Positions 1-64,000 of a stretch of DNA of 64,000 nt are shown here, piece by piece. The notes under the pieces are model-generated. The model worked only from the letters and a program-made list of their open reading frames with translations. It ran no database searches and was not told where the DNA came from. The DNA is from Dehalococcoidia bacterium (GTDB lineage: Bacteria; Chloroflexota; Dehalococcoidia; Lucifugimonadales; HRBIN23), in NCBI GenBank assembly GCA_025060295.1, contig JANXCH010000002.1, forward strand, positions 1 to 64,000. Direction: 5' to 3'. Position numbers and translations under genes: made by a program. Each line of letters opens with the position of its first letter. Within the stretch, counting starts at the first letter, position 1.

Positions 1-345
1 CACCTCCAACCACCGCGCTGCCCCCGTGAAGGCGTTGGGGCCGAAGTCCAGCAGGGCGGTGAACAGGCCGTTGCTTACCCCCAGGTTGTTGGCATTCACC
101 TGGGGGCCGACCTGGGTGCCTCCTGTGGGGGCATCGTAGAGGCGGAACTGAAAGTCGCAGGTGCCGTTGACGGGGACGCCGTTGTGGAGCACCTGGCCCT
201 GGTAGGTGAAGGCGGTGCCGGGGGTGGAGGCGACGCCTGGGCCGGGGGGTTTAGGCTCGTCGGCCCGCAGGGCGGTGGCCAACACCATCCCGAGGACTAG
301 TGAGAGCCGAACGTCAAAACGCCCAGAAGGAAGCCTCTGCGCCAC
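1..345 (-). CDS. Secreted protein with FTYQGQ-type domain (partial, runs off the left edge)
   Basis: The visible 115 codons start at a GTG with a GGAGG site 7 nt upstream. Residues 12-30 form a hydrophobic stretch ending in ALRADE, which looks like a signal peptide. From about residue 47 there is the pattern FTYQGQ, then NGVPVNGTCDFQFRLYD, then NGLFTALLDFG and ARWLEV. This beta-rich module is common in secreted proteins of Chloroflexota and planctomycetes and in some tail-fibre-like proteins (family knowledge). The C-terminal part lies outside the window, so the full function cannot be given. It probably acts outside the membrane. An in-frame internal ATG exists within the signal peptide, but it lacks a ribosome site. 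Confidence 0.7.
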   Translation of the reverse strand, partial: MAQRLPSGRFDVRLSLVLGMVLATALRADEPKPPGPGVASTPGTAFTYQGQVLHNGVPVNGTCDFQFRLYDAPTGGTQVGPQVNANNLGVSNGLFTALLDFGPNAFTGAARWLEV

Positions 346-378
346 ATAGCACCCTCCTCAACAGGGAGATGACACTGT

Positions 379-407
379 ATATTAGCAAAATGGCGCTGAG
401 GTGTGAG
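379..407 (-). promoter_or_regulatory. Candidate promoter for the secreted protein gene
   Basis: Read on the minus strand there is a CTCACA -35-like box, a 17-nt spacer and a good TAATAT -10 box, about 35 nt upstream of the GTG start. The -35 is weak. Confidence 0.4.
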
Positions 408-431
408 AGAGGTGCAGTTGCGGGGGTGGGG

Positions 432-989
432 TTAGGCGGTGCGTTTGGCGCGCCTGAGCACGAAGGGTTTCAGGGGCTTGAGGGTGCCGTTCTCGGGGCG
501 GGAGAGGCTCTTGGTGAGCCACACATGGCTGGTGGGGCGGCTAAAGCCGTTCTTCTGGAAGAAGGCCAGGGCCTTGGCGTTGTCCCCCTCGGTGTCCACG
601 ATGAGCATGCGCACGCCGGCGTTCCGCATACGCCTCTCGAACTCGCGGAGCAGGCGGCGGGCAACACCTGTGCCCTGGAACTCCTCCTTCACCCCCAGCC
701 AGGCCAGGTAGCCGTAGCGCCACGAGGGGCCGTCTTTGTCCACCGTGCTCCCCAACGCGAAGCCCACGATGGTCCCCTCCTCGTCCTCGGCCACCAGGCA
801 GAACTCGGGGTCGCTGTTGAAGGCGGAGGTAACCTCGTAGGGATCCCAAGTGCGGTAGAGGACAGGGAGCGCCGTGCGGGTGAACAGGCTTTCGCCCAGG
901 TGATAGACGTGTGGCAGGTCATCAATCTCCATCTGGCGGATGGAGATGCGCCGACGGCGTGAGCCGTTCTGGAGGTGTCTTGAACGCAT
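432..989 (-). CDS. GNAT family N-acetyltransferase
   Basis: A 185-residue protein that transfers an acetyl group from acetyl-CoA to an unknown amine or protein N-terminus. The acetyl-CoA pyrophosphate loop is visible as QGTGVA at residues 105-110, preceded by the beta4 strand YLAWLGV. The beta5/alpha4 signature follows as NAKALAFFQKNGF near 137-149. The length is typical of single-domain GNATs. It lies alone on the minus strand between the secreted protein gene and the copper operon. The ATG is 17 nt from a GGAGG, which is long, so a slightly later start is possible. The substrate cannot be predicted. Confidence 0.85.
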   Translation of the reverse strand: MRSRHLQNGSRRRRISIRQMEIDDLPHVYHLGESLFTRTALPVLYRTWDPYEVTSAFNSDPEFCLVAEDEEGTIVGFALGSTVDKDGPSWRYGYLAWLGVKEEFQGTGVARRLLREFERRMRNAGVRMLIVDTEGDNAKALAFFQKNGFSRPTSHVWLTKSLSRPENGTLKPLKPFVLRRAKRTA

Positions 990-1079
990 ATGCGTGTAGG
1001 GGTGTCCCTCCTGCGGGCCAGTGTTGTGAGCGCCCGCATATTCAGCATAGCACAGGAGGGTGGGGGCAGACCAGGGGGG

Positions 1080-1274
1080 CTAACCGTGCCCCATAGGTTG
1101 GGGGCCTTCCCGCAGGAACTTGTCGGGATCTTTCTGGAAGCGCACCTTGCAGCCGGGGGCGCAGAAGTAGTAGGTCTTCCCGTGGTACTCATAGGTGGCG
1201 GGGGCCTTTTTGGGGTCTACCTGCATCCCGCAGACGGGGTCAATTGCGGTGGGCTTTTTGCGCAGGAAGAACAT
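1080..1274 (-). CDS. YHS domain protein, last gene of the copper operon
   Basis: A 64-residue protein that is almost entirely one YHS domain: DPVCGM at residues 12-17, then YHGKTYYFCAPGC around 30-42 and a closing FQKDPDKF. YHS domains are small Cys-containing modules often fused to or located beside copper P-type ATPases and thought to bind metal (family knowledge). Here it is the fourth gene after csoR, copA and a small membrane protein, all on the same strand. A role in copper delivery or buffering is inferred. The three cysteines and the C-terminal Met-Gly-His-Gly are possible soft-metal ligands. Confidence 0.85.
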   Translation of the reverse strand: MFFLRKKPTAIDPVCGMQVDPKKAPATYEYHGKTYYFCAPGCKVRFQKDPDKFLREGPQPMGHG

Positions 1275-1294
1275 GGCGTACCTCCCTCGCAGTG

Positions 1295-1564
1295 TTAGGA
1301 GTGGGAAGAGGGGGTGTTTCTTGCGTCAGGATGCGGGGGCACCTGCCCCATAGGGGCCGCCCCTCCGCGGAAGCGGGGAACCAGGAGAGGCATGAGGATG
1401 ATGGCGGAGAGGAGGAGCACCCAGCCCGCCCCGATGCCTCGGCTGGCCCAGGAGCCTTCGCCCACCAGCGTAGCCAGGGCGATGAAGCCCCCCGCCATCC
1501 CCAGAGCCCCCAGGACAGAGACCAGCACACCCATATTACCTGGCTGCCTCGCCATCGGCTTCAC
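1295..1564 (-). CDS. Small two-helix membrane protein of the copper operon
   Basis: An 89-residue protein with two predicted membrane segments, about residues 11-33 and 45-62, and a polar Pro-rich tail. Its start overlaps the copA stop by 4 nt (ATGA), so it is almost certainly translated with copA. I do not recognise a family. Position between copA and the YHS gene suggests a role in copper export or as a small partner of the ATPase, but no metal motif is visible in the membrane segments. Confidence 0.6.
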
Positions 1565-4131
1565 CTCCGGGCGGGCATGGGGGCGGGTGCCTCCTGCCGA
1601 GGCGTGATGGGACGCGCCGGGTTGAGACGACGGACAGGGGGCACAAACCCCCGCATGCGTTGGGTGTTGAGGGTCACGGAGAGGGAACTGGTGGCCATCA
1701 AGAGGGCGGCCAGTTCGGGGCTGACAATTTGGCGGGTGAACGGATACAGCACCCCCACCGCCAGGGGAATGGCCAGAACATTGTAGCCGAAGGCCCAGAG
1801 GAGGTTCTGCTTCACCAGGCGCATGGTGGCCCGCGCCACCTGCAAGGCTACCACCACATCTAGGGGGTCATCCCGCATGAGGATGATGTGCCCCGCCTCT
1901 TTGGCCACATCGGTGCCAGCGCCGAGGGCGATGCCCACATCGGCCTGGGCCAGGGCGGGAGCGTCGTTGATACCATCACCGACCATGGCCACCCGATACC
2001 CCTGGGCTTGCAAGCGCTGCACTTCCCGCGCTTTGTCGGAGGGGAGCACCTCGGCCAGGACCTGGTCAATCCCCACCTGGCGGGCGATGGCGTGAGCGGT
2101 GCGGGGGTTGTCCCCCGTGAGCAGGAGAACACGCATGCCCATGCGCTGCAGTTCTCGCACCGCAAGGGGGGCCGTGGGGCGCAGGGTGTCCGCCACGGCC
2201 ACCAGTGCGGCGGGACGCCCGTCCACTGCCAGGAACATCACTGTCTTCCCCTCCTGTTCCAACGGGTGGGCTTGTGCGTCCAGGGCATCCAGGGGGATAC
2301 CCCGCTCCTGCATAAGGCGGCGGTTGCCCAGCAAGAGGATACGCCCTTGAGCGCGGGCCTCCACGCCGCGGCCGGGCAGGGCCTGGAAGGCCTCGGGGTC
2401 AGGAGGGGCAAGCCCTTTCTGCTGGGCGGAACGCAGGATAGCCTCGCCCAGAGGGTGCTCGGAGCGCTTCTCGGCGATGGCTGCCAGAAGCAGGGCCTCC
2501 TCCGCACGCATCCCCAGGCCTATTACATCGGTGACGGCGGGCGTGCCTGTGGTCAGGGTGCCCGTCTTGTCCAAGACCACGGCATCCACCTTGGTGGCCA
2601 TCTCTATGGCTTCAGCGCTTTTGAACAGGACGCCATACTCGGCCGCTTTGCCTGTGCCAGCCATAATGGCGGCGGGGGTGGCTAACCCTACGGCACAGGG
2701 GCAGGAGATGACTAGCACTGCGATGGACACCAACACCGCAAACCCCACAGCGCTGGCCGAGGCGAGGGTGTAGGGGGTGAGCATCAGGCGGCTGTCCGGG
2801 GCGAACCAGAGGGGATAGCCGATGAAGTACCAAAAGAGGAAGGTGGCCAGGGCCAGCCCATGCACCCAGACGATAAACTGGCCAGCCACCCGGTCGGCCA
2901 GGCGTTGCAGGGGGGTTTTGGAGGTCTGGGCCTGCTCCACCAAGCGGATAATCTGGGCCAGGGCCGTCTCGTGGCCGACGCGGGTGGCCCGCATGATAAA
3001 GGAGCCGGTCTTATTGAGTGTTCCACCGATGACGGCGTCGCCGCCCTTCTTCTCTATGGGTATGCTCTCACCTGTGAGCATGGACTCGTCCACGGCGGAG
3101 TAGCCGTCCACCACCACGCCGTCGGTGGGCACCTGCTCGCCGGGGCGCACAATGAGCAGGTCGCCCACCTGCACCTCCTCCACAGGCACTTCGCTCTCCT
3201 GTCCGTTGCGGAGGAGGCGTGCGCGGCGGGGTTGTAGGTGCATCAGGCGGCGGATGGCCTCGGAGGCACGCCCCCGGGTGAGGGCCTCCAGATAACGCCC
3301 CAGGAGGATGAACCAGGTGAGCAGGGCGGCGGCTTCGTAGAAAGTAGCCATCGGCCCCCCGAAGCCCGCCGTGGGCCAGAAGGTGTTGACGACGGCGATC
3401 AGATACGCCGCCCCGATGCCGGTGGCGTAGAGGAGGTTCATATCCGTGATGCCCCGCCGCAGGCCGTTGAAGGCGTGGATGAAAAACTGCCGCCCCGGTC
3501 CCAGCACGAGGGGCGTGGTCAGCAGAAAGAGCACGACCTTGTTGTGCAGGATGTCGGGGATGATGCGGGAGAGGCCCCAGTAGGGCTGGAAGGTGCCCAG
3601 CATCACCGCCAGGGCTAGGGGCGTAGCCACCAGGAGGTTGATGCCCTGCTGACGCACCTCCCTTTTGCGGGCGTCCCCCTCCTTGTCTCCAGGGGGCGCG
3701 GGTGCCTCGATAATGGCTGAATGGCCCAGGTGGCGGAGCACTTCTTGGATGGTTACCAGGGGGGTGATGTCTGGGGCGAACTGCAGCGCAACGCGCCCGG
3801 CCGCGGGGTGCACGGTTACCTGGGCGACGCCGGGGAGGGCCAGGAGGGCCTGGGTGAGGCGTGGGGTGTCCTCGGGGGCGGGCGGAGGGATGAGGCGCAG
3901 ATGGGCTGTCTCGAGGATAATGCTATAGCCTACCTCCTGCACCGCCTGCTGCATGGCGCGGATGGACGCCTGGGCGGGGTCGTAGTCCAAGGAGGCCCGG
4001 TGGGTGGCCAGGTTGACGGAGACACGGACAACGCCGGGAACCCTTTGGAGCGCCTCGGTGACGTGCGCAACGCAGGCGGCGCAGGTCATCCCGCGGATAG
4101 AAAGGGTGGCTTTTTTCAAGGGGGTGGTCAT
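1561..4131 (-). CDS. copA: Copper-exporting P1B-type ATPase
   Basis: An 856-residue integral membrane pump that exports Cu(I) using ATP. In order: an N-terminal heavy-metal domain with CAAC at residues 17-20, a second heavy-metal-like domain (about 76-145) without the CxxC, membrane helices from about 165, actuator TGE at 353-355, ion-channel CPC at 477-479, phosphorylation motif DKTGT at 521-525, SEHP at 557-560 and hinge GDGINDAP. The C-terminal helices carry FGYN and MATSS, the YN and MSS residues typical of Cu(I) (P1B-1) pumps. It lies 7 nt after csoR, and expression is expected to rise when CsoR binds Cu(I). The loss of CxxC in the second domain is the only oddity. Confidence 0.97.
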
Positions 4132-4138
4132 CGCTGTG

Positions 4139-4408
4139 CTAGGAGCGGTTGGCCAGGGCGTAAATTTCCGACAGTTCCTTCAGCACCTGGGGGGCACGGT
4201 CGCCTCGGATACCCTCGACCACACAGGTTTTCAGATGGTTGTCCAGGATGGTCTGTTCGATCCTATCCAGAGCCCGCTGAACAGCGAAGATCTGCTTGAG
4301 GATGTCCACGCAGTAGGCGTCTCGTTCCACCATGCGGCGGATGCCCTCCAAGTGTCCCTGGACGGAGGCCAGGCGCTTGAGGACATCCTCACGGACTTCT
4401 GCGAGCAT
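4139..4408 (-). CDS. csoR: Copper-sensing transcriptional repressor CsoR
   Basis: An 89-residue all-helical repressor of the CsoR/RcnR (DUF156) family. The Cu(I) ligands of CsoR proteins are present in the right places: Cys33, His58 and Cys62. The family signature [12 protein letters not shown] lies at residues 16-27. It heads the copper operon, 7 nt before copA, so it should autoregulate: apo-CsoR binds its operator, and Cu(I) releases it. The ATG is preceded by GGGGAGGG at good distance. Confidence 0.95.
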
Positions 4409-4420
4409 GCTCGCCCTCCC

Positions 4421-4440
4421 CTCCCCCCTGGGTGGGGGAT
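4421..4440. promoter_or_regulatory. Candidate CsoR operator
   Basis: Between the csoR promoter and start codon lies a C-tract/G-tract inverted motif (minus strand CCCCCACCCAGGGGGG). CsoR operators in other bacteria are GC-rich inverted repeats of this type with C-runs facing G-runs. It overlaps the csoR ribosome-binding region. The assignment rests on position and symmetry only. Confidence 0.4.
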
Positions 4441-4450
4441 TCTGCCTCCC

Positions 4451-4479
4451 AGGGTAACACCTCTAGGGCGCGGAGGCAA
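4451..4479 (-). promoter_or_regulatory. Promoter of the csoR-copA operon
   Basis: Minus strand TTGCCT, 17-nt spacer, TACCCT. It lies about 43 nt upstream of csoR, with the candidate operator just downstream of the -10. Confidence 0.55.
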
Positions 4480-4505
4480 GCCCTCGCTGGATGGGGGGCA
4501 ATGGC

Positions 4506-4973
4506 TTACGGCTTCGGGGGAGGGTCGCCAGCGGAGGCGGAAGAGGCCTTGCGCCAGGGGGCCAGCAGGCGGGGGAGGAGCCACAGCCCCGCCCATCCCC
4601 CCACGAAAGCCCCCAGGGTGTCCACACCCACATCCTCCCAGGAGGGGTACCGGCCCGGGATAAAACCCTGATACCACTCGTCCAGCATGCCCCACAGGCA
4701 CCCGAGCAGACCGACGAGGACGATACCCAGAAGGGGGTGTACCCTCTGGCGTGCCCAGGGGGACAGGTTCCAGGCTATCAGCAGGCCCAGCACGGCATAC
4801 AGGGTGAAGTGGACGGCGTAAGGGAGCAACCGATCCAGGAGGGTGGGTGGAGTAATAGGTGCCTGAGGATTGGGCCAGGAGGAGAGGCCTACAATCACGC
4901 CCAGCCACAGGAGCAGAAGCAGACGGCGGGGCCAGGTGCGTCCGGCTGGAGGGGACGGAGGTGGAAGCGTCAT
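4506..4973 (-). CDS. VanZ-like family membrane protein
   Basis: A 155-residue membrane protein with about four helices (near residues 17-35, 53-70, 82-98 and 120-137). The VanZ signature is visible as DEWYQGFIPGRYPSWEDVGVDTLG: an acidic-DEWxQ loop, PGR and a second D with a following helix. VanZ of enterococci gives low-level teicoplanin resistance, but most relatives have no known role (family knowledge). The ATG at 4973 was chosen because GGGGGAGAG precedes it; an in-frame ATG 15 nt upstream would put this site inside the gene. Divergent from the PPOX gene. Confidence 0.8.
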   Translation of the reverse strand: MTLPPPSPPAGRTWPRRLLLLLWLGVIVGLSSWPNPQAPITPPTLLDRLLPYAVHFTLYAVLGLLIAWNLSPWARQRVHPLLGIVLVGLLGCLWGMLDEWYQGFIPGRYPSWEDVGVDTLGAFVGGWAGLWLLPRLLAPWRKASSASAGDPPPKP

Positions 4974-4982
4974 CTCTCCCCC

Positions 4983-5011
4983 TTGCACAGGTTTCGGAGC
5001 GGTTGTACCCT
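4983..5011 (+). promoter_or_regulatory. Promoter of the PPOX-class gene
   Basis: TTGCAC, 17-nt spacer, TACCCT, about 40 nt upstream of the ATG at 5051. Confidence 0.45.
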
Positions 5012-5050
5012 GGCAGTATCGGATATGCTTTGTGGAAAGGAGGGGTATTT

Positions 5051-5446
5051 ATGCCTGTTGCCTTGTCGGCGGGTGTGAAGGCGTTGTTGGAGAAGCCCGT
5101 GTTCGCCCATCTGGCCACCATTATGCGGGACGGCTCGCCCCAGGTCACCCCCGTATGGGTGGACACCGACGGCACCTATATCCTGGTAAACACTGCCCAG
5201 GGACGGGTGAAAGAGCGTAATGTGCGCCGGGACAATCGGGTGGCCCTGTCGGCGGTGGATCCTCAGGACCCGTATCGGCGTCTGCAGGTGCGGGGGCGAG
5301 TGGTGGAGGTGCGCACCCAGGGGGCGGTGGAGCATATCCATAAGTTGTCCCACAAGTATCGGGGCCAGCCCTACCCCCTCCGCCCCGGGGAGCAGAGGGT
5401 CATTCTGGTCATAGCCCCCGAGCACATCAGCGGGAACATCGGGTAA
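5051..5446 (+). CDS. Pyridoxamine 5'-phosphate oxidase-like (PPOX class) flavin or F420-binding protein
   Basis: A 131-residue single-domain split-barrel protein. The family pattern is clear: an N-terminal helix, then FAHLATIMRDGSPQVTPVWVDTDG, then TAQGRVKERNVRRDNRVALSAVDP and RLQVRGRVVEV. Proteins of this type bind FMN or F420 and reduce small molecules; the KxRNvRrd segment is typical of the F420-dependent TIGR03618-like group (family knowledge). The cofactor here is uncertain. The ATG at 5051 follows an AAAGGAGG site, and the longer upstream frame has no such site. Single gene with its own promoter, convergent with dnaN. Confidence 0.82.
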   Translation: MPVALSAGVKALLEKPVFAHLATIMRDGSPQVTPVWVDTDGTYILVNTAQGRVKERNVRRDNRVALSAVDPQDPYRRLQVRGRVVEVRTQGAVEHIHKLSHKYRGQPYPLRPGEQRVILVIAPEHISGNIG

Positions 5447-5468
5447 GGGGCCGGCTTACCCTGGGGGC

Positions 5469-6596
5469 CTAGGGCCACTGCACGAACATGGGCATCACCA
5501 CATGCACATAGTCGTCCGCCCCGACGGGGCGAAAGACGCCGGGGCTGGAGGGGGTGTTGATGCCGATGCGCACCTGCTCCCCATCTATGGCGGTGAGCAC
5601 ATCCTGCAGGTAACGGCTGTTGAAGGCGATGCGGGCCCCCTCCCCTTCAACGGAGGCCTCCAGTTCCCCTGTGGCGCTTCCCTCCTCCTCAGCTCCGGTG
5701 GTGATGGTAACCTTGCCGGGCGGGCCAGGTTCCACCATGAGGCGGACGATTTGGCTCCCCATGCGGGCGAAGGCCGAGCCTGCCTTGACGGTCTGCAGGA
5801 AACGGCGGCAGTCCAGCACCACGCGGGTCTGGCTGGCCTGGGGGATCAGTTGGCGGAAGTTGGGGTAGGTGCCCTGCAATAACTGGCTGTAGATCTCTAC
5901 CCCCTTTAGGCGGAAGAGGATGCCCGCTCCATCCTTGGCGATGTCCAGGGTTACGGGTTCGTCGCTGTCGTCCAGAAGGCTCGCCACCTCTTTGAAGGCT
6001 TTGGCGGGGACTACCAGGCCCACGGGCTTCTCCACTGGCTGCAGGAGGCGGCCCGTATGCACCGCCAAGCGAAAGCCGTCGGCAGCGGCCATGGTGAAGC
6101 GGTCGCCCTCCAGTTCCAGGCGGATGCCGGTTAGGATGGGGCGGGACTCGTCGGTGGCGGCGGCGAAGGCCACTTGGGAGATGGCCTTGCCCAGGGCTTT
6201 ATGGCTGATGCGGGCGGTGGTGGCCTCTTTCACCACTGGGAGCGGGGGATAGGCGGAGGCCTCCACGCCTCGCACGACTGCCTTCAGCCAGGCGCAGGAG
6301 ACCTGCAGGCCCAGGGGGTGCTGGACGCGGGAGAGGTCCACCCGCTCGGGGGGCAGTTGGGCCACGAAGTCCCGCAAGCGTTGGGCAGGGACGGCAATGC
6401 CCCCCTCGGCGTCCACCTTGGCCCCCACCCAGACGGTGATGGCCAGTTCCAGGTTGGTGGCCGTCAGGCGGAGCCTCCCCTCATCGGTCTGTACCAGGAT
6501 GTTCAGGAGCACATCCTCAGACGGCCGGCTGGGCACGGCCCGCGCCACGACCCGCAGGGCTTTGTCCAGGTTCTCTTGAAGGCAGGAGACTTTCAT
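5469..6596 (-). CDS. dnaN: DNA polymerase III sliding clamp (beta subunit)
   Basis: A 375-residue protein, the normal length for a beta clamp, made of three repeated clamp domains of about 120 residues each. The head-to-tail dimer encircles DNA and tethers DNA polymerase III. Recognisable features are the N-terminal MKVSCLQENLDKALRVVARAV, the middle SRPILTGIRLE and the C-terminal PVMPMF-like end (VVMPMFVQ). It is not next to dnaA or recF; recF is 33 kb away in this window, so the common dnaA-dnaN-recF order is broken. Its promoter carries a perfect palindrome. Confidence 0.97.
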   Translation of the reverse strand: MKVSCLQENLDKALRVVARAVPSRPSEDVLLNILVQTDEGRLRLTATNLELAITVWVGAKVDAEGGIAVPAQRLRDFVAQLPPERVDLSRVQHPLGLQVSCAWLKAVVRGVEASAYPPLPVVKEATTARISHKALGKAISQVAFAAATDESRPILTGIRLELEGDRFTMAAADGFRLAVHTGRLLQPVEKPVGLVVPAKAFKEVASLLDDSDEPVTLDIAKDGAGILFRLKGVEIYSQLLQGTYPNFRQLIPQASQTRVVLDCRRFLQTVKAGSAFARMGSQIVRLMVEPGPPGKVTITTGAEEEGSATGELEASVEGEGARIAFNSRYLQDVLTAIDGEQVRIGINTPSSPGVFRPVGADDYVHVVMPMFVQWP

Positions 6597-6661
6597 AACC
6601 TGTGCACCCCCCTTAGAACGGGGGCCCTCACACTCCTGGGTGGGCCAACCCTTTGGGGAAT

Positions 6662-6690
6662 AGTATAGTCCCCGCTCCCATGCATGGGAA
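6662..6690 (-). promoter_or_regulatory. dnaN promoter overlapped by a 14-bp perfect palindrome
   Basis: Minus strand TTCCCA, 17-nt spacer, TATACT, about 65 nt upstream of dnaN. The palindrome TCCCATGCATGGGA (6676-6689) covers the -35 end and half of the spacer, where a repressor would block polymerase. Confidence 0.45.
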
Positions 6691-6722
6691 GGGTTGGGGG
6701 GAACGGTTGATGTGGCCTTTGT

Positions 6723-7664
6723 CTAGGTGATAGGGGTGGGGGTGCCCTCAGGGCGGGCCACAGGGATGCGCTGCAGGGCCTGGTCCCACATGCGACAGAA
6801 GGCGCAGACGGCGCTGGTGGTGGGCTGGCCACACCGCTGGCACTCCCCCACGGACTGGGTGTCCATCTTGGCCAGGAGGGGGTGCAGGCGCTCCAAGAAG
6901 CCCGCCACCAGGTGATGCTTAGATCCGGGGGAGTGGAGTTCTATCTGATTGAGGGCGTCCTTGTACAGTAGGGAGCGTGCCCCCTCCGCATAGGGGCACT
7001 CGTCAGGAATATAGTCAATGCGCCGCAGGAGGGCGTAGCTGACCGTCTCTTTCTCGGTCATCAGGAACAGGGGTTTGACCCGCTTCACCAGGCGGGGGTG
7101 GTCGGCCTCCAGGACGGGGCTTTGGCGGGCTAGGGCGTCCATCTGCCAGTGGAGCAGGTTGCCCAGCAGGGTGGCCGCCTCGTCGTCCAGGTTGTGGCCT
7201 GTGGCCACCACAGTGAAGCCGTGTTCCAGGGCGACGCGGTTGGTAATGTAGCGCTTGCTGAGGCCGCACCCGGAGCAGGCGACGCGCCGCAGGGCCTTGG
7301 CCAGTTGGGGGACGCCGAGGCCATAGGTTTCGGCCAGGTTGACGATGAGCAAGGGCAGGCCGCGGCTTTCGGCGAAGGCCTGGGCCTTGGCGCGGGAGGC
7401 GTCGGAATACTCCCCGATGCCCAGGTGGATGTGCAGCCCGGTGGGGCGATAGCCCAGGCGCAGGAGCACCTCCCACAGGGTAAGGCTGTCCTTGCCCCCT
7501 GAGACGGCCACCAGGATGCGGTCGGCAGGGGTGAACATCTTCCAGCGCTCAATGGTGCGCTGGACCTGGCGCTCAAAGAACTCCAGGTAATGGGGGCCAC
7601 AGAATGCGGTGTTGTGGCGGCGCAGGTCCACCGCCGCCTTTTGCCCACACTTCTGACACTTCAC
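6723..7664 (-). CDS. ttuA: tRNA 2-thiolation enzyme TtuA (tRNA-5-methyluridine54 2-sulfurtransferase)
   Basis: A 313-residue enzyme that adenylates U54 of tRNA and replaces its oxygen with sulfur, which stabilises tRNA at high temperature. With the GTG start chosen here the residues fall on the numbering of Thermus TtuA: N-terminal zinc finger Cys3, Cys6, Cys22, His25; PP-loop SGGKDS at 55-60; the 4Fe-4S cysteines Cys130 and Cys133, and a third at 223. A C-terminal CxxC...CxxC zinc finger is also present. The GTG overlaps the stop of the sulfur carrier gene (GTGA), indicating coupled translation. No TtuC (E1-like) gene is in the window. Confidence 0.93.
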   Translation of the reverse strand: MKCQKCGQKAAVDLRRHNTAFCGPHYLEFFERQVQRTIERWKMFTPADRILVAVSGGKDSLTLWEVLLRLGYRPTGLHIHLGIGEYSDASRAKAQAFAESRGLPLLIVNLAETYGLGVPQLAKALRRVACSGCGLSKRYITNRVALEHGFTVVATGHNLDDEAATLLGNLLHWQMDALARQSPVLEADHPRLVKRVKPLFLMTEKETVSYALLRRIDYIPDECPYAEGARSLLYKDALNQIELHSPGSKHHLVAGFLERLHPLLAKMDTQSVGECQRCGQPTTSAVCAFCRMWDQALQRIPVARPEGTPTPIT

Positions 7665-7864
7665 TGCTGGCCCCCCGAGATGGCGGAGACAATTTCCACG
7701 GTGTCGGTGTCCTGGAGCCACTCGTCGGAGGTGAGGAGGTCCTCCCCCCGAATGACCACATGGGATTCGGGGTTGAGGCCCAGTTCCTTGAGGAGGTCCA
7801 CGACGCGCCGGCGGCCGTGCACCTCCAGTTCGCGCCGGCGGGGGTTGCGGATGATGACTTTCAT
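7661..7864 (-). CDS. ttuB: TtuB-like ubiquitin-fold sulfur carrier with a GGQQ C-terminus
   Basis: A 67-residue beta-grasp protein of the ThiS/MoaD/TtuB group, overlapping ttuA by 4 nt. It should carry a C-terminal thiocarboxylate and donate sulfur to TtuA. The end reads VEIVSAISGGQQ, so the diglycine is not terminal. Known carriers need a free C-terminal Gly for adenylation, therefore removal of two Gln is implied, or this lineage works differently. The start at 7864 gives the usual length; no strong ribosome site is visible, and an in-frame start 45 nt upstream cannot be excluded. Confidence 0.8.
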   Translation of the reverse strand: MKVIIRNPRRRELEVHGRRRVVDLLKELGLNPESHVVIRGEDLLTSDEWLQDTDTVEIVSAISGGQQ

Positions 7865-7912
7865 GGGGAATCCGAGTCTACGGTAGCAGAGGGGGGCGTC
7901 AATGCGCAACCC

Positions 7913-9202
7913 CTAGCCTACCACGCGGGCCGCCTTCCAGCGCACCACCAGGGCGAACAGGAGGGCCAGCAGGGCGTTCACGGCGAACACGGGGCGCAGG
8001 CCCAATCCCCCTGCCACCAGTCCCCCCACCAACGGCCCCAACCCGAACCCCAGGGAGTTGGCGCTCTGCAGGAGGCCGTAAGCCGTGCCCATGCGTTCAC
8101 GGGGGACTACCTGCCCCAAAAGGGCAGAGGTCTGGGCGGCGACAATGCCTTGGCAAATCCCGAGCACGACGATGGCGGCCAGGGCGTGCCACGCCTCCTG
8201 GGCTACCAGCAGGCCGATAAACCCCAGCACCGAGACGGCGGGTGCCCCCACCAGCAGGCGGAGCACCCCCACCCGCGCTCCCACGACCCCCGACAGGTAT
8301 GCTCCCAAGGCCCCCAAGATGCCCAGCAAAGCGAAGGCGCTCCCCGCCAGGGAGGCTTTGGCCTCTGGGGCTAGGGCTCCCAAAAAGAGGGGCAACACGG
8401 GGAACATGACATTGGGCACGAACTGCACCAGGAACAGAAGAATGAGCACAACCCCGATGCCGGGCAGGGTGAGTAAGGAGCGGATGTTCTGGACCACGCC
8501 TTGCTGGTCCTCTTGACGGGGAGGGGTGAAGCGCTCATCAATACCGAAGGTAACCACCACGCCCATCAGGGCCAGCACGCCTCCGGCCACAAAAAAGGCG
8601 CCCCGATATCCTACCCCGTGCACCAGGGCAGCCCCCAGCAGAGGGCCAACGGTGTTGCCCAGGTTCATCATGGCCTGCAGGACACCCATAGCCGTCCCCA
8701 GGCGGGGGCGTGGAGCCAAAGAGGCTACCAGGCCCATCATGGCGGGGACGGCCCCCGTCAACAGGCCCATGAGCACCCGCACCGCCACCAGGTGGTAGAC
8801 ATTGGCCACGACGCCGGTGAGCACCATCACCAGCGCCCCTCCATATAAGCCCCGGAGGACGTTCTTTTTGCGCCCGAAGCGGTCGCTGAGGGCGCCCCAA
8901 ATGGGCGCAGAGAGGAACATGACAATGCCGGCAACACCCGCTGCAATGCCCGACCAAAGGGCTGCACGGCGGGGGTCGGCGATGCCCAGGTCCTGGATGA
9001 AGAGGGGCAGGAAGGGGAAGACGAAACTGAAGCCCATGACCGTGATGCCTTGCACCACGGCGGCGATGGCCAGGGTGCGACCCCAGCGGGCGGGCGCAGA
9101 TGCTGTGCCCGCCGTGTCGGTTGTGTGCACGGCGTGCCCCCAAAAGGGAAGGCCCGACACGCTGGCCGGGCCTGCGCGATGCTCTGCAGGGTTTTCTTTC
9201 AT
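7913..9202 (-). CDS. MFS transporter (drug-efflux type)
   Basis: About 429 residues with twelve predicted membrane helices. The loop between helices 2 and 3 has the MFS signature GALSDRFGRKKNVLRG, and helix 5 has the antiporter-like GNTVGPLLGAALV. This is a DHA1-type proton-driven exporter pattern (family knowledge); the substrate is unknown. The ATG at 9202 (MKENPAEH) was chosen because the longer frame adds only a low-complexity head. It is divergent from another MFS gene, with a 139-bp shared intergenic region. No neighbour indicates the substrate. Confidence 0.85.
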   Translation of the reverse strand: MKENPAEHRAGPASVSGLPFWGHAVHTTDTAGTASAPARWGRTLAIAAVVQGITVMGFSFVFPFLPLFIQDLGIADPRRAALWSGIAAGVAGIVMFLSAPIWGALSDRFGRKKNVLRGLYGGALVMVLTGVVANVYHLVAVRVLMGLLTGAVPAMMGLVASLAPRPRLGTAMGVLQAMMNLGNTVGPLLGAALVHGVGYRGAFFVAGGVLALMGVVVTFGIDERFTPPRQEDQQGVVQNIRSLLTLPGIGVVLILLFLVQFVPNVMFPVLPLFLGALAPEAKASLAGSAFALLGILGALGAYLSGVVGARVGVLRLLVGAPAVSVLGFIGLLVAQEAWHALAAIVVLGICQGIVAAQTSALLGQVVPRERMGTAYGLLQSANSLGFGLGPLVGGLVAGGLGLRPVFAVNALLALLFALVVRWKAARVVG

Positions 9203-9341
9203 ACTACCATATAGTGCTATGCGGGGTGAAGGGAGCCGGGCGGGTGTTCGGTAGGGCAGGGGCACTCTGGCGAGGGGGTGTTCCCTTTGGTATGCTGGGG
9301 CGTGGGACCGGTGAGGGCTGGTCGTCTGCCCGCCATGTGAG

Positions 9342-10643
9342 GTGCGTATGGGCCCATTCCCTTCATCGGCGTCCGGCAGTGGCCGCCAGGGGAGTATCCG
9401 CCTGCCCTTTGCTGCCCTACGGCATCGGGACTATCGGTTATTCTGGCTGGGCCTGCTGGCCTCGGTGCTGGGCTACCAGATGGCCCAGTTGGGGATGGCG
9501 TGGCTGGCCTATGAGTTGACGGGGCGTCCCCGCACCTTGGCCTTGCTGGGGCTGGCCACGGCCGGGCCGGCCATCCTGCTTAACTTGGTGGGGGGAACGG
9601 TAGCCGACCGCTGGGATCGGCGCCGGCTCATTGTGCTCACCCAAAGCGCCATGCTCCTCCTGATGGGGGTGTTGGCGGTGCTGACGCTGACGGGGCGGTT
9701 GGCGGTGTGGCATTTGCTCACACTGGCGGCGGGTGTGAGCGCCGTGTTTGCCTTTGATGGGCCGGCGCGCCAGGCCTTGTATCCGCGCTTGTTGCCGCGA
9801 ACGGATTTGACTAGTGGGGTGGCCTTGAATGCGTCGGTGTGGCAGGGGATGCGGGTGGTGGGGCCGGCTCTGGGTGGGGTGCTCATTGCGCGGGCGCATC
9901 CGGGGTGGTTGTTTGCGGGGGCAGGTCTGGGGGCGTTGCTCATGGGGTTGGCGGTGCTCCTAATCCGGCCCTTGCCCCCCGAGAAGGGCGTGCGCCAAAG
10001 CGCGTGGAGGGAGATTACCGAGGGGGTGCGGTTTGTGCGGGGCAACTCCCTTTTTGCCTTCCTGATTGGCATGGCCTTCTGCAATAGCTTGTTCGGGTTG
10101 TCGTATTTCTTCCTGTTGCCGGTGTTTGCCCGGGATGTGCTGGGTGTGGGTGCAGAGGGGTTGGGGTATCTATCGGCGGTTGGGGGTGTGGGGTCGCTGC
10201 TGGCGACGCTGGGGTCGGGGGCGTTGGGGAACATCCCGGCGCGGGGGAAGGTGCTCATTGGGGGGGCGGTAGCCTTCGGTCTGTTGCTCATCGCCTTCGC
10301 CGTGTCGCCCTGGTATCCCCTGTCGTTGGTGCTGTTGTTTTTGGCGGGGGTGGCGGGGGCGGTGTATATGGTGCTCACCCTGAGCACTTTGCAGGAGCGG
10401 GTGCCGGACCGGTTGCGGGGGCGGGTGATGGGCATCTTCAGCATGACCTGGAGCATGATTCCTTTGGGGGCGGTGCAGAGCGGTTTGCTGGCCGATTGGG
10501 TGAGCGCACCCTTTGCGGTGGCTCTGGGGGGTGTGCTGACGGTGGTCTTTGCGTTGGTGCCGGCGGTGGTAAGCCCCACTCTGTGGCACCTGCGCCCTTT
10601 GGGTGCCGAGCCTGCGCCTATGCCTGCCTCGGCGAAGCGATGA
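9342..10643 (+). CDS. MFS transporter (EntS/DHA3 type)
   Basis: About 433 residues with twelve predicted helices. Early motif LRHRDYRLFWLG and the loop GTVADRWDRRRLIV are typical of the MFS_3 group that includes enterobactin exporter EntS and macrolide exporters. The second half has LQERVPDRLRGRVMGI, also diagnostic. The start is GTG at 9342 or ATG at 9348. The stop overlaps the next gene (ATGA), so the two membrane proteins are probably made together. The substrate is unknown. Confidence 0.85.
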   Translation: MRMGPFPSSASGSGRQGSIRLPFAALRHRDYRLFWLGLLASVLGYQMAQLGMAWLAYELTGRPRTLALLGLATAGPAILLNLVGGTVADRWDRRRLIVLTQSAMLLLMGVLAVLTLTGRLAVWHLLTLAAGVSAVFAFDGPARQALYPRLLPRTDLTSGVALNASVWQGMRVVGPALGGVLIARAHPGWLFAGAGLGALLMGLAVLLIRPLPPEKGVRQSAWREITEGVRFVRGNSLFAFLIGMAFCNSLFGLSYFFLLPVFARDVLGVGAEGLGYLSAVGGVGSLLATLGSGALGNIPARGKVLIGGAVAFGLLLIAFAVSPWYPLSLVLLFLAGVAGAVYMVLTLSTLQERVPDRLRGRVMGIFSMTWSMIPLGAVQSGLLADWVSAPFAVALGGVLTVVFALVPAVVSPTLWHLRPLGAEPAPMPASAKR

Positions 10644-11707
10644 CGACCGGGCATCCCTCCGGCCTGCGGGCGTGGGCCCGTTCTGCCTATGAGGGGGTTC
10701 TTCTGTGGCAGAGGCGGCATCCCCGGGTGGTGGTGGGGGTGTTTGTGGTGGTGGGGGTGGTGCTGGGGGTGTGGCTGGGATGGGAGGCGGTGCAGGGGGT
10801 CTCCTGGCGGGCGACGCTGGCGGCGTTGGGAGGGTTCTCGGCCCTGCATGGGATAGGGGCGGTGGCGTGTTTCCTGGCCAATAACTTCCTGCGCTCCACG
10901 GCGTGGTACATCCTGTTTCCCCAGCGTGCGCCCCCGGTGTGGAGGCTGTTTTTGGTGGAGAACACGGGGATTGGGGTGAACAATCTGTTGCCTATGCGCT
11001 GGTTCAGTGAGGCGGTGCAGTTCGCCATTTTGCGGGTGCGGGACCAGGTGCCGGAGGGGATAGCCTTGGCCACTTTGGGGATGACGCGCGTCTTGGACTT
11101 TCAGGCGAACTTCCTTTTGTTGGCGGTGAGCATGCCGTTGGTGCCGGGGGTGCGGGAACATGTGGCGATGGGGCCTGTGCTGGGGGTGGCTTTCTTTCTG
11201 GCGGCGGGGAGCACTCTGGGGCTGCACGGGCTGGGGTGGGCCTATCGGCGGTTCCCGCGCTTCCGCCGGCTGCCGGTGGTGGCTGGGGTGGGGGAGGCGG
11301 TGCTGGCTCTGGAGGAGCGCCCGCGCCGGCTGGTGGTTGCCCTGGTGTTGACCCTGGGCCAGTGGACGGCTTTGGGTGGGGCGGCGTGGTTTTTAGCGCA
11401 GGGGGTCGACATTGATATCTCCCTGGCAGGGGCGGTGGCGCTGGTCATTCTGGTAACCTTTTCGGCCACCACCATCCCGGGGCTGTTGGGGGGGCTGGGG
11501 GTGTTTGAGTTCGCCAGTGTGGGGCTGCTGGTAACCTTTTTCGGGGTGGAGAAGAGCGTGGCCCTCTCCTGCGGACTGCTGATGCACGCCCTGTGGTGGC
11601 TCCCCCCGGTGCTCATTGCGTTGGTGATGCTTCCGTTGGAGGGGTGGGGAGCCCTGCAGATGGTGCGCCGGGGGCCACTGCCCGGGACCCACAATGCCCC
11701 ACCCTAA
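10640..11707 (+). CDS. Flippase-like (UPF0104/LPG synthase TM-type) membrane protein
   Basis: 355 residues with about seven or eight membrane helices. The pattern NNFLRSTAWYILFP, then NNLLPMRWFSEAVQFAILR and the late glycine-rich IPGLLGGLGVFEFASVGLL match the AglD/MprF flippase-like family. Members move or modify polar lipids; most are uncharacterised. It starts inside the stop of the MFS gene. A second member lies at 17470-18546. No MprF catalytic domain is attached, so lysyl-phosphatidylglycerol synthesis itself is unlikely. Confidence 0.75.
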   Translation: MTTGHPSGLRAWARSAYEGVLLWQRRHPRVVVGVFVVVGVVLGVWLGWEAVQGVSWRATLAALGGFSALHGIGAVACFLANNFLRSTAWYILFPQRAPPVWRLFLVENTGIGVNNLLPMRWFSEAVQFAILRVRDQVPEGIALATLGMTRVLDFQANFLLLAVSMPLVPGVREHVAMGPVLGVAFFLAAGSTLGLHGLGWAYRRFPRFRRLPVVAGVGEAVLALEERPRRLVVALVLTLGQWTALGGAAWFLAQGVDIDISLAGAVALVILVTFSATTIPGLLGGLGVFEFASVGLLVTFFGVEKSVALSCGLLMHALWWLPPVLIALVMLPLEGWGALQMVRRGPLPGTHNAPP

Positions 11708-11726
11708 AGGGTATGGGGCCGGGTGG

Positions 11727-11755
11727 TTGCACCCCTGGCACCGACTTGATATCGT
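11727..11755 (+). promoter_or_regulatory. Candidate promoter of the cobalamin-binding-type gene
   Basis: TTGCAC, 17-nt spacer, TATCGT, 15 nt before the ATG at 11771. Moderate match. Confidence 0.35.
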
Positions 11756-11770
11756 GAGGGGGAGGGGGCT

Positions 11771-12703
11771 ATGCGCATCGTTTCGCTTCTGCCCAGCGCC
11801 ACGGAGATCGCCTTTGCCCTGGGTCTGGGCGACCAGGTGGTGGCGGTGAGCCACGAATGCGATTATCCCCCCGAGGTGCGGGGGAGACCGGTAGCCGTGC
11901 GGTGTGTGTTTGACCCCTCGGGGATGACGGCTGCTGAGATAGACGCCACGGTGCGCTCGCTGGTGCTGAAGGGGCGGCCGATTTATCAGGTGGAGTGGGG
12001 TGTGTTGGAGGCGGTGCATCCTGACCTGGTGCTCACCCAGGGGTTGTGCGAGGTGTGCGCGGTGCCCGAGCGGGAGGTGCTGAAGGGGTTGGAGCGCCTG
12101 TATCCCCGGCCACGCATCCTGTCGCTGGATCCCCACGGGTTGGAGGATGTGCTGCAGGACATTCTGCGGGTGGGGGAGGCGACGGGCACCCTCGCCCGCG
12201 CCTCTATGGTGGTAGCGAATCTCCGCCGGCGCATCCAGCGGGTGGCGGAGGCGACGCGGGCGGTGGCCACGCGCCCGCGGGTGGTGTGCTTGGAGTGGCT
12301 GGATCCTCTGTTTGTAGGGGGGCATTGGGTGCCGGAGATGGTGGCCCTGGCGGGGGGTGTGGACGTGCTGGGGAAGGTGGGGCGTCCGTCCTTTACTGTG
12401 TCCTGGGAGCAGGTGGTGGCGGCACAGCCCGAGGTGCTGGTGCTGATGCCGTGTGGATACAGCGCCTCCCAGGCCGCGGAGCAGGTGCACCTGTTGGCGC
12501 AGCGGCCGGGATGGGGGGAGTTGCCAGCGGTGCAGGCGGGGCGGGTGTTCGCCACCAACGCCCACGCCTACTATAGCCGTTCGGGGCCGCGCCTGGTGGA
12601 CGGGTTGGAGATGCTGGCGGAGATGCTTCACCCCCAGGTGTTTCAGGGCTTTCTGGGGCCCGAGCGGGCGTTTGCGGTGCCCCTGCCTGCTCTGGTAAAG
12701 TAA
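11771..12703 (+). CDS. Cobalamin-binding-type protein (BtuF-like fold, no signal peptide)
   Basis: 310 residues. It begins directly with the mature-domain sequence RIVSLLPSATEIAFALGLGDQVVAVSHECDYP, the start of the BtuF/periplasmic-binding (TroA-like) fold used for vitamin B12, without any signal peptide or lipobox. Such leaderless forms are widespread and annotated as cobalamin-binding proteins; their role is not settled (family knowledge). Later landmarks are LDPHGLEDVLQDI, VVCLEWLDPLFVGGHWVPEM and VLMPCGYS. No ABC permease or ATPase lies nearby. It ends just before a terminator and the phage island. Confidence 0.8.
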   Translation: MRIVSLLPSATEIAFALGLGDQVVAVSHECDYPPEVRGRPVAVRCVFDPSGMTAAEIDATVRSLVLKGRPIYQVEWGVLEAVHPDLVLTQGLCEVCAVPEREVLKGLERLYPRPRILSLDPHGLEDVLQDILRVGEATGTLARASMVVANLRRRIQRVAEATRAVATRPRVVCLEWLDPLFVGGHWVPEMVALAGGVDVLGKVGRPSFTVSWEQVVAAQPEVLVLMPCGYSASQAAEQVHLLAQRPGWGELPAVQAGRVFATNAHAYYSRSGPRLVDGLEMLAEMLHPQVFQGFLGPERAFAVPLPALVK

Positions 12704-12739
12704 CGCGCCTCGTCCTCGACGGCGGCGTTGGGTTTTTTT
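12702..12739 (+). terminator. Intrinsic terminator after the cobalamin-binding-type gene
   Basis: An 8-bp stem (AACGCGCC with GGC-G-GCGTT, one bulged G) starting in the stop codon, followed by GGG and seven T. It separates this gene from the phage-like island. Confidence 0.6.
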
Positions 12740-12770
12740 CCTTCCCCTGTGTGCCCCTGCCACCTCCCTC

Positions 12771-12799
12771 TTCCCCGAGTAGAACACATGTTCTACTGT
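12771..12799 (+). promoter_or_regulatory. Candidate promoter of the phage structural island
   Basis: TTCCCC, 17-nt spacer, TACTGT. The -35 is weak. The SOS-box-like palindrome fills the spacer and reaches into the -10, so a bound repressor would exclude polymerase. Confidence 0.4.
12778..12797. promoter_or_regulatory. SOS-box-like operator (GAAC-N4-GTTC) before the capsid gene
   Basis: A near-perfect palindrome with 9-bp arms AGTAGAACA and TGTTCTACT and a 2-bp centre. The core GAAC-ACAT-GTTC fits the Gram-positive-type LexA consensus CGAACRNRYGTTYC at the central twelve positions. It is 32 bp upstream of the major capsid gene. LexA control of phage genes is a common theme, but no lexA gene is in this window. 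Confidence 0.6.
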
Positions 12800-12829
12800 T
12801 GGAGGCGAAGGTGCAACGGAGGTGGCGCT

Positions 12830-13720
12830 ATGGCCTTGACCCTGGCGGAAGCCAGTAAACTCTCCAACGATGTGCTCCTGCGGGGGGTCATTGAGACCAT
12901 CGTGCAGGAGAGCCCCGTTCTGCAGATGCTCCCCTTTATTGAGGTGGTGGGCAACGGCCTTACCTATGTGCAGGAGAACACGCTCCCCTCGGCCCACTTT
13001 TACGATGTGGGCGATACCTGGGCCGAATCCACCCCCACTTTCACCCAGGTAACGGCCACTTTGCGCATCCTGGGGGGTGATGCGGATATCGATAACTTCC
13101 TGCGCACCACCCGCTCCAATATCCAGGACCTGGAGGCGGCAGTGGTACACCTGAAGGCCAAGGCCCTGCGCATGCAGTTTGAGGATGCCTTCGTCAACGG
13201 GGATACGGCCACCAACCCCAAGGCCTTTGACGGCCTGGATAAACTCACCCCCGCCAGCCAGACCGTTAGCATGGGGGCCAACGGGGGGAGCCTGACCCTG
13301 GAGAAACTGGATGAACTGATTGATAAGGTGCGCGGGGGCAAGCCCCACGTGCTCCTGATGTCCCGCCGCTCCCGCCGTAAACTCTCCGCCCTGGCGCGGG
13401 GTGCTGGATCCGGCCTGTTGGTCACGGATCGCAACCAGTTTGGCCAGATGGTGGACTTCTACGACGGCATCCCCGTGGCGGTGAACGACTTCATCCCCGA
13501 TAACAAGACGGTGGGCACTGCCCATGATTGCTCCACGATTTACGCCCTCCAGTTTGGGGAGGGGGCGGTGATGGGTCTGACCGCCCCGGGGGGCCTCACC
13601 ATTGAGCGGGTGGGCTCCCTGGAGAGCAAGGATGCCACCCGTATCCGGGTGAAGTGGTATGTGTCCATCGCCGTGTTCAACACGCTGAAGGTGGCCAAAC
13701 TGGTGGGTGTGCGGCCCTAG
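12830..13720 (+). CDS. Phage major capsid protein
   Basis: 296 residues. The sequence begins LTLAEASKLSNDVLLRGVIETI, followed by LPFIEVVGNGLTYVQEN and FYDVGDTWAESTPTFTQVTATLRILGGDADIDNFL, the recognisable N-terminal part of a family of siphophage major capsid proteins, presumably of HK97 fold. The C-terminal half has TDRNQFGQMVDFYDGIPVAVNDFI and a final VSIAVFNTLKVAKL. There is no N-terminal scaffold (delta) domain and no protease gene beside it. The ATG at 12830 follows GGAGGTGGCGCT-type spacing. It heads the phage-like island under a palindromic operator. Intact, with no frameshift. Confidence 0.88.
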   Translation: MALTLAEASKLSNDVLLRGVIETIVQESPVLQMLPFIEVVGNGLTYVQENTLPSAHFYDVGDTWAESTPTFTQVTATLRILGGDADIDNFLRTTRSNIQDLEAAVVHLKAKALRMQFEDAFVNGDTATNPKAFDGLDKLTPASQTVSMGANGGSLTLEKLDELIDKVRGGKPHVLLMSRRSRRKLSALARGAGSGLLVTDRNQFGQMVDFYDGIPVAVNDFIPDNKTVGTAHDCSTIYALQFGEGAVMGLTAPGGLTIERVGSLESKDATRIRVKWYVSIAVFNTLKVAKLVGVRP

Positions 13721-13722
13721 CC

Positions 13723-14112
13723 CTAGCCGCCGAGGGGGGCCTGGCGCATCAGCACCACCAGGAGAAAGAGGGCGATGGTGAGCATGCTGAGCACGGTGAG
13801 CACCACGGATGCCCCCACCAGAGCAAAGGAGGAGGCCCACCGCATGGGGGGCAGGAGCAGGGGGACGATGCTCACCCCCCACAGGGGGAGGGGCAAACGA
13901 CGCACCTCCTGGGCCTGGGGGATGAGGGCGAGGAAGGCGCTGGCGGCCCAGAAGGCCAGCCCCGCCGCCAGCACCCCCAAACCCCGTGCCACCACCTCGT
14001 CCACAAGGCTGGGGCGCCTACTACCCCGCAGTAAGCGTCCCTGGGCCACAAATAAGGCCCCCCATACCAGCACCCCCCACCCGGCGATGAACAGCAGTGT
14101 GGCGAAACTCAC
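13723..14112 (-). CDS. Unknown four-helix membrane protein, opposite strand inside the phage island
   Basis: 129 residues with about four predicted membrane segments (near 5-24, 43-65, 75-92 and 97-121) and a basic loop RLLRGSRRP. No family recognised. It begins with GTG very close to a TATGCT box, so the mRNA may be nearly leaderless. It is the only minus-strand gene in the island and ends 3 bp from the capsid gene stop, converging with it. A holin-like or immunity function could be imagined, but nothing in the sequence proves one. Confidence 0.5.
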   Translation of the reverse strand: MSFATLLFIAGWGVLVWGALFVAQGRLLRGSRRPSLVDEVVARGLGVLAAGLAFWAASAFLALIPQAQEVRRLPLPLWGVSIVPLLLPPMRWASSFALVGASVVLTVLSMLTIALFLLVVLMRQAPLGG

Positions 14113-14156
14113 AGTGTTAGCATACTCCGCCGCCGACCATCATAGGGAGGTGTCCC

Positions 14157-14534
14157 ATGCCCAATGTGCGCTTGGATGCCAATAGCATCCCCAAGGGGCC
14201 GGTGTATGACCCCACCCCCTCAGCCATCCATCGTGCGGGGGTAACAGCAGTCGACACCTCGGATCCCCCAGGCACGGCGGGTGTGGATACCGACGGCTAT
14301 GAGGAGTGCCGTTTTGACCTGGACATTGGCGGGACAGGGCTTCAGTCCCTGGAAGTGCAGGTGCTGTTCTGGAACCCGCGCCTGAACGCCTGGTTCGGGG
14401 GTGGGCGACGTCTCTTTACCGCTCCCGGGCGCTATGCTCTTACGGTTCCTGTGCGCGGGCAAAGGGTGTTCCTGAAGGTAACCGCTTTCACCGGCACATC
14501 CTTCTCTTTGAGCGTGGACTACACCTTGAGTTAG
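14157..14534 (+). CDS. Phage-island protein, probable beta-sandwich structural protein
   Basis: 125 residues, ATG after an AGGGAGGTG site. Composition is rich in beta-forming residues with phrases such as YEECRFDLDIGGTG, LEVQVLFWNPRLNAWFGGGRR and GQRVFLKVTAFTGTSFSLSVDYTLS. I do not recognise a family; the look is that of a small virion decoration or tail-associated protein (inference from context). It is followed 10 nt later by the fibre-like gene and is probably in one transcript with it. Confidence 0.6.
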   Translation: MPNVRLDANSIPKGPVYDPTPSAIHRAGVTAVDTSDPPGTAGVDTDGYEECRFDLDIGGTGLQSLEVQVLFWNPRLNAWFGGGRRLFTAPGRYALTVPVRGQRVFLKVTAFTGTSFSLSVDYTLS

Positions 14535-14544
14535 GAGGGAGAGC

Positions 14545-15528
14545 ATGCCTCTGCGCTTGGCCGGCGAGGTATTGGAGGTTCACGGGGTTGACTCTGGGGG
14601 GTGGCTGCGGGAGGTGCGGAGTTGGGATAGCGCTCCAGGGCTGGTGGTGGACCAGCGGGGATCGGGACGCATCCTGGAGCTGCGCAAGAACGGCGCACCG
14701 GTATGGTTCGTGGACAACACGGGGGGCCTGCTGGTGGGGGCAGATAACGCCTATGACATCGGTTCCACGAGCCTGCGCCCCCGCAACCTGTATTGGGGCA
14801 CGCAGGCTTTAGCCCCCCCAGGCTCTGCCTCGGCCCCCGCCTACACTTTTGCAGGTTCTGCGGGGACAGGGCTGTTCTCCCCTGCCGGCAACACCCTTGC
14901 CCTGTCCACAGGGGGGACGGAGCGTTGGCGCATTAGCAGCGCGGGGCACCTGCTGGCCGGGGCAGACAATGCCTATGACATTGGAACAAGCGGAGCCCAT
15001 CGCCCTAGGGACGTGTTCATCACGGGACGCTTTCGCACAACGTATGTGGGTTCGACGACAGACCCTGCCATCGGTATAGTATGGGGGAGCTCTGCCGCAG
15101 GACTAGAGTTCACTCCCGGCGCAGGGATAATGTACCTCGTAGCAGACAACAAGCGCATGATGATGTTTTGGGGGTCGGGGCCACACATTTGGGTATTGAA
15201 CCCAGGCCCTGCCACATCACACACCCCGATCGTCAATAGTTTCCAGCTTATGTTTTCCTCTAACTACTGGGACGGGACGCAGAGCGTGATGGTGCGCACG
15301 GCCATTTTTAGCAGACCCTTTTCCCCCACGGACCACCGCACAGTTTTCGAAGACACAGCAACACACTGGGTTTTCACTATCCGCAATATGCACTCCCTGA
15401 CGTCCGACGGGCAGACGGTGCTCCATGTCATGCGCCGTGCCGGGGGGAGTAACGCGCTAGTGGAGGTGCGGTGGAAGAACCGTGCAGACTTGGCCGATAC
15501 GGATAAGGTGCTCATTCTCGCCAGTTAG
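14545..15528 (+). CDS. Tail-fibre-like protein with DNAYDIG repeats
   Basis: 327 residues. Two imperfect repeats are visible: LLVGADNAYDIGSTSLRPRNLYWG (about 62-86) and LLAGADNAYDIGTSGAHRPRDVFITG (about 135-160), separated by an AYTFAGSAGTGLFSPAGNTLALSTGG segment. The DNxYDIG...RPRD unit is typical of phage fibre and related surface proteins. The C-terminal half (from about residue 190) has no repeat and its DNA is clearly poorer in GC than the rest of the window, suggesting that a receptor-binding or tip module was acquired separately. ATG after GGAGGGAGAGC. Confidence 0.75.
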   Translation: MPLRLAGEVLEVHGVDSGGWLREVRSWDSAPGLVVDQRGSGRILELRKNGAPVWFVDNTGGLLVGADNAYDIGSTSLRPRNLYWGTQALAPPGSASAPAYTFAGSAGTGLFSPAGNTLALSTGGTERWRISSAGHLLAGADNAYDIGTSGAHRPRDVFITGRFRTTYVGSTTDPAIGIVWGSSAAGLEFTPGAGIMYLVADNKRMMMFWGSGPHIWVLNPGPATSHTPIVNSFQLMFSSNYWDGTQSVMVRTAIFSRPFSPTDHRTVFEDTATHWVFTIRNMHSLTSDGQTVLHVMRRAGGSNALVEVRWKNRADLADTDKVLILAS

Positions 15529-15538
15529 GGGGTGCAGG

Positions 15539-15769
15539 ATGCCTAAGCACGTGGTCTTTGATGCAGTAGAAGTGGACTACGCACGGGTAGAGGTGCGGGA
15601 GGACCAGGTGCGCCTGCTGGTGCACTACGCAGTGAGGGCGTCGGCGACAGGGGAGACCCTCTGGAGGGACCGGGATGTCTCGCACCTGCTGACAGCCGGG
15701 GAGAAACAGACCATCCACAGCATGGCCCACAGGCTCCAGCGGGCCCTCGAGGCGGAGGAACTGGCATGA
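15539..15769 (+). CDS. Small phage-island protein of unknown function
   Basis: 76 residues, acidic and beta-rich at the start (VFDAVEVDYARVEVREDQVRLLVHY) and helical at the end (AGEKQTIHSMAHRLQRALEAEE). No family recognised. The ATG at 15539 lies 11 nt after the fibre gene with GGGGGTGCAGG before it. Its stop overlaps the next gene by 4 nt, so it belongs to the same transcription unit. Confidence 0.6.
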   Translation: MPKHVVFDAVEVDYARVEVREDQVRLLVHYAVRASATGETLWRDRDVSHLLTAGEKQTIHSMAHRLQRALEAEELA

Positions 15770-15978
15770 GGCTGGCTCCTCAAGACCTGGTCCGTCTACG
15801 CCGGCTCCATTTGGCCGTTCAGGAGGCACGGGTGCGCCTGGCCCAGGCTCAGGTGGAGTGGGATAAGGCCGTAGAGGAGATTGAGGAGGCCTATGGGCTA
15901 GTGGGCACCCGCGCCCAGGTGGACATCGCCACGGGGGAGATCACTGAACACCAAGAGGCGTCCAAGGAGACCCCATGA
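15766..15978 (+). CDS. Small helical phage-island protein
   Basis: 70 residues, mainly one long amphipathic helix (about 5-47, LVRLRRLHLAVQEARVRLAQAQVEWDKAVEEIEEAYG in pieces) and a short polar tail. ATGA overlaps on both sides tie it tightly to its neighbours. Small coiled proteins of this kind occur beside phage head-tail genes as chaperones or scaffolds, but the role here is only inferred from position. Confidence 0.6.
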   Translation: MRLAPQDLVRLRRLHLAVQEARVRLAQAQVEWDKAVEEIEEAYGLVGTRAQVDIATGEITEHQEASKETP

Positions 15979-16610
15979 CCCTACCTGCTCTGCGTGCCCT
16001 GCTCCGTCAAGACCTGCGGGACACCGACCCCACGGCCTACCGCTGGAGCGACGCCGACTTGGACCGCCATCTCCAGCACGCCGCCCGCGATTTGTCCCTG
16101 GCGGTGCCCCGGGAGGCCACGGTGGAGTTCACCACCACTCCCGGGAGCCGCACCCTCTCCCTGGCCTCCCTGCCCGACCTGGTGCGGGTGGAGGCGGTGG
16201 AGTATCCTGTCGACCGCTGGCCGCCCTCCTATGTCCTTTTCAGCCTGTGGGGGACTACCCTGACCCTCCTGGTGGACACGCCCCCCGCCGGGGCCGAGCC
16301 AGTGCGCCTCTACTATGGACGCCTCCATACCCTAACGGCTACCACCTCCACCATTCCCTCCTATCTGGAGGAATTGGTGGTCATGGGGGCCAGTGGCTAC
16401 GCTGCCTTGGAGTGGGCCAGTTACGCCACCAACCGGGTCAACCCTGGTGGTCCGGAGACCTGGCAGCATTTCCTGACCTGGGGGAAGGAGCGTCTCACCC
16501 TTTTCCAGCGCTCCCTGGACCGCCTCTCGGCCCGCAACCGCGTGCGCCCGCGCCGTCTGTACACCCCCGCCCATACCGGTGCGGCCCGCACCCACATCCT
16601 CACGGGGTAA
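15975..16610 (+). CDS. Phage head-tail connector/adaptor-like protein
   Basis: 211 residues. The N-terminus LPALRALLRQDLRDTDPTAYRWSDADLDRHLQHAARDLS is the typical opening of phage adaptor or gp6-like connector proteins (a helix, a W-S-D-x-x-L turn, then a second helix). A beta region (TVEFTTTPGSRTLSLASLPDLVRVEAVEYP) and C-terminal helices follow. These proteins form the ring below the portal. Start overlaps the previous stop (ATGA). It is the last gene of the island, and no portal gene is present beside it. Confidence 0.7.
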   Translation: MTLPALRALLRQDLRDTDPTAYRWSDADLDRHLQHAARDLSLAVPREATVEFTTTPGSRTLSLASLPDLVRVEAVEYPVDRWPPSYVLFSLWGTTLTLLVDTPPAGAEPVRLYYGRLHTLTATTSTIPSYLEELVVMGASGYAALEWASYATNRVNPGGPETWQHFLTWGKERLTLFQRSLDRLSARNRVRPRRLYTPAHTGAARTHILTG

Positions 16611-16707
16611 AAGCCCCTTTCCCCCCGACCCCGGTGACGGTCGCGGGTGTGCCCTTCCCTACCAAGACGGGAGCCCACGCCGTAGGCGTGCGCCCGTGGC
16701 CCCGCGC

Positions 16708-16736
16708 TTTTCAAACCCCGCCCCATCGGGTATGAT
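16708..16736 (+). promoter_or_regulatory. Promoter of the MBL-fold hydrolase gene
   Basis: TTTTCA, 17-nt spacer, TATGAT, 28 nt before the GTG start. A small hairpin (CACGCC-GTA-GGCGTG, 16676-16690) without a T-run lies upstream, after the phage island. Confidence 0.5.
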
Positions 16737-16763
16737 ACGGGCAAAAGCGCCAGGGGGTGCACC

Positions 16764-17519
16764 GTGCCCGAGGTAGAACTGCTCCTGACGGGGTTCACCT
16801 ATAACACCGACCAGGGCAGGTTGGGGTTTTCGACGGTGGTGCTCATCCGGGGCCAACGCACCATCTTGGTGGACACCGGCCCCTTCGGCCGACGCGACCT
16901 GCTAATCAACGCCTTGCGTCAGCGGGGCCTCACGCCCGAGGCCATTCAGATGGTCGTCCTCACCCATGCCCACTGGGACCACACCCAGAATGTGGACCTC
17001 TTCCCCCGCGCCACTTTTGTGATTCATCCCGCCGAACTGGACTACGCCCGCAACCCCAAACCCACCGACTGGGCCACCGCCCGTTACTTCGTGGATACCC
17101 TGCGCGGCAAGCAGATTCGGGAGGTAACCGAAGGGGAGGAACTGGATCCCGGCGTGCGGGTGTTGGAGACCCCCGGCCACACCAAAGGGCACATCTCCCT
17201 GCTGGTAGAGACCTCGGGGGGAAAGGTGGCCATCGCCGGCGACGCCATCGGCGATGCCTATGCTGCCCTTCAGGGGAAGCCCTTCCTGATCTTTTGGGAC
17301 GAGCAGGCAGCCATGCAGAGCGTGCAGAAAATTTTCACCCACACCCGCACCCTCTATCCTGGCCACGACCGCCCCTTCCGCCTCCACGAGGGGAAGGTGG
17401 AATACCTGGGTGGGGATACGGGCATCCGCATCTTTGGGAACCTGGGCTGGCCCTATGGCGATGCCCAGGTTACCTTGGGCGCCTTGGTGCCCCCCCGGCA
17501 GGTGCTGGTGGTCCGCTAG
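16764..17519 (+). CDS. MBL-fold metallo-hydrolase
   Basis: 251 residues. The metal site THAHWDHT (HxHxDH) lies at about residues 73-80, with the early strand ILVDTGPFG, the third histidine in LETPGHTKGHIS, an aspartate in AIAGDAIGDAY and the late histidine in LYPGHDRPF. The layout with a two-zinc or iron site is that of lactonase-like and MBLAC1-like hydrolases (family knowledge); the substrate is unknown. GTG start with AGGGGG upstream. Its 3' end overlaps the convergent membrane protein gene by 50 bp. Confidence 0.85.
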   Translation: MPEVELLLTGFTYNTDQGRLGFSTVVLIRGQRTILVDTGPFGRRDLLINALRQRGLTPEAIQMVVLTHAHWDHTQNVDLFPRATFVIHPAELDYARNPKPTDWATARYFVDTLRGKQIREVTEGEELDPGVRVLETPGHTKGHISLLVETSGGKVAIAGDAIGDAYAALQGKPFLIFWDEQAAMQSVQKIFTHTRTLYPGHDRPFRLHEGKVEYLGGDTGIRIFGNLGWPYGDAQVTLGALVPPRQVLVVR

Positions 17520-18546
17520 AGGGGCGTGGGGGCAGGCCCTGGCGCACCTGGTAGACCAGGAACGCCAGCCCCCCGAACACCACTACACTCAGGTAACTGA
17601 CCGAGCGGTCCAACACCGCTACGGCCACAGCCGACTCTGTGGGCAGGGTGAGCACCAGTAGGCCCACTACCCCCGCCTCCACAAAGCCCAATCCGCCCGG
17701 TGAAAGGGGGATGGCGGTAAGCAGAGCGTTGGCCAGCGCCACGAACAGCACCATCCACGGGGAGAGGTCCACCCCCAGGGCGAGGGCGACCATCCCCAGG
17801 CGCAGGGCCTCCAACAGCCACCCCACCACCCCCAGGCCCAGCACCGCCCCCATCCGCCACCGCACCCCCTGCAGCGCACCCTGGTGGAACCCTTCATACA
17901 GGCCCCGCAAGGCACTGGGGAGGCGGGCGACCAGGCGCATGCCCCACCGGGCCATGGCTGCCAGCACCACCGCCCCGATGGTGGTCAGGCCTGCTCCCAC
18001 GGCCACAAACCACATCCCCAGGCGTCCGCCCTGATGCAGAAGGGCCAGCGCCCCCGCCGACACTAGCAACAGCACGACCATTGCCCCCAGGTCCATCACC
18101 CGCTCCCCAGCCACGGTGCCCAGCACCCGCGCAAAGGGGCTCCCCGAGGAGCGGGCGAAGGCATACGCCCGATAGGGGTCGCCCACCCGCAGCCATCCTA
18201 CGGCGTTGAGGAACCAGGCCTGCAGAATGTAATACCCCGCCTCCAGCGCCGAGGGGAGGCGTTCCCCCGGCCCCGAGCCGATGCCCGCCCCCTGGGCCAT
18301 CAGCCTCCACCGCAGACCCCGGGGCAGGAAGGAGAGGTAATACGCTACAAAGGCCAGAGCATACCAGCCGGGGTTACTGGAGCGCACCAATCGCCAGGTG
18401 GCCCCCAAGTCCACATCGAAGCGCACCACGAGGAAGCCCAGCACCACCCCCGCCAGCACCAAAGAGACAAGGGTTGGCAAAAGGGTCTTGGCTCCCAGGG
18501 CGATGCGGGGGGGCCGTTCCTGGACGGGGGCCGAGGGCCGGCTCAC
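17470..18546 (-). CDS. Flippase-like (UPF0104/LPG synthase TM-type) membrane protein
   Basis: 358 residues with about eight membrane helices and a Pro-rich tail. Landmarks are FLPRGLRWRLMAQGAG, FLNAVGWLRVGDPYRAYAFARSSG and IPLSPGGLGFVEAGVVGLLVL, all of the lipid flippase-like family (the PGGLGxxE motif is the clearest). Second member in the window besides 10640-11707, with different partners: it overlaps rsmG by 4 nt and probably shares its transcript. The lipid substrate is unknown. Overlap of 50 bp with the convergent hydrolase gene. Confidence 0.78.
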   Translation of the reverse strand: MSRPSAPVQERPPRIALGAKTLLPTLVSLVLAGVVLGFLVVRFDVDLGATWRLVRSSNPGWYALAFVAYYLSFLPRGLRWRLMAQGAGIGSGPGERLPSALEAGYYILQAWFLNAVGWLRVGDPYRAYAFARSSGSPFARVLGTVAGERVMDLGAMVVLLLVSAGALALLHQGGRLGMWFVAVGAGLTTIGAVVLAAMARWGMRLVARLPSALRGLYEGFHQGALQGVRWRMGAVLGLGVVGWLLEALRLGMVALALGVDLSPWMVLFVALANALLTAIPLSPGGLGFVEAGVVGLLVLTLPTESAVAVAVLDRSVSYLSVVVFGGLAFLVYQVRQGLPPRPSSGPPAPAGGAPRRPR

Positions 18547-19325
18547 CGGCTCACCCCCAAGGGGCGTTTGGCGGGCATCCCCGCCCGCCGCGGATACCTG
18601 GGGGGCGTGGGATGCACCTTCGGCACCACCACCAACACTCGCCCCGGTCCTAGCAAAGAGGGGTCAACCTCCAGCACCTGGGGCACAGCACCCCCCAGGG
18701 CCTCTGCAGCGGGGCGGGCCAGGTCAACTTCGCCCGCCCAGTCGCCCTTCTTGGGGAAGACCGCCCTCCCCCCCACTTGGACGAAAGGGAGCACCAGTTC
18801 CAAAGCCACGGCCAGGGGCCCCACAGCGCGTGCCACTCCTAGGGAAAAGCCCTCCCGCAGGCCGGGCTGGTGGGCCAACTCCTCTGCCCGCCCGTGGAGC
18901 ACCTCCACCCGCTCCTCCAGGCCTAAAGCCTCCACACACGCCCGCAGGAAGGCCACCTTCTTCCCTACCGATTCTATCAGGACAACCCCCAGGCTGGGGA
19001 AGGCGATGGCCAGGGGCAAGCCCGGGAACCCCGCCCCGCTCCCCACATCCACCAACCGTCCCCCCTCCCGCACCTCCGATGGCATGGCCATGGCTATGGT
19101 GAGGGAGTCCAGGAAATGCACCCGCTCCGCCTCCTCTAGGGCCTGGGCAGAGGTGAGGTTGACCCGCTGGTTCCACTCCCGCAGGAGGTCCCAATAGAGG
19201 GAGAAGGCATCTACCTGCCCCGAGGTCAAGGGGATGCCCAGGCGGTGCGCCCCTGCACGCAGGGCTGACAAGGGCAGGGGCGCACCAGAAACGCCCATAG
19301 GAGAAGGGGGCTGCGACAAGCGCAC
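18543..19325 (-). CDS. rsmG: 16S rRNA (guanine527-N7)-methyltransferase
   Basis: 260 residues. RsmG uses S-adenosylmethionine to methylate G527 of 16S rRNA. The signature is clear: WNQRVNLTS near residue 52, LVDVGSGAGFPGLPLAIAFP (SAM-binding glycine motif) and VLIESVGKKVAFLRACVEALGL. A proline-rich C-terminal extension of about 30 residues follows the conserved domain. The annotated start is GTG; the ATG at 19298 is also possible. Loss of RsmG causes low-level streptomycin resistance in other bacteria (family knowledge). It is co-transcribed with the flippase-like gene. Confidence 0.93.
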   Translation of the reverse strand: MRLSQPPSPMGVSGAPLPLSALRAGAHRLGIPLTSGQVDAFSLYWDLLREWNQRVNLTSAQALEEAERVHFLDSLTIAMAMPSEVREGGRLVDVGSGAGFPGLPLAIAFPSLGVVLIESVGKKVAFLRACVEALGLEERVEVLHGRAEELAHQPGLREGFSLGVARAVGPLAVALELVLPFVQVGGRAVFPKKGDWAGEVDLARPAAEALGGAVPQVLEVDPSLLGPGRVLVVVPKVHPTPPRYPRRAGMPAKRPLGVSR

Positions 19326-19369
19326 GCCCTTACAGCCTGCTCATCGGGGCTGGGTGTGCTCAAAGTCCT

Positions 19370-21112
19370 TTACTGGGCGAGCCACACATCCCAGAAGGTC
19401 AGGAAGATGGTGGGCTTGAAGTTCTGCACCTCCTGACGGGAGGCGCGCAGGCCCGCCTGCTCCCCCAGGATAATGTAGGGCACATCCTCCCAAATAGCCC
19501 GGGCCAAATCCTTGCTGGCCGCCAACTGGTCTTGCAGGGTCAGGGCGCGGAGGATGGCCTCCCGAGCGCGGGTAACCTTGCCCGTGTCGTCAGCGTAGCG
19601 GTTGAACCACCCCATCCGGGCGTGGGTGGGGTTCACCAGGGGATGCACGAAGTGCCAGGTAACGAAGGAGGTGTGGTGAAGTTCCCACAGTTCGGGGTTG
19701 GTGCGGCGGGTCTGCACACCAGCCCAGTCCATCACTTGCAGGTCTACCTTGAACCCTAACTGCTCCAACACTTCCTTGGTCACTAAGGAGGGGTTGGCCA
19801 CGATAGGGTTGTCTTGGGCGCTGATAATGCGCACGGTGGTGCCCTCCAGACCGGCCGTCCGCACCAATTCGCGCGCCTTACTGATATCCTGCACATTGTA
19901 GCGGCCGGCCGAGCCTTCCCGCCCCACCTCCTCCCACATGGTGCCGCAGGCGTATGCGCTGGGGCATAGACGCCAGAAGCGGGGGTCGCCGATGGCGGCC
20001 CGCATGGCCCTGTCCACCGGGTAGGCCAGTTGCAGGGCCTGGCGTGCTCGCAGGTCGTTGAAGGGCGGGCGGGAGTGGTTCAACTGGGCGACAAGTTTAG
20101 GGCCGGGGCCAACCACATGCAGGCGTAGGGCGGGGTTACGCTCCACCTGGGGGGCCAAGTCCGCCAAGAATTCATCCAAGAAGTGGACGAGGCCCGTGTG
20201 GATGGCGGCGAAGCGGGTGGCGTGGTCGGGCACCTCCAGGGCCTCTATCCGGTCCACATAGGTGGGGCGGGCACCCGCCAGGCCCGAGGGGGGCTCGGTA
20301 CGGGACTTATACCCCGGCCAGCGCTCCAACACATACTGGTTGCCCGGCGTCCAGGAGACGAAGCGGAAGGAGCCCGTCCCGATGGCCTCCCGCGCCCCTT
20401 GCCGAACGGGGACGCGCCAAATGCGCTCGTGGACGATCACCGAGCGGAAGCCCGAGGGCACCGACAACTGGTTGAGGAGCACACTGGTCGGTTGCTTCAA
20501 GCGCATCACGACGGTGCGGTCATCGGGGGTGTCCACCCGCTCAAAGTTTTCCCACATCTCCCGGCCCCAGGCATCCTGGTTGGCCCAGCGTTTGAGGGAC
20601 TCCACCACATCCAGGGGGCGCACTGGGTCGCCGTTGTGGAAGGTAAGGCCGGGGCGCAGCACGAAGGTCCAGGTAAGGCCGTCCGGGGAGACATTCCACG
20701 ACTCCACCAGGGCCGGCTGGGGGGTGAAGGTGGCGTCCAAGGCGAACAGGCCTTCGTAGACGAAGTTGGCGAAGTCCTTCACCGTTACCGTGGCCGTTGT
20801 CCACATGGGGTCAATGGAGGCCATGCTAGCGTGAGGGATGAAGCGGAGGGTGCCGCCGCGCCGAGGGGCGGGGGTGGGTGTGGGGGGCGGCCCGGCGGGG
20901 ATAGGCGTAGGTGTGGGCGTAGCTTGCACGATGGGCATGGGCATGGGTGTGGGGCCGGCTGGGGCGGGTGCGGGAGCAGGGGTGGGGGTGGCTAAAGCCA
21001 CAGGGGTAGGGGTGGGAACAGGTGTGGGGGTAGGAGCCGCCGTCGGGCGACACGAGAGTATGAATACCAATCCGAGAATGATACCGAAAAGCACAAGTAT
21101 CCCTTGCCTCAT
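19370..21112 (-). CDS. ABC transporter substrate-binding lipoprotein, family 5 (peptide/solute)
   Basis: 580 residues. A hydrophobic N-terminus ends in ILSC (Cys21), a lipobox, so the protein should be lipid-anchored outside the membrane. Residues 22-86 are a Pro-Thr-rich linker of PTPTP repeats. The family 5 fold starts at RRGGTLRF (about 88), with DPMWTTA, LTWTFVLRPGLTFHNGDPV and the late VPYIILGEQ segment. These proteins bind oligopeptides, nickel or other solutes. No permease or ATPase gene is adjacent, so it is an orphan receptor here. A strong promoter lies upstream. Confidence 0.9.
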   Translation of the reverse strand: MRQGILVLFGIILGLVFILSCRPTAAPTPTPVPTPTPVALATPTPAPAPAPAGPTPMPMPIVQATPTPTPIPAGPPPTPTPAPRRGGTLRFIPHASMASIDPMWTTATVTVKDFANFVYEGLFALDATFTPQPALVESWNVSPDGLTWTFVLRPGLTFHNGDPVRPLDVVESLKRWANQDAWGREMWENFERVDTPDDRTVVMRLKQPTSVLLNQLSVPSGFRSVIVHERIWRVPVRQGAREAIGTGSFRFVSWTPGNQYVLERWPGYKSRTEPPSGLAGARPTYVDRIEALEVPDHATRFAAIHTGLVHFLDEFLADLAPQVERNPALRLHVVGPGPKLVAQLNHSRPPFNDLRARQALQLAYPVDRAMRAAIGDPRFWRLCPSAYACGTMWEEVGREGSAGRYNVQDISKARELVRTAGLEGTTVRIISAQDNPIVANPSLVTKEVLEQLGFKVDLQVMDWAGVQTRRTNPELWELHHTSFVTWHFVHPLVNPTHARMGWFNRYADDTGKVTRAREAILRALTLQDQLAASKDLARAIWEDVPYIILGEQAGLRASRQEVQNFKPTIFLTFWDVWLAQ

Positions 21113-21134
21113 GGCTGCCTCCTCAGGCGGTATT

Positions 21135-21163
21135 GTATACAGTGGCGTAAAGGCTATGTCAAT
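21135..21163 (-). promoter_or_regulatory. Promoter of the orphan substrate-binding protein gene
   Basis: Minus strand TTGACA, 17-nt spacer, TATACA; an almost consensus sigma-70-type promoter 22 nt from the ATG. Confidence 0.65.
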
Positions 21164-21201
21164 ACACCCTGCGGGGAGGGCCTGTGTATGGCGGGGAGTC
21201 C

Positions 21202-21230
21202 TTGACGCGTGTACCCTGCTCGGCTACAGT
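21202..21230 (+). promoter_or_regulatory. Promoter of the 187-residue unknown gene
   Basis: TTGACG, 17-nt spacer, TACAGT, 51 nt before the ATG. Divergent from the binding protein promoter. Confidence 0.55.
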
Positions 21231-21281
21231 ACAACGGTTTTGCGCTGGAAGGGCCATGGCTTCAAGAGGAAAGGAGGACGC

Positions 21282-21845
21282 ATGGCAGCCCCGGCTGTGC
21301 ACTTTGTGAAAGGGCCGATAGATTACATCTTACGGCGCGTGGCGGTCTATTTGGGAGTGAAGGAGGCCCTGTTCCCCCACCTCATCGCCCAGGGGGCCCG
21401 TGCCGATGGATGGCTGGCGGTGGAGGCTTTCAACGCCCTGCGCCAGCCCTATATTGCCAGCCAATACTTTCAGGATGTGCGCCTGACAGGCGCCACCCAG
21501 GGCGGCTCCCCCGACGACCCTGACCTGGAACTGACGGCGCAAGGCCAGCCCCTGCGTTTGCAAATCCGCTCCGTCCCCCTCACCGCCCAACGGCCCCTGG
21601 CCTACTACTTCACTACTCCCACGGAGTTGCCCCGCCGTTTCCGCTTCCTCCACGCTCATCCGTCCACCTCTGCCCTCCTGCTGGTGGCCTATCCCCTGCG
21701 GATGGACAACCCCGACTGGGAGAACGCCGTCAAGGAGGCGGAGCAGGCTCACCAGGTGCGCCGTCTGGACCAGGTGCAGTTTATCCTGCCAGGGCCGGAC
21801 CGGGTTACCGTCTCCGTCTGGCGGCACGTCTCGGCGGGCTTCTGA
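21282..21845 (+). CDS. Protein of unknown function (187 aa)
   Basis: The ATG follows an excellent AAAGGAGG site, and the gene has its own promoter, so it is real. The protein is soluble, mixed alpha/beta, and begins HFVKGPIDYILRRVAVYLGVKEALFPHLIAQGARADGWLAVEAFNALR in pieces, followed by acidic and polar stretches and a final VQFILPGPDRVTVSVWRHV. There are no membrane helices, no cysteines and no catalytic motif that I recognise. It sits alone between a divergent lipoprotein gene and a convergent SDR gene. No function is proposed. Confidence 0.65.
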   Translation: MAAPAVHFVKGPIDYILRRVAVYLGVKEALFPHLIAQGARADGWLAVEAFNALRQPYIASQYFQDVRLTGATQGGSPDDPDLELTAQGQPLRLQIRSVPLTAQRPLAYYFTTPTELPRRFRFLHAHPSTSALLLVAYPLRMDNPDWENAVKEAEQAHQVRRLDQVQFILPGPDRVTVSVWRHVSAGF

Positions 21846-21851
21846 AGGCCT

Positions 21852-22637
21852 TTAGGTGATGCTCAACCCGCCATCAATGACAAAGGTCTGTCCCGTAACA
21901 TAGGCTGAGGCGTCGGACGCCAGGTAGGCAGCCAAAAGCCCCACCTCCCGCAGGGTGCCCAGGCGCCCCAGGGGCACCTGCTGGACGGCCCGCTCCTGGC
22001 GGCGGCGGTACTCCTCGGGGGGAAGTTGCTCGGGGTCGGGGAACAGGCCGGGGGCGATGGCGTTGACGCGGATGCCATAGGGTGCCCACTCCAAAGCCAA
22101 GGAGCGGGTGAACTGGGTGAGGCCCGCCTTGGCGGCGTCGTAGGCGGAGCGCAGGGGGCTCGCCTTATACGCAGCGAAGGAGGAGATGTTGATGACATTC
22201 CCCCTGCGCTGGCTCAAGAAGTACGGCCCGAAAGCGCGGCACCCCAAAAAAGCTTCTGTCAGGTTGATGTCCACGATGGTGCGCCAGTCGGCCAGGGTCA
22301 TGCCCGCCTCGGTGCGTCCCGGCAGGGCGACCACGGGCTTCTGAATGGCATCCCCCACGCAGTTGATGAGCACATCCAGCCCGCCCCACTCGGCCAGGAC
22401 ACGCTGCGCCAGGCGGTCCATATCTTCCTGCTTGGTGGCATCGGCCACCAGGCCCAGGGCACGGCGTCCGCGGCGACGCACCTCCTCGGCCACCCGTTGG
22501 GCGTTGGCCTCGGTGAGGGCGGTAACGGCCACGTGGGCACCCGCCTCGGCCAACACCAGGGCGATGCCCTTCCCAATACCGCGCCCCGCCCCTGTGATGA
22601 GCACCCGTTTGTCCGTCAGGTCATATTCGGGAAGCAT
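21852..22637 (-). CDS. Short-chain dehydrogenase/reductase (SDR)
   Basis: 261 residues, a classical SDR. NAD(P)-binding TGAGRGIG at residues 15-22, NCVGD after the fourth strand, catalytic Asn125, Ser152/Ser153, Tyr166 and Lys170 (YDAAK), and a C-terminal YVTGQTFVIDGG. The likely reaction is oxidation or reduction of a hydroxy/keto group; the substrate is unknown. The ATG at 22637 has AAGGAG 6 nt upstream; a TTG two codons earlier is less likely. It follows proA by 43 nt on the same strand and may be the last gene of the pro operon. Confidence 0.88.
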   Translation of the reverse strand: MLPEYDLTDKRVLITGAGRGIGKGIALVLAEAGAHVAVTALTEANAQRVAEEVRRRGRRALGLVADATKQEDMDRLAQRVLAEWGGLDVLINCVGDAIQKPVVALPGRTEAGMTLADWRTIVDINLTEAFLGCRAFGPYFLSQRRGNVINISSFAAYKASPLRSAYDAAKAGLTQFTRSLALEWAPYGIRVNAIAPGLFPDPEQLPPEEYRRRQERAVQQVPLGRLGTLREVGLLAAYLASDASAYVTGQTFVIDGGLSIT

Positions 22638-22680
22638 TCTCAACTCCTTTATGAGCCTCTGGGGGCCGGTGTGATCTGTC

Positions 22681-23958
22681 TTATCCCTCCCGCACCTGGC
22701 CGTTGCCCAGCACCACCCACTTGTAGGAGGTGAGTTCCCGCAGGCCCATGGGCCCCCGGGCGTGGAACTTGCTGGTGGAGATGGCCACCTCGGCCCCGAG
22801 CCCGAACTGCCCTCCGTCGGTGAAGCGGGTGCTGGCGTTGACCATCACCGCTGCCGCATCCACCTCGTCCAGGAAGCGCAGGGCGGACGAATAATCCTCG
22901 GTAATGATGGCCTCCGTGTGGCCCGAGCCATAGCGCTCAATGTGGGCCAGGGCAGCGTCCAAAGAATCCACCACCTTTACCGCCAGGATAAGCGCCAGGA
23001 ACTCCTTGCCCCAGTCGTCCTCGGTGGCGGGCACCACTTTGGCCTCCTCCAGAGGGCCCAGAATGCTTAGCGCGCGGGTGTCGCACCGCAACTCCACCCC
23101 GTCCTGGGCCAGCAGTCGGGCCAGAGCGGGCAGAAACTCTCCCGCGATAGCGCTGTGCACCAGGACGCAGTCTAAGGCGTTGCACACCGAGGGGCGCTGA
23201 ACCTTGGCGTTCCGGACGATGCGCAAAGCCTTGTCCAGGTCGGCGGAACGGTCCACATAGGCGTGGCACACGCCGATACCCCCGGTAACGGCGGGCATAG
23301 TGGCGTGCTGGGCCACGAAGCGGATAAGGTCAGCCCCGCCCCGCGGGATGAGCAGGTCAATGTACTCTTTTGCTTGGAGCATCTGCAGGACGATGCCCCG
23401 GTCAGTGCTGGGGATGAACTGCACCGCATCGGCGGGGATGCCCGCGTGGACGATGGCCTGACGGATAAGGGTGGCCAGAGCACTGTTGGAGTGGAAGGCT
23501 TCGCTCCCCCCACGCAGGATGCAGGCGTTGCCCGACTTCAGGCACAAGGCGGCGATGTCCACCGTGACATTGGGGCGGCTTTCGTAAATGGCCCCTATGA
23601 CGCCCAGGGGCACCCGCTTACGCCCCACCACCAGGCCATTGGGCAGGGTGCGCACGTCAAACATCTCCCCCACCGGGTCGGGGAGAGCGGCCACCGCCCG
23701 CACATCCCGCGCCAGGCCACGCAGGCGTTCGGGGGTCAGCAGGAGGCGGTCCAGCAGGGCGGGGGACAGGCCCGCTCGCCGCCCCGCCTCCATATCCTTG
23801 GCGTTGGCCTCCAGCACCTGCCCCTGCTGGCGCTCCAGGGCCTGGGCGATGGTCTCCAAAGCGGCGTTCTTCACATCGGTGCGCAGGCGTGCCAAGAGGC
23901 GGGAGGCGGACCGCGCCGCTTGGCCGATGGTCTCCAGGTCAACGGTGGTCTGCACCAT
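22681..23958 (-). CDS. proA: Gamma-glutamyl phosphate reductase
   Basis: 425 residues, normal length. ProA reduces glutamate 5-phosphate to glutamate 5-semialdehyde with NADPH, the second step of proline synthesis. Recognisable segments are [37 protein letters not shown] and [23 protein letters not shown], with the catalytic cysteine in [16 protein letters not shown]. Its ATG has GGAGGTGGAGC upstream and lies 20 nt inside the protease-like gene, so it is translationally linked. proB is two genes upstream on the same strand. Confidence 0.97.
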
Positions 23959-24340
23959 GCTCCACCTCCGTGGGGATGCCGTGGCCCATCAGGAGGGCTT
24001 CCACGGGCACCAGGCGCTGGCCTAACGGGTCGGGGGCCAGGGAGAAGGCTGCCAGGGTGAAGGCCCCCAGAAGCATCTGGGCGCCGGGGTCGCCGAAGAC
24101 CACAATGGTGGTGCGCCGTGCCCCGTCTATGCCCACAACGACCTCGCCAGCCCCCCGCTCTATGACGCGCCCGTCGGCCAGGCGCAGGCGTTGCCGAAAG
24201 GAGGGGTGATGTCCCAGGGACTCCAGGATAGGGCTGGGCACCCAGGTATAGGTTGCGCCCGTGTCCACTAACGCTTCTACCGTTACTTGACGGGTCAGGT
24301 CGGGGCTATAGAGGGTAATGGGATACAGGAAAGTCGCCAT
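23939..24340 (-). CDS. Retropepsin-like (clan AA) aspartic protease family protein
   Basis: 133 residues. The catalytic motif [11 protein letters not shown] lies at about residues 26-36, followed by [16 protein letters not shown] and a second hydrophobic-glycine turn QMLLGAFTL, which together are the single-domain aspartic protease fold seen in retroviral proteases. Such bacterial proteins act as dimers; natural substrates are mostly unknown (family knowledge). It overlaps proA by 20 nt and follows the coiled-coil gene by 13 nt. No signal peptide. A link with proline synthesis is not known. Confidence 0.75.
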
Positions 24341-24353
24341 AGAGGGGGCCTGC

Positions 24354-24590
24354 CTAGCGGGGGAGGCGGGTGAAGTAGGTAACCAACATGGCGGCCAGAA
24401 GGGTGGCCCACATGGTCAACTGGATGCCGATGAGCCAGCGGAACATGGAGAACATGTCGCGACGCAGTTCTATCATCTCGCGACGCAAGTCCCGAATCTC
24501 CTGGCGCACCTCCCGCAACTCCTGGTCGTGGCTGTCCAGGCGGGCGGTGATGTGTTGTAGGACCTCCCGAAGGCCGACCTCTTGGGCCAC
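24354..24590 (-). CDS. Small coiled-coil protein with one C-terminal membrane helix
   Basis: 78 residues. Residues 10-46 form a charged heptad-like coiled coil (SHDQELREVRQEIRDLRREMIELRRD in pieces), then one membrane helix (about 51-71) and a basic end. GTG start with an AAGGAGG site. The shape resembles small anchor or tether proteins frequently found in bacterial operons. It lies 26 nt after proB and just before the protease-like gene; the two may form a pair. Function unknown. Confidence 0.65.
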   Translation of the reverse strand: MAQEVGLREVLQHITARLDSHDQELREVRQEIRDLRREMIELRRDMFSMFRWLIGIQLTMWATLLAAMLVTYFTRLPR

Positions 24591-24616
24591 CGCGTCCTCC
24601 TTCCCGTGGGGGCGGG

Positions 24617-25774
24617 TTAGAGCAGGGCCATGTTGTTGCTATGCACCACCTCCTGCCCGTAAGTATAGCCCAGGAGGGAGGCGATGCGGTCGGAGCGCTT
24701 GCCCTGGATGCGGCGCAGGTCGGGGGCGCTGTAGTTGGCGATGCCTACCGCCACCCGCTTCCCATCGGGGCCCAGGATGGAGATGACCTCCCCCCGGGCG
24801 AAGTCGCCCCGCACCTCAATAACCCCCACGGGGAGCAGGCTCTTATGCTGGCGCAGGGCTTCTACGGCTCCTGCGTCTATCACCACGGCGTCCTTGGGGG
24901 AGCAGGCTCCCAAGAGCCAGCGCTGCCGACTCTCCCGGTGGTCCACCCGCGGGGGGAAGAAGGTGCCGATGCTCTCCCCTTCGGCCAGGCGCACTAACAC
25001 CTCAGGCTCTTGGCCGTGGCAGATCACCACCCCCGTGCCGGCGGCGGTGCACAGGCGGGCCGCCTCCAGTTTGGTTACCATGCCCCCCCGCCCGCGACCC
25101 GAGGCGGAGCCCCCTGCCATAGCCAGAACCTCCTCGTCGATGTCCTCCACGCGGGGGATGAGGCGCGCATCGGGATGCAGGTGGGGATCGGCGGTGAACA
25201 GCCCTGGCACATCCGACAGGAGCACCAGCAGGTCGGCGTCCACGATGGTGGCTACCAAAGCCGACAGAGTATCGTTATCCCCGAACACCTCCCCCTCGAG
25301 TTCCTCCACCGCCACCACATCGTTCTCGTTGAGGATGGGCACCACCCGCAGATCCAGCAAGGCCAGCAGGGTGTTGCGAATGTTCAGGTAACTGAGGCGG
25401 TCGGTGGTGTCGCGGCGGGTGAGCAGGGCCTGGGCGACGGTGATGCCCTCCCAGGCGAACAGCTGCTCCCAGGCGTGCATCAGTTTGCTCTGACCCACGG
25501 CCGCCAGCACCTGGCGAAAGGGGGTATCCCGACGCTTGGCGTCGGTAATGCCCAAGGCGTGCCGGCCGGCGGCCACCGCCCCCGAGGAGACCAGGAGCAC
25601 CTGCGCCCCCCGACGGTGCAGACGCCCAATCTGGCTCACCAGGGAGGCCATCACGCCGAGGTTGAGGCGCTCTGTCCCGCCGGTGAGAAGGGTGGTGCCT
25701 GCCTTGGCCACGATGCGCCGGTAGCGCAGGGGCCGCGTCTGGGGGACGGGAGAGGGATTGGGTTGCCCTTCCAT
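24617..25774 (-). CDS. proB: Glutamate 5-kinase
   Basis: 385 residues, full-length with an amino acid kinase domain (about 18-270) and a C-terminal PUA domain (about 295-380). It phosphorylates glutamate with ATP, the first step of proline synthesis, and is normally feedback-inhibited by proline. Landmarks: RRIVAKAGTTLLTGG, VLLVSSGAVAAGRHALG, PILNENDVVAVEE, FGDNDTLSALVA and GGMVTKLEAA. It is the first gene of the proB-coil-protease-proA-SDR series. The ATG is 2 nt after a hairpin that holds the only AGGA-type ribosome site in its loop. Confidence 0.97.
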   Translation of the reverse strand: MEGQPNPSPVPQTRPLRYRRIVAKAGTTLLTGGTERLNLGVMASLVSQIGRLHRRGAQVLLVSSGAVAAGRHALGITDAKRRDTPFRQVLAAVGQSKLMHAWEQLFAWEGITVAQALLTRRDTTDRLSYLNIRNTLLALLDLRVVPILNENDVVAVEELEGEVFGDNDTLSALVATIVDADLLVLLSDVPGLFTADPHLHPDARLIPRVEDIDEEVLAMAGGSASGRGRGGMVTKLEAARLCTAAGTGVVICHGQEPEVLVRLAEGESIGTFFPPRVDHRESRQRWLLGACSPKDAVVIDAGAVEALRQHKSLLPVGVIEVRGDFARGEVISILGPDGKRVAVGIANYSAPDLRRIQGKRSDRIASLLGYTYGQEVVHSNNMALL

Positions 25775-25776
25775 CT

Positions 25777-25801
25777 GGCAGAGTCCTGTAGGGCCTCTGC
25801 C
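25777..25801 (-). promoter_or_regulatory. Hairpin at the proB start, with ribosome site in the loop
   Basis: A 7-bp perfect stem (minus strand GGCAGAG and CTCTGCC) with an 11-nt loop containing AGGA, ending 2 nt before the proB ATG. A TATCAT -10 box (25805-25810) lies just upstream, so the mRNA would begin at or in the stem. Confidence 0.45.
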
Positions 25802-25854
25802 TCTATGATACCAGGGCTACGAAAGGCGATAAGGAAGGCGCTTCGGTGTCTCTC

Positions 25855-27732
25855 CTACACCGAACACTCCCCCTCGCCCCGCTCCACCTTGAACAGGGTG
25901 GTGCGAGCCCAGTCCATATACAGGTCTACCGTGCGGTCGCTGAGCGGGGGGATGTCCTTGAAGGCGGTGGCCACCTCTTCCAAGGGTTTGAGGCCAATTC
26001 TGGCTACAAACTGGGGGAACTCCTCCCCTTCCAGGCGCTTCTCCTTGTAGAAGGCCAGCAACGCACGCATAAATTCGGGGACGCGCTTGGCGGGGATTTT
26101 GACCCCCGGCAGGCGTTGCCCAAAGCGGGTGCCTTCAATGTCGGCTCCCCCGTACACACCTCCCAAGAACACCTCATAGGCGGGCACCTGCTCCCCCCCG
26201 GGCCCTTTCATGGCTGCGCCGTGCAGGCCAATGGAAGCGATGTGGTGCTGGGCGCACCCGTTGGGGCACCCGCTGATTTTGATGTGCAGCTTCTGTATGA
26301 GGGGGTCCTCCAAGAGCCCGTTGCTCGAGGCGAAGGTCTCCCGCAGGGCCTTGGCCACTCCCATGGCCGAGGTGATGCCCAGTTTACAACTGTCGGTGGC
26401 GGGGCAGGCCACCACATCGGTGATGGTGTTAACGCCCGGCTCTGCCAGGTTGATCTCCTTCAAGGCCTTCCACACGGCATACAAGGAGCCCTCTGGCACC
26501 CAGCGCAAAGCCAGGTTCTGCTCCTGGGTTACGCGCGCCCGCCCCCCGGTATACCGGCGCACGATGTCCGCCAGGACGGGGAACTGGGGGGCATAGATAT
26601 CTCCCAGGGGGATCTTGACGAAGGCCACATAGTAGCCCTTCTGCCTCTGCTCCAGGGTGTTGGTGCGTTTCCACTCTTGGAAGGCGGGGTCATCGGCTCC
26701 GTCCGCCTTGCCTGTGGGGGGTGGGGGAGGCGTTTCTCGATACAACTCCTCCACATCCATCAGGGGTGTGGGGTCAATGGGGCCGATGCTCTTGAGTTCC
26801 TCCTCCACCAACCCGCGGAAGGCATCTATCCCGATACGGTCTAGGAGTACCTTGATGCGGGCCATCATGCGGTTCTTGCGCAGGATGTCTGCCTTGTTGA
26901 AGACGGTCCATACCGCCAGGGCCACCCGCAGGTAATCCTCCACCGGGACGAAGTCGTAGAGGGGCTTAGCCAGACGGGGGAAGATGGAGGTGCCACCCCC
27001 CACATACACCTTGAACCCCTTGCGGAGGGTGCCGTTCTCCGGGCGCACCTGGGCCACAAAGGAGAGGTCGTGGATGAGGGAGGCCACGGCGTCGTGGTCG
27101 GGGCAGCCGCTGAAGGAGGTCTTGAACTTGCGGGGGAAGTCCTGGGTGATGGGGTGGCGCACGCCGAAGCGCACGTAGGCCACCAGGTAGGGGGTGGGGT
27201 CAAAGAGTTCGTCCGGGCAGACCCCTGCCAACGGCGGCCCCACCACGTTGCGCACCGTGTTCCCGCACGCCTCCCGTGAGGTCAATCCCCCCTTCCCCAG
27301 GATGCGCATAATCTCGGGCGTCTGCTCCAGGGGGATGTGGTGGAACTGCATGTTCTCCCGGGTGGTGAAGTGGCCCTTCTGGAGGGGGGCGAAGCGCTGG
27401 GCCACCTCTCCCAGGGCCTCCAGGGCCTCGGGGGTGAGGATGCCCCCGGGGATTTTCACCCGGAACATCTGGCGGTTGGGCTGGCGCTGGCCGTAGACCC
27501 CCTGGCGCAGGCGGAAGCGCATGAAGGTGGCCTCGTCCACCTGCCCCGCCCGAAACTTGGCCACCGCCTCCTCAAAGCGCTCCACCTCCTCCTCCATATA
27601 GGGGATGACGGCCTTTTTGGTATGGCGGGCCAGTTCCAGGCTGCGCTGGTAGACCTCCTCCTGGGGGGGACCAGCCAGGGCGGCTATGCCGGCTGGTGTA
27701 GCCTCGACGGAGCATCCGCACACCTTGCACAT
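25855..27732 (-). CDS. Ferredoxin-type sulfite reductase (siroheme and 4Fe-4S)
   Basis: 625 residues with the two repeated halves of the nitrite/sulfite reductase family. The siroheme-4Fe-4S ligands are C-x5-C at 443 and 449 and C-x3-C at 489 and 493. The N-terminus MCKVCGC is a small cysteine cluster before the first half. The enzyme performs a six-electron reduction. Sequence alone leaves sulfite or nitrite open; the two upstream siroheme genes fit both, while the polycysteine attenuator ahead of the operon argues for sulfite and cysteine synthesis (inference). Last gene of the operon, 17 nt after the methyltransferase. Confidence 0.88.
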   Translation of the reverse strand: MCKVCGCSVEATPAGIAALAGPPQEEVYQRSLELARHTKKAVIPYMEEEVERFEEAVAKFRAGQVDEATFMRFRLRQGVYGQRQPNRQMFRVKIPGGILTPEALEALGEVAQRFAPLQKGHFTTRENMQFHHIPLEQTPEIMRILGKGGLTSREACGNTVRNVVGPPLAGVCPDELFDPTPYLVAYVRFGVRHPITQDFPRKFKTSFSGCPDHDAVASLIHDLSFVAQVRPENGTLRKGFKVYVGGGTSIFPRLAKPLYDFVPVEDYLRVALAVWTVFNKADILRKNRMMARIKVLLDRIGIDAFRGLVEEELKSIGPIDPTPLMDVEELYRETPPPPPTGKADGADDPAFQEWKRTNTLEQRQKGYYVAFVKIPLGDIYAPQFPVLADIVRRYTGGRARVTQEQNLALRWVPEGSLYAVWKALKEINLAEPGVNTITDVVACPATDSCKLGITSAMGVAKALRETFASSNGLLEDPLIQKLHIKISGCPNGCAQHHIASIGLHGAAMKGPGGEQVPAYEVFLGGVYGGADIEGTRFGQRLPGVKIPAKRVPEFMRALLAFYKEKRLEGEEFPQFVARIGLKPLEEVATAFKDIPPLSDRTVDLYMDWARTTLFKVERGEGECSV

Positions 27733-27749
27733 GGTGCACCTCCGTTGCG

Positions 27750-28547
27750 TTAGATGTGGGGGGCGCTGCTCCCTATGGGCAGGAGGCTCGCGCTCCTTGT
27801 GGGCGGGGGGTTGCCGATGCCCGAGCGCTTTTCGGCCCAGGCGATGCGCTCCCGCAGGCGCACCACCTCCCCCACCACCATCACGGCGGGGGCCTGGAGG
27901 CTGGCGTTACGGGCCGTCTGTATCGCCTGGCCCAGGGTGGTGACCAGTGTCCTCTGGGAGGGGAGGGTGCCCTGCTCAATGAAGGCTACTGGTGTCCCCT
28001 CTGTCCAACCCTGGTGGCGCAGGCGCTCCACCACTTGGGACAGCGCCCCCACAGGCATCAGCACGACGACTGTTTCCTGCTGTGGAGGCAGGGTAGTGCC
28101 TGCCCCATGCCCGGCGATAATCCGCAGGCCGGCGGCGTAGCGCCTATCGGTAACGGGGATGCCGGCATAGGCGGGGACGGCGATGGCGGAGGAGACGCCC
28201 GGCACCACCTCAAAGGGGATGCCCGCAGCGGCCAAGGCCTCGGCCTCCTCGCCTCCCCTTCCGAACACAAAGGGGTCGCCCCCCTTCAAGCGTACCACCC
28301 GTTTCCCCCGGCGGGCGTAGCCTACCAGCAGGGCGTTGATAACCTCTTGGGGGTAGGTGTGGTGGCCGGGCTCTTTCCCCACGGGCACCTTCTCGGCAGC
28401 GGGCGGGGCCTCGGCCACCAGGTCGGGATGTACCAGGCGGTCGTACACCACCACCTCCGCCGTGCGCAGGAGGCGTAGACCCTTGACGGTTATCAAGCCC
28501 GGGTCGCCCGGCCCCGCTCCCACTATGTAGACCGTCCCCAGCCTCAT
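27750..28547 (-). CDS. cobA: Uroporphyrinogen-III C-methyltransferase
   Basis: 265 residues. It transfers two methyl groups from SAM to uroporphyrinogen III to give precorrin-2, the precursor of siroheme and B12. Visible motifs are VGAGPGDPGLITVKG at residues 9-23, RLKGGDPFVFGRGGEEA near 90-106, VPGVSSAIAVPAYAGIPVT and FIEQGTLPSQRT. The start was placed at the ATG overlapping the upstream stop (ATGA); the longer open frame upstream lies inside the previous gene. A 30-residue Pro/Ser tail follows the family domain. It supplies precorrin-2 to the neighbouring dehydrogenase. Confidence 0.95.
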   Translation of the reverse strand: MRLGTVYIVGAGPGDPGLITVKGLRLLRTAEVVVYDRLVHPDLVAEAPPAAEKVPVGKEPGHHTYPQEVINALLVGYARRGKRVVRLKGGDPFVFGRGGEEAEALAAAGIPFEVVPGVSSAIAVPAYAGIPVTDRRYAAGLRIIAGHGAGTTLPPQQETVVVLMPVGALSQVVERLRHQGWTEGTPVAFIEQGTLPSQRTLVTTLGQAIQTARNASLQAPAVMVVGEVVRLRERIAWAEKRSGIGNPPPTRSASLLPIGSSAPHI

Positions 28548-29281
28548 ATCTTCTCTCCCTCCTGGGAAAGGGGGTGTGTGCCCGTCGCGGTCAAACGGGT
28601 CAGCAAGTGCTCCCACAGGCCCTCCCAGTCGTGGGCCGACAGCAGGCGTTGGGTCTCCGGACTGTGGAGGGCCTCCTGCCAGGCTTGGGGGGAGGGGTGT
28701 ATCCCCCGACGGCGCACCTCCCGCCGCAGCAGGGCCACCATGTCCAGCAAAGTTCCCCACTCTTCGGGGAGCAGGTGCTCCAGGCGCTCTCGAATGAAGC
28801 GCGCCAGCGCCGGGGAGAGGCCGTTGGTGGAGATGGCGATGGTCAACGCCCCCCGCTGGACAATGGCGGGGGCGATCCAGGTGCACAGGTGGGGTGTGTC
28901 CACCACATTCAGGAGCACACCTTCCCTTTGGGCCTCCTGGGCGATGCGGCGGGAGAGGGGGTAGTCGGCGGTAGTGGCAGAGATGGCCAAGAAGGCCCCG
29001 CGCAGGTCGCCCTCCTGGTAGGGGCGTTGATGGAGGGTGATGTGCCCCGCCTCGGCCAGAGCCACCAGTCCCGAGGTCGGATGGGGGGTGAGCACCGTAA
29101 CCTGGGCACCCGCCTCCCGCAAGGCGCGCACTTTACGCTCCACCTCTTCCCCCGTGCCGATGACCACACATCGCCGTCCTTGCAGGTTCAGGAACACGGG
29201 GAAGTAGGCGATGTGGGCTGGAGAGGGGGGTAGTTTCCCCCGCTCCCATCGTGTCTGCTCCTGTGTCTCCTGGTGTGCCAC
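28544..29281 (-). CDS. Precorrin-2 dehydrogenase / sirohydrochlorin ferrochelatase (CysG N-terminal type)
   Basis: 245 residues. The protein converts precorrin-2 to sirohydrochlorin with NAD and may insert iron to form siroheme. Landmarks are YFPVFLNLQGRRCVVIGTGEEVERKV (Rossmann motif with GTG instead of the usual GGG), LSATT-like AISATTADYPLS and VVDTPHLCTWIAPAIVQRGALTIAISTNGLSPALAR. It is a stand-alone CysG N-half, with the methyltransferase half encoded next. GTG start with GGGGAG 6 nt upstream. It is the first structural gene behind the attenuator. Confidence 0.9.
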   Translation of the reverse strand: MAHQETQEQTRWERGKLPPSPAHIAYFPVFLNLQGRRCVVIGTGEEVERKVRALREAGAQVTVLTPHPTSGLVALAEAGHITLHQRPYQEGDLRGAFLAISATTADYPLSRRIAQEAQREGVLLNVVDTPHLCTWIAPAIVQRGALTIAISTNGLSPALARFIRERLEHLLPEEWGTLLDMVALLRREVRRRGIHPSPQAWQEALHSPETQRLLSAHDWEGLWEHLLTRLTATGTHPLSQEGEKI

Positions 29282-29305
29282 GGTGGGCTCCCCACAAAAA
29301 AGATT

Positions 29306-29369
29306 GCGCCCCGCTCTGCCACAAACGCCGAGCGGGGCGCAGCGCTGGTCTTCCCTATGCGCTGGCCCC
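29306..29369 (-). promoter_or_regulatory. trp-type attenuator: mutually exclusive antiterminator and terminator
   Basis: On the minus strand the antiterminator pairs 29369-29359 (GGGGCCAGCGC) with 29345-29334 (GCGCTGCGCCCC): eleven pairs with one bulged C. The terminator pairs 29340-29330 (GCGCCCCGCTC) with 29316-29306 (GAGCGGGGCGC), eleven perfect pairs, then AATC and six U. The two helices share 29340-29334 and cannot coexist. The 5' arm of the antiterminator starts at the last base of the leader ORF stop codon, so a ribosome finishing the leader would cover it and favour termination. A short alternative GCCC/GGGC hairpin between leader and 5' arm would act as protector when there is no translation. 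Confidence 0.7.
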
Positions 29370-29416
29370 TATGGAGGGCAACAACACCCTGCAATTCCCG
29401 AAAAGCGTGTCAGCAT
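29369..29416 (-). CDS. Polycysteine leader peptide (15 aa), predicted cysteine sensor
   Basis: ATG to TAG open frame encoding MLTRFSGIAGCCCPP, with three adjacent cysteine codons (TGT TGT TGC) at positions 11-13. The ATG lies 10 nt after the -10 box, so the mRNA is nearly leaderless; a weak AAAGAG is the only ribosome-site candidate. When cysteinyl-tRNA is short a ribosome should stall on the Cys run, leaving the antiterminator arm free; when cysteine is ample it reaches the stop and blocks it. Leaderless polycysteine ORFs controlling cysteine genes are known in mycobacteria. The downstream siroheme and sulfite reductase genes fit this signal. Confidence 0.65.
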   Translation of the reverse strand: MLTRFSGIAGCCCPP

Positions 29417-29425
29417 ATCAACTAC

Positions 29426-29454
29426 TCTTTACCAGCCCCCACAGGAGCTGTCAA
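29426..29454 (-). promoter_or_regulatory. Promoter of the siroheme/sulfite reductase operon
   Basis: Minus strand TTGACA, 17-nt spacer, TAAAGA. The predicted transcription start at about 29419 is 3 nt before the leader ATG, and the leader to the first gene is about 138 nt. Confidence 0.6.
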
Positions 29455-29722
29455 TAGCCCGCAGTCATAGGAAAACGCCTCTCAAAGGGCTGATGTAGGT
29501 TGTTATCAGCGGAAACGGGGCTATAAAAACGCCTATCGTCGCCACAATAAGTTTGTGTGGAGTATCCTGGAAGACAGGCATGGGCAATGCCTATCCCCGT
29601 AGGCCCATCCCCACAGCCCCCCAGGAGGGCACCGCCACACCCAACACCCCTCCAAAGGTTACCCGGGTCATCTGCATACTACACAGCAATGTCTCCTAAG
29701 CTGAGCGGAGCAGGACACCATC

Positions 29723-30985
29723 TTATACAAAGCCCCGCAACTGGATAGCCCGCGCCACACGGCTCACCCCGATGATATAGGCCGCCTCCCGCAGAGAGAC
29801 ACCGTGAAGGCGCGACGCCTCCACAACGGCACGCGTGGCGCGGGTCATCACCTTATACAGTTCCAGGTTGACCTGATCCTCGTCCCAGCGGAACTGCTGG
29901 ATGTTCTGCGTCCACTCAAAGTAGGAGACCACCACGCCCCCGGCATTCACCAGGATGTCGGGAAGGATGATGGCTCCCCTCTCCCGCAGGATAATATCGG
30001 CTCGGGGGGTAAGGGGGTGGTTGGCTGCCTCCACGATGATGCGGGCCTTAATGCGGGAGGCGTTGCCCTCGTGAATCACATGCTCAATGGCGGCAGGAAT
30101 CAGGATGTCGCAGGGGAGTTCCAGGAAGGTCTGGTTATCCACCGCCTCGGCCTCGGGGAAGCCCACGACCGATCCCGTTTGGCGGGCGTGCTCCAGGAGA
30201 CGGGGGATGTCTAAGCCGCGGGGGTTATAGACGCCCCCCTGTATATCGGCCACTCCTATCACGGTGCATCCTAAGGAGCCGATGAGGCGGGCCACCCACG
30301 AGCCGACTTGCCCAAAGCCCTGGATAAGCACCGTGGCCCCTCGCAGATTGGAGGAGGTGAGGCGGGCCCACTCCTCCATGCAGTTGACTAACCCCCGCCC
30401 GGGGGCGGCCTCCCGCCCGGCGGAGCCACCCAGTTCCACCGGCTTGCCCGTAACGATGGCGGGGGTATAGCCGTGCAGTTGGCCGTAGGCATCCATCATC
30501 CAGGCCATCACCTGGGCGTTGGTGCCCAGGTCGGGGCCGGGGATGTCCCGATGCACCCCCAGGATGTGGTTAATGCTCTGAATGTAGCGGCGGGTGAGAC
30601 GATTGAGTTCGGCCGTACTCAACTGACTGGGGTCGCAGGCGATGCCCCCCTTGGCCCCGCCGAAGGGCACATCGGCCACGGCCGTTTTCCAGGTCATCAG
30701 AGCGGCCAGAGCGCGCACCTCGTCCAGGTCGGCCTGGGGGTGATAACGCACGCCCCCTTTGTAGGGGCCGCGGGCGGCATTGTGCTGGACGCGGTAGCCT
30801 ACGAACACCTTCACCTGCCCGTTGTCCAGGCGCACCGGCACCTGCACAGTCAGTTCCCGCCAGGGCAAGCGCAGCATGTCACGCAGGCTGCTCTCTAGAC
30901 GCAGGCGTTCGGCCGCCTGGTCAAAGAACCAGCACACCGCCTCGAAGGAGGATGCATCATCGGGAGGGGGAACGGACACGGCCAT
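29723..30985 (-). CDS. gdhA: Glutamate dehydrogenase (Glu/Leu/Phe/Val dehydrogenase family)
   Basis: 420 residues, the normal hexameric GDH length. It interconverts glutamate and 2-oxoglutarate plus ammonia with NAD(P). Landmarks: GPYKGGVRYHP near residues 73-83, catalytic lysine region VPFGGAKGGIACDP near 106-119, DIPGPDLGTN and dinucleotide motif IQGFGQVGSWVARL. The C-terminal GVSLREAAYIIGVSRVARA is typical. Coenzyme preference cannot be read with certainty. A pair of 16-bp direct repeats just upstream could be regulatory. It could supply glutamate for the proline pathway encoded 4 kb away. Confidence 0.95.
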   Translation of the reverse strand: MAVSVPPPDDASSFEAVCWFFDQAAERLRLESSLRDMLRLPWRELTVQVPVRLDNGQVKVFVGYRVQHNAARGPYKGGVRYHPQADLDEVRALAALMTWKTAVADVPFGGAKGGIACDPSQLSTAELNRLTRRYIQSINHILGVHRDIPGPDLGTNAQVMAWMMDAYGQLHGYTPAIVTGKPVELGGSAGREAAPGRGLVNCMEEWARLTSSNLRGATVLIQGFGQVGSWVARLIGSLGCTVIGVADIQGGVYNPRGLDIPRLLEHARQTGSVVGFPEAEAVDNQTFLELPCDILIPAAIEHVIHEGNASRIKARIIVEAANHPLTPRADIILRERGAIILPDILVNAGGVVVSYFEWTQNIQQFRWDEDQVNLELYKVMTRATRAVVEASRLHGVSLREAAYIIGVSRVARAIQLRGFV

Positions 30986-30998
30986 TGCGCTACCCTCT

Positions 30999-31043
30999 GG
31001 GCACGCCCCTCATGCCACACTCCATGCGGGAACGCCCCTCATG
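30999..31043. repeat. Two 16-bp direct repeats upstream of gdhA
   Basis: GGGCACGCCCCTCATG (30999-31014) and GGGAACGCCCCTCATG (31028-31043) differ at one base and are 29 bp apart, nearly three helical turns. They fill the 66-bp gap between the HEAT gene stop and the gdhA start. Confidence 0.6.
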
Positions 31044-31051
31044 GGGGGGGA

Positions 31052-31978
31052 TTATGAGGTGCGGAACTTGTAGGTGAGGGGGTTCTCCTCGGCCCGTAAG
31101 CGCTCCAGGGCCTCCTGGGCCGCCTCCCGCACGGTTTCATCGGACGACTTCACAAGGGTGAGGAGGGTCTTTTTGGCGAGGGTGCCGCCGATGGCCCCCA
31201 AAGCATGAATGGTGGTGAGACGCACCTCTGGGTCGGTGTCTTGGAGGAGGGGGAGCAGGTGCACCACCAGGCTTTCCTCCCCCAGTTCGGCGCACGCCCC
31301 GACCGCCTCTTTACGCATGGCGGGGTCGGTGCTGGAAAGTTCCCTGGTGATGATGGCTTTCCATTGGCCGTCGCCGTTGCGTCCCATGGCGTAGACGGCG
31401 CTGCGGCGGAGGCGGGACTCGGCACTGTCGTAGGCCTGGCGGATAAGGTCGTGGACAATCATGTCGGGGAAGACGGCCAGGGATTCCAGGGCACGGCAGC
31501 GCACCTCCACCTCCTCCCGGGCGTTGCGGAAAGCGGCGACCAGGGCGTCCAGAATGCGCTTGCCTTCGCTGGAGGGAAGTTTATTCTCCGAGGCCATGCT
31601 GGCGAAGGTACCCAACCTCTGGGCGACCGCTGCGCGCACCTCGGAGGAGGTGTCGCACTTCAGGAGGTGCAGCAGGGGTGTAATCAGGGAGCGGTCTTCA
31701 CACTCCCACAGGCCATGCACAGCCTGGGCACGCACCTGGGGGTCGGGGTCCTTCAGGGCTAGACGAAAGAGGGGGGTGAAGTCCATCTCCACCCGCTCTT
31801 CGGCCATGTCGGCAAGGCGCTGGAGGATTTGGCGTCGGCGCTCCAGGGGGATGGTGGGCCACACCCGCTGGATGATCTCCATCTCCTCGGGGGCGAGGCC
31901 CGACAGGCTGGCCAGCACGGTCTGTTTGAGGGGGCGCGAGGGATCGCTGATGTCCGCCAAGTATCGTTCCAGCGTCAT
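31052..31978 (-). CDS. HEAT-repeat protein
   Basis: 308 residues made of helical repeats of about 30 residues: ALKDPDPQVRAQAVHGLWECED, CDTSSEVRAAVAQRLGTFA, EEVEVRCRALESLAVFPD, ESRLRRSAVYAMGRNGDG, TDPAMRKEAVGACAELGEE and TDPEVRLTTIHALGAIGG. HEAT proteins are protein-binding scaffolds without enzymatic activity. The start has GGAGGACGACGT upstream and follows tldE by 12 nt, so it is probably in the tldD-tldE transcript. It may present a substrate to TldD/TldE (inference). Confidence 0.82.
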   Translation of the reverse strand: MTLERYLADISDPSRPLKQTVLASLSGLAPEEMEIIQRVWPTIPLERRRQILQRLADMAEERVEMDFTPLFRLALKDPDPQVRAQAVHGLWECEDRSLITPLLHLLKCDTSSEVRAAVAQRLGTFASMASENKLPSSEGKRILDALVAAFRNAREEVEVRCRALESLAVFPDMIVHDLIRQAYDSAESRLRRSAVYAMGRNGDGQWKAIITRELSSTDPAMRKEAVGACAELGEESLVVHLLPLLQDTDPEVRLTTIHALGAIGGTLAKKTLLTLVKSSDETVREAAQEALERLRAEENPLTYKFRTS

Positions 31979-31990
31979 ACGTCGTCCTCC

Positions 31991-33304
31991 CTACTGCTTC
32001 GCTGCCACGGTGACGCCGGCACACACGAGGGTAGGCGTCAGAAGCCCGCCACCTACCCAGCGTCGCTCACGGCTGACGGCGATGAGCCGTTGGAACGCAT
32101 GATACACATTCCCCGACACCATAGTGTTCTTGACCCGTCCGACCACCTCTCCCTTCTCTAAACGGAAGCCCAGGAGCACATTGGCGGAGAAGTCCCCCGC
32201 CAGGACGTTGCCCTGGCCAGCCCCTAGTACCCCCTCCACCATTAGCCCCTCGGGGATACTGCCCAGGGCGTCGGCGAGGGGTGTGTCCCCCTCGGCGATG
32301 ACCACCACGCTGGCACCCGGGGCGGGCAGGGTGCCCACAGAGCGGGAGGCACTGGCGGTGCTCTTGGTGCGGGCCAGGCTGGCCGTCTGCAGGTCAAAGA
32401 GGAAGCCCTTCAGAACCCCCCGTTCTATGAGGGGCAGGGGCTGACTGGGGAGGCCCTCGTCGTCGAAGGGTCGGCTTCCCGGTGCGTAAGGGAGGGTGGG
32501 GTCATCCACCAGGGTGAAGCGGGCGTCGGCGATAGGTTGACCCACCTTCCCCTCCAGGGGCGAGGCCTTGCGCACCAAGGTGCGTCCGTTCAGACCCGTC
32601 AGCAAGGGCATCATCAGCAGGTTGCCCACGGCTTTAGGGGTGAACACCACGGGCACCCCCCCCTGGGGAGCGGGCACCAGGCGTTGGGCGCCCTGCAACT
32701 GGGCGTCCAGCGAGGCCACCACCTCCCGGCTGTGGGGGATGGGCCGACAGGAGACCTGGGACTCCCACACGAACACCATGTCGCCGTCCTGAATCCAGGA
32801 GCCCTCCAACACCAGGCTGGTGGTGGTGCGGGTGCAGGTGGCGTGGAGGCCATGGGAGTTCAGGATGGTAACGGTGGAGACGGTCTTGCCCACCCGACAC
32901 TCCCAGAGCACCTGGGGCCAGCGGGCGTAAAGGGCCTCAATGGCCTCTTGTCCCAGGTCGACCAGGGAACGGGGAGGTAGGGACTCCACCGCCGGGTCGT
33001 ACAGGGGCACCTCGGGGTAAGTTTGGGGGCCGGGGAGGGTGAAGGTGGCTTCTGGTCCCAGGGCCAGAGTCTCCAGGGCCCGCTCTACCAGGCCTTGAGG
33101 GTCGTCCTGGCGGTTGGTGGAGGCCAGGCCGATGCGCCCGCCCTTGAGGATGCGCAAGCCCACTGCCCAGGTCTGGCGTTCTTGCACGCTCTTCAGGCGG
33201 TTGGCCTCAAAGTGCACGGGGGTATCGTGGCTGGCCACGGCGAACACCTCGGCCTGGTCGGCCACCCGCTGGGCGCGCTGGAGGATGTCTTCCAGGATGC
33301 TCAT
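31991..33304 (-). CDS. tldE: TldE/PmbA-like subunit of the TldD/TldE protease
   Basis: 437 residues. This is the non-catalytic partner of TldD: the family fold is clear (ILEDILQRAQRVADQAEVFAVAS, LASTNRQDDPQGLVERALETLA, SASRSVGTLPAPGASVVVIAEGDTP), but no HExxxH is present. In E. coli the TldD/TldE heterodimer degrades unfolded peptides, processes microcin B17 and destroys the CcdA antitoxin. Its ATG overlaps the tldD stop by 4 nt, which favours equal expression and heterodimer formation. Confidence 0.9.
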   Translation of the reverse strand: MSILEDILQRAQRVADQAEVFAVASHDTPVHFEANRLKSVQERQTWAVGLRILKGGRIGLASTNRQDDPQGLVERALETLALGPEATFTLPGPQTYPEVPLYDPAVESLPPRSLVDLGQEAIEALYARWPQVLWECRVGKTVSTVTILNSHGLHATCTRTTTSLVLEGSWIQDGDMVFVWESQVSCRPIPHSREVVASLDAQLQGAQRLVPAPQGGVPVVFTPKAVGNLLMMPLLTGLNGRTLVRKASPLEGKVGQPIADARFTLVDDPTLPYAPGSRPFDDEGLPSQPLPLIERGVLKGFLFDLQTASLARTKSTASASRSVGTLPAPGASVVVIAEGDTPLADALGSIPEGLMVEGVLGAGQGNVLAGDFSANVLLGFRLEKGEVVGRVKNTMVSGNVYHAFQRLIAVSRERRWVGGGLLTPTLVCAGVTVAAKQ

Positions 33305-34677
33305 CGTCCCACCACCAAGACATCACGGATGCGGATGTGGGGACTGCCGTTGGAGACGGGGAGGGGGAACTGCCCCCCCTTGCCGCACCCGCCCCCCTCG
33401 TTCATCTCCAGGTCGTTGGCGATGCCATCGATGTGGTGCAGAGTGGTGAACAGGTTGCCCGTGAGCATGACGGGGCGCAGGAGTTCCTCCACCCGCCCGT
33501 TGCGGATGCGGTAGGCCTCACCCGCCGAGAAGGTGAACTGCTCCATGCTGGTCATGCCCCCATACCAGTTCTTACAGTAGATGCCGTCCTTGATATCGGC
33601 CAGCAGGTCGTCCAGGCGGTGGGGGCCAGGTTCAATGAGGGTATTGGTCATACGCACGATGGGGGGGAAGGCGGCGCTGACGGCCCGGGCGTTGCCGGTG
33701 GGCTGTTCCCCCATGCGGGCGGCTGTCTCCCGGGAGTGCAGCCGCCCCACCAATACCCCCTCGCGGATAAGGTAGGTCTTCTGGGCGGGGACACCTTCGT
33801 CGTCGTAGGCGTAACTGCCCCGCAGGCCGGGGATGGCTGCTCCGTCCACCACATTCAGGATGGGGGAGCCGAACCGCCGCCCCAGAACCATAATCTGCTG
33901 GAGGCGGGGGTCTTCGTAGACATGGTCGGCCTCGGAGAGGTGGCCGAAGGCCTCGTGGATGAACACGCCCGCCAAAATGGGGTCCAGGAGGACGGTGTAA
34001 CGGCCGGGGGTAATCGGGGGGGCAGAGAGCATGCCCACGGCCTTCTGGGCGATGGCGCGCACCTCCTTCTCCAGGCGTTCCACGATGGAGAAATCCCCCA
34101 AGGAGCCGACGCTGATGCCCACCTGTTGCACGTCCCCCCCGTTGCGAGCCACCGCCGTGATGCGCAGGGTGATGTCTATGCGCTCCTGCTGGATGTAGGA
34201 GCCCTCGCTATTGGCGAACACTACCTTGCGCCAGGTGTCCACATAGGCGATGGTGGAACTCTGGACGCCCGGGACGCTCCACAGCACTGTGTTGTAGTCG
34301 TCCAGGAGGCGCTTCTTCTCGGCAAGGGGGATAGGGCGCGGGTCTTTGACAATGCGGGGGGGCACAACCGCTTGGGCGGGGGGCACCGGGGCAAGCATGG
34401 TGCGCTCCCGCCCCACCATGCGGGCGTAGGTAACGGCGGTGGCTACCTTCTCTTTGAGGCTGTGCAGGTCTTGGAAGGAGACAAAGCCCCACCCCCCCGC
34501 CACCGCAGCCCGCACGCACCCCATCAGGCCTTGGTTGCGGCCAACCTCCTCCAACTCCCGACTGCGGAAGAGGAGGTGGGAGGAGTCGGTCTGCTCCAGG
34601 CGCACCTCTACATAATCGGCCCCGTGCTGGCGCAGGGCCTCGGTGAGGAGATCGCGTAGATGGCCGTCGGTGCTCAT
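33301..34677 (-). CDS. tldD: TldD metalloprotease subunit
   Basis: 458 residues. The zinc motif HEAFGH (HExxxH) with the following SEADHVYED lies near residues 239-253, as in E. coli TldD. Further landmarks are DGAAIPGLRGSYAYDDEGVPAQKTYLI and GGCGKGGQFPLPVSNGSPHIRI at the C-terminus, where GKG-type turns are conserved. ATG after AAAGGGATGCT. First gene of the tldD-tldE-HEAT series, divergent from nth with a short intergenic region. Confidence 0.95.
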   Translation of the reverse strand: MSTDGHLRDLLTEALRQHGADYVEVRLEQTDSSHLLFRSRELEEVGRNQGLMGCVRAAVAGGWGFVSFQDLHSLKEKVATAVTYARMVGRERTMLAPVPPAQAVVPPRIVKDPRPIPLAEKKRLLDDYNTVLWSVPGVQSSTIAYVDTWRKVVFANSEGSYIQQERIDITLRITAVARNGGDVQQVGISVGSLGDFSIVERLEKEVRAIAQKAVGMLSAPPITPGRYTVLLDPILAGVFIHEAFGHLSEADHVYEDPRLQQIMVLGRRFGSPILNVVDGAAIPGLRGSYAYDDEGVPAQKTYLIREGVLVGRLHSRETAARMGEQPTGNARAVSAAFPPIVRMTNTLIEPGPHRLDDLLADIKDGIYCKNWYGGMTSMEQFTFSAGEAYRIRNGRVEELLRPVMLTGNLFTTLHHIDGIANDLEMNEGGGCGKGGQFPLPVSNGSPHIRIRDVLVVGR

Positions 34678-34777
34678 AGCATCCCTTTGCAGGTGCTGGT
34701 GGGACCACGGGGCGAGGGGTGTTTCCCCGTCTGATACTATACCCTAAGGGAAAGGTCTGGGGAAGGCAAGCCCCCCA

Positions 34778-35464
34778 ATGGCACACCGCCAAGCCGTCGC
34801 CCCATCTGCCGACGCCACCGCCCGGGCGGGGGAGGTGCTCCGACGTCTGCAGGATGCCTATGGGCCAGTGGCCTGGCAGCCCCGCATGGCCCCCCTGGAC
34901 GAGTTGGTCTTTACTATCTTGACCCAGCACACCTCGGATGTCAATGCGGGGAAGGCTTTTCGGCAGTTGCGGGAGCGCTTCCCCCGCTGGGAGGATCTGC
35001 TGGAGGCCCCCCTGGACGCCATTGAGGAGGCCATCCGCGTGGCGGGATTGGGACGGCAGAAAGCGCTCCGCATCCAGGAGGCGTTGCGGGGCATTATGGG
35101 GCGGCGGGGGCTGTTGGAGTTAGATTTCCTGCGGGACATGCCGTTGGAGGAGGCGAAGGCCTGGCTGAGGGCGTTACCGGGGGTGGGGCCCAAGACCGCC
35201 GCCATTGTGCTGTGCTTCGCATTGGGCCGCCCGGCTATGCCGGTGGACACGCATGTGCATCGGGTGGCGCGGCGGTTGGGGCTTCTGCATCCGAAGGATA
35301 ACGCCGAGAAGGCCCACGCCCTTTTGGAGGGGATGGTGGCCCCGGAGCAGGTGTATCCCTTCCATGTGTACCTGATTACCCACGGGCGGAGGGTGTGCAA
35401 GGCCCAGCGCCCCCGCTGTGGGGAGTGTGTGCTGCGGGATATGTGTCCCTCGCGGCGGGTGTAA
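34778..35464 (+). CDS. nth: Endonuclease III (DNA glycosylase/AP lyase)
   Basis: 228 residues. Nth removes oxidised pyrimidines and cuts at abasic sites. Helix-hairpin-helix LPGVGPKTA with the catalytic Lys139, catalytic Asp157 in VDTHVHRV and the 4Fe-4S cluster Cys207-x6-Cys214-x2-Cys217-x5-Cys223 are all present. The N-terminus is about 15 residues longer than in E. coli. The stop codon lies directly beside the groEL terminator A-run, so the two genes converge. Confidence 0.95.
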   Translation: MAHRQAVAPSADATARAGEVLRRLQDAYGPVAWQPRMAPLDELVFTILTQHTSDVNAGKAFRQLRERFPRWEDLLEAPLDAIEEAIRVAGLGRQKALRIQEALRGIMGRRGLLELDFLRDMPLEEAKAWLRALPGVGPKTAAIVLCFALGRPAMPVDTHVHRVARRLGLLHPKDNAEKAHALLEGMVAPEQVYPFHVYLITHGRRVCKAQRPRCGECVLRDMCPSRRV

Positions 35465-35496
35465 AAAAAGCGGGGGCGGCGCCTGGCCGCCCCCGC
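35463..35496 (-). terminator. Intrinsic terminator of the groES-groEL operon
   Basis: An 11-bp perfect GC-rich stem (35470-35480 with 35486-35496) and a 5-nt loop; read on the minus strand it is followed by seven T. It starts 18 nt after the groEL stop. Confidence 0.85.
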
Positions 35497-35514
35497 TAGG
35501 GTGTGCCCTGGGGG

Positions 35515-37137
35515 TTAGTATTCCATGTGGGGTGGTGGGGTGGGCGTGGTCTCCTTCTTCTCGGGGATGTCGGTAACCAGGGACTCGGTGGTGAGGATCA
35601 TGGCGGCCACGCTGGCGGCGTTCTCCAGGGCGGAGCGGGTGACCTTGGCGGGGTCGATGATGCCCCGATCAAAGAGGCGGCAGAACTCGCCCTTCTCGGC
35701 GTCGTAGCCCCAGTCCCAGGTGGTGGCCTTGCGGACCTCCTCCAGCACCACAGCCCCTTCGGCCCCGCTGTTCTCGGCGATGACCTTCAGGGGCTCCTCC
35801 AGGGCCTTGGCGACGATTTGCACGCCGGTGCGCTCGTCGCCCTCCAGTTTCTTGAGGAGGGGCTCCAGGGCTTTGCTGGCGCGCACGAGGGCGACACCCC
35901 CACCGGGGACGATCCCCTCCTCCACGGCCGAGCGGGTGGCGGAGAGGGCGTCCTCCACGCGGTTCTTCTTCTCCTTCAGTTCCACCTCCGTGGCGGCCCC
36001 CACCTTGATGATGGCCACCCCACCGGCCAGTTTGGCCAGGCGCTCCTGCAGTTTCTCCCGGTCAAAGTCGGAGGTGGTCTCCTCAATCTGCTTCTTGATC
36101 TGCTTGATGCGGGCCTGAATGTCGGACTCCTTGCCGCGGCCTTCCACGATGGTGGTCTCGTCCTTGTTGGCCACCACCCGGCGGGCACGCCCGAGGTCGT
36201 GCACCGTGACGCTGTCCAGTTTGCGGCCGGCCTCCTCGGAGATGACCCGCCCGCCGGTGAGGATAGCGATGTCCTCTAGCATGGCCTTGCGGCGGTCACC
36301 GAAGCCGGGGGCCTTCACCGCCAGGGCGTTGATGGTGCCCCGCAGTTTGTTGACCACCAAAGTGGCTAGGGCCTCGCCCTCCACATCCTCGGCGATGACC
36401 ACGATGTTCTTGCTCACCTGGAGGATGCGCTCCAGTGCGGGGAGGATGTCGTTGATGGCGGAGATCTTCTTATCGGTGATGAGGATGTAGGGGTCCTCGA
36501 CCACGGCCTCCATGCGCTCGGGGTTGGTGATGAAGTAGGGGGAGATGTAGCCGCGATCGAACTGCATCCCCTCCACATACTCCACCTCATACTTGATGCC
36601 CTTGGACTCCTCTACGGTGATGACGCCGTCCTTGCCCACCTTCTCCATCACTTCGGCGATGAGTTTGCCAATCTCCTCCTCGTGGGCGGAGAGGGAGGCC
36701 ACCTGGGTGATTTGCTCCTTGCCCTCCACGGGCTTGGCCATGCGCTTCAGTTCGTTGCGGATGGCGTCGACGGCTTGCTCAATGCCCCGTTTGATGGCCA
36801 TGGGGTTCGCGCCGGCGGCGATATTCTTGAAGCCCTCGTGCATGATGGCCTGGGCCAGGACGATGGAGGTGGTGGTGCCGTCGCCGGCCACATCGTTGGT
36901 CTTACTGGCGGCCTCCTTGATGAGTTGGGCCCCCATGTTCTCGAAGGGGTCTTTGAGCTCAATCTCTTTGGCGATCGTTACGCCGTCGGAGCAGACCTGG
37001 GGGGGGCCAAACTTCTTATCCAGCACCACATTGCGCCCCTTGGGGCCCAGGGTGACGCGGACGGCCTGGGCCAGGGTGTCGGCCCCCGTCTTCAGGCGCT
37101 TGCGGGCCTCCTCGGCGAATACCAACTGTTTGGGCAT
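35515..37137 (-). CDS. groL: Chaperonin GroEL (HSP60)
   Basis: 540 residues. The 14-mer folds proteins with ATP and GroES. The nucleotide-binding [28 protein letters not shown] and the late [15 protein letters not shown] are canonical. The C-terminus is PTPPPHMEY rather than the usual Gly-Gly-Met repeats. Second gene after groES (12-nt gap) under the CIRCE/promoter region. Confidence 0.98.
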
Positions 37138-37149
37138 ACCTCTCCTCCC

Positions 37150-37446
37150 TTACTTTTTGATTTTGGCGAGGATGTCGGATTCGCGGATGATGAGGTACTC
37201 TACGCCGTCCTCTTTGAACTCGGTGCCGGCGTATTTAGCGAAGAGGACGCGGTCGCCCACTGCAAGTTCCATGGGGATGCGCTTGCCATCGTCGGTGAGG
37301 CGCCCGGGGCCAACGGCCACCACTTCGCCCTCTTGGGGCTTCTCTTTGGCGGTTTCGGGAAGGACAATCCCACTTTTGGTCATCTCTTCCCGCTCAATGG
37401 GGCGCACCACCACGCGGTCGCCGAGAGGTTGGAACTGCCGTGGCAT
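37150..37446 (-). CDS. groS: Co-chaperonin GroES (HSP10)
   Basis: 98 residues, standard length. It begins [29 protein letters not shown] (mobile loop around KSGIVLP) and ends [16 protein letters not shown], as expected. The heptameric lid of GroEL. First gene of the heat-shock operon, preceded by a perfect CIRCE element and a near-consensus promoter, so repression by HrcA is expected; hrcA itself is not in the window. Confidence 0.98.
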
Positions 37447-37466
37447 ACACCCTCCTTACACCCGTT

Positions 37467-37493
37467 TTAGCACTCGGCACCGCCGAGTGCTAA
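37467..37493. promoter_or_regulatory. CIRCE operator (HrcA site)
   Basis: TTAGCACTC-N9-GAGTGCTAA, a perfect match to the CIRCE consensus, located between the promoter and groES. Confidence 0.97.
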
Positions 37494-37505
37494 ATTCTGA
37501 TTTTT

Positions 37506-37534
37506 ATGCTACCTAGGGGGAGGGGCGTTGTCAA
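37506..37534 (-). promoter_or_regulatory. groES-groEL promoter
   Basis: Minus strand TTGACA, 17-nt spacer, TAGCAT, immediately upstream of the CIRCE. Confidence 0.7.
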
Positions 37535-37550
37535 GGGGGTGCCGATGGCG

Positions 37551-37580
37551 TTGACACCTGGGGGGATGACGACCTAGGAT
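37551..37580 (+). promoter_or_regulatory. tRNA-Phe promoter
   Basis: TTGACA, 18-nt spacer, TAGGAT, 9 nt before the tRNA 5' end. Confidence 0.6.
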
Positions 37581-37589
37581 AGGGAGTGA

Positions 37590-37664
<75 letters not shown>

Positions 37665-37704
37665 CGGCGTGCGCCCTGCTATCCTTCCGCTTTGTTCCGT
37701 CGTC

Positions 37705-37733
37705 TTGACGTTGTAGTCCCTCTTGGTTACCCT
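37705..37733 (+). promoter_or_regulatory. Promoter of the O-antigen-ligase-type gene
   Basis: TTGACG, 17-nt spacer, TACCCT, 22 nt before the ATG. Confidence 0.5.
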
Positions 37734-37754
37734 ACCCCCTAGCACGGAGGCCCC

Positions 37755-39812
37755 ATGAGCAGTGCGCTGTCCTGGGCCATGCGGGGAGGGTTGGCTCTCC
37801 TGCTGGTGATGCCCCTGGTGGTTACCTTCCAGACCATCTTTCCCTATGTGGTGGGCAAGTCCCTCTACGCCCGGGGGCTGATAGAAATCCTGGTTGCCTT
37901 ATGGCTGGTGCTGGTGATATGGGACCGCTCCTACTTGCCCCAGCGCTCGTGGGTGCTGTTCGCTTTCTACGGGTATGTGCTTGTGGCGCTGATAGCGGGT
38001 GCCTTGGGGGTCAACTGGATGCGGAGCCTCTGGTCCACCTACGAGCGCATGACGGGGGTGTGGGATTTGATGCATTGGTTCCTGTTGGTGGTGGTGGCGT
38101 CGGCGGTGTTGCGCACGCCCCAGCAGTGGCGCTGGCTGTTGAACATCAACTTGGGGGTGGGGTTGGTGTTGGCAGTAGTGGCCCTGGGGCAGACTGTGGG
38201 GGTGCGCCTGCTCCCTACGGTGCTCCCGCGGTGCGATGTGGATGCCACTTTGGGCAACCCTTCCTATCTCGGGGCGGTGATGAGTGTGATGGTGCTGGTG
38301 GCGGTGGGAATGCTCGCTCAATCTTTCGCCCCAACGACGGAGGACGGTACCGCTCCCCCACCCAGTCCTTCTCCGCGCCGGAGGCGTGCACACAGGCCTC
38401 CCCAGGGGGCTTCGGCCCAGCAGCGATGGGGGGTGCTGGCCTTACGCCTGTTCTGGGGTGTAACAGCGGTGTTGTGTCTTCTGACGTTGTATCAGACGGG
38501 GACACGGGGGGGCATGTTGGGGTTGGTGGCCGGAGCGGTGGCGATGCCTTTGGGGGTGCTGTTGTTGGGGAACCGCAAGGCGCTGAAGCCGTTGGCCGTT
38601 GGGGGCGGTGCCCTGATCCTTGGGGTGATGGCCCTGTTCGCCCTGGATCGCAGTGTGGGCCTACCCTGGGCGCTCCGGTGTCGGGAGGCGACGGTGGGTG
38701 CCCGCGCCGCTGGGCTAGCGGAAGGGGTCCGCACTGGGGGGGCGATGGCCAACGCCAGCCTGGCCACGCGGGTGCTGTCGGCGGGGTATGTGCTCCAGGC
38801 GGTGCGGGAGCGTCCCTTGCTGGGGTGGGGGCCGGAGAACTACATCGTTCCCTTTACCCGTTTCGTGGAGCCCCGCTTCTTCCAGTACGGTGCGGAGGTC
38901 TTTGACCAGGCCCACAATAAGGTGCTGGAGGAACTGGCGACGAAGGGGATCGTGGGGCTGCTCTCTTACTTGGCCCTTTGGGGTGCGCTGGTGTGGGCGG
39001 TGGTGCGGCGGCGGCGTCCTCCACGGGAGGAGGTGCTAGCCTATGCTATCCTGGGGGCGTTAGCGGGGTACTTTGTGCAGAACCTGTTCCTCTTTGACAC
39101 GCCGGGGATGATGCTCCAATGGGCCATCCTGGTAGGGTGGGTGGTGGCCCAGGAGCGCCCCCCTGCAGACACAGCAAGGCCCGCAGATGATACACCAAAG
39201 CCCCTTCTCTCCTCACCCCTTTTGCGGGGGGGTGTGGCAGTCCTCGTGGGCGGCGCTCTGGTCTTCTCCCTCATCTTTTTGAACTATCGGGTGTTTGACA
39301 GCGCTCGCTATGTGGTGCGGGCTGTGGCCGAGCCCCGTCCCATAGGGGAGCGCCTCGCTTTGGCCGAGAGGGGGGTTGAGACTTTTCCGCCTTTGGCCAA
39401 CCTGGGGCGCGCCCTTGTCTTCGAGGCGTTTCTCTCCGAGTGGCCTCGCCTGCCCCCCGAGGAGCGCATGCGCGTCTTCACTTTCATTGTGACCCAGGGC
39501 GATCAGGCGCTCCAGGAGGATCCCCGGGATTTCCGTATCTTGGCCGACCTCGTGTACCTGTTGCAGATGACGGCGGGGGCGCCCGAGCAGGTGCAGCAGG
39601 TGGAGCCCCTTTTGCAACGGCTGCGCCACCTGGGGCCAGGGAGGCTGGAAACCCACCAACTCCTGGCCAACCAGGAGCTGCTGAAGGGCAACTACGAGGA
39701 GGCGTTGAAGATCGTGGATGCCTTTGTCGCACAGGCTCCTACTACGGCCAACCGCTTTGCGAGCATCCGCCGCGCAGCCGAGGAGGGGCTGAACAATCGC
39801 CAGGCGCAATGA
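37755..39812 (+). CDS. O-antigen ligase/Wzy-type membrane protein with C-terminal helical repeats
   Basis: 685 residues with about twelve membrane helices and a soluble C-terminal region (about 530-685) of TPR-like helices. The Wzy_C loop is recognisable near residues 350-400: RPLLGWGPENYIVPFTRF, then FDQAHNKVLEELATKGIVGLLSYLALW. Such proteins join or polymerise sugar units at the outer face of the membrane. The cytoplasmic or outer loop after helix 6 contains a charged SPRRRRAHRPP insert. No glycosyltransferase lies nearby. ATG after GGAGGCCCC. Confidence 0.85.
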   Translation: MSSALSWAMRGGLALLLVMPLVVTFQTIFPYVVGKSLYARGLIEILVALWLVLVIWDRSYLPQRSWVLFAFYGYVLVALIAGALGVNWMRSLWSTYERMTGVWDLMHWFLLVVVASAVLRTPQQWRWLLNINLGVGLVLAVVALGQTVGVRLLPTVLPRCDVDATLGNPSYLGAVMSVMVLVAVGMLAQSFAPTTEDGTAPPPSPSPRRRRAHRPPQGASAQQRWGVLALRLFWGVTAVLCLLTLYQTGTRGGMLGLVAGAVAMPLGVLLLGNRKALKPLAVGGGALILGVMALFALDRSVGLPWALRCREATVGARAAGLAEGVRTGGAMANASLATRVLSAGYVLQAVRERPLLGWGPENYIVPFTRFVEPRFFQYGAEVFDQAHNKVLEELATKGIVGLLSYLALWGALVWAVVRRRRPPREEVLAYAILGALAGYFVQNLFLFDTPGMMLQWAILVGWVVAQERPPADTARPADDTPKPLLSSPLLRGGVAVLVGGALVFSLIFLNYRVFDSARYVVRAVAEPRPIGERLALAERGVETFPPLANLGRALVFEAFLSEWPRLPPEERMRVFTFIVTQGDQALQEDPRDFRILADLVYLLQMTAGAPEQVQQVEPLLQRLRHLGPGRLETHQLLANQELLKGNYEEALKIVDAFVAQAPTTANRFASIRRAAEEGLNNRQAQ

Positions 39813-39816
39813 GGGG

Positions 39817-40956
39817 TTAGGCGTCGGGCAGAAGTCGGCCCCCCTCGAGGCGAAAACGGGTGCACCCCGCAGGCAAGTCCTCCTCCCGCTGGGTGGAGGT
39901 GAGCACCACCTGCTCTGCCCCCTGCACCGCCTCCAGCAGGAGGCGACGCCGATGGACATCCAGTTCCGACAGGGCGTCGTCTAGGAGCAGGATGGGGGTC
40001 TCGTGCAAGGTGTGCTCCAGAAAGCGGGCCTCGGCCAGGCGCAGGGCAAGGGCCAGAGATCGGGCCTGCCCCCGCGAGGCGAAGGACGCCTCCCGCCCCT
40101 GCAGGCGCAAAAGAATGTCGTCCCGATGGGGGCCGACGAGGGTCTGGCCCAGTGCCCGTTCCCGTGGATGGAGGGCCTCCATCTGGCGGGCCAGGGTGGA
40201 GGCGATGGTCTCGGGCGCAAGAGGGACAAGGCCCTCCCCCGCCCACCGGTAGGACACCTCCACCCGCTCCATCCCCGCCAAGCCGCTGTAGGCGGCGGCG
40301 ATGAGGGGGGCTAACCTTTGCAGGGCCGAGAGGCGTTGGGCCGTGATGCGCCCCCCTTCGGTGCACACCTCTTTGTCCCAGTAGGCCGTCTGGTCAGGGT
40401 CGGCTCCGGCCTTCAGCAGGCGATTGCGATGGGCCAGCAGGCGCTGGTAGCGCTGAAGGGCCAGCAGATACCGCCGGTCGGTCAGGGAGAGGAGGATATC
40501 CAGCCAACGCCGGCGCAGGGCGGGGGGGCCGAGTACCATATCTATATCGTCGGCCTGGAACAAAACCATGGGCGCTTGTCCCACTGCTTGACTAGCCGGA
40601 CACACCACCCCATTGAGGCGCACCTGCTTCTGGAAGGGGCGGGCTGTCCCGCGGAGCCCTTCCCCCGACGGGCGCAGGAGCAGGTCCACCCGCATCGTGA
40701 GGCGTCCCCCATTGCGCCGTTGGAATGTCCCCTCCACATAGCCCCAGCCGTCCTCCTCCGCTGCCCAGAAAGAGAGCAGGTCTTGGTCGTGGGGGGTGCG
40801 GGGGGACTTGGTCAAGGCGAGCAGATACACGGTTTCTAAGAGGTTGGTTTTACCCTGGGCGTTCGCCCCCCAGATCAGGGTGAGGCCACGGGGGAAATCC
40901 ACCTCCAGGGAGCGGTAGGTGCGGATGTTGCGCACCGAGAGGTGAATGAGACGCAC
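39817..40956 (-). CDS. recF: DNA replication and repair protein RecF
   Basis: 379 residues, normal length. RecF is an SMC-like ATPase that helps load RecA at gaps. Walker A GANAQGKT at residues 30-37, signature around TSTQRE and Walker B LLLDDALSELD are visible. The GTG at 40956 was chosen because it gives the conserved start VRLIHLSVRNIRTYRSLEVDF and has AAGGGG upstream; the longer open frame upstream is an Asn/Ser/Pro-rich shadow. It is separated from dnaN (33 kb) and lies next to the competence genes. Confidence 0.95.
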   Translation of the reverse strand: MRLIHLSVRNIRTYRSLEVDFPRGLTLIWGANAQGKTNLLETVYLLALTKSPRTPHDQDLLSFWAAEEDGWGYVEGTFQRRNGGRLTMRVDLLLRPSGEGLRGTARPFQKQVRLNGVVCPASQAVGQAPMVLFQADDIDMVLGPPALRRRWLDILLSLTDRRYLLALQRYQRLLAHRNRLLKAGADPDQTAYWDKEVCTEGGRITAQRLSALQRLAPLIAAAYSGLAGMERVEVSYRWAGEGLVPLAPETIASTLARQMEALHPRERALGQTLVGPHRDDILLRLQGREASFASRGQARSLALALRLAEARFLEHTLHETPILLLDDALSELDVHRRRLLLEAVQGAEQVVLTSTQREEDLPAGCTRFRLEGGRLLPDA

Positions 40957-41153
40957 CTTTTCCCCTTCTCCGCCCGATGACCCGTCGCTCCCTTTTATCG
41001 TAGCAGGCGTGGCGGAAGGCGGGGGGCTCCGCTTGTACGGCGCGGGGGTGTTTAAACGCAGGGCAAAGTTAAAACTGGAATTTTTTGTCTTCCGTCTAGA
41101 CAAGTGCTAACCGAATGGATAGCATAATGGGATGTTGACATAAGGGGATGGGG

Positions 41154-41855
41154 ATGCCCCTGGCCCAGGTGTGGGAAGCGGTTGTCCACTTGGTCGCCCC
41201 GGCCCGGTGCGTGGGGTGTGGGAGGGGAGGCCCTCTGCTCTGTCCCCTCTGCCTGGAGGCCAGCACGCCACTGAAGGAGCCCTTCTGCATCCGATGTGCC
41301 CAGCCCTTGCGGAGTCTATGGCAACGAATGTGTGGCATGTGCGGGCATCTGCAAGCTCTGGATGGTGTGCGTGCCCCTTATGTTCTGGAGGGGCCGATCC
41401 GCCGGGCGGTGCACGCCTTCAAGTATCGGGGGATATGGAGTCTAGGGGATGTGCTGGGGGAATTTCTCCTCCCCACAGCCCAGAGCATGCCCGTGCTTCC
41501 CCACGTGGTGGTGCCGGTGCCCCTGCATGCCCGTCGGCTCAAGGAGCGGGGGTATAATCAGGCCCTGCTTCTGGCACGGGTGGTGGCGCAAGGCTTGGGC
41601 ATTCCCCTGGAGGAGGGGATGCTGGTGCGTCGGCGGGCCAGTGTGCCCCTGGCGCAGTTGGCCTCGGCACGGTTGCGTCGGGAGGCGGTGCGGGACGCCT
41701 TCGCCTGTACCCGGCAGGGCTTGGGGGGAGTGGCAGTGCTCCTGGTGGACGATGTGTGCACCAGTGGGGCGACGCTGGATGCCTGCGCCTCGGTTCTGAA
41801 GGGGGCTGGGGCAGGCCCCGTGTGGGGGCTCACCCTGGCGCGGGAGCCTCTGTAG
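41154..41855 (+). CDS. comFC: ComF family phosphoribosyltransferase-like protein
   Basis: 233 residues from the ATG at 41154, which has AAGGGG 6 nt upstream; an ATG two codons earlier overlaps that site. Zinc-finger-like CVGCG...CPLC and CIRC...CGMCG cysteines lie in the first 65 residues, VPVPLHARRLKERGYNQALLLA in the middle, and the PRPP-binding motif VLLVDDVCTSGAT near 195-207. ComFC supports DNA uptake in naturally competent bacteria; it heads comFC-comEA-comEC. Confidence 0.9.
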   Translation: MPLAQVWEAVVHLVAPARCVGCGRGGPLLCPLCLEASTPLKEPFCIRCAQPLRSLWQRMCGMCGHLQALDGVRAPYVLEGPIRRAVHAFKYRGIWSLGDVLGEFLLPTAQSMPVLPHVVVPVPLHARRLKERGYNQALLLARVVAQGLGIPLEEGMLVRRRASVPLAQLASARLRREAVRDAFACTRQGLGGVAVLLVDDVCTSGATLDACASVLKGAGAGPVWGLTLAREPL

Positions 41856-41867
41856 CAGGGGGCGACG

Positions 41868-42452
41868 ATGAGGAGGGAGCACCCTGGGTTTGTGGAAACC
41901 CTTGCTCAGATGACTTTGCTGTGCCTTTTTGTGGCGGTGCTGACGGGGGCCGTGGTGGTGGTTATCAAGGCGAACAGGCCGTCGGGGGTGGAGGTGCTCC
42001 TCCCCACGCCGACACCCCAGCCCACCCTGCAGGTGCACATAGCGGGTGCGGTGGCCAAGCCGGGGCGCTACATCCTCCCCCTGGGCGCACGGGTGGGGGA
42101 CGCTTTGACCGCCGCCGGCGGCCCCTTGGAGGGGGCCGACCTGGAGCAGGTGAACCTGGCCCGTCCCCTATCCGACGGGGAGAAGGTAACCGTTCCCCTT
42201 GCAGGGCAAAAAGAGGGCGTCCTGGCACGGGAATCCCTGACCATGATGGAGAGGAATGCTCTGCTGGACCTGAATACGGCCGATGCCAGCGCCCTGGAGG
42301 CCCTGCCCGGCATCGGGCCGGTGCTGGCGCAGCGCATCGTGGAGTATCGGATGCGCTATGGCCCCTTCGCCCAGGTGGAGGACTTGCTGAAGGTGCAGGG
42401 TATCGGCCCCAAAATTCTGGAGCGCATTCGCCCCCTGGTTACGGTGAGGTGA
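41868..42452 (+). CDS. comEA: ComEA family DNA-binding protein
   Basis: 194 residues: one N-terminal membrane helix (about 14-34), a linker PTPTPQPT, an SLBB-like domain (about 53-108, VHIAGAVAKPGRYILPLG) and a C-terminal helix-hairpin-helix domain (about 130-192, LNTADASALEALPGIGPVLAQRIVEYR and VQGIGPKILERIRP). ComEA binds incoming DNA outside the membrane and hands it to ComEC. 12 nt after comFC and 3 nt before comEC. Confidence 0.95.
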   Translation: MRREHPGFVETLAQMTLLCLFVAVLTGAVVVVIKANRPSGVEVLLPTPTPQPTLQVHIAGAVAKPGRYILPLGARVGDALTAAGGPLEGADLEQVNLARPLSDGEKVTVPLAGQKEGVLARESLTMMERNALLDLNTADASALEALPGIGPVLAQRIVEYRMRYGPFAQVEDLLKVQGIGPKILERIRPLVTVR

Positions 42453-42455
42453 GGT

Positions 42456-44612
42456 GTGGGGAGATGGGTGTGGGCGGGGGCGTGGGGTGCGGTGGGGTGG
42501 ACGGCTGGGCTGGTGCTGGGGGGCATGGCCGCGGTGCCCTGGACAGCCTCCCTGTTGGTAGCGGGCAGTGGGCTGGTCCTGGGCATGCTCCTGGTGGTGG
42601 TGGGGCGTCCCCTTGCCCCGGCCATAGTGCTGACCCTAGGGGGCCTGGGCCTGCTGCGGGTGAGCCTCTCCCCTGCGCTTCACCCTCTCCCCGTCTTGCG
42701 AGAGGAGTGCCCCGTTGACCTGGTGGTCAGCGCCCATGCCCCCGAGCAGATCGGCGGGCTGTGGCGCTTTCGGGCAACAGTGCACTCCACGCAAGGGTGT
42801 CCTCTGAAAACGGGGCAGAAGGTGCTGGTGTATCTGCCTGGTCCTCCACAGGGGCAGAAGGGGCGCTGGCCTCCTCTCCAGCGGGGCGACCTCCTGCGGG
42901 TGGTGGGGCGGGTGGGGCCTCTCCCGGAGGGAGGGGCAGGCCGAGCTTTGGCCCAACAGGGCCTTGTGGGGGTGCTCCGCGCTAGGGAGGCTCATCTGCT
43001 GAAGGCGGGGGGAAAGGGTCTCCTGGGAGCGGTAGACCGGGTGCGGTGGCATCTGGCATTAGCCCTGCGCCGCGCCCTGCCCCAGCCCGAGGCGGGGCTG
43101 GCCCAGGCGCTCCTGTTGGGCCTGCGGGGCGACCTCCTCCCTGAGGAGTGGGAGGCCTTCCGCCAGGCTGGCACAGCCCATCTGCTGGCGGTGTCGGGCC
43201 TCCATGTGGCCCTGGTGCTGGGCGTCCTGGAGGCTATAACGGCAGTGGTCTGGGGGCGACGCCCGTGGACGCTGGTGGTTCCTGTGGCGGGGATGTGGGG
43301 ATATGCCCTGCTCGCAGGCATGGGACCGCCGGTGGTCAGGGCGTCTCTGATGGGGAGTATGGCCCTGGGTGCGCGTGCCCTGGGGCGTCCCTATGCGCCG
43401 GTGGCGGCGCTGGCGGTTACTGTGGGGGTGATGGCGGGCCTCTCCCCGAGCCTTTTAGGACAGCCCTCCTTTCAGTTGAGTGTAGCGGGAATGGCGGGGT
43501 TGGTGGCTCTGGGGCCACGCATCCACGCCCTCCTGCACCACGCCATCGGCCGGTGGGAGACAGGCAGGCCCTGGTTATCCGCCCTGGTGGGGAGCACGGC
43601 GGTCTCCCTGGGGGCGTCTTTGGGGGCGGTGCCGTTGGCAGCCCTGACTTTTGAGCATCTGCCCACCCTCGGGGTGGTGGCGACCCTGGTCTCCCTTCCT
43701 CTGCTGTTGCCCTCCCTGGTCTTGAGCGGGGCAACGGCACTGACGGGTTTGGCGTGGGAGCCTCTGGGGGTCGGCGTTGGGTGGGTGGCGTGGCTCATGG
43801 TGGCGGGACTGCGCCTGCCTAGCGCCCTGCTCGGGGATATGGCCTGGGCTTCGGTGCAGGTAACGGATGTGGGGGTGTGGGTGTGGGGGTTCTATGGGGT
43901 GCTGGTGGTGGTGTGGGCGTGGCCTTTCCTGCGGGAGGCGGTGCCCCAATGGGTGGGAGGACGCCCCTTGGCTTTCCGCTGGGCTTTTCCCCTGCTGACA
44001 GGGGCGACGGCGTTGGTGTGGGCCGTCGCCTTCCAATGGCCTCCCCCGCGGCTGACGCTTGAGGCCTTTCCCGATGGCTCCTGGATGCTCATCGGCCCCC
44101 GGGGGCAGGCAGTGGTCAGCCTTGGGGGGCCTGATCCCCGCCCCATTCTGCGGGCGTTGGGGAGGGGTCTGCCCTTTTGGGAGAGGCGCATCGTCCTACT
44201 TATAGTGGCCACACCCCAGGCGGCCGAGGCAGGACGGGAAATTCTTCGCCGGTATAGCGCAGAAGCCATCATGGTGACCCCTTCCGTGCAGGGGCTGACC
44301 TCTGCCGTCCCGCTTCAGAAGGGCCTCTCGGCTGACCTGGGAGGGGGGCTGTGGCTGACGGTGGAGCAGGGCGAGCCGCGGCCCTCCGTGCGTGTGCTAT
44401 GGGGAAACATCGCTTGGCTTCTGCACGGCTCCTTCAAGACGCACGAGGCGGAGGGGGCGACGCTGGCCCTTCGGCGGGAGTGGGGGGTGCAGGGGCCGTA
44501 TCTGGTGGTTACAGGTGTCGGACAGGAGTGGAAAGCGCCCCCAGGGGGGACGGTGCGCCTCACCGCCGAGCAGGGGCGCATGTGGGTGGAGGTGCGTTCG
44601 GGAGTTCCCTGA
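42456..44612 (+). CDS. comEC: ComEC/Rec2-type DNA uptake channel, C-terminal MBL domain degenerate
   Basis: 718 residues with an N-terminal OB-like part, a competence domain (GTAHLLAVSGLHVALVLG near 238-255, QPSFQLSVAGMAGLV near 340) and about ten membrane helices. The channel passes single-stranded DNA into the cell. From about residue 530 there is an MBL-like fold, but where the metal motif THxHxDH is expected the sequence reads VATPQAAEAGRE (about 583-595). So the nuclease-like site of typical ComEC is absent. GTG start. Last gene of the competence cluster. Confidence 0.93.
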   Translation: MGRWVWAGAWGAVGWTAGLVLGGMAAVPWTASLLVAGSGLVLGMLLVVVGRPLAPAIVLTLGGLGLLRVSLSPALHPLPVLREECPVDLVVSAHAPEQIGGLWRFRATVHSTQGCPLKTGQKVLVYLPGPPQGQKGRWPPLQRGDLLRVVGRVGPLPEGGAGRALAQQGLVGVLRAREAHLLKAGGKGLLGAVDRVRWHLALALRRALPQPEAGLAQALLLGLRGDLLPEEWEAFRQAGTAHLLAVSGLHVALVLGVLEAITAVVWGRRPWTLVVPVAGMWGYALLAGMGPPVVRASLMGSMALGARALGRPYAPVAALAVTVGVMAGLSPSLLGQPSFQLSVAGMAGLVALGPRIHALLHHAIGRWETGRPWLSALVGSTAVSLGASLGAVPLAALTFEHLPTLGVVATLVSLPLLLPSLVLSGATALTGLAWEPLGVGVGWVAWLMVAGLRLPSALLGDMAWASVQVTDVGVWVWGFYGVLVVVWAWPFLREAVPQWVGGRPLAFRWAFPLLTGATALVWAVAFQWPPPRLTLEAFPDGSWMLIGPRGQAVVSLGGPDPRPILRALGRGLPFWERRIVLLIVATPQAAEAGREILRRYSAEAIMVTPSVQGLTSAVPLQKGLSADLGGGLWLTVEQGEPRPSVRVLWGNIAWLLHGSFKTHEAEGATLALRREWGVQGPYLVVTGVGQEWKAPPGGTVRLTAEQGRMWVEVRSGVP

Positions 44613-44678
44613 GGGGCGGATGTCAGGATAGGATAGAATAAGTCATTCCAGGATGTACCAGGCAAGGGGAACCGCTCT

Positions 44679-45404
44679 ATGCCCAGACGCATTGACGGAC
44701 GCGCCCCTGATGAATTACGCCCTGTGCGGATTATCCCTGGCTATCTCCTGTATGCGGAAGGCTCTGCTCTGATAGAGACGGGCAACACCCGTGTGCTGTG
44801 CGCCGTGTCGGTGGAGGAGCGGGTGCCCCCCTTTCTGAAAGGCACGGGTCGAGGGTGGGTAACGGCCGAGTATGGGATGCTGCCCCGCTCCACCCTGACG
44901 CGCACGCCCCGGGAGGCGCAAGGGAGGGAGCGGGGGCGCACCTACGAGATCCAGCGCCTCATCGGGCGGGCTCTGCGGGCTGCCGTGGACCTGGAGGCCC
45001 TGGGAGAGCGGACTTTCATTGTGGACTGCGATGTGCTCCAGGCCGACGGGGGAACACGCACCGCCGCCATCACGGGGGGCTATGTGGCCCTTTACCAGGC
45101 TTTCCTGAACCTCCTGAAGCGGGATGTGCTCAAGACCCTGCCCATCCGCTCAGCGGTGGCGGCGGTGAGTGTGGGCTTGGTGGACGGGGAGATGCTGTTG
45201 GACTTGTGCTACGAGGAGGACTTCCGCGCCCAGGTGGATTGCACGGTGGTGATGAACGAAAGGGGGGAACTGGTGGAGGTGCACTGCGCCACAGAGGGGG
45301 CGCCTTTTGCCCCTGCTACTTTACAGGGGCTGCTGGCCCTGGGGGAGCAGGGGGTGCACAGGCTGTTGACCCTGCAAGGGCGGGTTATCCAGACGCTGCA
45401 GTAA
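44679..45404 (+). CDS. rph: Ribonuclease PH
   Basis: 241 residues. RNase PH trims tRNA 3' ends by phosphorolysis. Conserved features: [29 protein letters not shown], the Arg-rich [31 protein letters not shown] and [18 protein letters not shown]. Full length. Its 3' end overlaps rplT by 20 bp in convergent orientation. Single gene after comEC, with 66 bp between. Confidence 0.97.
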
Positions 45405-45753
45405 GGGCAGATTTGGCCACCGCCACCACCTGGGCGAAGGCGGAGGGGTTGCGCACGGCCATATCGGCCAGCACCTTGCGGTTGAGGCGCACACCCGCCT
45501 TACGCAGGCCGTTGATGAGGCGGTTGTAGGGGAGGCCCAGGGCGCGGGAGGCGGCGGCGATGCGCAGAATCCACAGACGGCGCATATCGCCTTTGCGGTC
45601 CCGGCGGTGCTGGTAGGCGTAGTCCCAGGCGTGGATCAGGGACTCGTGCGCCCGCTTGTAGTGGCGGTGGCGGACGGAGTAGTGGCCCTTGGTTTGCGCC
45701 AGGACTTTCTTATGGCGACGGCGTTTGACGACACCCCTTTTCACACGGCTCAT
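45385..45753 (-). CDS. rplT: 50S ribosomal protein L20
   Basis: 122 residues, standard length. [36 protein letters not shown] and [31 protein letters not shown] are typical. L20 is an early-binding 23S rRNA protein. Third gene of infC-rpmI-rplT; in other bacteria L20 represses this operon by binding its mRNA. Overlaps the end of rph. Confidence 0.98.
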
Positions 45754-45768
45754 AGGCGCGGCTCCTTG

Positions 45769-45984
45769 CTAAGCGTAGGGCAGGAGGGCGTGGATGCGCC
45801 GGGCATCGGCGGAGGAGACGGGGAGTTTCTGGTGATAGGTGCGCTTGGCACGGGGGGACTTGTTGCGGCGCAGGTGGTTGGCCAACTGTTTGCGCCGCAG
45901 GAGTTTGCCCGACGCCGTGACCCAGAAGCGTTTGGCGGTGGCGCGGTGGGTCTTGAGTTTGGCTCTAGGTGCCTTCTTGGGCAT
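45769..45984 (-). CDS. rpmI: 50S ribosomal protein L35
   Basis: 71 residues, a few more than usual. PKKAPRAKLKTHRATAKRFWVTASGKLLRRKQLANHLRRNKSPRAKR is the L35 signature in pieces. The ATG at 45984 lies 20 nt inside the end of infC. Second gene of the operon. Confidence 0.96.
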   Translation of the reverse strand: MPKKAPRAKLKTHRATAKRFWVTASGKLLRRKQLANHLRRNKSPRAKRTYHQKLPVSSADARRIHALLPYA

Positions 45985-46537
45985 GGGCCATCTCCTTTGT
46001 GGGTGGGCGGGGAGGGCGGGCCTCCCGTTTGGGGAGGGGGGCCAGCACCAGGGTGAGGAAGCGCCCCTCCAGGGCGGGGGGGGTCTCAATTTTGGCCAAG
46101 TCTTTCACCTGCTCCACTACCGTCTTCAAGAGGGTCAGCCCCTGTTCGGGGCGTCCCAGTTCCCGCCCCCGGAACATCACCGTCAGTTTCACCTTATCCC
46201 CCTCCTCCAGGAACTCCCGCACGCGACGCAGTTTGGCCTGGAGGTCGTGCTCGGCGATGCGGGGGCGCAGGCGGATTTCGCTGATGTCAATCTCTTTCTG
46301 GGCCTTACGGGCCTCCCGCTCCCGTTTGGCCTGCTGGTAGCGGAATTTGCCGTAGTCCATCAGGCGGCAGACGGGGGGGACAGCCTGGGGGGCCACCTCC
46401 ACCAGGTCCAGACCCCGCTCCCGCGCCAGATCCAGAGCCTGGCGGATGGGCATGATGCCCAACTGCTCGCCCGTTTCGCTGATGACCCGCACCTCGCGGA
46501 CGCGGATTTGCTCGTTGACCCGGTGCTCCCTAGCGAT
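45965..46537 (-). CDS. infC: Translation initiation factor IF-3 (AUC start)
   Basis: 190 residues from an ATC codon at 46537, which has GGGAGG 8 nt upstream and gives the conserved opening AREHRVNEQIRVREVRVI. An in-frame ATG at 46624 would add 29 low-complexity residues and has no ribosome site, so it was rejected. IF-3 prevents initiation from unusual codons, and an AUU or AUC start lets it regulate its own synthesis, as known for E. coli infC. Domains: N-domain with MPIRQALDLARERGLDLVEVAP and C-domain with HDLQAKLRRVREFLEEGDKVKLTVMFRGRE. A 25-residue basic tail follows. Confidence 0.95.
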   Translation of the reverse strand: MAREHRVNEQIRVREVRVISETGEQLGIMPIRQALDLARERGLDLVEVAPQAVPPVCRLMDYGKFRYQQAKREREARKAQKEIDISEIRLRPRIAEHDLQAKLRRVREFLEEGDKVKLTVMFRGRELGRPEQGLTLLKTVVEQVKDLAKIETPPALEGRFLTLVLAPLPKREARPPRPPTKEMAHAQEGT

Positions 46538-46568
46538 ACTGGTATCCTCCCTGCTGGAACTGGAACCT

Positions 46569-46597
46569 AGTGTAGCATAGCGACGGGGCGTCGTAAA
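46569..46597 (-). promoter_or_regulatory. Promoter of infC-rpmI-rplT
   Basis: Minus strand TTTACG, 17-nt spacer, TACACT, about 31 nt upstream of the AUC start codon. The in-frame ATG at 46624 lies upstream of this promoter. Confidence 0.55.
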
Positions 46598-46629
46598 GGG
46601 CTCCCGTGCATTGCGGAGGAGCATCCTGC

Positions 46630-46658
46630 TTGACAGTCCTCTCTCTGCATGCTATGTA
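46630..46658 (+). promoter_or_regulatory. Promoter of the binding protein-permease operon
   Basis: TTGACA, 17-nt spacer, TATGTA, 58 nt before the lipoprotein ATG. Confidence 0.6.
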
Positions 46659-46716
46659 TGCTATCGTCCCAGTTTGCTAAGGATCCTACTGCTCCGATGG
46701 GGATGGAGGTGGCACG

Positions 46717-48486
46717 ATGCGTACTCTGACCCTGGGTGTGCTGCTGGTTGCTGTGTGCATTTTAGTCTCGTGCCGGGGTGCGGCTCCGGCTCCCACGCCA
46801 ACACCCCCTGCGGCCCCGCGCCCGACGCCCACGCCCCAGGTGGCCGCGCTTCCGACCCCTACGGCGACGCCCACGCCCCGCCCCATCATCGCCCCCCCGA
46901 CACCCACACCCATCGGGGCTGTGCCGACGCCCACGCCTACACCCGTTCCCGCCGAGCGGCCGCGGCGCGGGGGCATCTTGAACTGGGTGGACTACGCCGA
47001 CCCGGCTCGCCTGGATGTGCACGGGGAGTCGCCCCTATCGGTTCAGCAAGTTGTGGCCGGCATTCACAGCGGTCTTATCCAGTATGACCCGCGCGACCCC
47101 TTCAAGATCGTGCCTGACCTGGCCGAGCGGTGGGAGGTCTCCCGCGATGGGGTAGAATACACCTTCTTCCTGCGCCGGGGGGTCCAATGGCACGACGGCC
47201 GGCCCTTCACGGCGGCGGATGTGAAGATGAGCCTGGACCGCGTAGTGGGGAAACTGGATCCCAACTTCCGCAGTCCCCGCTGTGGAGCCATGCTGACCCC
47301 CCTGGTAGAAGAGACTTCCATTGTGGATGATTACACCGTCAAGGTGCGCCTGAAGTTCCCCACCCTGGTGTTTATTCCGTCGGTGGCCTCGGCCTGGTGT
47401 CGGATTTTGCCCAAGCACATCCTGGAGCGGGATGGCAACTTCCTAGAGCCGAAGAGCCAAATTGGTACGGGCCCCTTCAAGTTCAAGCGCTATGAGCGGA
47501 GCATTGTGGTGGAGTGGGAGCGCAACGATAACTACTACGATCGGGAGCTCCCCTATTTGGATGGGGTGCGGCAGTACATTTTGGTCGGCCTGCCGACCCA
47601 AGTGGCGGCCATCAAGACGGGGCGGGTGCATCTGGCGCCCAGCACATGGCCCGGCTTCACCAAGAGCCAGGCCCAGGAAATTCGGCGGGTGCGGGGGGCG
47701 GATGTGGAGATGTGGCAGTGGCCCATTAACACCATCGCCGCTGTGCAGGTCAACGCGCGCAAGGCCCCCTTTGACAACCGCGACCTGCGGCGCGCGGTGT
47801 TCCTGGCTGTAGACCGCCAGGCCATCGTGGAGAAGGTGTGGGAGGGGTCGGGAGTGCCCTGCGCCATCCTGCCTCCCAACCTCTACGGCGAGTATGCGCT
47901 ACCACTGGAGGAGGTCCTCCAGTCGCCCGGGTGCCGCCAACCCAAGGATGCAGATATCGCCGAGGCGCGGCGATTGGTGGCCAAGCACTATCCCCAGGGC
48001 CTGGATATCGAGGTGGCGGTGCGCCAGGTGGGGGATTACTTGGACCGGGTGCAACTGGTGGTGCCCCAACTGGCCGCCATCGGCATCCGGGGCACCATTC
48101 GGGTTTTTGAAAGTGCCGCGGGCTTCGCCTACTTCGGCCGGGGCGAGCATACCCTCATCGGTGCCCAGGATACGGCTATGGTCCTCGCCGAGCCCTACAG
48201 TGTCTACGCTGCCCAGTTCAGTGTTGGCGGAGGGCAGAACTTCTCGGGCTGGAGGGACGATACGGTGGAGCGGCTTATCGGGGAGGCTCTACGGGAGTTG
48301 GACCCCAAGAAGCGGGTGGCCATTTTCCACGAACTGCAACGCTACCTGTTGAACCAGGACGCGCCCCACGCCATTGTGGGGTGGCTGGAGGGGTGGTTCG
48401 TGCGCGACCGGCGGGTGCGGGGTTACAAGCCTGCTCCCACCGTGTATGACAACAACACTTTCATGACGGTGTGGCTGGCGGAGTAG
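46717..48486 (+). CDS. ABC transporter substrate-binding lipoprotein, family 5
   Basis: 589 residues. Signal segment ending LVSC (Cys19) gives a lipoprotein; residues 20-82 are a PTPTP-rich linker like that of the protein at 19370-21112. The solute-binding fold begins RRGGILNWVDYADPARLDVH and shows LAERWEVSRDGVEYTFFLRRGVQWHDGRPFTAADV, the family 5 hallmark, and IGTGPFKFKRYE. It binds a peptide or another organic solute. Followed after 3 nt by two permease genes but no ATPase. Confidence 0.93.
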   Translation: MRTLTLGVLLVAVCILVSCRGAAPAPTPTPPAAPRPTPTPQVAALPTPTATPTPRPIIAPPTPTPIGAVPTPTPTPVPAERPRRGGILNWVDYADPARLDVHGESPLSVQQVVAGIHSGLIQYDPRDPFKIVPDLAERWEVSRDGVEYTFFLRRGVQWHDGRPFTAADVKMSLDRVVGKLDPNFRSPRCGAMLTPLVEETSIVDDYTVKVRLKFPTLVFIPSVASAWCRILPKHILERDGNFLEPKSQIGTGPFKFKRYERSIVVEWERNDNYYDRELPYLDGVRQYILVGLPTQVAAIKTGRVHLAPSTWPGFTKSQAQEIRRVRGADVEMWQWPINTIAAVQVNARKAPFDNRDLRRAVFLAVDRQAIVEKVWEGSGVPCAILPPNLYGEYALPLEEVLQSPGCRQPKDADIAEARRLVAKHYPQGLDIEVAVRQVGDYLDRVQLVVPQLAAIGIRGTIRVFESAAGFAYFGRGEHTLIGAQDTAMVLAEPYSVYAAQFSVGGGQNFSGWRDDTVERLIGEALRELDPKKRVAIFHELQRYLLNQDAPHAIVGWLEGWFVRDRRVRGYKPAPTVYDNNTFMTVWLAE

Positions 48487-48489
48487 CCT

Positions 48490-49452
48490 GTGCAGGCGTA
48501 TATCCTCCGGCGCCTCTTGCTGTTCATCCCCTCTTTGGTGGGGGTCACGGTGGTGGTGTTCGCCCTGGTGCGCCTTTTGCCCGGGGACATCGCCACCATC
48601 CTAGTGTACCAAGCGGGGGGGCAGTTCGACCGCCCCGCCGAGGAGATGGTGCAGCAGGTGCGGCGGGAACTGGGGCTGGATAGGCCCCTGGTGGTGCAAT
48701 ACGGGCTGTGGGTGTGGGACCTGCTGCGGGGGGACTTCGGCTACTCCTATTGGGAGAAGCGCCCCGTGTGGGACATCATCGTCGAGCGGTTCCCCCGTAG
48801 TATGGAACTGACGGTGTTGACTATAGCCCTGGCGATGGTGTGGGCTATCCCTTTGGGGGTGATCGCCGCCGCCAAACGGGACACCTGGATAGACCATGTG
48901 GCCCGTCTTGTGACCATCAGCGGGTTGAGCCTGCCCATCTTCTTCATCGGTGTGCTGATTTTGTATGTTTTGGTGCGGGTGTTTCGGTGGATGCCCCCGT
49001 TGGAATTCGTCCCTTTGTGGGAGAGGCCGGCCGAAAACTTGATGCACCTGATCTGGCCTGCCCTTGCCCAGGCGTACTACATTAGTGCCCCTGTTACCCG
49101 CTTGACCCGCTCCCAGATGCTGGAGGTGATTCGGGAGGACTTTATCCGCACGGCGCGGGCGAAGGGGTTGCGGGAGGTGGTTATCCTCTATCGCCATGCG
49201 TTGCGCAACGCCTTGTTGCCGGTGGTTACCTTTTTGGGGTGGTGGGTAGGGCGGGCGATGGGGGGCATCGTGGTGGTGGAGACCATCTTTGCGGTGCCTG
49301 GGATGGGGATGGGGCTCATTGAGGCGGTGGCCCACCGGGATTATCCGGCTGTGCAGGCCTACATGCTGGTGCTGACGGTGGTGTTCCTGGTGGTCAATCT
49401 GCTGGTAGACCTTCTGTATGCGTGGCTAGACCCGCGCATCCGCTATACCTAG
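48490..49452 (+). CDS. ABC transporter permease (DppB type)
   Basis: 320 residues with six membrane helices. N-terminus QAYILRRLLLFIPSLVGVTVVVFALVRLLPGD is the DppB/OppB signature. The ATPase-docking EAA loop is IREDFIRTARAKGLREVVILYRHALRNALLP near 215-245. GTG start 3 nt after the binding protein gene. Partner of the next permease. Confidence 0.95.
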   Translation: MQAYILRRLLLFIPSLVGVTVVVFALVRLLPGDIATILVYQAGGQFDRPAEEMVQQVRRELGLDRPLVVQYGLWVWDLLRGDFGYSYWEKRPVWDIIVERFPRSMELTVLTIALAMVWAIPLGVIAAAKRDTWIDHVARLVTISGLSLPIFFIGVLILYVLVRVFRWMPPLEFVPLWERPAENLMHLIWPALAQAYYISAPVTRLTRSQMLEVIREDFIRTARAKGLREVVILYRHALRNALLPVVTFLGWWVGRAMGGIVVVETIFAVPGMGMGLIEAVAHRDYPAVQAYMLVLTVVFLVVNLLVDLLYAWLDPRIRYT

Positions 49453-49462
49453 AGGGACGGGG

Positions 49463-50356
49463 ATGGACCGGCCGCGATCCGTTGCCTCGGCCGTTTCGGG
49501 GCCTTTGCGGGGGCGCCCGTCTGTGGTGAAGGGGATAGCCCGTTTCCTGCGTCAGAAGCCTGTGGGGGCAGTGGGGGCTGTGCTGGTGCTCCTGCTGGTG
49601 GTTACGGCCGTGTTTGCCCCCCTGGTGGCACCCCACGCTCCGAAAGAGACCGCTTTCCCCGCTTACCTTGCCCCCCAGCGGGACTTTTGGATGGGCACCG
49701 ATAATCTGGGGCGGGATGTGCTGAGCCGTGTGCTCTGGGGGGCGCGTTTGTCCTTGTATGTGGGGTTGGTATCCGTGTTGGTGGGGGTCACGGTGGGTGC
49801 CCTATGGGGGGTCATTACGGCCTACTTTGGGGGTGCAATTGATGCGGTGAGCCAACGGGTGGTGGATAGCCTGATGGCCTTTCCGCCTATCCTGCTGGCC
49901 TTGGGCCTGATGGCTATCCTGGGCCAGTCGGTGAACAATGTGATCATCGCCCTGGTGGTGTTGCTGGCTCCGACGGCGGCCCGCACGGTGCGCGCTTCGG
50001 CCCTGAGTGTGATGGCCATGCCCTATATTGAGGCGGCTCGGGCGATGGGGTGTTCGCCGTGGCGGATTATCTTCCGCCACGTGGTGCCCAATGTGACCGC
50101 CCCTTATCTTATCCTGGTGAGCGTCAACATCGGCTACGCCATCGTGGTGGAGGCGTCCCTCAGTTTTCTGGGTGTCGGCGTGCCCCCGGACGAACCCTCT
50201 TGGGGGGGTATGGTCACGGCGGGGGCAAAGGTGCTGGAGCGGGCCCCGTGGATCGCCCTCTTCCCTGGGGCTGCTATCAGCCTGACGGTGTTTGGTTTCA
50301 ACCTGTTCGGGGATGCGGTGCGGGACTATTTTGACCCGCGCCTACGCGGAGCATAA
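49463..50356 (+). CDS. ABC transporter permease (DppC type)
   Basis: 297 residues with six membrane helices. FWMGTDNLGRDVLSRVLWGARLSLYVGL and the EAA loop MPYIEAARAMGCSPWRIIFRHVVPN (about 179-203) are diagnostic of DppC/OppC. Forms the translocation pore with the DppB-type subunit. The usual two ATPase genes (dppD, dppF) do not follow; the next gene is a regulator on the other strand, so ATPases must come from elsewhere. Confidence 0.95.
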   Translation: MDRPRSVASAVSGPLRGRPSVVKGIARFLRQKPVGAVGAVLVLLLVVTAVFAPLVAPHAPKETAFPAYLAPQRDFWMGTDNLGRDVLSRVLWGARLSLYVGLVSVLVGVTVGALWGVITAYFGGAIDAVSQRVVDSLMAFPPILLALGLMAILGQSVNNVIIALVVLLAPTAARTVRASALSVMAMPYIEAARAMGCSPWRIIFRHVVPNVTAPYLILVSVNIGYAIVVEASLSFLGVGVPPDEPSWGGMVTAGAKVLERAPWIALFPGAAISLTVFGFNLFGDAVRDYFDPRLRGA

Positions 50357-50448
50357 AGGCGCACTCCTACACCCAGGCCGTGCCGGTCGGTAGGGGATCT
50401 CTTCGCCCCATTGAGGGGACATCCCCCAACCTTTTGCGCCTCGGTGCG

Positions 50449-51090
50449 TTATTTTAGAGTGCCAGGAGGGGTTCCTTTCCAAGTGAGCAAGTATGCACAG
50501 GTGGTGTGCCCCATGGGCAGGCACTGCTCCTGGATCGGCTCCACCCCCAGGGCGGATGCGATAAGGCCCCGGTCTAGGGCGCAGACGGCGGGATGCCCGC
50601 GGGCGACGGCGCGGAAAGGGCAGTTGGCCAGACGGATGCGCACACCGTTGGGGAGGGGTTCCATGTGGGGGGCGAAATGGTAGGCTTGCAGGAGACGATG
50701 CAAGGCGCGCAGGCGGTCCAACATGGGAGCATCCGGGGGCAGGGGTTGGAGGAAGGATCCCAGCAGGCGTTGGGCGATGCGCGCCAAGGCGGCCTCCAGG
50801 AGCGGAGAGGTATGGGTATTGGCTTGCAGCTCCTCCACCAACCAGGCCAGCAGATCCGGGTAGGCCTTGGGGAGGGCCTCCTGGCCCCGCTCGGTGAGGT
50901 AATAACGGTGTTCAGGACGCCCGGTCTTTTGCCTCCCCAGGCGATAGGCCACCAGCCCGTCCCGTTGCAGGATGTCCAGGTGGCGGCGGACTGTGGGGGG
51001 CGTCAGCCCGAGACCGCGGGCCAAGTCATCCACGCTGGCGTGACCCCAATACTGGAGGAGTTCCAGGAGGCGCTGGCGGGTGTCTTCCAT
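50449..51090 (-). CDS. HTH transcriptional regulator with a four-cysteine C-terminus (SufR-like)
   Basis: 213 residues. N-terminal winged helix (about 1-75): ASVDDLARGLGLTPPTVRRHLDILQRDGLVAYR, with GRPEHRYYLTERG. The C-terminal half has C-x12-C-x19-C-x7-C in CPFRAVARGHPAVCALDRGL ... QCLPMGHTTC. This layout resembles SufR-type regulators that hold a 4Fe-4S cluster to sense iron, oxidants or NO, although the Cys spacing is not identical. Target genes unknown. It has a near-consensus promoter with a CCCCGGGG centre in the spacer, perhaps its own operator. Confidence 0.8.
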   Translation of the reverse strand: MEDTRQRLLELLQYWGHASVDDLARGLGLTPPTVRRHLDILQRDGLVAYRLGRQKTGRPEHRYYLTERGQEALPKAYPDLLAWLVEELQANTHTSPLLEAALARIAQRLLGSFLQPLPPDAPMLDRLRALHRLLQAYHFAPHMEPLPNGVRIRLANCPFRAVARGHPAVCALDRGLIASALGVEPIQEQCLPMGHTTCAYLLTWKGTPPGTLK

Positions 51091-51119
51091 ACAGCCCTGC
51101 GGGCGCGGCTGGCAAGGCC

Positions 51120-51148
51120 AGTATAGCGCCCCCGGGGACGGGTGTCAA
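51120..51148 (-). promoter_or_regulatory. Promoter of the SufR-like regulator gene
   Basis: Minus strand TTGACA, 17-nt spacer, TATACT; close to consensus. The spacer contains the palindrome CCCCGGGG. Confidence 0.65.
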
Positions 51149-51193
51149 TAAGAGGGGCTAACAAGGGTTTTTATGAAAAAAGCGTGAAAATGC

Positions 51194-51222
51194 TTGACAA
51201 ACTTCTCTCCCCGTGCTAATGT
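51194..51222 (+). promoter_or_regulatory. Promoter of the 82-residue zinc-ribbon gene
   Basis: TTGACA, 17-nt spacer, TAATGT, 48 nt before the ATG and followed by an ideal AAAGGAGGTGA ribosome site. Confidence 0.7.
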
Positions 51223-51270
51223 AGGGTGGCTACACACCAAGGGTGGAGGCACCAGGAAAGGAGGTGAAGC

Positions 51271-51519
51271 ATGCGCCCGATGCGGAAGGCAGCTCCTGAA
51301 CCGGCCCCCGTGGCTGTGGCCGAAGGGGGGTGCAGGCATAAGTGGGTTTTGGAAATTCCCAACGGCCCCACATCTCGCGGCACCTGCCGGCTGTGCGGGG
51401 AGGTCCGGGAGTTCCGCAACTACCTCACGTCCTCCTACTGGGAGGACATGACAGTGGCCGAGGAGCGCCCCATCGGGGGGCATCTGCCCATTGAGGTGGA
51501 CCCCTCCGAGACCGAATAA
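51271..51519 (+). CDS. Small zinc-ribbon-like protein (82 aa)
   Basis: A central motif CRHKWVLEIPNGPTSRGTC-RLCG gives C-x-H and C-x2-C ligands at about residues 21-23 and 39-42, flanked by flexible acidic ends. I recall similar GPTSRGxCxxCGxxREFxN small proteins in Chloroflexota genomes; no function is known to me. The strong promoter, ideal ribosome site and clean terminator suggest high expression. It is a single-gene unit divergent from the SufR-like regulator. Confidence 0.75.
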   Translation: MRPMRKAAPEPAPVAVAEGGCRHKWVLEIPNGPTSRGTCRLCGEVREFRNYLTSSYWEDMTVAEERPIGGHLPIEVDPSETE

Positions 51520-51524
51520 GGGAG

Positions 51525-51548
51525 AGGCCTGGCACATCTGCCAGGCCT
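51525..51548. terminator. Bidirectional terminator between the zinc-ribbon gene and glpK
   Basis: A 10-bp perfect stem AGGCCTGGCA/TGCCAGGCCT with a CATC loop, 6 nt after the stop codon and extended by outer GGGA/TCCC pairing. The T-run is short, so strength is uncertain. Confidence 0.65.
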
Positions 51549-51568
51549 TTCCCGTTGAAGGCGTCTGT

Positions 51569-53089
51569 TTATCCCCCGCTTGTCGCCTCTGCCCACCCCC
51601 GAGCCCGCTCCACCGCCCGCAACCACCCCCTGTACCACCTCTGGCGCTCCTCACCCGATGCCGAGGGCACATAGCGCCGGGCACACACCCACCGCCGCTC
51701 CACCTCCGCAGGCCCCGCCCAGACCCCTACCGCTATCCCTGCTAAGTACGCCGCCCCCAAAGCGGTCGTCTCCTGGACAAGGGGCACCTCCAACGGCACC
51801 CCCAAAAGGTCTGCCTGGAACTGCATGAGGAAGGGGTTGCGGCTCCCGCCCCCGTCGGCGCGCAGAAGGCGCACCCCGCGCCCCGTATCGCCCTGCACCG
51901 CCTCCATCACATCCCGCACCTGATAGGCGATGGCTTCCACAACGGCCCGCACCAGGTGGGCCTTGCTGGTGCCCTGGGTCAAGCCCACAATCGTGCCCCG
52001 CGCATACATGTCCCAATGGGGTGCACCCAGCCCCACAAAGGCGGGCACCACATACACGCCCCCCGTGTCGGCGACGCTCTGGGCTAAAGAGACCGTCTCC
52101 TCCGGCCCGCCGATAAGCCCCAGTCCATCGCGGAGCCACTGAATAGCCGCCCCCGCCGTGAACACGCTCCCTTCCAGGGCATAGGCAGGCTTATCCCCCA
52201 GGAGCCACGCCACCGTGGTCAGAAGACCGTGTCGAGAGGGGGTGGGTGTCTCCCCCGTGTGGACCAGCACAAAGGCCCCCGTGCCATAGGTTACCTTTGC
52301 CATCCCCGGGTGGAGGCACGCCTGGCCAAATAAAGCCGCCTGCTGGTCGCCAATGGCGCTGGCCAGAGGGATGCGCACACCCCCGAACACAGCGGGGTCG
52401 GTATACCCGTAAATGACGCTGGAGGGGAGCACCTGGGGCAGAAGGCTGGCAGGAATGGCAAAGGCGTGCAGGAGGTCCTCATCCCAGCGGAGGGTGCGCA
52501 GGTTCAGAAGGAGGGTGCGGCTGGCGTTGGAGGCGTCGGTGGCGTGGACGCTGCCCCCGCTTAGGCGAAAAAGGAGCCAGGAGTCCACCGTGCCGAAGCA
52601 GAGATCGCCCCGCTCGGCACGGGGGCGCAAGCCGGGCACCGTGTCCAGGAGCCAGCGGATTTTGCTGGCCGAAAAGTAGGCGTCGAGCACCAGGCCGGTG
52701 CGCTCCCGTATGAGGGGCTCCAGCCCCTGCTGACGCAGGCTCTCGCAGAGGGGAGCGGTGCGCCGACACTGCCACACGATGGCAGGGGCGACGGGACGCC
52801 CCGTCCCCCGCTCCCATAGGATGGTGGTCTCCCGCTGGTTGGTGATGCCGATGGCCGCCACCTGGTGCCAAGTGATGCCCGCTTGGGCAACGGCGGAACG
52901 GGCGGCCTGTAGGGTAGCCGTGTAGATGTCGTCGGCATCTTGCTCCACCCAGCCGGGCTGGGGGTAGGTGCACCGCAGGGGGATGTCGGCGGTGGCAACC
53001 ACCTGTCCTGTCTCGTCCAGGAGGAGGGCGAAGGTACCCCCCGTGCCCTGATCCAGGCCCAAAATGTAGCCCGTGCGGGATGGGGCCAC
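51569..53089 (-). CDS. glpK: Glycerol kinase
   Basis: 506 residues, full length. It phosphorylates glycerol to glycerol 3-phosphate. FGGY-family signatures: YILGLDQGTGGTFALLLDETG, AIGITNQRETTILWERGTGRPVAPAIVWQCRRT, GTVDSWLLFRLSGG and the C-terminal LRADGGGSRNPFLMQFQADLLGVPLEVP. GTG start with AAAGGACACAGC upstream, 12 nt after the D-aminoacylase gene. No glpD or glpF neighbour. Confidence 0.95.
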   Translation of the reverse strand: MAPSRTGYILGLDQGTGGTFALLLDETGQVVATADIPLRCTYPQPGWVEQDADDIYTATLQAARSAVAQAGITWHQVAAIGITNQRETTILWERGTGRPVAPAIVWQCRRTAPLCESLRQQGLEPLIRERTGLVLDAYFSASKIRWLLDTVPGLRPRAERGDLCFGTVDSWLLFRLSGGSVHATDASNASRTLLLNLRTLRWDEDLLHAFAIPASLLPQVLPSSVIYGYTDPAVFGGVRIPLASAIGDQQAALFGQACLHPGMAKVTYGTGAFVLVHTGETPTPSRHGLLTTVAWLLGDKPAYALEGSVFTAGAAIQWLRDGLGLIGGPEETVSLAQSVADTGGVYVVPAFVGLGAPHWDMYARGTIVGLTQGTSKAHLVRAVVEAIAYQVRDVMEAVQGDTGRGVRLLRADGGGSRNPFLMQFQADLLGVPLEVPLVQETTALGAAYLAGIAVGVWAGPAEVERRWVCARRYVPSASGEERQRWYRGWLRAVERARGWAEATSGG

Positions 53090-53101
53090 GCTGTGTCCTT
53101 T

Positions 53102-54697
53102 CTAGTCGTCAAAACGGCGAATCACCCTGCCGGGCCTGCGGCCAGTGTATTCGCCGTTGCGCACCACGGGGATACCGTTCACCACCACGTGGGGGATGCC
53201 CTGGGGATAGCGATGGGGGTCCTGGAAGGTGGCGGTGTCGGCGACGGTGCGGGGGTCAAAACAGACAATATCCGCCCAGTAGCCGGGGGCGATGCGTCCC
53301 CTGTGGGTCAGGCCTAGGCGGGTGGCAGGGAGGGAGGTCATCTTGCGCACCGCCTCCTCCAGGCTGACGCAGCGCCGCTCGCGCCAATAGCGGGCCAGGA
53401 AGCGGGGGAAGCACCCATAACTGCGGGGGTGGGGTTTGCCCGCCGAAAGGGGCCCCTCCGCCCGTAGGGAAGAGCCGTCGCTGGCCACCGCCGACCAGGG
53501 ATAGGCAGCGATGCGCTCCACATCCCGCTCCTCCATCTGGTGGATAATCACAAAGGCTTCCCCCTCTTGGTAGATGCGTAGGGTGGCTTCCACTGGATCG
53601 ACGCCCCATCTCTCGGCGATCTGGGCGATGCTGAAGCCCTCCAGGTCGCGCCGAGACGGCAGGTAGGCGATGACCACCCGCTCTGCACCCCCGCGACGGG
53701 TGTAGTTTTCGGCAGTGGCGGCGCGCAGGCGGGCCTGGAAGGCAGCGTCCTGAAGGTTGTGCAGGAGCGTCTCCCGTCCGCCCACCTGGGCCCAGCGGGG
53801 GAAGGCGATGGCGGCCAGATAGGTGCTCCCCGCTGTGTAGGGGTATTGGTCGCCGGCTACATCCACCCCTTCGGCACGCCCCTTCTCCAGGCGTTCCAGA
53901 AGCATATCGGCCTTGCCCCAGGCGAAAGGCCCCATGCACTTCAGGTGCGACACCTGCACCCGCACGCCCGCCATACGCCCAATTTCAATGGCCTCCTGCA
54001 CGGCGCTGAACAGGCCCACGCTCACATCCCCCTCGTCGCGGATGTGGGTGGAGTAGATCTTGCCCCGTTTCCCGGCCTCTTTGGCCAGTTCTATGACCTC
54101 CTCCGTGCGGGCATAACTGCCGGGGGCGTAGAACAGGCCCGTGGAGAACCCCAAAGCGCCGGCCTCTAAGCTGTCGGCCACCAGGGAGCGCATGGTATCC
54201 AGTTCCTGGGGGGTCGGAGCCCGGTCGGCCCAGCCCAGCACCGCCATGCGCACCGAGCCGTGCCCCACCTGGCATGCCACGTTGAGGGGTGGGCGCGCTT
54301 TTTCCACCCGCTCCAGATATTCCCCGAAGGTGGTCCAGTCCGGGGTGAAGGGCACGCCGTAGGCGTTGACCCTGTCCTGCAGGGAACGGCGGGCCTCCCC
54401 GATAAGGGGGGCGCCCATGCTCATCCCGCAGTTGCCGGCCAGTTCCAGAGTCACCCCCTGGCGCACCTTGCTCTGGGCGTCGGCGTCCACCAAAAAGGAG
54501 ATGTCGCTGTGGGTGTGCACATCAATGAAGCCCGGGGCTACCGCCAAGCCGGTGGCGTCTAGGGTGTCGTGGCTGGGGGACTCCAGCAGGCCAATGGCGA
54601 CGATGCGCCCCCCCACGATGCCAATGTCGGCGCGGAAGGGGGGAGCACCGGTGCCATCGTAGATATCGCCGTTGCGGATGAGCAAGTCGTACGGCAT
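53102..54697 (-). CDS. N-acyl-D-amino-acid deacylase (D-aminoacylase family)
   Basis: 531 residues. Amidohydrolase barrel that removes acyl groups from N-acyl-D-amino acids. Metal ligands HTH at 61-63, Cys90 in AGNCGM, later histidines in STHIRDEGD and VSHLKCMG, and Asp in AVASDGSS. A C-terminal IAPGYWADIVCFDPRTV strand pair closes the barrel's beta domain. First gene of a two-gene unit with glpK. It may serve in use of D-amino acid-containing or cell-wall-derived compounds (inference). Confidence 0.9.
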   Translation of the reverse strand: MPYDLLIRNGDIYDGTGAPPFRADIGIVGGRIVAIGLLESPSHDTLDATGLAVAPGFIDVHTHSDISFLVDADAQSKVRQGVTLELAGNCGMSMGAPLIGEARRSLQDRVNAYGVPFTPDWTTFGEYLERVEKARPPLNVACQVGHGSVRMAVLGWADRAPTPQELDTMRSLVADSLEAGALGFSTGLFYAPGSYARTEEVIELAKEAGKRGKIYSTHIRDEGDVSVGLFSAVQEAIEIGRMAGVRVQVSHLKCMGPFAWGKADMLLERLEKGRAEGVDVAGDQYPYTAGSTYLAAIAFPRWAQVGGRETLLHNLQDAAFQARLRAATAENYTRRGGAERVVIAYLPSRRDLEGFSIAQIAERWGVDPVEATLRIYQEGEAFVIIHQMEERDVERIAAYPWSAVASDGSSLRAEGPLSAGKPHPRSYGCFPRFLARYWRERRCVSLEEAVRKMTSLPATRLGLTHRGRIAPGYWADIVCFDPRTVADTATFQDPHRYPQGIPHVVVNGIPVVRNGEYTGRRPGRVIRRFDD

Positions 54698-54745
54698 ACC
54701 CTCCTCCTCAACCTTCCCTCCTCTCTACGGGCTAGACAGACCCAT

Positions 54746-54837
54746 GGGAAGGCCCACACCGTGTTGGCGGGCCTTCCCCCCGAGGGGGATACCTCGTCTT
54801 CTCACAGAGAAGGAGGGTCGCCTTACGACAACCCTCC
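54746..54837. other. Two stable hairpins between the zinc-ribbon gene and the D-aminoacylase gene
   Basis: A 10-bp stem GGGAAGGCCC/GGGCCTTCCC (54746-54755 with 54769-54778) and a 7-bp stem GGAGGGT/ACCCTCC (54812-54818 with 54831-54837). Neither has a T-run. They could end the minus-strand gene at 54866 or sit in the D-aminoacylase leader. Confidence 0.45.
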
Positions 54838-54865
54838 CGAGATGCACCGGAGTGCGCCGATGGTG

Positions 54866-55075
54866 CTAGCGCACCCGCGCCGTGTTCATGCTCCCGTCGT
54901 TGATAGGCTCGTTGATATAGACGTCCCCGTTGCGGATCTTGAGGTTGAAACCGCAGCCGGGGTTGGTGCACACCCACGCCTTGAAGTGAATAGGAGCCCC
55001 TTGGCTCCCGAAGTCGGAGAGAGGAACCAGATCACCCACCTCGCACTTGAGACACTTGGGAAAGGTCATATCCAC
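54866..55075 (-). CDS. Small zinc-ribbon protein
   Basis: 69 residues from the GTG at 55075, which has AGGAGG 5 nt upstream; longer in-frame starts at 55105 and 55147 have no such site. Two pairs of cysteines, CLKC and CTNPGC, about 30 residues apart, make a zinc ribbon. The rest is beta-rich (IHFKAWVCTNPGCGFNLKIRNGDVYINEPI). No family recognised. It sits between two unrelated operons and may be an independent gene. Confidence 0.65.
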   Translation of the reverse strand: MDMTFPKCLKCEVGDLVPLSDFGSQGAPIHFKAWVCTNPGCGFNLKIRNGDVYINEPINDGSMNTARVR

Positions 55076-55169
55076 TGATGCCTCCTCCACCTCTGCGGTT
55101 GTCATGAGGGTCGTGGATACTATAGCATAGTCCCTTGCCTCTGACAAGGGGCTTTGCTAGGCTGCATGT

Positions 55170-56177
55170 GTGGCAGTGCCTTCGGTGATGTCCCTGGTGG
55201 AGCGCATGCGCAAGGGCGACCACCGCGCCCTGGCACGGCTCCTCTCTCTGGCGGAGCAGGGGGGGGCGGCCACGGCGGAGGTGCTCCAGGCGGTGCACCC
55301 GTATACCGGCCGGGCGTATGTGGTGGGTGTTACAGGACCGCCCGGAGCGGGCAAATCCAGCTTGGTAGACCGTTTGATAGCCCTTTACCGCGCCCAGGGT
55401 TTGCAGGTGGGGGTGCTGGCGGTGGACCCCACCAGCCCTTTCACGGGGGGGGCGGTGTTGGGCGACCGCATCCGCATGCAGGCGCACACTGGGGATCCGG
55501 GAGTGTTCATCCGCAGTATGGCGACGCGCGGCGGAGTGGGGGGGCTGTCGCCCATGGCCCGGGCTGCGGTCAAGGTGCTGGACGCCTCAGGCAAGGACAT
55601 CGTGTTGGTAGAGACGGTGGGGGTGGGCCAATCGGAGGTGGAGGTGCTGGGGCTGGCCGATACGGTGGTGGTGGTGCTTACCCCCGAATCGGGGGACGCC
55701 ATTCAGACCCTCAAGGCCGGCCTGCTGGAGACGGCGGATATCTTTGTGGTGAATAAGGCGGATCGGGAGGGGGCGCCCCGCTTGGCCGCCGATCTCAAGG
55801 CCATGCTCACCCTGGGGGGGCGTGCAGCGGGGTGGATGCCCCCCATCGTCCTCACCCAGGCTCAGACTGGGGAGGGGGTGCCCCGCCTGGTGGAGGCCAT
55901 CGCCCAGCATCGCCAGTTCCAGGGGCAGGCAAGCCATCTCCAGGAGCGTCGCCGCCAGCGGGAGGCCCGCGCGTTCCGCAAGGCCCTGGAGACGGGTTTG
56001 GCCCAGGTGGTGCAGCACCTCCTCCACCGCAACGGTGCCGTGGCCCAGGCGCTGATGGGGGTGGAGAAGGGGGAGGTGGATGCCTATGCGGCGGCCTATA
56101 CCCTCCTGGAACGGGGGGGCATCCTGGGGGAATGGTCTGCCCTCCTTCAGGAGCGCAACGCCAAGCCTCCACCCTAA
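55170..56177 (+). CDS. meaB: Methylmalonyl-CoA mutase-associated GTPase MeaB
   Basis: 335 residues. MeaB (ArgK) is a G3E GTPase that protects and reloads B12-dependent mutases. Walker A GPPGAGKSS at 56-64, VDPTSPFTGGAVLGDRIRM, ETVGVGQSEVEV and NKAD are present. GTG start; an in-frame ATG six codons later is possible. The mutase itself is not in the window; the B12-binding-type protein at 11771 is the only other B12 link. Followed after 7 nt by the DUF429 gene. Confidence 0.93.
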   Translation: MAVPSVMSLVERMRKGDHRALARLLSLAEQGGAATAEVLQAVHPYTGRAYVVGVTGPPGAGKSSLVDRLIALYRAQGLQVGVLAVDPTSPFTGGAVLGDRIRMQAHTGDPGVFIRSMATRGGVGGLSPMARAAVKVLDASGKDIVLVETVGVGQSEVEVLGLADTVVVVLTPESGDAIQTLKAGLLETADIFVVNKADREGAPRLAADLKAMLTLGGRAAGWMPPIVLTQAQTGEGVPRLVEAIAQHRQFQGQASHLQERRRQREARAFRKALETGLAQVVQHLLHRNGAVAQALMGVEKGEVDAYAAAYTLLERGGILGEWSALLQERNAKPPP

Positions 56178-56184
56178 CACCCCT

Positions 56185-56838
56185 GTGTCCGTGTTCTTAG
56201 GGATTGACCCCTCCAATGGCTCTGTGCGCCCCTGGGCGTGGGCTGTACTGGATGCCCATCGCACCCTGGTGGACGCCGGATGCACCGCAGGACGCGCCGG
56301 CGCCTGGGCGCTGGCTGTGCGCCTGCGCCCGGCGGTGGTGGCGGTGGATGCCCCCCTGGGCCTCCCCCGGGGGATGGACTGCTTAGAAGCCCCGTGCCCG
56401 TGTCGGCCGGTGGCACCTCTGGCGGGGCGAGCGTGCGAGCGGGAACTGGCGCGGCGGGGGATGGGCCTGTTTTTTACCACCAAGCGTTCCCTCATCAAGC
56501 GCATGGTGTACGAGGCGATAGCCCTGAGCCGTGCCCTGAAGGAGCAGGGCATTCCCGTCATAGAGGTCTATCCCTCTAGCCTGCGCCGGCTCCTGCTGGG
56601 ACGCCACGCCGTCAAGAAGCAGAGCGTCCAGGGGCAACGCCTCCTGCGGGAAGCCCTGACGCCCTTGGTCGCGGGTCTGGAGCGTCTGCCCCTTTCTTTG
56701 GGGCACGATGGGTTGGATGCGGTCGTATCGGCGCTGGTGGGGTGGTTGTGGGCGCGGGGTCTCACTGAGGCTCTGGGAGAGCCCGAGGAGGGGGTTCTCC
56801 ACATTCCTGTGGATGGTTGGCTGCGCCTATTGGGGTAG
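56185..56838 (+). CDS. DUF429 family protein (predicted RNase H-like nuclease)
   Basis: 217 residues. VFLGIDPSNGSVRPWAWAVLD and VVAVDAPLGLPRG give the two acidic strand ends of an RNase H-like fold; a cysteine patch CLEAPCPCRP and then GLFFTTKRSLIKRMVYEAI and GHDGLDAVVSALVGWLWA follow. The nuclease role is a prediction for this family. GTG start; a second GTG is 6 nt later. Probably co-transcribed with meaB. Confidence 0.72.
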   Translation: MSVFLGIDPSNGSVRPWAWAVLDAHRTLVDAGCTAGRAGAWALAVRLRPAVVAVDAPLGLPRGMDCLEAPCPCRPVAPLAGRACERELARRGMGLFFTTKRSLIKRMVYEAIALSRALKEQGIPVIEVYPSSLRRLLLGRHAVKKQSVQGQRLLREALTPLVAGLERLPLSLGHDGLDAVVSALVGWLWARGLTEALGEPEEGVLHIPVDGWLRLLG

Positions 56839-56898
56839 TTTTGTACGGGTGAGGGGTTGTCCCCAGGGCGTGGTCCCCGTGGCGTCGGTGGAGCGTGC

Positions 56899-56927
56899 TT
56901 GACACCCTTGCGCACGCATGATAGTTT
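56899..56927 (+). promoter_or_regulatory. Promoter of the GT20 synthase gene
   Basis: TTGACA, 17-nt spacer, TAGTTT, 88 nt before the ATG. Confidence 0.55.
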
Positions 56928-57015
56928 TGCGGTAGCGTGTGGTGGTAGCCCCTCGCTGTGGTGCACAGAGAGAGAGGAAAACACCGGGGCACGGCCCCGT
57001 CGTGGATGAAAGGCG

Positions 57016-58533
57016 ATGACGACGGTCTCCCCTCCTGCCAGTAGCGACCCCCTCTTCAACCTGTGCCAAGAGGTTTTGTCCAAGCGACGCCTCCTGGTGG
57101 TGAGTAACCGTGGCCCCCTGGAGTATGTGCTCGGGCCTGACGGGCAACCCCAGCCTCGACGGGGTGGGGGAACCGTGGTAACGGCTCTCTCCTACTTGCT
57201 GCAACGCTTCCCCTTTACTTGGATAGCCGGCGCTATGGGCGAAGGCGACCGGAAAATGTTGGAGCAGAACCCAGAGGGGCGGGTGCGTTCACCTCTGCCG
57301 GGGCAGAAGGTTACGGTGCGCTTCGTGGCCACCCACCGGCGGGTCTACCACAAGTTCTACAACATCTTTTGTAATCCTCTTTTATGGTTTCTGCACCACT
57401 ACATGTGGAATGCCCCCCATACGCCCAGTGTGGACGCCGTTGTGCGGGATGCGTGGGAGACGGGGTATGTCCTGGTCAACCGCGCCTTCGCCGAGGCGGT
57501 GATCACCGAGGCGGGCCTGGAGGAGCGTCCGTGTCTGGTGATGCTCCACGATTACCATTTGTATTTGGTCCCCCCCCAGGTGCGCCAGGCGGTGCCGTCG
57601 GCGGTGGTGCATTACCTGGTGCATTTGCCCTGGCCCGAGCCCCGCATGTGGCAGTTGCTGCCGCGGGATATGCGGGAGGCTATCTTCCAAGGGCTGGTGG
57701 CGTCCCACATCGTGGGCTTTCAGACGCGCACGGATATGCTGAACTTCTTGCAGGGGTGTGCGCTGTTTCTGCCCGAAGCGCAGGTGGACTTTGCGGGGCA
57801 GACGGTAACCTATCGGGGGCATAGGGTGGTGGTGCGGTGTTACCCGTTGTCCATTGATGTGGAGGAGGTGCGGCGCATTGCCGCCTCGTCCCGCGCCCAG
57901 GAGTATTACCAGCGCCTATTGCCCTTGTGTCTCCAGCACACCATTGTCCGTGTGGACCGGGCGGAGCCGTCCAAGAACATTGTGCGGGGCTTCCGTTCCT
58001 ACGCCCTGCTGTTGGAGAAGCACCCCGAACTGCGGGGGAAGGTGGTGTTTCTGGCTTTTTTGGTGTCGTCGCGCACCCATATTCGCCAGTACGAGCGGTA
58101 TATGGAGGAGGTGCGTCAGACCATAGACCAGATCAACGCCACCTACGGGGCCGAGGGGTGGAAACCTATCGTGCTGTTTGAGGAGAACAACTATACCCAG
58201 GCGGTCGCGGGCCTGCGCCTGTATGATGCCCTGTTGGTGAACCCGGTCAGCGACGGGATGAGCCTGGTGGCGAAGGAGGGGCCGGTGGTCAACGGTAAAG
58301 CGGGCGTGCTGGTGCTCTCTGAAACTGCGGGCGCCTATGAGCAGTTGCACGAGGGGGCGGTGGGGGTAGCTCCCGCCGACCTGGAGGGCACTGCCGAGGC
58401 CCTATACACGGTGTTGACCATGTCCTCCGAGGAGCGCCAACGCCGCGCCGCTCTGCTCCGCCAGGCGGTGGAGGGGTATGATCAACACCGCTGGTTGCAG
58501 GAGCAGTTCACCGACCTTCTCCCGTTGCTGTAG
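57016..58533 (+). CDS. otsA: Trehalose-6-phosphate synthase-type glycosyltransferase (GT20)
   Basis: 505 residues. It transfers glucose from a nucleotide sugar to a phosphorylated acceptor, usually glucose 6-phosphate. VVSNRGPLEY at 29-38, HDYHLYLVPP at 178-187, VDRAEPSKNIVRGF and the nucleotide-binding NPVSDGMSLVAKEGPVVNG are seen. The canonical ERLDYSKG is altered to RVDRAEPSKN, so a different acceptor is possible. No phosphatase gene (otsB) follows; the next gene is an exporter 2 nt later. Osmotic or heat protection is inferred. Confidence 0.82.
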   Translation: MTTVSPPASSDPLFNLCQEVLSKRRLLVVSNRGPLEYVLGPDGQPQPRRGGGTVVTALSYLLQRFPFTWIAGAMGEGDRKMLEQNPEGRVRSPLPGQKVTVRFVATHRRVYHKFYNIFCNPLLWFLHHYMWNAPHTPSVDAVVRDAWETGYVLVNRAFAEAVITEAGLEERPCLVMLHDYHLYLVPPQVRQAVPSAVVHYLVHLPWPEPRMWQLLPRDMREAIFQGLVASHIVGFQTRTDMLNFLQGCALFLPEAQVDFAGQTVTYRGHRVVVRCYPLSIDVEEVRRIAASSRAQEYYQRLLPLCLQHTIVRVDRAEPSKNIVRGFRSYALLLEKHPELRGKVVFLAFLVSSRTHIRQYERYMEEVRQTIDQINATYGAEGWKPIVLFEENNYTQAVAGLRLYDALLVNPVSDGMSLVAKEGPVVNGKAGVLVLSETAGAYEQLHEGAVGVAPADLEGTAEALYTVLTMSSEERQRRAALLRQAVEGYDQHRWLQEQFTDLLPLL

Positions 58534-58535
58534 CC

Positions 58536-59981
58536 GTGTCCCGCGATCCGGGGGAGGCCCGCTTCCTGCCCGTGCGCGTGTCGTATAAGTGGCTCGTCCA
58601 AGTGGTGGTGGCGTTGGCCACCTTGACCACCACCCTGGATGGGGGCGTGATGGCCATCGCTTTCCCCGCCCTGGCCCGTGCCTTCCAGACCGATGTCTCG
58701 GCCGTCATTTGGGTCAGCATTCTGTACTGGTTGGTGAGCACGGGTCTGGCCTTTACATTGGGATGGATGGGGGATGTGTGGGGGCGCAAGACCGTGTACT
58801 TGATGGGGTTTTGGACTTTTACCCTGGCCCTGGGCTTGGCGGCGTCGGCCCAGAACCTCCCGTGGCTATTAGGTGCGCGGGTGCTGCAGGGAGTTGGGGC
58901 GTCGGTGCTGGTAGCCAACGGCCAAGCGTTGTTGACGGCTGCTGTCCCCCCTCGCGAGCGGGGGCGGGCGTTGGGCATCAATAGCGGTGTGGTGGGGTTG
59001 GGGTTGGGGTTCGGCCCCATTCTGGGGGGTTTTCTGCTGACGGTGGGGGACTGGCGGGCGCTGTTTTGGGCGCGTCTGCCTTTGGCGATGGCCAGTGCCC
59101 TCCTGGCAGGTGCGGTGTTGCGGCGGGAGCCTCCTCTGGAAAAGCGGGTGCCTGTGGATTGGTGGGGAGCTGGGCTTCTCTTTGCGGTGTTGGGGGCGTT
59201 CCTGTTGGCGGTCAACCGCGCCGGGGCGTGGGGCATTGGTCACCCCCTGGTGTGGGGTTTGGCGGGGGCCACGCTGGCGCTGGTACCGATGCTGGTGTGG
59301 GTGGAGCGCAGGGCTGTGCGCCCCGTGGTCGACCTGGCCATGCTGGGCGACCCCGCCTTCGGGTGGGCGATGTTGGCGCTGGTTCTGCACTATTTGGCGT
59401 GGGGGGCGTACAACGCGGTGGGGGCGTTTTATTTGCTCGAGGGGCGGGGCTTGTCCCAGGAGGCGGCGGGGGCGGTGCTGGCGGCTCTGCCGTTAGTGCG
59501 GGTGGTGGTGGCTCCTTTGGCGGGGATGCTCTGTGAACGCGTTCCTCCGCACTATGTGATGGGTGTAGGCAACCTGTGGATGCTGGCGGGGTTGGCGGTG
59601 GTGGGTGGATTGGGGGTGGGGGGTGGGCTGGGATGGGTGGTGTTGGGGTTCGCGATGATGGGGCTGGGGTCGGCCTTCTACGAGCCGTCCTACAGCACAC
59701 ACATTATGAGCGCCGCCCGCCGCGACCGTTTGGGCACGGCCAACGCCTCCATCAGCACCGGGAGGCAGATCGGCTTGTCCGGGGGACTGGCCTTGGCGGG
59801 GGCGGTGTATGCGACCCGCTTGGGGGCCTATGTGGACTCTGCTGCCACCGATGCGCGCGCCATCGCCTGGGCGTTTCGGGATGCGTCGTGGGCGTGTGCG
59901 GTAACGGCGGTGGGGTCGGTGCTGGCGGTGGGGGCTTTGGTGCGCGCCGTGGCTAGCCCTTCTCCCCGTTCCTCGAGGTGA
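58536..59981 (+). CDS. MFS transporter (EmrB/QacA, 14-helix type)
   Basis: 481 residues with about fourteen predicted helices. VALATLTTTLDGGVMAIAFPALARAFQTDVSAVIWV and the loop GWMGDVWGRKTVYLMGF are typical of DHA2 exporters, as are RVLQGVGASVLVANGQALLTAAVPPRERGRALG and ISTGRQIGLSGGLALAGAVYA. Proton-driven drug or solute export is expected. GTG start 2 nt after the GT20 gene, so possibly in the same unit. Overlaps the convergent aquaporin gene by 29 bp. Confidence 0.9.
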   Translation: MSRDPGEARFLPVRVSYKWLVQVVVALATLTTTLDGGVMAIAFPALARAFQTDVSAVIWVSILYWLVSTGLAFTLGWMGDVWGRKTVYLMGFWTFTLALGLAASAQNLPWLLGARVLQGVGASVLVANGQALLTAAVPPRERGRALGINSGVVGLGLGFGPILGGFLLTVGDWRALFWARLPLAMASALLAGAVLRREPPLEKRVPVDWWGAGLLFAVLGAFLLAVNRAGAWGIGHPLVWGLAGATLALVPMLVWVERRAVRPVVDLAMLGDPAFGWAMLALVLHYLAWGAYNAVGAFYLLEGRGLSQEAAGAVLAALPLVRVVVAPLAGMLCERVPPHYVMGVGNLWMLAGLAVVGGLGVGGGLGWVVLGFAMMGLGSAFYEPSYSTHIMSAARRDRLGTANASISTGRQIGLSGGLALAGAVYATRLGAYVDSAATDARAIAWAFRDASWACAVTAVGSVLAVGALVRAVASPSPRSSR

Positions 59982-60654
59982 ACAACGTCTCGTAGGCCAG
60001 CGCTGCGAGGGACGCTCCCACCAGAGGCCCTACCCAGTAGACCCAATGGTCTGCCCACACGCCGGCGGCCACGGCGGGCCCCAGGGTGCGGGCAGGATTC
60101 ATGGATGCCCCCGTGAGGGGCACGCCGACCAAAGCGTCCACGACGATGGTGAGGCCAATAGCCAGGGGGGCCAGGGTCTTCGGCCCCCGCCCATCCATAG
60201 CGGTAGCATACACCACAAAGGCGATGGCGAAGGTGAACACAGCCTCGGCCAGAAGCCCAGCCCCGGTGCTCATTCCCTCTCCCAAAGTGGTGGCTCCCAG
60301 GGACCCCTGCGCAGGCGCGGGGATGACCAGTTTCAGGAGGTAGGCGCCGAGCACCGCCCCTCCCAGTTGGGCGACGATGTAGGCCAGCGCCCGCCCCGCC
60401 CCCAGACGGCGGGTCAGGGCTGCGGCGATGGTGATGGCGGGGTTGAGGAACCCCCCCGAGATGTGCCCCGTGGCCCAGGCGAGCAGGGCGATGCCCAAAC
60501 CGTGGGAGAGGGCGATGGCGATGATGCGGGCGGGGGGAAAGGGGGCCTCCGGCGCAGCCAGGAACATCCCGCTCACCACGGCCGATCCAGCCCCCAGAAA
60601 GACGAATAGCAGGGTAGCAATGCCCTCAGCCAGGGCGGCGCGCCAGGTGGACAT
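59953..60654 (-). CDS. Aquaporin (MIP family)
   Basis: 233 residues with six helices and two half-helices ending in NPA at 71-73 and 186-188. HISGGFLNPAIT and MNPARTLGPA have Thr, not Asp, after the second NPAR, which is typical of water channels rather than glycerol facilitators. ATG with GAAGGAGGTGCT upstream; a longer frame is not needed. It follows sodN on the same strand (142 bp) and may share its transcript. Confidence 0.9.
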   Translation of the reverse strand: MSTWRAALAEGIATLLFVFLGAGSAVVSGMFLAAPEAPFPPARIIAIALSHGLGIALLAWATGHISGGFLNPAITIAAALTRRLGAGRALAYIVAQLGGAVLGAYLLKLVIPAPAQGSLGATTLGEGMSTGAGLLAEAVFTFAIAFVVYATAMDGRGPKTLAPLAIGLTIVVDALVGVPLTGASMNPARTLGPAVAAGVWADHWVYWVGPLVGASLAALAYETLFTSRNGEKG

Positions 60655-60796
60655 AGCACCTCCTTCCCCAGAGGCGGAGGATGTGCGGACGGGGATGCGC
60701 ACCCTCCGGGGGGTTGTGCGGGGGAAAGGGCCAGGGGTGAGCCGCACCAGAACCTCGGGGCGGATGGGCACACGCAGGGGGTGGCCCAAGCTCGTG

Positions 60797-61288
60797 CTAG
60801 GTGCCAAAGCGCACCTGCGCCACGGGGTCCGAGTACTGGACGCCCTTAGTCGCCCAGAAGATTTCGGCGATGCGGTCTACCGCAGCAACCAACTCCTCAG
60901 CCGCTTTGCGATCAACGGTCTGCTTGCAGCGAGAGGCCAGTTTGAGGGTCTTCCAGAAGATATCGTGCAAATCGGGATATTTCTGCAGGTGCTCAGGGCG
61001 GAAGTAGTCGTGCCAGAGGATGTCCAGTTCCCGCTTACACAGTTCGGCATGGTGCTCTTTGGTGGCGATGTAGCGGGCCAGGGAATTATAGTAGGCCAGC
61101 ACGGAGGCGGGGTTGTTGGGGTCGGGCTTGGGTAGGGATTCCATACGCATGACCATCTTGAGGACGGTTTGGGCGGCGATCTTGGCGGAGATGGGGTCGT
61201 ATATGCCACAGGGGATGTCGCAGTGGGCGTGGGCCTCCTGGGCCGGGAGCAGGCGATTGAGTAGGCCAAAGGCCAAGCGCGTGAACAT
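60797..61288 (-). CDS. sodN: Nickel superoxide dismutase precursor
   Basis: 163 residues. Mature Ni-SOD begins His-Cys-Asp-x-Pro-Cys-Gly-x-Tyr; here HCDIPCGIYDP starts at residue 22, after MFTRLAFGLLNRLLPAQEAHA. His1, Cys2 and Cys6 form the nickel hook. The 21-residue leader must be removed for activity; it ends AHA, an A-x-A site. No sodX-type peptidase gene is adjacent. The ATG at 61288 has GGAGG 5 nt upstream. The remaining protein is an all-helical bundle as expected. Confidence 0.95.
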   Translation of the reverse strand: MFTRLAFGLLNRLLPAQEAHAHCDIPCGIYDPISAKIAAQTVLKMVMRMESLPKPDPNNPASVLAYYNSLARYIATKEHHAELCKRELDILWHDYFRPEHLQKYPDLHDIFWKTLKLASRCKQTVDRKAAEELVAAVDRIAEIFWATKGVQYSDPVAQVRFGT

Positions 61289-61317
61289 AGGCACCTCCCC
61301 CTGAATGCTCACCTGCC

Positions 61318-61346
61318 AGTTTAGGGCAAAGGCAAGGCTTTAGCAA
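61318..61346 (-). promoter_or_regulatory. Promoter of sodN
   Basis: Minus strand TTGCTA, 17-nt spacer, TAAACT, 30 nt upstream of the ATG. Confidence 0.5.
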
Positions 61347-61355
61347 GGCGGTCGT

Positions 61356-62375
61356 TTAGCGCCCGAGCAGGCTTTTCACCACCCGCACGATGCGCTCAGC
61401 GTTGGGGATATACAGGTCCTCCAGGGGCCGGCTATAGGGGACGGGTGTGTGGGGTGGGGTAACCTTGCGGGGTGGGGCGTCCAGGTAGTCAAAGGCCTCC
61501 TCGGCTACCATCGCCTCAATCTCCGAAGCGACGCTGCAGCGGGGGTTGTCCTCATCCACGACCACCAGGCGATGGGTCTTGCGCACCGAGTCCAGCACGG
61601 TGTCGTAGTCTATAGGGGCGACGCTCAGGAGGTCTATCACCTCGGCGTCTATGCCCTCTTTGGCTAGGGTTTCGGCGGCCGACAGGCACTCGGAGGTCAT
61701 AAGGGAGATGCCCACCAGGGTGATGTCCCTCCCCTCTTTGAGCACCCGCGCCTTGCCGATGGGGACAGTATACGGCTCTTCGGGCACTGGCCCTGTGCGC
61801 CCGTAGAGTTTCTTGTGCTCAAAGACGATGACGGGGTCGTCGTCGCGGATGGCGGAGATGAGGAGGCCTTTGGCGGTGTAGGGGTCGGAGGGGGCCACCC
61901 CCTTCAAGCCGGGGAAGTGGGCGAAGATGCTGTAGAAGGACTCGCTGTGCTGGGCGGCGGAGCCGACCCCCGCCCCGATGCGGGTGATAATGGTCACGGG
62001 CACCTTCACCTGGCCCCCATACATATAGCGCATCTTGGCGGCGTTGTTGATGATCTGGTCTAGACAGACGCCTGCAAAGTCCACGAACATCAACTCCACC
62101 ACAGGGCGCATGCCCACGCTGGCGGCCCCAATCGCCGCCCCGATGAAGCCCGCTTCGCTGATGGGCGTGTCCCGCACCCGTTCGGGGCCGAAGCGGGTGA
62201 TCAAGCCCTTGGTGACGCGGAAGGCCCCGCCCCAGGCGTCTATGATGCCCAGGTGGGCGCGCCCGGCTCCGCCGGCAATGTCCTCCCCCATAATGAACAC
62301 GGTGGGGTCGCGCTCCATCTCCTGGCGTAGGGCCTCGTTGATGGCTTCGCGGAAGCGTAGTTCGCGGACGGCCAT
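61356..62375 (-). CDS. Pyruvate/2-oxoacid dehydrogenase E1 component, beta subunit
   Basis: 339 residues. The beta chain of the thiamine diphosphate-dependent E1 heterotetramer. AVRELRFREAINEALRQEMERDPTVFIMGEDIA, FGPERVRDTPISEAGFIGAAIGAASVGMRPVVELMFVDF and RIGAGVGSAAQHSESFYSIFAHFPGLKGVAPS are diagnostic; LRPLDAEVI-type DAEVIDLLSVAPIDYDTV follows. The 2-oxoacid (pyruvate, branched-chain or acetoin) cannot be chosen. The alpha subunit gene is not adjacent. ATG after GGAGGGAGGG. Divergent from hyuB. Confidence 0.92.
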   Translation of the reverse strand: MAVRELRFREAINEALRQEMERDPTVFIMGEDIAGGAGRAHLGIIDAWGGAFRVTKGLITRFGPERVRDTPISEAGFIGAAIGAASVGMRPVVELMFVDFAGVCLDQIINNAAKMRYMYGGQVKVPVTIITRIGAGVGSAAQHSESFYSIFAHFPGLKGVAPSDPYTAKGLLISAIRDDDPVIVFEHKKLYGRTGPVPEEPYTVPIGKARVLKEGRDITLVGISLMTSECLSAAETLAKEGIDAEVIDLLSVAPIDYDTVLDSVRKTHRLVVVDEDNPRCSVASEIEAMVAEEAFDYLDAPPRKVTPPHTPVPYSRPLEDLYIPNAERIVRVVKSLLGR

Positions 62376-62527
62376 CCCTCCCTCCTGGGGCAAGGATAGC
62401 CCGGCGAGGCGGGGTTGGCAAGGCGGCAGGGAGGGCATTCTCCTGATATCTGTATACAGGGCCTGCCCCATAGTCGTTTCACCTGCTGTGTGGCATCATG
62501 GGGGAAAAGGCCTGTGAGGATGCGCCG

Positions 62528-64000
62528 ATGGCTGTAGACGCCGTCTCCCTAGAGGTGTTCCGCAACCTGTTCGCCTCGGTGGCGGAGGAGATGGGGGTCT
62601 CCCTGGGGCGCACCGCCTTTTCCCCCAACATCAAGGAGCGCAAGGACTACTCGTGCGCCGTGTTTGACCCCCAGGGAAATATGGTGGCCCAGGCGGCCCA
62701 CATCCCCGTGCACCTGGGATCCATGCCCGCCTCGGTGCAGGCGGCCATCGCCAACTTCACCTTCTCCCCCGGGGACATCGTCATCCTCAACGACCCATAT
62801 ATGGGAGGCACGCACCTCAACGATGTCACCCTGGTGGCCCCTGTGTTTGTGGGGGATACTCTGGTGGGGTTTGTGGGCAACCGGGGGCATCACGCCGACA
62901 TTGGGGGGATGACGCCGGGCTCCCTGCCCCTGTCCACCGAACTGTATCAGGAGGGGTTTATCTTCCCACCTATCAAGCTGGCCAAGGCGGGGGTGCTCAA
63001 CGAAGAGGTGATTACCCTGTTCTGTCGGAACTCTCGCACCCCCGAGGAGCGGAAGGGGGATCTGGCGGCCCAGATCGCCGCCTGTAAGACGGGGGAGCGC
63101 CGCCTGCAGGACCTGGTGCACCGCTACGGGTGGGAGACGGTGCGGGAGCATATGGCGGCCCTGTTGGACTACGCCGAGCGCCTGACCCGTGCCGCCATTC
63201 GCCAGATGCCCAAGGGCACCTACACCTTCCGCGACTATATGGACGACGATGGACTCAGTGACGAGCCGGTGCCCATTCAGGTAACGGTGCGCATTCTGGA
63301 CGATACGATAGAGTTTGACTGGACGGGCACCAGCCCGCAGCGCCCCGGGTGCACCAATACGCCGTTGGCGGTGGCAGTGTCGGCGGTGCTGTATGTGGTG
63401 CGGTGCATTGTGGGGGAGCAGGTGCCCGCCAATCAGGGTATCCTGCGGGCCGTGCGCATCATCGCTCCCGAAGGGTCGCTGGTGAACCCCCGACCCCCTG
63501 CTGCCGTGGCAGGAGGGAATGTGGAGACCTCCCAGCGCCTGGTGGATGTGCTGATGGGGGCCTTGGCCCAGGCCCTGCCCCATCTTATCCCCGCCGCCAG
63601 CCAGGGGACCATGAACAATGTGCTGGTGGGAGGGCACGACCCCATTCGCAACAAGTCCTTCGCCTACTACGAGACCATCGCGGGGGGGATGGGAGCGCGC
63701 CCCACCAAAGACGGTATCTCGGCTGTGCACACCCATATGACCAACACCATGAACACCCCCATAGAGGCCTTGGAGATGGTGTATCCGATGCGGGTGCGCC
63801 GCTATACGGTGCGGCGGGGGTCGGGGGGGCGCGGCAAATACCAGGGCGGGGACGGCATCATCCGCGACCTGGAGTTTTTGGCTCCGGCGACGGTCACGGT
63901 GCTGACGGAACGCCGGCGGATGCGTCCGTGGGGCCTGCAGGGGGGCGAGCCGGGCCAGCCGGGGGAGAACATCCTGCTAAAGGGGGGCGAGGAGGAGGTG
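62528..64000 (+). CDS. hyuB: Hydantoinase B/oxoprolinase family protein (partial, runs off the right edge)
   Basis: The first 491 codons are open to the end of the window. EVFRNLFASVAEEMGVSLGRTAFSPNIKERKDYSCAVFD, then PVHLGSMPASVQAAI, ILNDPYMGGTHLNDVTLVAPVF and NRGHHADIGGMTPGSLP are typical HyuB. Such subunits work with HyuA in ATP-dependent ring opening of hydantoins, 5-oxoproline or in ketone carboxylation. hyuA is not seen upstream and could lie beyond the edge. ATG at 62528 has GAGGA 7 nt before; the ATG 30 nt upstream is in frame but lacks one. Confidence 0.92.
   Translation, partial: MAVDAVSLEVFRNLFASVAEEMGVSLGRTAFSPNIKERKDYSCAVFDPQGNMVAQAAHIPVHLGSMPASVQAAIANFTFSPGDIVILNDPYMGGTHLNDVTLVAPVFVGDTLVGFVGNRGHHADIGGMTPGSLPLSTELYQEGFIFPPIKLAKAGVLNEEVITLFCRNSRTPEERKGDLAAQIAACKTGERRLQDLVHRYGWETVREHMAALLDYAERLTRAAIRQMPKGTYTFRDYMDDDGLSDEPVPIQVTVRILDDTIEFDWTGTSPQRPGCTNTPLAVAVSAVLYVVRCIVGEQVPANQGILRAVRIIAPEGSLVNPRPPAAVAGGNVETSQRLVDVLMGALAQALPHLIPAASQGTMNNVLVGGHDPIRNKSFAYYETIAGGMGARPTKDGISAVHTHMTNTMNTPIEALEMVYPMRVRRYTVRRGSGGRGKYQGGDGIIRDLEFLAPATVTVLTERRRMRPWGLQGGEPGQPGENILLKGGEEEV

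Follow-up and report, generated by a model that had tools for sequence, protein, structure and literature searches.

A Putative Cysteine-Responsive Attenuator with a Predicted Leaderless Leader Peptide Upstream of Siroheme and Sulfite Reductase Genes in Dehalococcoidia

Introduction

Ribosome-mediated attenuation of the trp type is known for the trp, his and ilv operons of Proteobacteria and the trp operons of Corynebacterium and Streptomyces (PMC1262725). We compared these systems with a leader found in the window, i.e., the 64,000-nucleotide stretch of Dehalococcoidia bacterium DNA analysed here. The leader shares with them the repeated regulatory codons, the stop codon at the antiterminator arm, the mutually exclusive protector, antiterminator and terminator, and the U-run before the first gene. 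It differs from them in its signal, inferred to be cysteine, in its predicted leaderless start and in its Chloroflexota host. The criteria of clustered codons for the pathway amino acid, an intrinsic terminator and an exclusive, covarying antiterminator were met. The criterion that the antiterminator is freed by a ribosome stalled at Cys and covered by one at the stop codon was met in constraint folding only.

Leaderless polycysteine ORFs of mycobacteria have been described as translation attenuation (Canestrari et al. 2020, doi 10.1111/mmi.14498; cited in PMC13236596, PMC9031893 and PMC9094748). The leader in the window has in common with these ORFs adjacent Cys codons and a downstream cysteine-pathway operon, so that this mycobacterial-type criterion was met; a leaderless start like theirs is predicted from promoter spacing alone. 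However, no terminator is obvious in the cys leaders of mycobacteria (PMC1262725), whereas the leader in the window has an intrinsic terminator and a covarying antiterminator. Because of the terminator we did not file it as a mycobacterial-type attenuator, which refines the likeness to these ORFs drawn in an earlier note on the window. Seliverstov et al. (2005, PMC1262725) predicted Cys leaders in Mycobacterium, Propionibacterium acnes and Bifidobacterium longum (cbs in Bifidobacterium), found no conserved terminator hairpins in these actinobacterial leaders and called their mode of regulation unknown. A short ORF, a run of Cys codons near its stop and downstream cys genes are shared with the leader in the window; the terminator and antiterminator present in the latter are missing.

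Leader-peptide attenuation has been described mainly from Proteobacteria and Actinobacteria, the groups in which Naville and Gautheret (2010, PMC2965389) placed such systems; they added one Firmicutes case. The literature that we searched contained no paper joining cysteine, a leader peptide, transcription attenuation and sulfite reductase, which is weak evidence given the poor coverage of subscription journals. Nothing relevant was found on leader peptides in Chloroflexi, again with incomplete coverage, and within these limits the statement of the earlier note that no such system is known in Chloroflexota held. The finding would extend leader-peptide attenuation to a deep, mostly uncultured group, and it supplies the terminator and antiterminator that are absent from the known actinobacterial cysteine leaders.

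Results and Discussion

Structure of the leader and the downstream operon

The whole feature lies on the minus strand from 29454 to 29281, from TTGACA through the GTG start of the first gene. Its elements and the genes that follow are listed below with the basis of each assignment.

29449-29454, minus strand: -35 hexamer TTGACA (read from the sequence)
29426-29431, minus strand: -10 hexamer TAAAGA, with TGG ahead of it (read from the sequence)
29369-29416, minus strand: leader ORF MLTRFSGIAGCCCPP and its stop codon, 15 codons (sequence; homologue in bacterium HR23; Cys-rich leaders across the order)
29378-29386, minus strand: putative regulatory Cys codons TGT TGT TGC (sequence)
29369-29371, minus strand: leader stop codon TAG (sequence)
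29359-29382, minus strand: protector (1:2), hairpin GCCCTccataGGGGC plus the remainder of segment 2 (29369-29359) (covariation across 37 genera)
29334-29369, minus strand: antiterminator (2:3), GGGGCCAGCGC at 29369-29359 with GCGCTGCGCCCC at 29345-29334 (folding, conservation in HR23, partner-swap test)
29296-29340, minus strand: intrinsic terminator (3:4), stem GCGCCCCGCTC at 29340-29330 with GAGCGGGGCGC at 29316-29306, then AATCTTTTTT to 29296 (folding; covariance model)
28544-29281, minus strand: first gene, precorrin-2 dehydrogenase (CysG N-terminal domain), GTG start (TIGR01470, E 7e-48; PF13241)
27750-28673, minus strand: uroporphyrinogen-III C-methyltransferase (TIGR01469, E 8e-85); exact start not fixed, the longest ORF reaches 28886
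25855-27732, minus strand: sulfite/nitrite reductase hemoprotein, NirA/Sir type (PF01077, PF03460)

The hexamers TTGACA and TAAAGA are separated by 17 nt, and the ATG at 29416 (minus strand) follows 9 nt past the -10. A strict consensus scan reported neither a promoter nor a terminator at the leader, because the -10 has no final T and the hairpin fails the stem-loop rule of the scan. Sites of the form TTGACA-16..18-TANANN-5..10-ATG occurred only 3 times in the 1.6-Mb genome, this one included, and the reversed-pattern control gave 0. A TTGACA-TATAAT promoter precedes the 16S rRNA gene of this genome, which indicates that such promoters are used. All of the promoter-selected leaders described below carried ATG or GTG 6-10 nt downstream of the -10, so that the 5' UTR would be about 0-4 nt long and a Shine-Dalgarno sequence cannot fit. 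From this spacing the leader ORF is predicted to be translated leaderless; the 5' end is unmapped. Leaderless genes have been predicted for 4 of 12 Chloroflexi genomes (PMC3160421).

In regards to the RNA, the protector helix pairs GCCCT, within codons 13-15, with GGGGC; at -6.6 kcal/mol it is weak here and stronger in relatives. The antiterminator has 11 pairs and one bulged C, with an energy of about -24.0 kcal/mol, loop included. The terminator stem, also of 11 pairs (-28.7 kcal/mol), is followed by the U-run AATCTTTTTT. Bases 29340-29334 belong to both the antiterminator and the terminator, which makes the two pairings mutually exclusive. The earlier note had claimed a TTGACA/TAAAGA promoter with a nearby ATG, a 15-codon ORF with TGT TGT TGC, an 11-pair antiterminator at the stop, and an overlapping 11-pair terminator with a U-run before the ribosome site of the first gene. 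All of these held. The antiterminator arm does not merely abut the stop, as had been stated, because its first base is the last base (G) of TAG, a one-base overlap; furthermore, the protector helix GCCCT/GGGGC had been missed.

The single-sequence fold of the leader was unexceptional (z about -1.5), as is possible for a switch that alternates between folds. Since neither the single fold nor the strict consensus scan was informative, the evidence beyond chance is comparative, and consists of conservation within the genus, promoter-first Cys enrichment and helix covariation. The covariance model matched the leader at 29297-29389 with an E value of 6e-15, which is not independent because this leader was among the sequences used to build the model. 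No Rfam family matched at the leader, and the search of the whole window gave only a tRNA at 37590.

A GGGGAG ribosome site is placed 6 nt ahead of the GTG at 29281, and the start of the first gene, GTGGCACAC, is conserved in HR23. The domain matches indicate that the operon combines siroheme synthesis with a siroheme-requiring enzyme, on the route to cysteine. The sulfite reductase begins (27697-27732, minus strand) with MCKVCGCSVEAT, for which HR23 has VCKVCGCSVEAT; this Cys-rich N-terminal extension was unaligned in other homologues.

Conservation of the leader

A scan of genome contigs returned one relative, bacterium HR23 of the same genus. Its promoter is TTGACA-17-TAAAGG, in which the 17-nt spacing is kept despite a diverged spacer sequence, and an ATG 10 nt on opens the 15-codon leader MVIWYSGICECCCPS. 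The Cys codons and the same helices, with changed bases, are retained, and the N-terminus of the leader has diverged. Another genome of the same family, G002, lacked a leader ahead of both its CysG and its sulfite reductase gene. A search upstream of CysG in other families did not find the leader, because there it lies upstream of the sulfite reductase gene; at some loci CysG comes after another coding gene.

Homologues of the sulfite reductase were present in 181 of the 250 genomes of the order. We examined 108 sulfite reductase upstream regions from 25 families using a promoter-first search that ignores coding content (TTGACA with ≤1 mismatch, 16-18 nt, TANNNT, ATG or GTG 5-11 nt later). A promoter with a start codon was found in 79 of the 108 regions. 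The ORFs selected in this way contained at least 2 Cys in 75 cases and at least 1 Cys in 77, and Cys made up 19.6% of the residues. The reverse-strand control gave 4 promoters and 0 ORFs with 2 Cys. The commonest form of the -10 across the order was TAGACT, and most of the 79 regions also had the 17-nt spacing. This search provides the unbiased count, as the sets used for terminators, partner swapping and stop-to-stem distances were partly picked by Cys content. The sequences share ancestry and the counts are thus not independent, which genus and family representatives correct only in part. The regions scored as missing include single-Cys leaders and leaders without TTGACA (family f19); a minority probably lack the leader altogether. 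Upstream of the sulfite reductase gene of G004 the same promoter and leaderless start are present, but the ORF, MTRPELMANNSSENVPLLSVMIQSPPVY, has no Cys.

Terminators followed 86 of 87 leaders, with a median stop-to-stem distance of 32 nt. The consensus segments of the largest family were ACCTGTCCCC (codons Thr-Cys-Pro-Pro), GGGGGCAGGT, ACCTGCGCCCACC and GGTGGGTTTTTT; segment 3 nearly copies segment 1, and segment 2 can pair with either.

Covariation of the three helices

RNAalifold on the mixed alignment recovered the terminator core only, because the families are out of register. We therefore used an alignment-free partner-swap test, in which segments were exchanged between genera (one sequence per genus, 37 genera, 5000 permutations). 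The terminator had a native energy of -22.4 kcal/mol against -14.3 kcal/mol for swapped partners, the antiterminator -15.3 against -13.7 kcal/mol, and the protector -14.6 against -12.0 kcal/mol (0 of 5000 permutations in each case). With one sequence per family, 32 of 5000 permutations were counted for the antiterminator and 67 of 5000 for the protector. The control pairings 1:3, 1:4 and 2:4 showed no preference for the native partner in this test. Column-wise counts supported the protector and the terminator, and were weak for the antiterminator because families do not align in register. Segmentation by the stop codon gave z near 0 in genera with a moved stop, and we took the last Cys codon as the reference point instead. 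These results show that three competing helices are supported over 37 genera.

Ribosome position and proposed mechanism

We folded the RNA under the constraint of a ribosome assumed to cover 15 nt beyond the first base of the P-site codon; for the window the transcript up to the terminator loop was used. In the window the antiterminator formed with probability 1.0 when the A site held Cys1 or Cys2; the value was 0.82 for Cys3 and 0 for the stop codon. Over the 37 genera, a ribosome at the first Cys gave a sequestration of the terminator 5' arm of 0.44, compared with 0.16 for one at the stop; the shift had the direction seen in the window in 25 genera and the opposite direction in 1. In the full-length RNA at equilibrium the terminator was preferred in every state (-28.7 vs -24.0 kcal/mol). 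These values indicate that the switch must be kinetic, i.e., decided during transcription.

We propose that RNA polymerase would start 0-4 nt ahead of the ATG and that a ribosome would load on the nascent 5' end without a Shine-Dalgarno sequence. When Cys-tRNA is plentiful, the ribosome would reach the stop codon and mask segment 2 (GGGGCCAGCGC), segment 3 would pair with segment 4, and the resulting terminator would stop transcription short of the genes for siroheme synthesis and sulfite reductase. A shortage of Cys-tRNA would instead stall the ribosome at TGT TGT TGC, with the protector masked and segment 2 exposed. The free segment 2 would then take segment 3 before segment 4 exists, and polymerase would enter the operon. 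Because the protector is weak in this genome, an untranslated leader should read through; the outcome could be different in relatives with strong protectors.

We consider it very likely that the locus attenuates transcription in response to cysteine, by way of a ribosome that translates a leaderless leader peptide, on evidence that includes no data on expression, 5' ends, termination or the cysteine response. Sequence and comparison establish that the elements are present and conserved, that the leaders are enriched in Cys and that the helices covary; where transcription starts, that translation is leaderless, that Cys-tRNA is the signal and that the switch operates are inferred. The earlier note had inferred cysteine-sensing attenuation, and had suggested looking in close relatives for the Cys codons and both helices, and for covariation in the latter. 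The inference is supported, with the transcription start, cysteine response and terminator activity remaining inferences; HR23 keeps all of these elements, and the partner-swap test found covariation in both antiterminator and terminator. Leaderless initiation depends on an intact 70S ribosome and a free 5' end, and the mechanism raises the question of how it can keep up with polymerase. Because these short leaders are conserved along with their promoter, the tract could be transferred to a laboratory host or an in vitro test.

Alternative explanations

The closest rival is translation attenuation or Rho-dependent control as in mycobacteria, with an incidental hairpin. It would have the same input, namely a leaderless ORF with adjacent Cys codons and a downstream sulfite reductase or cys operon, and the ribosome site of the first gene comes directly after the hairpin. 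However, in 86 of 87 cases the leader is followed by a G+C-rich hairpin with a U-run, whereas actinobacterial cys leaders are without terminators (PMC1262725), and the covarying helices compete with the terminator and can be explained without any pairing of the ribosome site. We regard this reading as very unlikely. A ligand-binding riboswitch or T-box could control the terminator without translation; sulfur genes in other phyla are often under SAM riboswitches or T-boxes. Against it, Rfam gave no match at the leader, which is short, and the conserved part consists of Cys codons and three simple helices; this possibility is practically ruled out.

The hairpin might instead terminate the upstream, same-strand glutamate dehydrogenase gene (29723-30985), whose end is 380 nt from the hairpin, with the Cys ORF present by chance. 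A promoter and a conserved ORF intervene, however, and hairpin, Cys ORF and promoter occur together upstream of the sulfite reductase gene in many families, which leaves almost no room for this explanation. The Cys-rich ORF might also encode a functional small protein, e.g., a metal-binding one, to which the RNA structures are secondary. In favour of this, the N-terminal MR(F/H)xDDLFHLC is conserved in families f10, f11 and f15, even between sulfite-reductase and PAPS-reductase leaders. But most families conserve only the Cys codons near the stop and the helices, not the N-terminus, and the RNA element is constant while the position of the stop moves. A small protein as the primary function can be all but dismissed, and the transcription attenuator remains our preferred reading.

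Distribution across the order

With E ≤ 1e-4 as the limit, the covariance model, built from 31 leaders that match it by construction, had hits within the order in 80 of 247 genomes and in 42 of 97 genera. Second sites in the same genomes preceded thiF and cysteine synthase in most of the f41 genomes that were checked; in G036 (f35) such a site preceded a thiF gene. Others lay before a PAPS/APS reductase gene, either directly (G092, G048 and G025) or with an intervening TauE or permease gene (G096, G014 and G030), and one lay before TauE-sat (G021). From this recurrence at cysteine-synthesis operons we infer that the leaders form a regulon of more than one operon across the order, in which regulation is unmeasured; the single-operon scope of the earlier note is refined to a device recurring in many families.

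Outside the order the matches of the model were weak, and no Cys leader was seen at the five strongest. Among 28 sulfite reductase regions elsewhere in the class and phylum, 27 were without such a Cys leader. The exception, G385 of another class, has a Cys-rich ORF, MPGPHRTCACTCPQPPAARVGGPSAR, upstream of sulfite reductase; it lies well downstream of a TTGACA-TACACT promoter, its 5' UTR is longer, a terminator is not evident, and it may have arisen independently.

A bolder reading, taken as one joint claim, is that of an order-wide cysteine regulon, covering sulfite reductase with siroheme synthesis, thiF-cysteine synthase and PAPS/APS reductase with sat, of trp-type attenuators with leaderless leaders in which segment 3 mimics segment 1, the one that holds the Cys codons. 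We consider it likely. If true, this would be the first complete cysteine transcription attenuator and the first leader-peptide regulon known in the phylum, and 70S leaderless initiation would be shown able to drive attenuation.

Several minor observations were made on individual leaders. In G002 (L268, about 1465-1600), the leader MLRISDTLCICSSPSSGGGVS, with TTGACA-TAGACT and a terminator, precedes a DUF3303 gene. In G120 (L325), a short Cys-bearing ORF precedes two genes identified by eye, one oxidoreductase-like and the other probably encoding a methionine sulfoxide reductase; its membership in the regulon is possible and remains uncertain.

In some f41 genera the stop has moved downstream (CPPTEGAG-stop, CPPTAGAGKT-stop) or the frame has shifted (TCYIGTR-stop). 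These ORFs overlap segment 2, and the RNA element is conserved (L127, L134, L143-L147, L132, L140 and L141).

The leaders of f10, f11 and f15 share MR(F/Y/L/H)xDDLFHLC and have only 1-2 Cys. This N-terminus spans two operons, those of sulfite reductase (L116, L117, L118, L122 and L139) and PAPS reductase (L320 and L324), and may reflect either duplication or a role of the nascent peptide beyond codon counting.
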